Shown piece by piece: positions 1 to 22,754 of a DNA stretch of 22,754 nucleotides. A model generated the notes under the pieces. It saw only the letters and a list, made by a program, of their open reading frames with translations, had not been told where the DNA came from and did no database searches. The position numbers were made by a program, and so were the translations under genes. Source of the DNA: a virus. The stretch is from positions 1 to 22,754 of IMG/VR virus record IMGVR_UViG_3300012919_000044; one strand, written 5' to 3'. Position 1 is the stretch's first letter. The number at the start of each line of letters is the position of its first letter.

Positions 1-87
1 AAAGCAAGTGAGGGTTCATTTACTGAAGAGCGTAAAGTTTTGAACGAAGAACACGAATGGAAAATAGAAAGCATATATTGGGGTTAA
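1..87 (+). CDS. C-terminal end of an unidentified protein (partial)
   Basis: Frame 1 is open from the first base to a TAA at 85-87 and gives 28 residues ending in EWKIESIYWG. The start lies outside the window. No family can be recognised from so short a tail. It is on the same strand as the late genes but separated from them by a 350-base non-coding stretch that holds a promoter candidate and a terminator, so it probably belongs to the preceding (early/replication or lysis) block. The alternative is a chance open frame at the window edge. Confidence 0.5.
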   Translation, partial: KASEGSFTEERKVLNEEHEWKIESIYWG

Positions 88-94
88 TGCAAAC

Positions 95-136
95 TGTCCC
101 ATTTGTCCCAAGGCTAGCGAATGGGACAATGGGACA
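95..136. repeat. 16/15-nt inverted repeat built of TGTCCCA units
   Basis: The left arm is at 95-110 (tgtcccatttgtccca) and the right arm at 122-136 (tgggacaatgggaca). They are exact reverse complements apart from one extra base in the left arm. Each arm holds two copies of TGTCCCA or its complement, so there are four binding-site-like units around an 11-base centre that contains the palindrome GCTAGC. No T-tract follows on either strand, so this is not a standard intrinsic terminator. It could be an operator, a replication or packaging site, or an RNA hairpin at the 3' end of the upstream gene. Confidence 0.7.
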
Positions 137-190
137 CCGCCTACGAACTTAAATAAATGTCTACACACAATATCTAGTGCAGAAAGTGGG

Positions 191-219
191 TTGACGTACT
201 AAAAATTCGATATTAGAGT
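191..219 (+). promoter_or_regulatory. Candidate sigma70-type promoter for the late leader
   Basis: TTGACG at 191-196 matches the -35 consensus at five of six positions. A 17-base spacer leads to TAGAGT at 214-219, a weaker -10 with four of six matches. The next recognisable coding start is at 444, so a transcript from here would have a leader of about 220 bases ending in the terminator at 392-433. A second -10-like TACAAT lies at 255-260 but has no good -35. The call rests on sequence match only. Confidence 0.4.
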
Positions 220-225
220 TATTTC

Positions 226-433
226 CACTGTTAGATTTCTGCCTTGTGCATTTATACAATGTGATCTCCTGTTTTAATATCACCGACAGTAACAATCCAA
301 AAGTAACTTCTCCAAAGTGAACGTGTATAAATCACAGGCAGAGTCTAGCAGACCAAAACGGTACTGACATTGCCGTTTCACTCCTTTGTTGAACGGCTGG
401 TAGCATCTCCCAACACTGCCAGCCGTTTTTTTT
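226..433 (+). ncRNA. Candidate leader RNA between promoter and terminator, about 208 nt
   Basis: No credible coding frame was found in this stretch. Its downstream part folds into two adjacent hairpins. The first is 356-363 with 371-378 (aaacggta / tgccgttt, one G-U pair, 7-base loop). The second is the intrinsic terminator 392-433. If the promoter at 191-219 is real, the default product is a short terminated RNA, and read-through would give the late mRNA. The start is inferred from promoter spacing. The region may instead be only a 5' leader or the 3' end of an upstream transcript. Confidence 0.25.
392..433 (+). terminator. Strong intrinsic terminator directly before the late genes
   Basis: The left arm 392-403 pairs with 416-427: nine Watson-Crick pairs (aacggctgg / ccagccgtt), then three more including one G-U. 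The loop is 12 bases. A run of eight T at 426-433 follows. The Shine-Dalgarno GGAAG of the 444 gene starts at 434, so there is no room for another promoter between this terminator and the first late gene. Confidence 0.85.
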
Positions 434-443
434 GGAAGCGATT

Positions 444-635
444 ATGAAGATACAAGATTATTTTAACAATCCAGAGATAGGTACAGGAAACGTGTCAGTC
501 TGGGAACACGTGGATGGTTCATGGGTTGTAATCGAAGTTACAAGATTTGCCGCAAGTGACAAAGAAATGGCAAGGCAATATGCGTCTATGTTAGCGGGCG
601 AAGAGTGCGTACCAGTTGATGCAACAATGCACTAA
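444..635 (+). CDS. Small hypothetical protein, 63 aa
   Basis: The start chosen is the ATG at 444, preceded by GGAAG five bases upstream. A TTG twelve bases earlier lies in the terminator T-run and is unlikely. The product begins MKIQDYFNNPEIG and contains a likely beta hairpin (WEHVDGSWVVIEVTRF), then a helix-like DKEMARQYASMLAGE. It has no signal peptide or membrane segment, and I do not recognise the family. It is the first gene after the terminator and lies 37 bases upstream of the small terminase gene, so it should be expressed with the packaging genes. It could be a packaging accessory or a dispensable small protein. Confidence 0.7.
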   Translation: MKIQDYFNNPEIGTGNVSVWEHVDGSWVVIEVTRFAASDKEMARQYASMLAGEECVPVDATMH

Positions 636-672
636 CTTGAAAAAAAACCAATTATAAACCAAGAGAAATATT

Positions 673-1056
673 ATGGCACATGGTGGCCCAAGGCCAAATT
701 CTGGGCGAAAAAAAGGTAGTAAAAACGTCAAATCAATTGAGATAGCTAACCGTTGTGCAGAAGAGGGAATAACGCCTTTAGAATATATGCTCAACATTAT
801 GCGAGATCCAACGCAAGAATTTGACACACGTATGGATGCCGCGAAGTCAGCCGCGCCATACATTCACCCTAAACTTGCATCAGTTGAACAGAAAGTAGAA
901 GCAGAGGTAAACGGTTCAATATATGAATGGCTCACAAGATCAGTGGCAGAGGCTGGGCAGAGCGTGGTCGCAGAATCCAACGATGTTCGTGGAACAGACG
1001 CTGGGAGTGACACCAGAGAAGTGGCAAGCGGAAGCACTGACAGCACTATGCACTGA
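673..1056 (+). CDS. Terminase small subunit-like protein
   Basis: The 127-residue product opens with MAHGGPRPNSGRKKGSKN, the Gly/Arg/Lys-rich N-terminus (GRKKG) common in small terminase subunits and related DNA-binding phage proteins. Helix-like segments follow (PLEYMLNIMRD, TRMDAAKSAAPYIHPKL). Small subunits recognise the packaging site and deliver DNA to the large subunit ATPase, and this gene lies just before and overlaps that gene, which supports the role. The last 45 or so residues (from about NGSIYEW) are encoded entirely in the overlap and are low-complexity Ser/Ala/Glu/Asp, so they are probably a non-conserved overprinted tail. The start is supported by a weak purine-rich stretch (AAGAGAAA). 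The assignment rests on motif and position. Confidence 0.75.
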   Translation: MAHGGPRPNSGRKKGSKNVKSIEIANRCAEEGITPLEYMLNIMRDPTQEFDTRMDAAKSAAPYIHPKLASVEQKVEAEVNGSIYEWLTRSVAEAGQSVVAESNDVRGTDAGSDTREVASGSTDSTMH

Positions 1057-2305
1057 AGACCGCATAGCTGTTAGGTCAGGTCACGGTGTAGGTAAGTCAG
1101 CATTTAGCGCATGGTCAATACTCTGGTGGATGTATACTAAATCACCGTCTAAGATTGCAGTGACAGCGCCGACAAGTCACCAATTGCAAGACATACTTTG
1201 GTCAGAACTAGCAACGTGGCACAGAAAGATGCCGAAAGCGTTGCAAGACTTATTCGAACTGACTGCAACACGATTTTATCTAAAAGCACAACCTGACACA
1301 GCGTTTGCAGTGCCAAGGGTTAGCCGTCCAGAGAAGCCAGAAGCTTTCCAAGGTTTCCACAGCGATAATATGTTGTTTATCGTAGACGAAGCGTCTGGTG
1401 TGGACGAGGTAATATTTGAGGTGGGTCAGGGCGCTATGTCAACCAAGGGCGCTAAGACGTTAATGGTGGGCAACCCTACAAGAACTAACGGTTATTTCTT
1501 TGACGCATTTAACCAACAGCGAAGCAACTGGTGGACAAAGCGTGTTAGCTGTGAAGAAAGCACAAGGGTCGATCCCAGCTTCATAAAAGAAATGGCATCA
1601 AAGTATGGTGCTGATAGCGCAATATACGCCGTCAGGGTGCTTGGAGACTTTCCAGAGCAATCAGATGACGCAATCATCTCACTATCGCTCTGTGAGGCCG
1701 CTATACGGCGCGATGTAGAGCCGTTGATGGGTCAGCCCACATGGGGTTTAGATGTTGCGCGATTTGGTGATGATCAGACGGCTTTAGCCAAGCGCCAAAG
1801 GAATGTGATGTTGGAGCCAGTTAAAAGCTGGCGTAACAAGTCAGTGACACAAGTGGCTGGCATCGTGATAGACGAATACTTGCAAACGCCGTCATCAGAG
1901 CGCCCAGCCAAGATACTGATTGACTCGATAGGCGTAGGCAGTGGCGTGGTTGACATACTACAAGACGAAGACTTGCCAGCTATTGGAATTAACGTAGCAG
2001 AAAGCCCAAGTGTCAGGGCTAGATATATGCGGCTACGAGATGAGTTGTGGTTTAAAGGCCGCGAGTGGTTAGAGGCCAGAGACTGCAAGATGGTCGATGA
2101 TCCAGACCTCATTGGTGAGCTAACAGCCCCACGTTATGCAATGACAGCAAGCGGCAAAATACAAGTCGAACCAAAAGATAAAACAAAGCAACGCTTGGGT
2201 GGCTCACCAGACCTAGCAGACGCATTTTTACTTACGTTTGCTTCGCCGGATCATCGTGTAAGCGAAGATCATTACTACGAAACCGACTATTACGAGGATA
2301 GTTAA
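923..2305 (+). CDS. terL: Terminase large subunit (packaging ATPase/nuclease)
   Basis: The 460-residue protein has the two-domain terminase plan. An N-terminal ATPase carries the Walker A SGHGVGKS at 52-59 and Walker B LFIVDEAS at 151-158. A C-terminal RNase H-like nuclease carries WGLDVARFGDDQTA from 274 (first acidic residue D277), ILIDSIGVGSG from 331 (D334) and SPDLADAFLLTF from 428 (D430/D433). The adaptor-like segment WSQNPTMFVEQTLGV at 15-29 is typical and shows that the frame is real inside the overlap with the small subunit gene. The enzyme drives DNA into the prohead at the portal and cuts the concatemer. The start at 923 is the only ATG upstream of that segment. GAGG at 904-907 is rather far away, so expression may depend on coupling to the upstream gene. 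Confidence 0.95.
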   Translation: MNGSQDQWQRLGRAWSQNPTMFVEQTLGVTPEKWQAEALTALCTEDRIAVRSGHGVGKSAFSAWSILWWMYTKSPSKIAVTAPTSHQLQDILWSELATWHRKMPKALQDLFELTATRFYLKAQPDTAFAVPRVSRPEKPEAFQGFHSDNMLFIVDEASGVDEVIFEVGQGAMSTKGAKTLMVGNPTRTNGYFFDAFNQQRSNWWTKRVSCEESTRVDPSFIKEMASKYGADSAIYAVRVLGDFPEQSDDAIISLSLCEAAIRRDVEPLMGQPTWGLDVARFGDDQTALAKRQRNVMLEPVKSWRNKSVTQVAGIVIDEYLQTPSSERPAKILIDSIGVGSGVVDILQDEDLPAIGINVAESPSVRARYMRLRDELWFKGREWLEARDCKMVDDPDLIGELTAPRYAMTASGKIQVEPKDKTKQRLGGSPDLADAFLLTFASPDHRVSEDHYYETDYYEDS

Positions 2306-2440
2306 ATGGCAATGTATAAAAAGAAAACCACTAAGCGTAAAGGGCCAATGGGCGCTATTTCAACTAAAGATAGGGCGCTGTATCAAAACAGCCGTCCAAT
2401 GACAGCAACGAAAAGTAGATTAAGACGTAGAAAGAAATAA
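2306..2440 (+). CDS. Tiny highly basic protein, 44 aa
   Basis: The ATG at 2306 directly follows the TerL stop (TAAATG), with GAGGA at 2294-2298 as a well-placed Shine-Dalgarno. The product begins MAMYKKKTTKRKGP and ends RLRRRKK; more than a third of its 44 residues are Lys or Arg. There is no hydrophobic segment. It could bind nucleic acid or the acidic surface of a capsid component, but no family is recognised. Its tight junction to terL and good ribosome site argue for a real gene despite its size. Confidence 0.65.
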   Translation: MAMYKKKTTKRKGPMGAISTKDRALYQNSRPMTATKSRLRRRKK

Positions 2441-2442
2441 CA

Positions 2443-2487
2443 ATGGCGTATGGAAAAAAACACTCCAAAGGTAAGAAAAAGAAATGA
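2443..2487 (+). CDS. Possible 14-aa lysine-rich peptide
   Basis: An ATG two bases after the previous stop opens a 14-codon frame, MAYGKKHSKGKKKK. Its TGA overlaps the ATG of the next gene as ATGA at 2484-2487. The peptide echoes the start of its upstream neighbour (MA-Y-KK then a K/R-rich tail), which suggests either a degenerate duplicate or a coupling peptide that carries ribosomes to the 2484 gene. The ribosome site is weak. It may be translated only for coupling. Confidence 0.4.
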   Translation: MAYGKKHSKGKKKK

Positions 2488-2663
2488 CAACCATTTCATT
2501 TAAGTCGCTCGTGTTAGAGGCCGACAGGGATTTTTACGAAAAAGCTTACTACCCTTGGGTCTACAAGTTTGGCAAGCCGTCAGACACATATGATGCAGAC
2601 CAATCTGGTCGCTACTTTGTGCAAGGTGAGCCACGTGCAGGGCAGAAGTATGGATGGAAGTGA
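2484..2663 (+). CDS. Hypothetical protein, 59 aa
   Basis: The frame starts at ATG 2484, overlapping the preceding stop as ATGA, and ends with TGA at 2661-2663. The product (MTTISFKSLVLEADRDFYEK... to GQKYGWK) is rich in Tyr, Asp and Lys with no membrane segment. I do not recognise a family. The overlap on both sides (4 bases upstream, 14 bases with the 2650 gene) fits the compact late operon. It falls between the terminase and portal genes and could be a minor head or connector component. Confidence 0.6.
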   Translation: MTTISFKSLVLEADRDFYEKAYYPWVYKFGKPSDTYDADQSGRYFVQGEPRAGQKYGWK

Positions 2664-2982
2664 AAACGTCACGATCTATCGTGATGTAGCTGGTGTACCT
2701 ACGCCGACAGAGATGAATTTGGCGTCACGTGCGGCGGCACAACTTGACAAGCATTACACAGGTTATAGATGGCAAGTTGCAGTGCGTGGTGCTGTTGCTA
2801 TCGTGCGTAACCCAGCATTAAGCGCAGACATGGGTTACTTTATAAATTTAAACGATCCTAGCGTTACTTTCGAAGACGCAATAATGAGGGCTGGCGGCGA
2901 AATACTAGAGCGTCACAATTTACGGCGCGGCAATGTAGACGTGGCGGCATATGCTGAAGAAGCCAGTAAAAGTCCTTGGTAG
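2650..2982 (+). CDS. Hypothetical protein between terminase and portal, 110 aa
   Basis: The frame is open from a TTG at 2569, but translation from there would run inside the 2484 gene. The ATG at 2650 (MDGSENVTIYRDVAG) overlaps the previous stop by only 14 bases and has purine-rich AGAAG in front, so it is preferred. The product has beta-like segments (WQVAVRGAVAIVRNPAL, GYFINLNDPSVTF) then a helical Ala/Glu-rich end. Proteins of about this size often sit between terL and the portal gene in phages with N4-gp56-type capsids, but I know of no assigned function. Confidence 0.7.
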   Translation: MDGSENVTIYRDVAGVPTPTEMNLASRAAAQLDKHYTGYRWQVAVRGAVAIVRNPALSADMGYFINLNDPSVTFEDAIMRAGGEILERHNLRRGNVDVAAYAEEASKSPW

Positions 2983-2992
2983 GGAATAAGAG

Positions 2993-5116
2993 ATGCGTAT
3001 TACAGACGGTTCAGCCGACTCAAAGCTTATGGACTATGAGGTTGACGATAATGGCGAAGGTCTATCGCCAGAAGATGACACTGATTGGTTAGAGTTAAGC
3101 CGTAGCTGTTATGACAATGCTGTTGACTATGTGCAAGCGGCGCATAGGGATGATTGGGAACGCAACCTTAATCTATTCAACAACGAACATCCAGCAGGGT
3201 CAAAGTATAATTCAGACGCATTTAAACGGCGCTCTAGACTGTTTAGGCCAAAAGTTAGGTCATATGTAAGAAAAAATGAAGCAGTCACAGCACAAGCGTT
3301 TTTCAGCACGAATGACGTTGTAAACATTACGCCGCAAAACGACAACGATCCTAACCAGTTAGCGTCTGCTAGCATCATGCAAGAGTTGTTGAATTACAGA
3401 CTGCAAAAAACAGTACCGTGGTTTAGGTTGCTGGTTGGCGCAAGGCAGACAGCCGATATTTACGGCATTACAGCCGCCAAGATCTTCTGGCATTATGCTG
3501 AAGCAGAAGACGGCGAAGAGGTGGTAGCTGACGAAAATGGTATGCCTATCATTAACGATAAAGGTGACATTGACATACAGCCCCGCATGACGGTGGTAAA
3601 AGATGAGCCTGTCATAGAGCCAATAGAGCCAGAAAACATTTTGTTTGATCCAGCGGCTGATTGGTTAGACCCTGTTGGAAGTAGCCCATATCTTATAGTC
3701 AGACGGCCTATGTTTGCTATTGATGTTAAGCAGATGATGGTGGATGCAGACCCCAAGACAGGCCAACCAGCATGGAAAGAATTGGATGATGCAACGTTAC
3801 AGCAAGGCAAAGAAGAGGATGCCGCTGATTTAGACGATGCACGTAATATGTTTGATGGGCCAAGCAGACGTGACACAGATGCGCCAATCGATGATTACGA
3901 AGTTGTGTTTGTGCATGAGAACTTTGTAAAGCGCGGCGATCAAGACTACCACTATTACACGCTGGCAACGGCGGCAATGCTGACAGATCCAACACCAGTT
4001 GGAGAAGTGTATTTACACTGCAAAAACGGTGACAGGCCAGTGGTCGTGGGTTACTCAAACATCGAAGCATTTAAGCCATATCCATCGAGCCGTGTGGAAA
4101 TGCTAGGGCCACTACAGCAAGAGTCAAACGACTTGGCAAACCTACGTATGGACGCACTGAAGTTCAGCCTAACGCCGATGGTCAAGGTAAGGCGTGGTAA
4201 CAAGGCGCTTGTGCCAGCATTGATGAACAGATCACCTGCTAAAGTCATTACAATGGATGATCCAGCTACTGACGTTGTTGAGATGGCTCCACCGCCAGTT
4301 AACAGTCAGGCTTATGCAGAGCAAGACAGGATCAACCTAGATTTCGACGAACTAGCTGGTAACTTTAATAATAGCAGTATTCAGTCTAATCGCCGCATGA
4401 ATGAGACAGTTGGCGGCATGGCGATGTTGTCAGGGCAAAGCAACACGCTTATGGAATATGACTTGCGTGTATTTAGTGAGTCGTTTGTCGAGCCTGTATT
4501 GCGTCAGATGGTGCATTTAGAGCAAGCATATGAGACTGACAGCGTTGTGTTGGCATTGGCGGCTGAAAAGGCAGACTTGTTTCAGAAGTATGGCATCAAC
4601 CAGATTACTGACGATCTGTTGCAGGGCGAGTTAACGGTAAATGTAAACGTAGGCATAGGCGGCACAGATCCATTGATGCAAGGCCGCAAGTTTGCGCTTG
4701 CGATGCAAACGTTTGGTCAGCTTGTAGCGCCACTTGTGCAATTGTATGGGCCTAATGTGTTAGAAACGTCAGGCGTGGAAGCGATAGCGTCAGAGATATT
4801 CGGCAAGGCTGGATACAAAGATGGTCAACGTTTTCTGAACTTTAAGGACGGTCAGGGCGAAGACCCACGCATACAACAGCTACAAGCGCAGTTGGGCCAG
4901 ATGGGTCAGATTATACAACAGCTACAGGGCCAAGTAAAAGACAAGAATATAGACCGACAAGTTAAATTAGCAGAAGCGCAGATGAAGGGTCAGATGGACG
5001 CACAGAAAGCGCAGATGGATGTTGAGGGCAAAGCCGCACTTGCAGAGCAAGGATTTAAGCTTGATCTAGCTAGAGCGCGATTAATGCCTAATGCAAGCAA
5101 CGTAAATGTAATGTAA
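2993..5116 (+). CDS. Portal protein
   Basis: The 707-residue product follows the terminase block and precedes scaffold and capsid genes, the usual portal position, and has the size of P22-type portals. After an acidic N-terminus it shows LFRPKVRSYVRKNEAVTAQ (83-101) and the long mixed core expected of the clip/wing/stem region. Residues from about 625 to 697 are a Gln-rich helical stretch (RIQQLQAQLGQMGQIIQQLQ then KLAEAQMKGQMDAQKAQMD), like the C-terminal barrel or coiled coil of long podovirus portals. Portals form the dodecameric ring at one capsid vertex that serves as DNA channel, motor dock and tail attachment. GGGAATAAG lies just before the ATG. The stop overlaps the next start as TAATG. 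Confidence 0.88.
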   Translation: MRITDGSADSKLMDYEVDDNGEGLSPEDDTDWLELSRSCYDNAVDYVQAAHRDDWERNLNLFNNEHPAGSKYNSDAFKRRSRLFRPKVRSYVRKNEAVTAQAFFSTNDVVNITPQNDNDPNQLASASIMQELLNYRLQKTVPWFRLLVGARQTADIYGITAAKIFWHYAEAEDGEEVVADENGMPIINDKGDIDIQPRMTVVKDEPVIEPIEPENILFDPAADWLDPVGSSPYLIVRRPMFAIDVKQMMVDADPKTGQPAWKELDDATLQQGKEEDAADLDDARNMFDGPSRRDTDAPIDDYEVVFVHENFVKRGDQDYHYYTLATAAMLTDPTPVGEVYLHCKNGDRPVVVGYSNIEAFKPYPSSRVEMLGPLQQESNDLANLRMDALKFSLTPMVKVRRGNKALVPALMNRSPAKVITMDDPATDVVEMAPPPVNSQAYAEQDRINLDFDELAGNFNNSSIQSNRRMNETVGGMAMLSGQSNTLMEYDLRVFSESFVEPVLRQMVHLEQAYETDSVVLALAAEKADLFQKYGINQITDDLLQGELTVNVNVGIGGTDPLMQGRKFALAMQTFGQLVAPLVQLYGPNVLETSGVEAIASEIFGKAGYKDGQRFLNFKDGQGEDPRIQQLQAQLGQMGQIIQQLQGQVKDKNIDRQVKLAEAQMKGQMDAQKAQMDVEGKAALAEQGFKLDLARARLMPNASNVNVM

Positions 5117-6768
5117 TGGTAGATTTACCCCCTATATCACAAGTAAGGCCTAGACAATTGATTGCCTACGATACCGCTGGGCAAGTGCCAGTAGCGCAAC
5201 CGCAAGGAGGTGGTCAATTGGCGCCAATACTGCAAGCGGTGATGCAAGGCGGTCAAGCAGTGGCAGAAGGTTTTAGTTTGCCACAAATGGCATCGCAATA
5301 CGCAAGAGCGGTTGATCCAGTGCAAAGTCAAAACATGTCAGGTCTAGAACGTTTATTTGCAATAAACCCAGCGTTAAACATAATGGGGCCTTCGTTATTA
5401 GGCAAAGCTCCGCAAGGTGCGCTTGCTTCAAACATTATGCGTAGACAGTCTGGAGATGAAACAACAGCGCCATATCTAAAAAATTCTAAGCCAGATTACA
5501 CTAAACAAGCTGGGTCAGACCCCAGATATTTAGGCGCGGCTCCAGATCGAACAGAATACAGTTATTTGCGATACAATCCAAAGAAAGTGCCAGCGCGAAC
5601 ACAAAATGCCATTGACAACATTAGAGCAAACAAAGGCGGCATCAAAGACGAACTAATTCGAGACATAAGAGCAGGGCAAGAATTAGGCGGTTCAGATTGG
5701 TACAATACAGAAGAATTGCGTGATTGGTTTATCGCAGAGCATGGGCCGCAAGAGGGTCATCAACAGTGGTCAGAATTTATGGATTTAATGGGCGCTACAT
5801 CTACAGGGAATAAAGTGCCAACGAACATTGGTGTGGCAAGTTATTACAGGTCAAAAGGCAAAGATTGGTTTGAGGATAATTACGATGCGCTTATAAGTGG
5901 CGAATTAAAACCAACTAAAGGTTACGGTCACAAAATGCAAAAAAACCATGCAAAGAATGTTGCAAGACTTGGTGCAGGGCGTTACACGCCATTGCCAGAT
6001 GATATGCCGCCAGCTTCTAGCAGTATGACAGAAAATCCAAAGCCAAAAGGGTTTACACAATCATTAAAAGGTAGTGGCACAAATATAGCGGCAGATTTGC
6101 ATTTTACACGGTACATGGCGATGGCGGATGGTTCGCCAGAGTGGTTGTCAACAAGCTCAGAGATAAGCCAGCAACTAGCTGACAGGTTAACAAAAATTTA
6201 TGGAGCAAAAACCGTTAACAAATATATTACAGAAGCCGGAACCAAAGCTGGCAAACCAAAATTTAATGCAAAAAAAGCGATTGAAAACGGCGATATTAAG
6301 TTTGACGATATAAAAAATGAGCCTACGGTGTACGTTGGTATGCCAGCAAAAGGCGAGTACAAGGCATTTGAAGATTTGGTTAATGAAATTGGCGGCGAAT
6401 TAGGCATGACAGGGCCGCAAGTGCAAGCAAACTTGTGGATGGGTGCGGCGCAACGAACAGGCGTGGATGACGCAAGCCAAGGCACGTTTATGGAATTATT
6501 CCGTAATCGCGCTGATGACATAGCAAAAAAGTCAAATAGAAGTAGGCAAGAAGTTATAGACGATTTCATAAAAAATCGTGGTTTGATGTCTGCTGGTGGG
6601 CCGCCTATGTATACGCCATTGTCGAACGATGAATACACAATGTACGAACCGCCAGAAGAAATGTCGGCAATTCCTGTGCGCCCAGACAGCTACCCTAACT
6701 ATATGCCGCCACAAGCGCCAGAGTTAGATGCTAACCCATTGCCAACATTACCGCCTAATATGGTTTAA
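5116..6768 (+). CDS. Large unknown head-region protein with a glycosylase-like D-x-H motif
   Basis: The 550-residue product is coupled to the portal gene by TAATG, with no Shine-Dalgarno of its own. The N-terminal 115 residues are Gln/Pro/Ala-rich. A folded core follows, with NTEELRDWFIAEHG at 197-210, FMDLMGATSTGNKVPTNI at 221-238 and PKPKGFTQSLKG at 308-319 leading into IAADLHFTRYM at 324-334 (D327, H329, R332). A second segment, MTGPQVQANLWMGAAQRTG (431-449), recalls domains of unknown function in large phage polyvalent proteins. The C-terminus (from about 496) is Pro/Tyr-rich. The order of a K-rich helix then D-x-H-x-x-R recalls helix-hairpin-helix DNA glycosylases, but that is inference. 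The position suggests an internal or head-associated protein. Confidence 0.6.
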   Translation: MVDLPPISQVRPRQLIAYDTAGQVPVAQPQGGGQLAPILQAVMQGGQAVAEGFSLPQMASQYARAVDPVQSQNMSGLERLFAINPALNIMGPSLLGKAPQGALASNIMRRQSGDETTAPYLKNSKPDYTKQAGSDPRYLGAAPDRTEYSYLRYNPKKVPARTQNAIDNIRANKGGIKDELIRDIRAGQELGGSDWYNTEELRDWFIAEHGPQEGHQQWSEFMDLMGATSTGNKVPTNIGVASYYRSKGKDWFEDNYDALISGELKPTKGYGHKMQKNHAKNVARLGAGRYTPLPDDMPPASSSMTENPKPKGFTQSLKGSGTNIAADLHFTRYMAMADGSPEWLSTSSEISQQLADRLTKIYGAKTVNKYITEAGTKAGKPKFNAKKAIENGDIKFDDIKNEPTVYVGMPAKGEYKAFEDLVNEIGGELGMTGPQVQANLWMGAAQRTGVDDASQGTFMELFRNRADDIAKKSNRSRQEVIDDFIKNRGLMSAGGPPMYTPLSNDEYTMYEPPEEMSAIPVRPDSYPNYMPPQAPELDANPLPTLPPNMV

Positions 6769-7058
6769 TGACACCGCAAGATGATTTGCTGGGCCTTGCT
6801 AGATTAGGCGCAGATATAGAAGCAGAATTAGAAACACCGTTATTCAAGTATGTGCTTGGGCGCATGGTAGAGCGTGTTGACGAGTTAAAAGAAAAGCTGG
6901 TTGATTTATGCCCAGAGCAACAAGCATCAGAAATTAGACGCACACAAGCCGAAATAAAACGTTTCGGTTGTATGCAACAAGACATCGAGCAGATCATAAA
7001 CGATGGCAGACAAGCCTACCGTGAGATCGTCGAGGCAGAACAAGTCGAGGACTTGTAG
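6768..7058 (+). CDS. Small helical protein between portal block and scaffold, 96 aa
   Basis: The start is the ATG overlapping the previous stop (TAATG at 6766-6770), with no Shine-Dalgarno, so translation is probably coupled. The product is strongly charged and predicted by eye to be mostly helical (DIEAELETPLFKYVL, RMVERVDELKEKLVDL, SEIRRTQAEIKRF, QQDIEQIINDGRQAY). It looks like a small assembly factor or coiled-coil protein. No family was recognised. It ends 34 bases before the scaffold start. Confidence 0.7.
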   Translation: MTPQDDLLGLARLGADIEAELETPLFKYVLGRMVERVDELKEKLVDLCPEQQASEIRRTQAEIKRFGCMQQDIEQIINDGRQAYREIVEAEQVEDL

Positions 7059-7092
7059 GGCGAAAGCCTTTAATTTTAACCAAGGAAAAGGA

Positions 7093-8211
7093 ATGTCTGA
7101 TACAGAAACTACCCTCGATAATGAGGATGTTAATGTTGAGGCAGAACAGACTCAGGCTGAAAAGCCAGAGTATGACGTACAAGATTTGCACCGCAATAAT
7201 ATTGAGGATGCAATGGCGGCACGTCGAAGCCAACAACTAAACGATGAATCGACGCTACCCTCATTGGATGCGATCGATGACAATACCGAAGAAGAAGCAG
7301 AGGAACAGGACGGTCAACAGCAAGCAGACCCACCCCAAGGGCGGTCAGCTTCTGAACAACCCACGCCTAAAACTGAAGCTAGTTCTAAGGGCGATGACTT
7401 ACATACTCTTATCATCGATGGTGAAGAGGAACGTAAGCCATTAGCGGAAGTTTTGAAATTAGCGCAAAAGTCACGTGCGGCTGACAAACGATTTCAAGAT
7501 GCGGCGGCGGCATTACGCCAAGCTAACGAACTAAAATTACAGTTCGAACAGCAACAACAAATGCAAGCACAACCGCAAGCGCCAGTGCAAGAGCAACAAC
7601 CAGCGTCTACCAATGATGATGACGCTCTTGTGAATGCTTTTATGTATGGCGATGAATCGCAAGTTAGAGAAGCGGTCACACAACTTAGGGGCAGTGGTCA
7701 AGGTCAACAGCAACTAAATCCAAATCAAGTTGCACAGATGACGGCGGCTATTGTTCGTGAGCAAACAGAGCATCAAACCGCGCTGAACAATGCGTTAAAT
7801 GAATATCCAGAGATCAAGGAAGATCCAAACTTACAATCTATCGCCGTTAATTTTGTTAACCAAGGCTTAAAAGAAGATCTTATGAGTTTAGGTTATACAG
7901 AACAGCAACTTAACGCCGCGCCTATCCAATCGTGGTGGGAACGCCATAGAGAAGCGCGACAAGCTGGTTACGGTGTTAAATCATATCAGGATTTACTGAT
8001 GGATGGTGGGGCTAAGACTCGTTCTTGGTACAACGGACGTTCAGACGGTCAGACAGACGGTCTAGCTGACAAGCAAAACCGAAAGGCTGGCACAGCAAAA
8101 CAACCGCGAAAAGTGAGCGCGGCAACGCCTAGTCGTGGAACCCCACGTCCTAAAACTCAATCAGAGATTATTCGTGAGGAACGCGAAGCTAGGAACTTGC
8201 CCATTTATTAA
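7093..8211 (+). CDS. Capsid scaffolding protein
   Basis: The frame is open from 7003, but the ATG at 7093 (MSDTETTLDNEDVN) has AAGGAAAAGGA directly in front and avoids a long overlap, so it is chosen, giving 372 residues. The composition is typical of scaffolds: an acidic, disordered N-terminus rich in Asp/Glu/Gln, a Gln-rich helical middle (ELKLQFEQQQQMQAQ), a helix-rich C-terminal half and a basic end (RPKTQSEIIREEREARN) that could bind capsid protein. It lies directly upstream of the capsid gene. Scaffolds direct prohead assembly and leave before or during packaging. The call rests on composition and position. Confidence 0.8.
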   Translation: MSDTETTLDNEDVNVEAEQTQAEKPEYDVQDLHRNNIEDAMAARRSQQLNDESTLPSLDAIDDNTEEEAEEQDGQQQADPPQGRSASEQPTPKTEASSKGDDLHTLIIDGEEERKPLAEVLKLAQKSRAADKRFQDAAAALRQANELKLQFEQQQQMQAQPQAPVQEQQPASTNDDDALVNAFMYGDESQVREAVTQLRGSGQGQQQLNPNQVAQMTAAIVREQTEHQTALNNALNEYPEIKEDPNLQSIAVNFVNQGLKEDLMSLGYTEQQLNAAPIQSWWERHREARQAGYGVKSYQDLLMDGGAKTRSWYNGRSDGQTDGLADKQNRKAGTAKQPRKVSAATPSRGTPRPKTQSEIIREEREARNLPIY

Positions 8212-8236
8212 CGCCTAACAGAAATAGGAGGCATAA

Positions 8237-9214
8237 ATGGCTGGACAATTATGGTCTACCAATACGCTTGGCGGCTATCTATATGCTGATGAACTGTCCT
8301 CAGTTTTACGCATGGAAGTACGAGCGTCTACTAAATTTCGTCAGTTCTGCGATGCTAAAGACTTTGCAGATAAAGGTTTAAACAACGGTTCAACCGTCAC
8401 ATGGAACGTCTATTCCAAGGTTGCAACTGGTGGCTCTACCTTAACTGAAGGAACTGCAATACAAGAAACTAACTTCACGATCAACCAAGCCACAGCAACG
8501 GTTGTTGAATGGGGCAATTCTGTTCCGTTTACAAGCTTGACTGATATGCTTGGTAAGCACAATGTCATGGACGTAACAAGAAATGTTTTGTCTAGAGATT
8601 GTCGTGAAACGCTTGACACTGAAGCAGAAGCTAAGTTTAGGCTTACACCGCTGAAGTATGTTGCGACAGGTGCGGCGGCATCAACTGGTACGTTGTACAC
8701 AGATGGAACCGCTACAGGTAACAACGATGTTGGCTTGACTAAAACGCACGTGCGTAAGATTTCTGACTTGATGAAAGAGCGAAACATACCAGCTTACGAG
8801 GGTGATGATTACATCGCTATCGCAAGACCTACAACGTTTCGTGATCTCAAAGATGAGTTGGAACAAGTTGATCAATATACCACTACTGGTTATCGCAAGA
8901 TTACTAATGGTGAAGTTGGTCGATTTGAAGCAGTACGCTTCGTTGAGCAAACCCAAATCTTGTCAGGTGGCGTGAACGCCGCACCAGCAAGAGATGGTAC
9001 AAACAATTGGACAAACGGTAAGTCTGATTGGTGCTATTTCATGGGCGCTGACACTGTGGCAGAAGTCATAGCAATGGCTCCAGAAATTCGCGGTCGTATT
9101 CCATCTGACTATGGACGGTCAATGGGTATGGCTTGGTACGCACTGGAAGGTTTCGGTCTTGTCCATTCTGATGCAACAAACGCTCGAATTGTCGAGTGGG
9201 CATCAGCGGCTTAA
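8237..9214 (+). CDS. Major capsid protein, N4-gp56 type
   Basis: The 325-residue product has AGGAGG seven bases before its ATG, the strongest ribosome site in the head block and expected for the most abundant virion protein. The sequence fits the N4-gp56-type family of HK97-fold capsid proteins: an N-terminal arm (SSVLRMEVRASTKFRQFC), GSTVTWNVYSKV, the strand-rich ATVVEWGNSVPFTSLTDML, THVRKISDLMKERNIPAY (where the family has its central helix) and DYIAIARPTTFRDLK. The length of 325 is within the usual family range. It assembles on the scaffold around the portal. The family call is from recognised motifs, not a database search. Confidence 0.88.
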   Translation: MAGQLWSTNTLGGYLYADELSSVLRMEVRASTKFRQFCDAKDFADKGLNNGSTVTWNVYSKVATGGSTLTEGTAIQETNFTINQATATVVEWGNSVPFTSLTDMLGKHNVMDVTRNVLSRDCRETLDTEAEAKFRLTPLKYVATGAAASTGTLYTDGTATGNNDVGLTKTHVRKISDLMKERNIPAYEGDDYIAIARPTTFRDLKDELEQVDQYTTTGYRKITNGEVGRFEAVRFVEQTQILSGGVNAAPARDGTNNWTNGKSDWCYFMGADTVAEVIAMAPEIRGRIPSDYGRSMGMAWYALEGFGLVHSDATNARIVEWASAA

Positions 9215-9232
9215 TTAAGAAAGGATAATAGA

Positions 9233-9412
9233 ATGGCTATATTAAGAGGTGCTGGTCGCGGTTCGCAATCCATCATGGAAGCTTGCCCACCAGAAAATGC
9301 TTCAACTGCTGGTTCTATGCCAGACAAGTCGGACATTAAATACGCTGGAATGGCGGACAAAGCCCCATATGGTAAAATGGGGAAAGCCGCCATGAGTTAC
9401 AGCGGCAAGTAA
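9233..9412 (+). CDS. Small protein after the capsid gene, 59 aa
   Basis: The ATG at 9233 has AAGGA at 9221-9225 upstream. The 59-residue product (MAILRGAGRGSQSIMEACPP... to MSYSGK) is rich in Gly, Ala, Ser, Lys and Met. The last third repeats a short pattern (YAGMADKAPYGKMGKAAM). It has no membrane segment or signal. It sits 18 bases after the capsid stop and is the last gene before the terminator pair, so it probably shares the high expression of the capsid gene. It may be a minor head or decoration component. No family was recognised. Confidence 0.65.
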   Translation: MAILRGAGRGSQSIMEACPPENASTAGSMPDKSDIKYAGMADKAPYGKMGKAAMSYSGK

Positions 9413-9418
9413 TGAGAA

Positions 9419-9448
9419 AGGGGCTGGCACACACCAGCCCCTATTCTT
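9419..9448 (+). terminator. Terminator of the head operon
   Basis: Arms aggggctgg (9419-9427) and ccagcccct (9434-9442) are a perfect nine-base-pair, GC-rich stem around a six-base loop (cacaca). The following attctt is only moderately T-rich, so termination may be partial and allow read-through into the tail genes. It lies seven bases after the 9233 gene stop. Confidence 0.75.
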
Positions 9449-9471
9449 AAAAGTGAGGGGCCGAAGCCCCT
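9449..9471 (-). terminator. Terminator of the minus-strand gene (UUCG hairpin)
   Basis: On the minus strand the sequence reads aggggc-TTCG-gcccct (9471 down to 9456), a six-pair GC-rich stem with the extra-stable C(UUCG)G-type loop, followed by cac and a short T-run (9452-9449). It starts six bases after the stop of the 9477-9803 gene. With the + strand hairpin at 9419 it forms a convergent terminator pair. Confidence 0.7.
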
Positions 9472-9476
9472 GTTAG

Positions 9477-9803
9477 TTATACGCAATGAAAGCCATTACG
9501 AGCGAAGTAAGTCATATCTGTGCCGTTGTCTAAACGGTTAAAATACTCGCTTAACATAAATACAGATGTCCAGCGTCCGTTAGATAATTGAACAACTATA
9601 AAAATTGGGTCAAAATCAGTGTCGTTATAAGCACTGAAATCTTGTGCTAACCTTTCTGCTTTGTCGAAAGCGCGGTCACACGAAGCGTAAGTTTTGACGC
9701 TTGACTTGTTTTCTTTTAATCGTCGCTGTATGCGGTCAACAACACCCGAAATAAAATTGCCAGCAACTTTGTGGATTTGGGTTGGTGGTACATATGATGC
9801 CAT
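9477..9803 (-). CDS. Minus-strand accessory (moron-like) protein, 108 aa
   Basis: This is the only supported gene on the minus strand. The frame is open from 9848, but the ATG at 9803 (MASYVPPTQIHKVAG) has GGAG ten bases upstream and is preferred. The product has a basic helical first half (ISGVVDRIQRRLKEN, CDRAFDKAERLAQDF) and a beta-like second half (FDPIFIVVQLSNGRWTSVF) ending in ARNGFHCV. No signal peptide, membrane segment or known family was seen. It has its own terminator and promoter candidate and points against the late operon, the layout of a moron gene that can be expressed independently. A role in host control, exclusion or regulation of the adjacent promoter is possible but not shown. 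Confidence 0.75.
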   Translation of the reverse strand: MASYVPPTQIHKVAGNFISGVVDRIQRRLKENKSSVKTYASCDRAFDKAERLAQDFSAYNDTDFDPIFIVVQLSNGRWTSVFMLSEYFNRLDNGTDMTYFARNGFHCV

Positions 9804-9827
9804 GTGATTTCTCCAAATAAGTAACAA

Positions 9828-9851
9828 TAAATGTAATATAATACACATTTA
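9828..9851. promoter_or_regulatory. Divergent -10 region with inverted-repeat operator candidate
   Basis: A perfect TATAAT at 9837-9842 on the + strand overlaps the minus-strand -10 (9835-9840). No good + strand -35 is seen, so a + promoter would be weak or activator-dependent. The two boxes are framed by the 7-base inverted repeat taaatgt (9828-9834) / acattta (9845-9851), and the palindrome acatatgt follows at 9851-9858. This is a plausible operator from which one regulator could control both directions. Confidence 0.4.
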
Positions 9852-9863
9852 CATATGTTGCAA
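9835..9863 (-). promoter_or_regulatory. Candidate promoter of the minus-strand gene
   Basis: On the minus strand TTGCAA (9863-9858) matches four of six -35 positions. It is followed by a 17-base spacer and TATATT (9840-9835), five of six -10 positions. The gene start at 9803 lies about 30 bases downstream with a good Shine-Dalgarno. Spacing and position are right, but expression is not tested. Confidence 0.5.
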
Positions 9864-9870
9864 GAGGTAA

Positions 9871-11235
9871 ATGCAAAAAAAATCAAATATTTTTGATCCT
9901 AAGTGGTTTATTGTGCCGTACAGTCGCGGTTTAGTTATGCAAATAGGTGGTGATCAACCGTTGTATCGTCATTTTTTGCTAACTGACACCGTAGAGATTA
10001 TTGCAGACGGTAAATTAGATGCGTTGGTCATAAACGGCGCTAAAATACCAGAAAGCAACACGTTCGAAGATTGGCGCAGGGTAATCAAGCCAGACGGCTA
10101 CATAATCTTTGTCAATCAAGACGAAACAGAAGCAAAAAACATATTAAGTGTTTGGTCAGATTGCGTGATAGCAAAACAGCGTAAGCAGTTGCTGGTTGTC
10201 ACGCCAAACAAGAAGGAAAAACAAAAACCAAAGCCAGACAAGTCGTGTCTTGTCGTAAGATATGGCGCATGGGGTGATCAGATTATATGCGCTGGCATAT
10301 TTCCATTGCTTAGAAAGCAAGGATACCATGTGACGTTAAATTGCCAAGCGCCACAGCACGTTATAAACGCAACGCACCCTGACATTGACGAATTAATGGT
10401 GCAAGACCGCAATCAAGTGCATAACGATGACTTGGTGACGTACTGGCAAGCTATCGCAACCGAATATGATAAAGTTGTTAATCTTAGTTCAAGCATAGAA
10501 GGGCAGTTACTACTAAGCCACGAACACCCAAAGTATTTTTGGTCACAATCTGCAAGGCACAAGCTGTTTAACCAGAATTATATGGAGATAACGCATGATC
10601 TTGCTGACGTGCCATATAATTTTCGTGGATGCGTTTTCCATGCAACGGCTGATGAAAAAGAACAGGCCAAAGAAATACGGCAAAGGTTTGATGCGCCGTT
10701 AGTCACATGGGCTGTTGCTGGTTCCAGCGTACATAAATGGTATCCGCACATGGCAGACGTGCTTGTAGGGTTGTTAGAACAGACAAATGCCTACGTTATG
10801 TTAATGGGCGATAAAGAAGCAATGGTTTTACAAGAGTCTGTGCTTGAAGAGACAGAAAAACGATATGGCTCTGTAGAGCGCATAGCGGCCCAATGCGGCA
10901 CGTTGCCGATGCGGGCATCAATGGCACTGGCGCAAGTGTCAGACGTGGTTGTAGGGCCAGAAACAGGGCTTCTAAACGCTGTTTGCATGGAAAAAAACCA
11001 TAAAGTTGTAATGGTCAGTCACAGTGGGCCAAAACAGCTTACAAAACACTGGAAAAACACAAAAGAAATCTTGCCGCAAAGTACGGCGTGTTTTCCATGT
11101 CACCGATTGCATTTTGATTTTGAACACTGCAACCAAGATGACAACACAAAGGCGGCAAGGTGCAGTGCCAGTATAGAGCCAGCAACAATTATTAAGGCTA
11201 TAAAGAATGGATTACACAACGCTAGTCGCAAATAA
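9871..11235 (+). CDS. GT9-family (heptosyltransferase-like) glycosyltransferase with decayed methyltransferase N-terminus
   Basis: The 454-residue product has two parts. Residues 126-454 match GT9 (ADP-heptose:LPS heptosyltransferase-like): CLVVRYGAWGDQIICAGIFP at 126-145, the nucleotide-sugar site VVGPETGLLNAVC at 360-372, and the Cys-rich end CFPCHRLHFDFEHC (407-420). Such enzymes transfer sugars from nucleotide donors to glycans. Residues 1-110 recall a class I SAM methyltransferase (KWFIVPYSRGLVMQIGGDQ; then TFEDWRRVIKPDGYIIFVNQ, 64-83), but motif I is altered and the central strands are missing, so methylation is unlikely. AGAGG precedes the ATG. Lying between head and tail genes, it could glycosylate virion proteins or alter host surface glycans. 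The last 29 bases overlap the adaptor gene. Confidence 0.82.
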   Translation: MQKKSNIFDPKWFIVPYSRGLVMQIGGDQPLYRHFLLTDTVEIIADGKLDALVINGAKIPESNTFEDWRRVIKPDGYIIFVNQDETEAKNILSVWSDCVIAKQRKQLLVVTPNKKEKQKPKPDKSCLVVRYGAWGDQIICAGIFPLLRKQGYHVTLNCQAPQHVINATHPDIDELMVQDRNQVHNDDLVTYWQAIATEYDKVVNLSSSIEGQLLLSHEHPKYFWSQSARHKLFNQNYMEITHDLADVPYNFRGCVFHATADEKEQAKEIRQRFDAPLVTWAVAGSSVHKWYPHMADVLVGLLEQTNAYVMLMGDKEAMVLQESVLEETEKRYGSVERIAAQCGTLPMRASMALAQVSDVVVGPETGLLNAVCMEKNHKVVMVSHSGPKQLTKHWKNTKEILPQSTACFPCHRLHFDFEHCNQDDNTKAARCSASIEPATIIKAIKNGLHNASRK

Positions 11236-11836
11236 AGCTACTGACGGTTCTATTAAGAATTGGGTCAACAATGACAGCTTTTCCGCGCCGACAATATTAG
11301 CAGAGGCAGAAGATTTTATTTACAGGCGTTTGCGTGTGCGTGAGATGCTCAAATTAACCACTGGCAACATGGTTGTGGGGCAAGATTACATAGACGTGCC
11401 TGCTGACTTTATTGGCTCACGCTCGTTGTTCTACAGCGGCACAGAAAAGCTTGCTTTGAATCACAGAACGCTTGATGACATAGAGTCAGCTAGATCATAC
11501 GACACAAGTGGTAATATAAGTCAGGGCAAGCCCACACAGTTTTACATCGACGCTGACAAAGCTTTTTTTCCGTTAGCACCAGATCAAACCTACGCTTACA
11601 GGTGGCGTTACTATTGCCAGCCAGCGGCATTGTCTGGAAGCAACACAACTAACTTTCTGACAAACTTCAACCCACGTTTATTGCGGTGTGTATGTTTAGC
11701 AATGGCTAACGAGTTTTTGAAGAACGATAGCGATAAGCTGTATTGGTTGCGGTTAGCGGAAGGTGAAATAGAAGTATTGCATAAAGCTGACGATGAGGTG
11801 CGTTGGGATTTAGACGTGTCAGTAGTCGTTACGTGA
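11207..11836 (+). CDS. Head-tail adaptor/connector protein
   Basis: The 209-residue product starts MDYTTLVANKATDGSIKNWVN and continues with ILAEAEDFIYRRLRVREML, the helical opening typical of gp6-like connector proteins that bind the lower face of the portal. A beta-rich middle (VVGQDYIDVPADFIGSRSL) and a helical C-terminal half (RLLRCVCLAMANEFL, DKLYWLRLAEGEIEVL) follow the same plan. It is the first conserved virion gene after the head block, as expected for a connector. The start lies inside the glycosyltransferase gene and has a weak ribosome site, so it is probably reached by coupling. Length and order fit podovirus adaptors. The call rests on motifs and position. Confidence 0.75.
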   Translation: MDYTTLVANKATDGSIKNWVNNDSFSAPTILAEAEDFIYRRLRVREMLKLTTGNMVVGQDYIDVPADFIGSRSLFYSGTEKLALNHRTLDDIESARSYDTSGNISQGKPTQFYIDADKAFFPLAPDQTYAYRWRYYCQPAALSGSNTTNFLTNFNPRLLRCVCLAMANEFLKNDSDKLYWLRLAEGEIEVLHKADDEVRWDLDVSVVVT

Positions 11837-11837
11837 T

Positions 11838-12197
11838 ATGCCTTATTTGCCAATTGATCAGGCGGTCGCTGACTTAGAAAACAGAAAGCGTGACAGACTG
11901 CCTTATGTCAGTGATTTGCCTACGCAAAGCGTTGTTACGTTAGGTTCCACATCGACAGATGCGTCAGACATAAATGCTACATTGGTTTTGTTGACTACAG
12001 TAGCGTCAGGAACAGGCGCAAAATTGCCGTTAGCATACGCTGGTAGCTTTGTGTGTATAAGAAATAGTGGTGCTAATACTGCTACAATTTACTGTCAAGC
12101 TAACGAAACAATAGACGGCGGTTCATCGACAACAATCTCAGCGTCTGGGAGCAAACTGTTTTTTGCACCAGCCGCGCAACAATGGTTTACAATTTAG
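11838..12197 (+). CDS. Small beta-rich virion protein, 119 aa
   Basis: The ATG lies one base after the adaptor stop with no Shine-Dalgarno, so coupling is likely. After a short helix (LPIDQAVADLENRKRDRLP) the product becomes a beta-rich domain: GAKLPLAYAGSFVCIRN, then SGANTATIYCQANETIDGG, then SGSKLFFAPAAQQWFTI. This pattern of V/I-RN-x-GA-N-T-x-x-IY, a Gly-rich turn and a final W-x-T-I recurs in small domains of phage fibre and head-decoration proteins. It may be a trimeric decoration or tail accessory protein. The function is inferred from fold-like pattern and position. Confidence 0.65.
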   Translation: MPYLPIDQAVADLENRKRDRLPYVSDLPTQSVVTLGSTSTDASDINATLVLLTTVASGTGAKLPLAYAGSFVCIRNSGANTATIYCQANETIDGGSSTTISASGSKLFFAPAAQQWFTI

Positions 12198-12206
12198 GAG
12201 TAAAAT

Positions 12207-14078
12207 ATGGCTTCAACACCATCAGAACGCCTTTCATTACGTTTGATTGGCACAGGTGATTTTGCTGATACGTGGGGTGCTGAACTTAACAGCGATACGC
12301 TAGCCCTAATTGATGAGGCTGTGTCAGGTGTAGAAGAGATAAGCCTTACTGGCAACATAACTCTATCAACAACGCTGTATCAAACAAACCAAGCACGAAA
12401 TAGGGTATTGCGATTCACAGATGGTGGTTTGTCATCAGCGCCTACTATTGGGCTACCGTCTACAGAGCGTTGGTATGTAATTCAAAACGCTACTGGTGGC
12501 ACTTACGCATTAACATTCAACAACGGATCATCAAGCGTAAGCGTAGCCGCAAATATTGACACAGCCATTATCTGGCAAACTAATAACACACTGTATGGAA
12601 TAGACTTAGCAAAAGGCACAGACGTTGCCACAGTTGCCCCAGAAATAAGCAACAACAACCTGCAAACGGTTGCTGGGCAGATTGCGCCAACTAATAACTT
12701 ATCTACCGTTGCAGGAATAAACAGTGATATAACGACGGTTGCAAACCCTACTTATAAGGCGCTTGTCGAGGTTGTTGGAGAAGCAACCTACAAGGCACTG
12801 GTCGAGGTTGTTGGCGAGACAAACTACAAAGCACTGGTCGAAGTTGTCGGAGAGTCTGTTTACAAATCTCTTGTCGAAACAGTAGGTAACGCAACTTATA
12901 AAGCGTTAGTCGAAACGGTTGGGGAAACAACCTACAAAGCATTAGTAGAGACAGTAGGTGAGTCAGTTTATAAATCCGTTGTTGAGACGGTAGGAGAGGC
13001 TGTCTATAAAGCGAAAGTTGAAACAGTCGCTGATGCAACTTATAAAAGCCAAATTGAGGCGCTAAACGATGTAACATATAAAGCGCAATTGCAAGATATT
13101 GCAACAAGCCCCTACAAACCGTTAGTTGAAACGGTGGGTAACGCAACCTATAAAGCACTCGTTGAAGTGGTTGGTGAGTCAACTTACAAAGCACTCGTTG
13201 AGACTGTAGGAAATGCCACATATAAAGCGGTAGTGGAAACGGTTGGTGAGTCAGTTTACAAAGGAAAAGTTGAGACAGTAGCGGGAATTAGCAACGAGGT
13301 GCAATCTGTTGCTAATGCGGAAGCCAATGGTGCTGTATCGGCGTTTGGCACTATATACCAAGTTAGCACCAATAATCCTACAGCTAGAGGCATCGGCTCG
13401 ACGCCGTTAGTTTCAGGTGATTTGGCCTACGTGTCGTCCGTAAATAAACTGCGAACATATAACGCGACTTTAGGCGTGTGGGAAGACGCTGGAAGCGCGG
13501 TATCAGGACTGCGAGAAATCTATCAGTATGTAGCGACTGCTGGGCAAACTTTGTTTCCAGCTACAGGAACTATTAGTTATGATCAAACGGCTGGCGGCGC
13601 GGCAATTTCAGTTTATCTCAATGGTGTACTGCTCAAAACCACCGACTATACAGCTACGAATGGAACAACGGTAACTCTTGCAAGTGGCGCGGCTCTTAAC
13701 GATGAAATAAGTATACATACATTTGGCACGTTCAACGCCGCTAACACGTACAGTCAAAGTGCGGCAGATGCGCGGTTCTACCAAAACCCAGCGGTAGCCG
13801 ACTTAGATATGGGTTCGCAGTCGATTTCATCAGGCACATTGAGAGTAAAAAATACTGGTAGTCAATCTCAAGTCCAATGGTTCTGTGAAGTTGGCAATGC
13901 ACATTATGTAGCTTTGCAAGCACCACCACACGCACAATTTTCTGGAAATGTTGTTCTTACGTTACCGCCGAATACTGGAACGGTAGGGCAACTTTTACAA
14001 ACCGATGGCAATGGCGTCATGACATGGGGTAACGCTCCGGCTGGGTCATCAATCGCGTCAACGCTCAAATTTGCCTAG
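12207..14078 (+). CDS. Tail fibre protein with fifteen 12-residue repeats
   Basis: The 623-residue product has TAGGAG before its ATG. Residues 1-135 look like a virion-binding domain (MASTPSERLSLRLIGTGDF, found in short-tail fibre N-termini; ALTFNNGSSSVSVA). Residues 150-181 carry LQTVAG/LSTVAG/ITTVAN motifs seen in fibre shafts. Residues 182-361 are fifteen tandem units of 12 residues, consensus T-Y-K-A-L-V-E-T-V-G-E-S. The C-terminal part (ISVYLNGVLLKTTDYTAT; later NVVLTLPPNTGTVGQLLQ) has the beta-rich pattern of fibre tips and trimerisation ends. The protein probably forms a trimeric fibre that extends from the tail to the host. Repeat number may set fibre length. Confidence 0.85.
   Translation: MASTPSERLSLRLIGTGDFADTWGAELNSDTLALIDEAVSGVEEISLTGNITLSTTLYQTNQARNRVLRFTDGGLSSAPTIGLPSTERWYVIQNATGGTYALTFNNGSSSVSVAANIDTAIIWQTNNTLYGIDLAKGTDVATVAPEISNNNLQTVAGQIAPTNNLSTVAGINSDITTVANPTYKALVEVVGEATYKALVEVVGETNYKALVEVVGESVYKSLVETVGNATYKALVETVGETTYKALVETVGESVYKSVVETVGEAVYKAKVETVADATYKSQIEALNDVTYKAQLQDIATSPYKPLVETVGNATYKALVEVVGESTYKALVETVGNATYKAVVETVGESVYKGKVETVAGISNEVQSVANAEANGAVSAFGTIYQVSTNNPTARGIGSTPLVSGDLAYVSSVNKLRTYNATLGVWEDAGSAVSGLREIYQYVATAGQTLFPATGTISYDQTAGGAAISVYLNGVLLKTTDYTATNGTTVTLASGAALNDEISIHTFGTFNAANTYSQSAADARFYQNPAVADLDMGSQSISSGTLRVKNTGSQSQVQWFCEVGNAHYVALQAPPHAQFSGNVVLTLPPNTGTVGQLLQTDGNGVMTWGNAPAGSSIASTLKFA
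12750..13289 (+). repeat. Coding tandem repeat, 15 units of 36 bp
   Basis: The start of each unit aligns on a TAYAAR (Tyr-Lys) pair spaced exactly 36 bases apart, with no gap over 540 bases. At the protein level most units read close to TYKALVETVGES. At the DNA level they differ at many third positions (for example gtcgaggttgttgg against gtcgaaacagtagg), so the repeat is kept by protein selection and not by recent copying. Units 8-10 are the most diverged (KAKVETVADA, KSQIEALNDV, KAQLQDIATS). It has no unique spacers and is fully coding, so it is not a CRISPR array. Confidence 0.95.
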
Positions 14079-14087
14079 GAGGAAAAA

Positions 14088-15752
14088 ATGGCAGATCAAG
14101 TAAAACAACTCGCTTTTCGCAAATTGACTACAAGTGAAATAGAGAATGGCAGTGCGGTTAATGTCTTAACCACTGACGCTTCTACGCATTACGTTTTGAA
14201 AAGCATAGAGGCCACACAAGGAACAACAACAAGTTCTGTGGAGGCAGAAGCGACGATTGGTCTTACTGCTGGGTTATCTGCAGGTGAATTTACATCACTA
14301 GGCACTGTGGCTAAAGCAGGTAGGATTGGCGTTGAAGGCTCAGTGATTATGGATAGTAGTTCGACGCTAACTATTCGTCCTACAGCAAAAGCTATTACGT
14401 ACGCTGATGAACAAATGCAGTATGGAATGGAGAGTAATGCTACACCTTCTAAATTTAGAAAAGTAGTAACGCCGTCAGTGAATGGTGTCGTAGATACTCC
14501 GCTAATTACGCGAACAACAATCGATAAAACAGCGCAAACTTTTTCTGGCCCGACAATTCAACTCACTACATATACAAACAATCACGGCTTTATTTATGAA
14601 CGCAGTGACGGTGTAAATATTAGAGTTATTATGTTTTGCGGTTCATCAAGCGGTGCAGGCTTTGAAGTTTGGAACGCTGATAACGGCACACTTTACGGCT
14701 ATCATTATGTGTCGTATGCGGCTCCGCATTGGGATGGTGGCAGGTACATATTTGCGTGGAATGAAAATAATAAAACGCAAATTCAATATTACGATCTCGA
14801 GGAAAGCCTTACAAATTTAGCCGCCGCTAACACATACGGCGGAGGTAGCGGTGCTAATTTTTATCATGGTCTTATAAACGATCCATCGGCAGGAAATCAC
14901 CCTAACTATTCGTTTAGTAGTTACGATAATCGACGAAGTTGTTTTTATCTCGATAGACACAGTAATAGGAGATTTTTAGCGCAATATTTTTCGGGTAATC
15001 AGACGTTTTCCATGTTTGAGTTTCCTACTGGAACATTAACAAATTACGATGCTACGGCAAACGAAGCTACGAAATGGGTGACACTGGCAACAGGAAGTAA
15101 TGGTACCCAAACAGACTATTTTGGCAACAATAGCGGAAATGCTTGGAGTTTTGTTTATTTTGTAAGCAATTATGCGTCAAATGCTCAATGTACCTTTAGA
15201 ATGAGTTACGATGAGGCAAAAGGGTATTATTTTATTTATGTTTGGGAAGGCTCTTACGTTGCCCCATTTATTTTCTCAAAAACTGATTACGATGCAACGG
15301 CTAACGGAGGGGTACTTAATACGCCTAACAACAATAGTTATGGCTTGATTATGCTCTCTACCTATTCGCAAAGTGACGTTAATATCGGTAACGTTTGGTT
15401 TTACTCTTATTCAAATTATAACGCCACGATACGGATGAGTTATTTGGAGTCAAATAGACCTGCTGGAAGTGCCAGTTGGCAATACAGTTCGAATAACGAA
15501 AGATGGGTTGATGGTTCTAGTTTGGTTATGGCTAATCATTCTACGCCAAACCGCATTTATAAAATAAGTTTTACTGACGGCACAACTACGGAAATTACTA
15601 CAGGAATGACAGACGCTGAAGCTAACGTTAATTACAATAAGTCATTTTGGTATGGTTACTCTGTGCCGTCTGCCTCAACTATCGCAACGCGCAACTATGT
15701 GGTAGCGCCTAGTTTGAAAATACGGGTAACTGGAATTTTATCAGATCAGTAA
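14088..15752 (+). CDS. Aromatic-rich tail adhesin/fibre-like protein, 554 aa
   Basis: AGGAGG lies before the ATG, so expression should be strong. Residues 1-115 are a beta-rich anchoring domain (VKQLAFRKLTTSEIENGSA, then ATIGLTAGLSAGEFTSLGTV), of the kind seen at the start of aquatic-phage tail proteins. Residues from about 150 on are very rich in Tyr, Phe, Trp, Asn and Ser, with beta-strand pairs such as GGRYIFAWNENNKTQIQYYD, RRSCFYLDRHSNRRFLAQYF and KGYYFIYVWEGSYVAPFIFS. Strand pairs separated by Asn/Gly-rich turns suggest a beta-propeller or similar receptor-binding fold. No lyase or hydrolase motif was seen. It probably contacts the cell surface. A virion structural protein without host contact is the alternative. 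Confidence 0.7.
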   Translation: MADQVKQLAFRKLTTSEIENGSAVNVLTTDASTHYVLKSIEATQGTTTSSVEAEATIGLTAGLSAGEFTSLGTVAKAGRIGVEGSVIMDSSSTLTIRPTAKAITYADEQMQYGMESNATPSKFRKVVTPSVNGVVDTPLITRTTIDKTAQTFSGPTIQLTTYTNNHGFIYERSDGVNIRVIMFCGSSSGAGFEVWNADNGTLYGYHYVSYAAPHWDGGRYIFAWNENNKTQIQYYDLEESLTNLAAANTYGGGSGANFYHGLINDPSAGNHPNYSFSSYDNRRSCFYLDRHSNRRFLAQYFSGNQTFSMFEFPTGTLTNYDATANEATKWVTLATGSNGTQTDYFGNNSGNAWSFVYFVSNYASNAQCTFRMSYDEAKGYYFIYVWEGSYVAPFIFSKTDYDATANGGVLNTPNNNSYGLIMLSTYSQSDVNIGNVWFYSYSNYNATIRMSYLESNRPAGSASWQYSSNNERWVDGSSLVMANHSTPNRIYKISFTDGTTTEITTGMTDAEANVNYNKSFWYGYSVPSASTIATRNYVVAPSLKIRVTGILSDQ

Positions 15753-15765
15753 AAAGGATTAAAAA

Positions 15766-16116
15766 ATGTTTACACCTATAGATGAAACAGCATCTTCCGC
15801 TAGTAGTGGTGCCAGCCCGCAACCAGACAAACAAATAGGTGCAACTGCAAACGGTGCAAACAGTTTAGTTTATACTGTGCCTGCGGGCAGAAAATTTGTG
15901 GGTTATTGCTCAAATAATACTTGGAATAACGGATCGTATTGGGCGCAGTTAGAAGTAGATGGCACTGTTATTCGTCATCACAGCGGTTTTAGTGCTGATC
16001 TTTTTTCGGGATATACAGGCCCACCAACACCTGTTTTAACGCTTCTTGCTGGAACGGTTGTAAGAGTCGGTAATGGTGGCAATGTTTTTGTGTTCGGAGT
16101 AGAGAGTGATGCTTAA
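15766..16116 (+). CDS. Small beta-rich tail accessory protein, 116 aa
   Basis: AAGGA precedes the ATG, and the gene starts 13 bases after the 554-residue adhesin gene. The product has a Ser/Ala-rich start (MFTPIDETASSASSGASP), then SLVYTVPAGRKFVGYC, YWAQLEVDGTVIRHHSG and a hydrophobic strand PVLTLLAGTVVRVGNGG. The pattern of a V/I-P-AGR-K turn followed by L-x-AG-T-x-V is common in small phage domains with jelly-roll-like folds. It may cap the preceding adhesin or be a minor tail protein. There is no recognised family. Confidence 0.6.
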   Translation: MFTPIDETASSASSGASPQPDKQIGATANGANSLVYTVPAGRKFVGYCSNNTWNNGSYWAQLEVDGTVIRHHSGFSADLFSGYTGPPTPVLTLLAGTVVRVGNGGNVFVFGVESDA

Positions 16117-16375
16117 AAAAATTATAAAAGGTATAGAGTATGAAATAATTACAGAGTTTGAGGCAGACGGTCAAGGCAACGCAATAGCTAAAACTATTGT
16201 TGAAGAGGGCGAAACGTCAGAAAATAAGTACCGCCTTAGAACAGGGGTGAAAAATCCATTAACACAAGTGCCGTTCAATAATGATATAGACGCATTTAAT
16301 GCTTATATAGATGGTGTGCCTGACACACATTTTAACATTTATTGGGAAGACCCAGCGCCAGAGGAAGGTGAATAA
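16109..16375 (+). CDS. Small acidic protein next to fibre genes, 88 aa
   Basis: A GTG at 16106 and an ATG at 16109 are adjacent possible starts. The ATG is chosen, with GGAG at 16096-16099. It overlaps the previous gene by eight bases and the next by one (TAATG). The product starts MLKKIIKGIEYEIITEFEA and ends in the acidic DPAPEEGE. The size, acidity and position between two large fibre genes recall tail-fibre assembly chaperones or small tail proteins, but no family was recognised. Confidence 0.6.
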   Translation: MLKKIIKGIEYEIITEFEADGQGNAIAKTIVEEGETSENKYRLRTGVKNPLTQVPFNNDIDAFNAYIDGVPDTHFNIYWEDPAPEEGE

Positions 16376-17988
16376 TGAGCAGGGCTAGAGATGTTGCCAG
16401 CAACAATTTGGCGCTAATCAACCCAACTAGCGATGGCAACCTATTAACTGCTAGTTCGGGAGCATGGGTGTCGCAAGCACCAGCGCCAGCCCCACCATCA
16501 GGAAACCAAGTAGAGATGGTTGCCAGCGGCACAATTGCTAATGGCGATACTGTAATATTAAACAGTGACGGCACTGTTTCGGCTATTACTGGCGCGGCTG
16601 GCGGTGAGTTTTCAGAAGTAACAATGTCAAATAACGCAAGCACAATAATGAAAACAAAAGGCACGTTTCATTCTGTCGAAAATAAAGTTGTCGTTGTTTG
16701 TCAAAGCTACAATACTTCTACTGCCAATTATGACGGTGTAATAATGGCCGCTACGATAAGCGGTGACACATTAACTTTTGGTTCAGCGCACGTTTTTAAC
16801 ACTAACTATACAAATGACGTTGATGTTGCTTATGACGTATCTGCGAACCATCTTGTGGTTATTTACGAAGATACAACCTCGCAATATGGAACAGTAAAAG
16901 CGTTTTCACTGTCTGGCACAACATTTACAGAAACACAAAGTGCTTTGCGTATCAATAGTACAAACTCAGCACGTTCAGTTAGAATACAATACGATCCAGA
17001 CAATAATTGTACTGTTCAATTCTGTGGGAATATTAGTTCATCTAATTACGGTCAAGCTAGGGCGATTGTTTGCAGTAACAGTGGTGCGCTTACCATACAT
17101 AATGTTACGACTTTTGCATCGCATGGTACTGAGAAAATTAAAACGATTTACAATACAACAGAAAATCATCACCTTATCGTATATGAAAATCTAAATAACT
17201 CAAACTATTCACACTATGCCATTGTAAATGTAATTGGTACTCAAGCTACAACTCAAAGCTCTGGGCAAAGTATAATGCAAACTGGTTGGGAGCAGTCAGA
17301 TATTGCTTACAATCCAGACCAAAACATCGTTGCGTTTTCTGGACAATACGCTGGCAATGGTAGCTATGAAGGATACATAGTCCTTTTAATACCCTCTGGA
17401 ACCCATGCCTATACTAATACTGGCGCACCTAGTGGAACAGCAAATAGATTTACGACAAATCCCCCAAGTGAAACCGCTTCTTGGACGCGAATGATGTATA
17501 ACCCAGACACGCAAAAATTCAATGTGTTTTGGTATGGCAACAATAGCACGACGATTATCAATCCAATTAGGGGAGCGCAGTTTACTGTAGATACTTCAAC
17601 AAATGCCATAACATTCGAAACTGCAATAACATTGAGTACAACAAGTGGTGTGCATTACATTAACCCTGTTTACGACACTAATTCAGATCGTATGTTTATT
17701 GCTTATCAAGATCAAACTGATGGTAACAAAGGTCATGCTGGTATCTATAAATTTCCTAGTACAACGCTAACTACATCTAATTTTCTTGGTTTTGCAAGTG
17801 GCTCTTATACTAATGGGCAGACAGCAACCATTCAAACCACAGGCAATGTTGACGATGCGCAAAGCGGCTTAGTCATCAATACGACTTATTTCGTGCAGAG
17901 TGATGGCAGTTTAGGAACAAGCCCATCAGGACTAGCAAATGTGACGGCTGGCAAAGCTATTGCCGCAACCAAAATATTAATTGCGTGA
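16375..17988 (+). CDS. Tail fibre/adhesin with a seven-repeat beta-propeller-like domain
   Basis: GAGGAAGG and a TAATG junction favour strong, coupled translation. The 537-residue product begins MSRARDVASNNLALINPTS, a typical virion-binding start of phage fibre proteins. From about residue 97 to 446 a motif of hydrophobic-Tyr-[ND]-x-x-x-[ND] followed by a beta strand and an aromatic end recurs seven times: near 97, 151 (VAYDVSANHLVVIYED), 204, 257 (TIYNTTENHHLIVYEN), 310, 373 (MMYNPDTQKFNVFWYG) and 431. The spacing of about 53-63 residues fits a seven-bladed propeller. From 468, NFLGFASGSYTNGQTATI and later GKAIAATKILI form a C-terminal domain common in phage fibres. A carbohydrate- or protein-binding receptor role is inferred. 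Confidence 0.75.
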   Translation: MSRARDVASNNLALINPTSDGNLLTASSGAWVSQAPAPAPPSGNQVEMVASGTIANGDTVILNSDGTVSAITGAAGGEFSEVTMSNNASTIMKTKGTFHSVENKVVVVCQSYNTSTANYDGVIMAATISGDTLTFGSAHVFNTNYTNDVDVAYDVSANHLVVIYEDTTSQYGTVKAFSLSGTTFTETQSALRINSTNSARSVRIQYDPDNNCTVQFCGNISSSNYGQARAIVCSNSGALTIHNVTTFASHGTEKIKTIYNTTENHHLIVYENLNNSNYSHYAIVNVIGTQATTQSSGQSIMQTGWEQSDIAYNPDQNIVAFSGQYAGNGSYEGYIVLLIPSGTHAYTNTGAPSGTANRFTTNPPSETASWTRMMYNPDTQKFNVFWYGNNSTTIINPIRGAQFTVDTSTNAITFETAITLSTTSGVHYINPVYDTNSDRMFIAYQDQTDGNKGHAGIYKFPSTTLTTSNFLGFASGSYTNGQTATIQTTGNVDDAQSGLVINTTYFVQSDGSLGTSPSGLANVTAGKAIAATKILIA

Positions 17989-17995
17989 GGTTAAA

Positions 17996-18259
17996 ATGAA
18001 AGCGTTAGTAAGAAGGAGCGATAACACGGTCGGTGAGTTTTTCCCCGACAGTGCGAGTATCGCGCTGGAAGCAGACAAAGTTGTTGTTACGCAAGGCGAT
18101 GCCACGATTACTTTTCCCGACGATAATGACTCAACAATGTCGGTGGTCGAGGGGCTTGAGCAACCAGAAGATTTTCAGCCGCACAAGTATGAAGTCGTTG
18201 ATGGAGCGTTGAGTGTCGTTGATGGATGGGTTGATTTAGTTTTTGATGTTGAGGAATAA
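17996..18259 (+). CDS. Small acidic protein after the propeller gene, 87 aa
   Basis: The frame is open from a TTG at 17981, but the ATG at 17996 has GAGG directly upstream and clears the previous stop, so it is chosen. The product starts MKALVRRSDNTVGEFFPD and is strongly acidic, with a repeat-like VVDGALSVVDGWVDLVFD at the end. The stop abuts the next start (TAAATG). Like the 16109 gene it follows a large adhesin, so the two may play similar accessory or chaperone roles, although their sequences are not obviously alike. There is no recognised family. Confidence 0.6.
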   Translation: MKALVRRSDNTVGEFFPDSASIALEADKVVVTQGDATITFPDDNDSTMSVVEGLEQPEDFQPHKYEVVDGALSVVDGWVDLVFDVEE

Positions 18260-20353
18260 ATGCCATTAGTAGCAGTACAACCGCAAGCTGGCACTGTTAA
18301 AGACGCTAGTGAATACAGCGTTGGTGCGTATGTCGATAGCGATAAAATACGTTATAGGTCAGTTCAAGGCGCTGGCGCACAACCACAAGTTATTGGCGGT
18401 TGGGAGTTAAAATTTACAGACACGATGTTGGGCCGTGTAAGAGGGGCGCACCAATGGCGCGACAATGACGGCAACGCCTATCTAGCTATTGGCAGTCACC
18501 GCAAATTAATGGTCGAGCGCAGTGAAAATCTGTGGGATATAACGCCAGTAGAGGCCCCTGCATCTATGCCAACCGATCCTGTGAGCGTTGTTAATACAGA
18601 AACGAAAGCCACTATTACAACGTCAGCAAGTCACTACATGACAGTAGGAACATTTGTTTACATAACAGGCTTAACGGCTGTTGGCGGCGTTACAATCGGT
18701 GGTGGATCTGGCACGTTGGCTAGTGGCCCATTAGCTGTAACAATAGGCAGTACAATCATCAGGGTAACGTTAGCTAATCATGGTTTAAGTACTGGTGACT
18801 TCGTTACGATAAGCGGTGTAAGCGGCGCACAGAACGGCATACCAGATACAGAGATAAACACACGACACAGTATATATGTATCAAGCACGTCTGAATTTTT
18901 AATCGAAGTAGAAACGCCAGCTACATCGTCAGGCTCTGGTCTTGGCGGTTCACCAAATTATGTTACGCACACACAAGCGGAAGTCTTAACGGTTCCAAGC
19001 GCAACGACTTTTACTGTCGCGTGTCCAGCGGCTAATGCAACTGCATCAGGCGGTGGGGTAAACGGTGAGATCATTATAGAACTAGCGGCTGGCTTGCAAA
19101 ATACAACATCACAAGCTGGCTATGGAACAGGTGGGTATGGATTAGGCGTATATGGATCAGGTGGCGAGCAACTGACATCGTATGACGCACGTATCTGGTT
19201 GTTAGAAAACTACGGCGAAGATTTAGTAGCTGTACCAAGAGGCGGTAGTTTATACCGTTGGCAATTGAACAGAAGTCAACGCTGTGTAGTCAATGCGGCT
19301 ACTGACTGCCCTACACAAATCAATTATATGGCAGTTACGCCAGAGCAATTTTTAGTGTTAGGCGGTTGTGACGCTGGCTCTGGATTTGATGGTCTGCTGG
19401 TCATATGGGCCGCGCAAGCGCAAGGATTTGCTACAGGAGATTGGACAGCGGCGGCAACAAATACATCACGATCTTTGCGGCTAGGCGCTGGTTCTAACAT
19501 TATAAGCATTGTGCCAAGTAGTTTCGTGACTGTCGTATTTACTGACGCAAGTATGCATCAGCTTAGATACTTGCAAGATACAGTGTTTATTTACAGCCAA
19601 GACTTAGTGGCAGATGTTGGCATCATAGCGCCAAGGGCATTTGCTAAAGACTCGCAGACAGGCGGTTTAGTGTTTCTGTCATCTAACTGGCAGTTCTACA
19701 AATTCCAAAACCAGACGTTGCAAGCAATACCTTGTGCTGTGCGCGATTTTATGCGTGATGAAGTGGTTACAGGATCACAGCAAGCCAAGATAGCTGGCGT
19801 GGGCATATCACAATTTAACGAAGCGTGGTTTTTCTATCCAGCGTCAGGGTTAGAGTGCAACAAGTATATTATCTTTAGCATACAGGAAAATGTTTTTGCT
19901 ACTGGCACGTTTGACAGAACGTTTGGCATAACAGGTGAAAACTACCCGATTATGTTTAGCTGGTCACCTGATTATAATTACGCCGAAACTTATCTACACG
20001 AAAAAGGCGATAGCGCCCAAGGTGATCCATTTGAAGCATTTGTAGAGGCCGCGCCTGTTGATCTTAATGTAGGTGGCGGCGAAGGTGAAGTAATGATGGA
20101 TGTGTCAGGTGTTGTGCCAGACTTTCAATCACTATCTGCTGGTGGCGATTTAACATTAATTACAAAAGACAAACCTAATTCTACACCTGTAAACAATGGG
20201 CCTTTTACGATTGGGCCAACAACAGAGCGTGTTGACGTGCGTGTAACAGGAAGACAATTAGGTTGGAAGTTTAGCCGTAATGGAGCGCCAAATACTTGGA
20301 GACTTGGTAAAATGAGATTTGACATAGACGCAACTGCTGGACGGAGAGAGTAA
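18260..20353 (+). CDS. P22 gp10-like DNA-stabilising tail protein
   Basis: The 697-residue product opens MPLVAVQPQAGTVKDASEYS and reaches QVIGGWEL at 43-50, the hallmark start of P22 gp10 (packaged DNA stabilisation) proteins. Later signatures are the repeated GYG stretch at 287-299 (GYGTGGYGLGVYG) and NYGEDLVAVPRGG at 317-329. In P22 this protein attaches below the portal and gp4, closes the channel and holds the DNA in the capsid. The protein is longer than P22 gp10 (about 470 residues). Residues about 110-260 look like inserted beta modules containing H-x-x-x-x-G-x-[FV]-V-x-I-[TS]-G twice. GAGGA lies before the ATG. Confidence 0.85.
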   Translation: MPLVAVQPQAGTVKDASEYSVGAYVDSDKIRYRSVQGAGAQPQVIGGWELKFTDTMLGRVRGAHQWRDNDGNAYLAIGSHRKLMVERSENLWDITPVEAPASMPTDPVSVVNTETKATITTSASHYMTVGTFVYITGLTAVGGVTIGGGSGTLASGPLAVTIGSTIIRVTLANHGLSTGDFVTISGVSGAQNGIPDTEINTRHSIYVSSTSEFLIEVETPATSSGSGLGGSPNYVTHTQAEVLTVPSATTFTVACPAANATASGGGVNGEIIIELAAGLQNTTSQAGYGTGGYGLGVYGSGGEQLTSYDARIWLLENYGEDLVAVPRGGSLYRWQLNRSQRCVVNAATDCPTQINYMAVTPEQFLVLGGCDAGSGFDGLLVIWAAQAQGFATGDWTAAATNTSRSLRLGAGSNIISIVPSSFVTVVFTDASMHQLRYLQDTVFIYSQDLVADVGIIAPRAFAKDSQTGGLVFLSSNWQFYKFQNQTLQAIPCAVRDFMRDEVVTGSQQAKIAGVGISQFNEAWFFYPASGLECNKYIIFSIQENVFATGTFDRTFGITGENYPIMFSWSPDYNYAETYLHEKGDSAQGDPFEAFVEAAPVDLNVGGGEGEVMMDVSGVVPDFQSLSAGGDLTLITKDKPNSTPVNNGPFTIGPTTERVDVRVTGRQLGWKFSRNGAPNTWRLGKMRFDIDATAGRRE

Positions 20354-20952
20354 TGGCTCGTTACACACTACCACCTATAAATCAAATTGCTGGTTTTAAT
20401 ACAATGGGTACACCAACTATGAACCCAGCGTCTGCTCGACAAGCTTTTTTCCAAACGCCAGAAGGTGAACCAATAAGCGCCGTTAATGCTGGCGAAGCTG
20501 TTTACGTGACGCAACAGGGTTACAACCCATTGTTTTACGGACAGACAGCCGCATACACAGGGCCACAAGGCCCAACAGATCGTGGCGAAATGGTTTCTGC
20601 ATTGCCAGAATTGCCAAAAGTTGTAGCTGATGATGGGCCGAAAGAAGGTGTAAGTATGGCTGATATGATGGGTCTGCAAAACACAATGATGTACGGCAGT
20701 GGTGGCGGTTACAGCCGTCCAATGTTCGGAAATGATGGTGTGCCAAATATTTTTGAAATATTTGAGCAAGCTTCAGACGGTTCTTATGTTTTGCCTGATA
20801 AATCAACTGGTGCATACGGTTCTGAATATTTTTATAACAAAGCTGGCACGCCGTTGCATAAACAATTAATGGAAGACGGTACAGAGTTTGGTTATGATCG
20901 TGCTTTAAATATAGGCGGTTTAAGGTTAAACCAAATTAATGAACAACGCTAA
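20353..20952 (+). CDS. Hypothetical tail-region protein, 199 aa
   Basis: The start overlaps the gp10-like stop as TAATG, with GGAGAG upstream. The product begins MARYTLPPINQIAGFNTMG and is rich in Pro, Gly, Met, Asn and Gln (SGGGYSRPMFGNDGVPNIF), with few long hydrophobic runs, so much of it may be extended or disordered. Its first residues (LPPI-Q) recall the start of the 550-residue protein of the head block (MVDLPPISQ), which may be chance or a shared virion-docking motif. The position suggests a minor tail or internal protein. Family unknown. Confidence 0.65.
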   Translation: MARYTLPPINQIAGFNTMGTPTMNPASARQAFFQTPEGEPISAVNAGEAVYVTQQGYNPLFYGQTAAYTGPQGPTDRGEMVSALPELPKVVADDGPKEGVSMADMMGLQNTMMYGSGGGYSRPMFGNDGVPNIFEIFEQASDGSYVLPDKSTGAYGSEYFYNKAGTPLHKQLMEDGTEFGYDRALNIGGLRLNQINEQR

Positions 20953-21357
20953 ATGCTAAGATTAGAGGGTGACGCATTAAGAACGGCATGGCCCCAACTG
21001 CGATATATGATCGAGCAAGCACGAAACAAAAGCAAATGCACTGACGCATTTATTGTAGAAGACGTTTACCACCAGTGCATGATCAACGACACATTCTGTT
21101 ATGTGGTTGGAGAAGGTGCAACGATACAAGGCGCCTTGTTTTTGCGTCCAGTAAACAACTTTGGTGAGATGGAATTACACGTGTGGTTAGCGTGTTTTAG
21201 AAGACCAGCATCATTGGCAAACCATGTGCAGTGGCTAGAAGAGTTAGCCAGATCAATCAAGGCGCAACGTATTACCTGTCATTCGCCAAGGGCGTTTGAG
21301 AAGTATTTAGAAGGAACAGAAGTAGTCAGCAAACGATTTGTAAAGGAGTTATTCTAA
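20953..21357 (+). CDS. GNAT-like internal virion protein (T7 gp13-like)
   Basis: The 134-residue product starts directly after the previous stop (TAAATG, no Shine-Dalgarno). It contains AFIVEDVYHQCMINDTFCYV, the strand TIQGALFLRPVNNFGEMELH, HVQWLEELARSIKAQRITCH and a final SPRAFEKYLEG...EVVSKRFVKELF. The order of strand, central sheet, helix with an L-x-x-LA pattern, then a short R-I-x-x-x-SPR segment and a final strand matches GNAT-fold proteins encoded in many podovirus tail regions, of which T7 gp13 is the known example. A clear acetyl-CoA loop (R/Q-x-x-G-x-G/A) is not seen, so catalysis is doubtful and a structural role is more likely. Confidence 0.65.
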   Translation: MLRLEGDALRTAWPQLRYMIEQARNKSKCTDAFIVEDVYHQCMINDTFCYVVGEGATIQGALFLRPVNNFGEMELHVWLACFRRPASLANHVQWLEELARSIKAQRITCHSPRAFEKYLEGTEVVSKRFVKELF

Positions 21358-21701
21358 TGAGTGGCGGCTCACAAACATCATCATCAACAGTAAAGCTTGA
21401 TCCAAGGTTGCAAAGCCTTGTTGACAGCATTTTAGATTATACGCCAGCAATCATGGAAAGACCTTTTCCTAAATATGACTTGCCGCGCATTGCCAGCTTT
21501 ACGCCTGATCAGTTACAGGGGTTTGATATGACAAGGGCAAACATTGGAACTTTCCAACCAGCTATGAACCAAAGCATCAATACGCTTGCACGATTTGCAC
21601 AAGGGCCAAGAGTGCAGGGTACAAGTATGCAAAACGGCATGATTAATACCCAACGTGCCACAGGAATACCATTGCCTAAATTACCAATGCCAACTGCTTA
21701 G
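21357..21701 (+). CDS. N-terminal half of a common phage structural protein, 114 aa
   Basis: AAGGAG and a TAATG junction mark the start. The product (MSGGSQTSSSTVKLDPRLQS, then PKYDLPRIASFTPDQLQGFD and NIGTFQPAMNQSI) matches the first part of a widespread phage protein whose usual opening is a Ser/Thr-rich start, P-x-L-Q, then a conserved F-[ST]-P-x-Q-x-x-x-F stretch. In that family the same chain continues into an NPY...AGAFGGS region. Here the frame stops after LPKLPMPTA and the NPY/AGAFGGS part is in the next gene, so the family protein appears split. It probably acts in the tail or as an ejected internal protein. The function is not established. Confidence 0.6.
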   Translation: MSGGSQTSSSTVKLDPRLQSLVDSILDYTPAIMERPFPKYDLPRIASFTPDQLQGFDMTRANIGTFQPAMNQSINTLARFAQGPRVQGTSMQNGMINTQRATGIPLPKLPMPTA

Positions 21702-21709
21702 AGGTTTCA

Positions 21710-22754
21710 ATGAGTAACCTAGATGTATTTGATCAGAATTTTCTAATAGATAATTTTGATGAGGCCGCATACTTGGCGCAAAACCAAGACGTGGCAAATG
21801 CTATAGCTGATCCAGATTCACCATTCTCTATGGCATCAAATGTTGATTATGACGGTGATGGCGTAATTACTGGCCTCGATCATTTCTTGCATCATGGAAT
21901 GGCTGAAGGTAGAGCCGCGCCATTAATAGCGCAACCAGAGCCAACAGTTTCATACACGCCAACCGCGCCACAGCCTACATTTTCACCTGATCCTGTGCCT
22001 GTCAGTGAAACAATCCCAATGGCCCCACCGCCAATGGCGCCAATAAATTTAAACGTGGTCGAAGGTGCTGACTTAGCGGAAAACTATTTTAACCCTTATC
22101 AAAGTGAAGTAATTAACCAGTACATTAATACGTTTGGCGATGCGTTATCTAGAGCGCAGTTGTCTAATAACGCACTTGCTACAGCCGCTGGTGCATTTGG
22201 TGGTAGCGGTCAAGGTGTTGCAACGGCGCTAACAAATGAAGCCGCATTAAATACATTTGGTGATGATATTGCAAAGCTACTGCAACAGGGGTTTGACACT
22301 GCTAACACACTTGGCCTAGCTGATGCCAGCCAATATAACAATATGACAGGGCTGGGCGCACAATTACAGATGCAAGGCGCAAGAGCGTTGCCTGATGCCG
22401 CGCAGTCGCAACAGAATATGCAAAATACTGACGTGCAAAACCTGTTGAACATAGGCGGCGCACAGCAAAATCTAAGTCAACAAAGCTTAGACCTTGCTTA
22501 TGACGATTTCATAAAGCAGTTCCAATACCCAATGGAGATGGTCAACTTTGGTGCTGGCCTTGCCTCTGGCGTACCTACAGGAACGACAACGATTGGCAAA
22601 ACGCCAAGAGACATGGGCGGTAAAATGTCAGGTGCTGGAAGCTTAATGTCAGGAGCCGCAAAGTTAGCGCCTGTTGCGGGTGTAGGGAAATGTTGGGTGG
22701 CAAGAGAAGTTTATCAGGACGATAGATGGTTGCTGTTTAGGCAATGGCTAGAAA
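21710..22754 (+). CDS. C-terminal half of the structural protein with an EF-hand-like N-terminal module (partial at window end)
   Basis: GAGG lies five bases before the ATG at 21710; 348 codons lie in the window and the stop is beyond it. Residues 16-70 read FDEAAYLAQNQDVANAIA ... HFLHHGMAEGRAA, the FD-x-x-YL-x-x-N-x-DV ... H-x-x-x-x-G-x-x-EGR pattern of secreted adhesins and S-layer-like proteins. Between the halves sits an EF-hand loop (D46, D48, D50, G51, I53, D57). A Pro-rich linker (about 71-110) leads to NPYQSEVINQYINTF and AGAFGGSGQGV, the middle of a common phage structural family begun in the 21357 gene. Near the edge, CWVAREVY at 328-335 begins a motif often found at phage tail-protein C-termini. 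A tail or ejected protein is likely. Confidence 0.75.
   Translation, partial: MSNLDVFDQNFLIDNFDEAAYLAQNQDVANAIADPDSPFSMASNVDYDGDGVITGLDHFLHHGMAEGRAAPLIAQPEPTVSYTPTAPQPTFSPDPVPVSETIPMAPPPMAPINLNVVEGADLAENYFNPYQSEVINQYINTFGDALSRAQLSNNALATAAGAFGGSGQGVATALTNEAALNTFGDDIAKLLQQGFDTANTLGLADASQYNNMTGLGAQLQMQGARALPDAAQSQQNMQNTDVQNLLNIGGAQQNLSQQSLDLAYDDFIKQFQYPMEMVNFGAGLASGVPTGTTTIGKTPRDMGGKMSGAGSLMSGAAKLAPVAGVGKCWVAREVYQDDRWLLFRQWLE

Follow-up and report, generated by a model that had tools for sequence, protein, structure and literature searches.

The window analysed here is the whole 22,754 bp of an IMG/VR record, in which a terminase gene is followed by genes for the portal, the major head protein and a stabilisation-type protein. 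Among named phages, the stabilisation-type protein is closest to its counterparts in the Roseobacter phages CRP-901 and CRP-902 with about 28% identity, pelagiphages being farther off, and judged from these relatives we infer a marine origin of the window. The phage was probably short-tailed. Towards the end of the window three genes follow each other on the plus strand. An upstream gene (20953..21357) encodes a 134-aa protein (phrog_610, E=1e-7) in an acetyltransferase-like position; acetyltransferase or GNAT genes are annotated at the equivalent place in CRP-902, MW202879 and Octadecabacter Antarctic DB virus 2. It is followed by a gene for a 114-aa protein (chain 1, 21357..21701) and by a gene for a protein of 348 aa up to the contig end, where its reading frame is still open (chain 2, 21710..22753). 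Chain 2 consists of a module with an EF-type loop, a proline-rich linker (21926..22060, residues 73-117, with 13 Pro in 45 residues), a middle domain (22061..22639) and the start of a C-terminal box. The window stops inside chain 2; in the relative L113, genes for 494 aa and 797 aa come next. In the relatives, the acetyltransferase-like gene (134 aa) stands first, followed by those for chain 1 and chain 2, for proteins of 494 aa and 797 aa, and for a lysozyme-like protein.

The initial annotation proposed that the two products are the usual start and the usual middle of one phage protein family, and the HMM searches together with PHROG 4287 (DNA ejection protein, 392 positions) bear this out. 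Chain 1, which contains ASFTPDQLQGFD, is the separate N-terminal part of a PHROG 4287-type protein, and chain 2 contains the middle part with NPYQ...AGAFGGSGQGV (NPY at residues 128-130, AGAFGGSGQGV at 160-170). Residues 152-325 of chain 2 align to positions 142-319 of the profile, thus to its middle only (E=3e-6), whereas fused relatives cover it almost completely (L043 with residues 3-347 on positions 6-386, E=4.1e-26; L086 with E=1.5e-35). The middle part is what chain 2 shares with PHROG 4287; the window and its near relatives encode the N-terminal part as a separate protein and their clade has gained the EF-bearing module and the proline-rich linker. Pfam returned no significant family for either chain.

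With HMMs built from both chains, the N-terminal and middle parts were found in a single ORF in 58 loci, with the N-terminal part first; the window group and one isolated phage have them on separate ORFs. The two-gene form is present in seven further IMG/VR contigs (L002-L007 and L014, of which L005 and L007 look identical), and a truncated eighth contig (L013/L083) contains chain 1 and breaks off early in the module. In the fused loci a variable hinge or linker of about 9-165 residues separates the two parts. The window and its EF-bearing split relatives form a single clade in the middle-domain tree (98/98) that is surrounded by fused rows, so that the split is most simply taken as the derived state. 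At the level of sequence, these comparisons show that the chain was cut at the variable hinge of the family between the N-terminal and the middle part, which clearly exemplifies a gene split at its hinge that has also gained a domain. The family is also encoded as two chains, divided at a similar hinge and with the ATG directly after the stop, in Octadecabacter Antarctic DB virus 2 (gp17/gp18, MW805364), but there the EF module is absent and gp18 ends in an S74 domain. This split probably arose separately from that of the window clade, although a single origin of both was not rejected (AU test, p=0.076). The corresponding locus (L073, 6787-8346) is annotated as a hypothetical protein and a tail spike protein/chaperone. 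In L006, the 15 bases past the chain 1 stop (4986-5000, GGGGGAGTTGCTTAG) are the counterpart of the final codons of chain 1 in L004 and L005, which indicates that chain 1 was shortened in the L006 lineage.

Two adjacent ORFs in place of one could also result from an assembly error, from a decaying gene or from a product joined via frameshift or readthrough, but we regard this as very improbable. The arrangement in L004 and L005 would suit such an explanation, since both genes lie in one frame there, with a lone stop and an ATG immediately after it. Against it stands the split itself, which recurs in the seven further contigs; the indel or assembly error named beforehand as the finding that would undo the split was thus not encountered. 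Furthermore, both chains are under constraint: where an estimate was possible, dN/dS is 0.03-0.14 in chain 1 and 0.04-0.11 in the middle domain, and it is 0.24-0.50 in the proline-rich linker, which is looser. By these ratios, purifying selection is acting on both. The second gene is offset in frame by +2 in the window, L002, L003 and L014 and by 0 in L004-L006; counting distinct members, four have +2 and three have 0, showing that neither frameshift nor readthrough is conserved, and in every member the ATG of gene 2 is preceded by an in-frame stop of its own. In the window this is a TAA in the chain 2 frame (21677..21679), 33 nt upstream of the ATG, and a Shine-Dalgarno-like AGAGG (21700..21704) lies between the two. 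The initial annotation had used this TAA to exclude a simple frameshift; the stop is indeed there, but taken alone it leaves a shift within 21680-21699 possible, and the varying frame relation in the relatives excludes frameshifting better. The relatives and the selection on both chains thus speak against an assembly error or pseudogene, and the varying frame relation against a conserved frameshift or readthrough.

At its N-terminus, chain 2 has a module of cellular type (FDEAAYLAQNQDVANAI...TGLDHFLHHGMAEGR, residues 16-68, 21755..21913) with the pattern FDExxYLxxNxDVAxA...GLDHFLxxGxxEGR. A profile made from ten cellular copies scores the window module with 57.2 bits, compared to 10.5 bits for the best of 5000 shuffles of it, and the modules of L005 and L014 with 46-48 bits; these scores are somewhat inflated, as the cellular sequences were chosen by similarity to the phage modules. 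The match spans both halves of the module and reaches the relatives. Individual tblastn matches are weak (best E=2e-3), and two weak ones (L102 and L111) did not show the module. The cellular copies were retrieved from proteins that plasmids of Alphaproteobacteria and cyanobacteria encode; among them are RTX proteins, and the annotations read calcium-binding, hemolysin-type, M10 metallopeptidase, DVUA0089 family or glycosyltransferase. The gain of a cellular module at the new N-terminus thus holds, but its earlier assignment to secreted adhesins was too narrow, since an M10 metallopeptidase and glycosyltransferases carry it as well. A tblastn search against phages gave no credible copy in other phages, and a degenerate DNA pattern for the second half of the module matched no more than seven IMG/VR contigs, each of which belongs to this family. 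A PDB search with the module profile returned calmodulin-type loops and one other weak match.

The phage module resembles the cellular FDxxYLxxNPDVAxA...HFLxxGxxEGR module on either side of a segment that is longer than its cellular counterparts (residues 35-53, 21812..21868). In the cellular modules only a few residues lie between DVAxAV and SGLDHFL, whereas the phage copies are about 15 residues longer here, and these residues supply D46, D48, D50, G51 and I53, with the segment holding EF positions 1-8. The following T54-G-L-D57, EF positions 9-12, belongs to the module itself. Together they form a 12-residue EF-type loop (DYDGDGVITGLD, residues 46-57, 21845..21880) that reads D46-Y-D48-G-D50-G51-V-I53-T-G-L-D57. 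The loop was absent from the cellular copies examined: none was found at the equivalent place in plasmids, and none in 291 genomes from the phylum of the sole MAG match. Within the 10,028 aa of the window ORFs the EF motif is unique, and it arose by chance in 339 of 200,000 shuffles of chain 2. All eight aligned rows share D46, D48, G49, D50, G51, T54, G55, L56 and D57, and positions 47, 52 and 53 vary. Relatives that have the module but lack the Asp residues, named beforehand as evidence against the site, were thus not found.

The loop had been described as a textbook EF loop, which is true for positions 1-12 of PROSITE PS00018; position 13, however, is His58 and not hydrophobic. Position 12 is Asp instead of Glu, as in dockerins. 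Dockerin type I shares the DxDxDGxIxxxD loop, the Asp at position 12 and a predicted helix after it, but has a pair of Ca2+ loops within about 60-70 residues, whereas chain 2 has one, with His at position 13; Pfam Dockerin_1 matched weakly in three of seven relatives (best E=0.12). AlphaFold predicts a helix at residues 58-68, an entering helix is not evident (confidence below 50), and most of the module has a pLDDT below 50. Models of the split chain and of one fused relative had low confidence outside the C-terminal box, and a Foldseek search with the AlphaFold model gave no match. Judged from the alignment, the loop is a dockerin-like half EF-hand that is completed by the module's own TGLD. 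Asp-12 loops are found in dockerins and bind Ca2+, and we infer that this loop binds Ca2+ as well. An Asp at this position lowers the selectivity for Ca2+ over Mg2+ in many EF-hands.

The loop lies in a locally divergent stretch (21807..21950) that has probably been exchanged by recombination. L002 shows 118 differences to the window over 1675 bp, and 39 of them are concentrated in these 144 bp (maximum in 2000 permutations: 26); the differences to L003 cluster in the same way. The loop segment has reached synonymous saturation, whereas dS is about 0.16-0.3 in the flanks. The simplest reading of these patterns is that related phages have recombined the loop segment with the calcium-ligand residues retained, and the retention of these residues despite saturated synonymous divergence argues that the EF site is under selection. 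The C-terminal stretch 22628-22754 is likewise divergent. Both stretches have sharp edges, and elsewhere the relatives are mostly 90-98% identical, which suggests that cassettes may be exchanged at both ends of chain 2. At the C-terminus the window contains the start of a CFI-box-like CWVAREVY box (22691..22753, NF041770) that is complete in relatives. CFI-box-CTERM (NF041770) aligned over its full length (1-69/69) in L003, but with 14.9 bits (E=0.017) below the cut-off of 40. In the AlphaFold model of L002, pLDDT is 71-84 across this C-terminal block of about the last 57 residues. Within the EF clade the box occurs in two forms or is absent (L014). Peptidase_S74 was found at the C-terminus of the fused L043, L052, L064, L070 and L086 and of the split L073, and was not seen in the EF clade, which has the CWVARxVY box or nothing at this end. 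In the L002-L007 proteins the box occupies the place that S74 has in several fused relatives.

DNA ejection is a putative role of chain 2, more likely than that of a tail appendage. For PHROG 4287 this function is a database label, with which the gene order of the relatives agrees, since it resembles the small-medium-large order of ejection operons (PMC8954989). Such clusters contain three genes of increasing size, with products of 229, 471 and 609 aa in P22, and domain swapping is known among ejection proteins (PMC8954989). The order and comparable lengths are those of T7 gp14-gp15-gp16 and P22 gp7-gp20-gp16. T7 gp14-like genes are the first and smallest of their cluster, and in L113 the gene is likewise followed by the 494-aa and 797-aa genes. 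T7 gp14-like proteins have transmembrane helices, whereas none was predicted in chain 2 (Kyte-Doolittle maximum 0.93 with a 19-residue window). This counts against the ejection reading, as do the S74 ends of several fused relatives, which would fit tail appendages. A PDB search with the family profile returned no solved structure, which also counts against this reading.

The reading we tentatively prefer, plausible rather than probable, is that of a two-chain PHROG 4287 virion protein with a module that would fold with Ca2+ and then attach the ejected protein to the host envelope. Chains 1 and 2 would act together in the virion. The module would be disordered in the calcium-poor cytosol of the host and during passage through the portal, and would fold where calcium is available, outside or in the periplasm, akin to RTX repeats that fold on exit; the folded module could then dock or anchor the protein at the envelope. 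Sea water contains about 10 mM Ca2+ and the bacterial cytosol far less, so that the putative site would be empty during assembly and filled outside. Because it would probably always be filled in sea water, folding on exit is more plausible than a trigger at adsorption. The calcium-triggered change in an ejected or tail protein put forward in the initial annotation found no support. The His at position 13, the entering helix that is not evident and the low pLDDT of most of the module count against the preferred reading. The full claim is quite unlikely to hold in all its parts: a genome-delivery protein with a genuine calcium site, made by grafting most of an EF-hand loop into a module of cellular surface proteins, that folds or docks only after leaving the capsid, through the calcium step from the host cytosol to sea water or the periplasm.

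It is also possible, if rather doubtful, that chain 2 sits on the tail exterior and that the module is a piece of a surface adhesin or appendage merely stabilised by Ca2+. S74 domains are common on trimeric tail fibres and spikes, and the terminal S74 of several fused relatives and of the split L073 would fit this location, as would the presence of the module family in RTX and hemolysin-type proteins and the local exchange of the module segment between near-identical phages. But the top family label is DNA ejection, the 494-aa and 797-aa genes adjoin this one, an order of the ejection type, other large candidate tail-fibre ORFs are located elsewhere (12207-17988), and no S74 was seen in the EF clade. 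Somewhat less probable still, the loop might be a rigid, constitutive Mg2+/Ca2+ turn with no regulatory or ejection role, and the split and graft near-neutral mosaicism. Sea water is rich in both ions, and the reduced selectivity of Asp-12 loops would suit such a turn; the split would cost little as it falls in the hinge that varies in the fused relatives. The retention of all ligand residues over saturated synonymous divergence speaks against neutrality and points to a selected site, but does not imply a switch.

Ejection-type proteins are poorly understood and change their shape strongly. In the docking reading that we prefer, the conserved calcium-type site would offer a testable handle on how an ejection protein senses its exit from the capsid. 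It would also be a clear case of a metal site assembled by setting two thirds of a loop before a fold in which the remaining third was already present.

Some further observations concern the window and its relatives. A phage contig of this group (L084, PBIO01000021.1, 34,887 bp) that appears identical to the IMG/VR contig L014 is part of a Halobacteriovorax MAG; this may be wrong binning or a hint at the host and says little about the host. Amid the structural genes of the window, a 454-aa glycosyltransferase family 9 (heptosyltransferase)-like protein is encoded at 9871-11235, just under the Pfam cut-off. Between it and the head genes lies a 123-aa ORF on the minus strand (9477-9848), while the surrounding module is on the plus strand. 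The 623-aa fibre-like protein encoded at 12207-14078 contains many near-identical short repeats (VVGE-TYKALVE), and its family matches are weak and unrelated.
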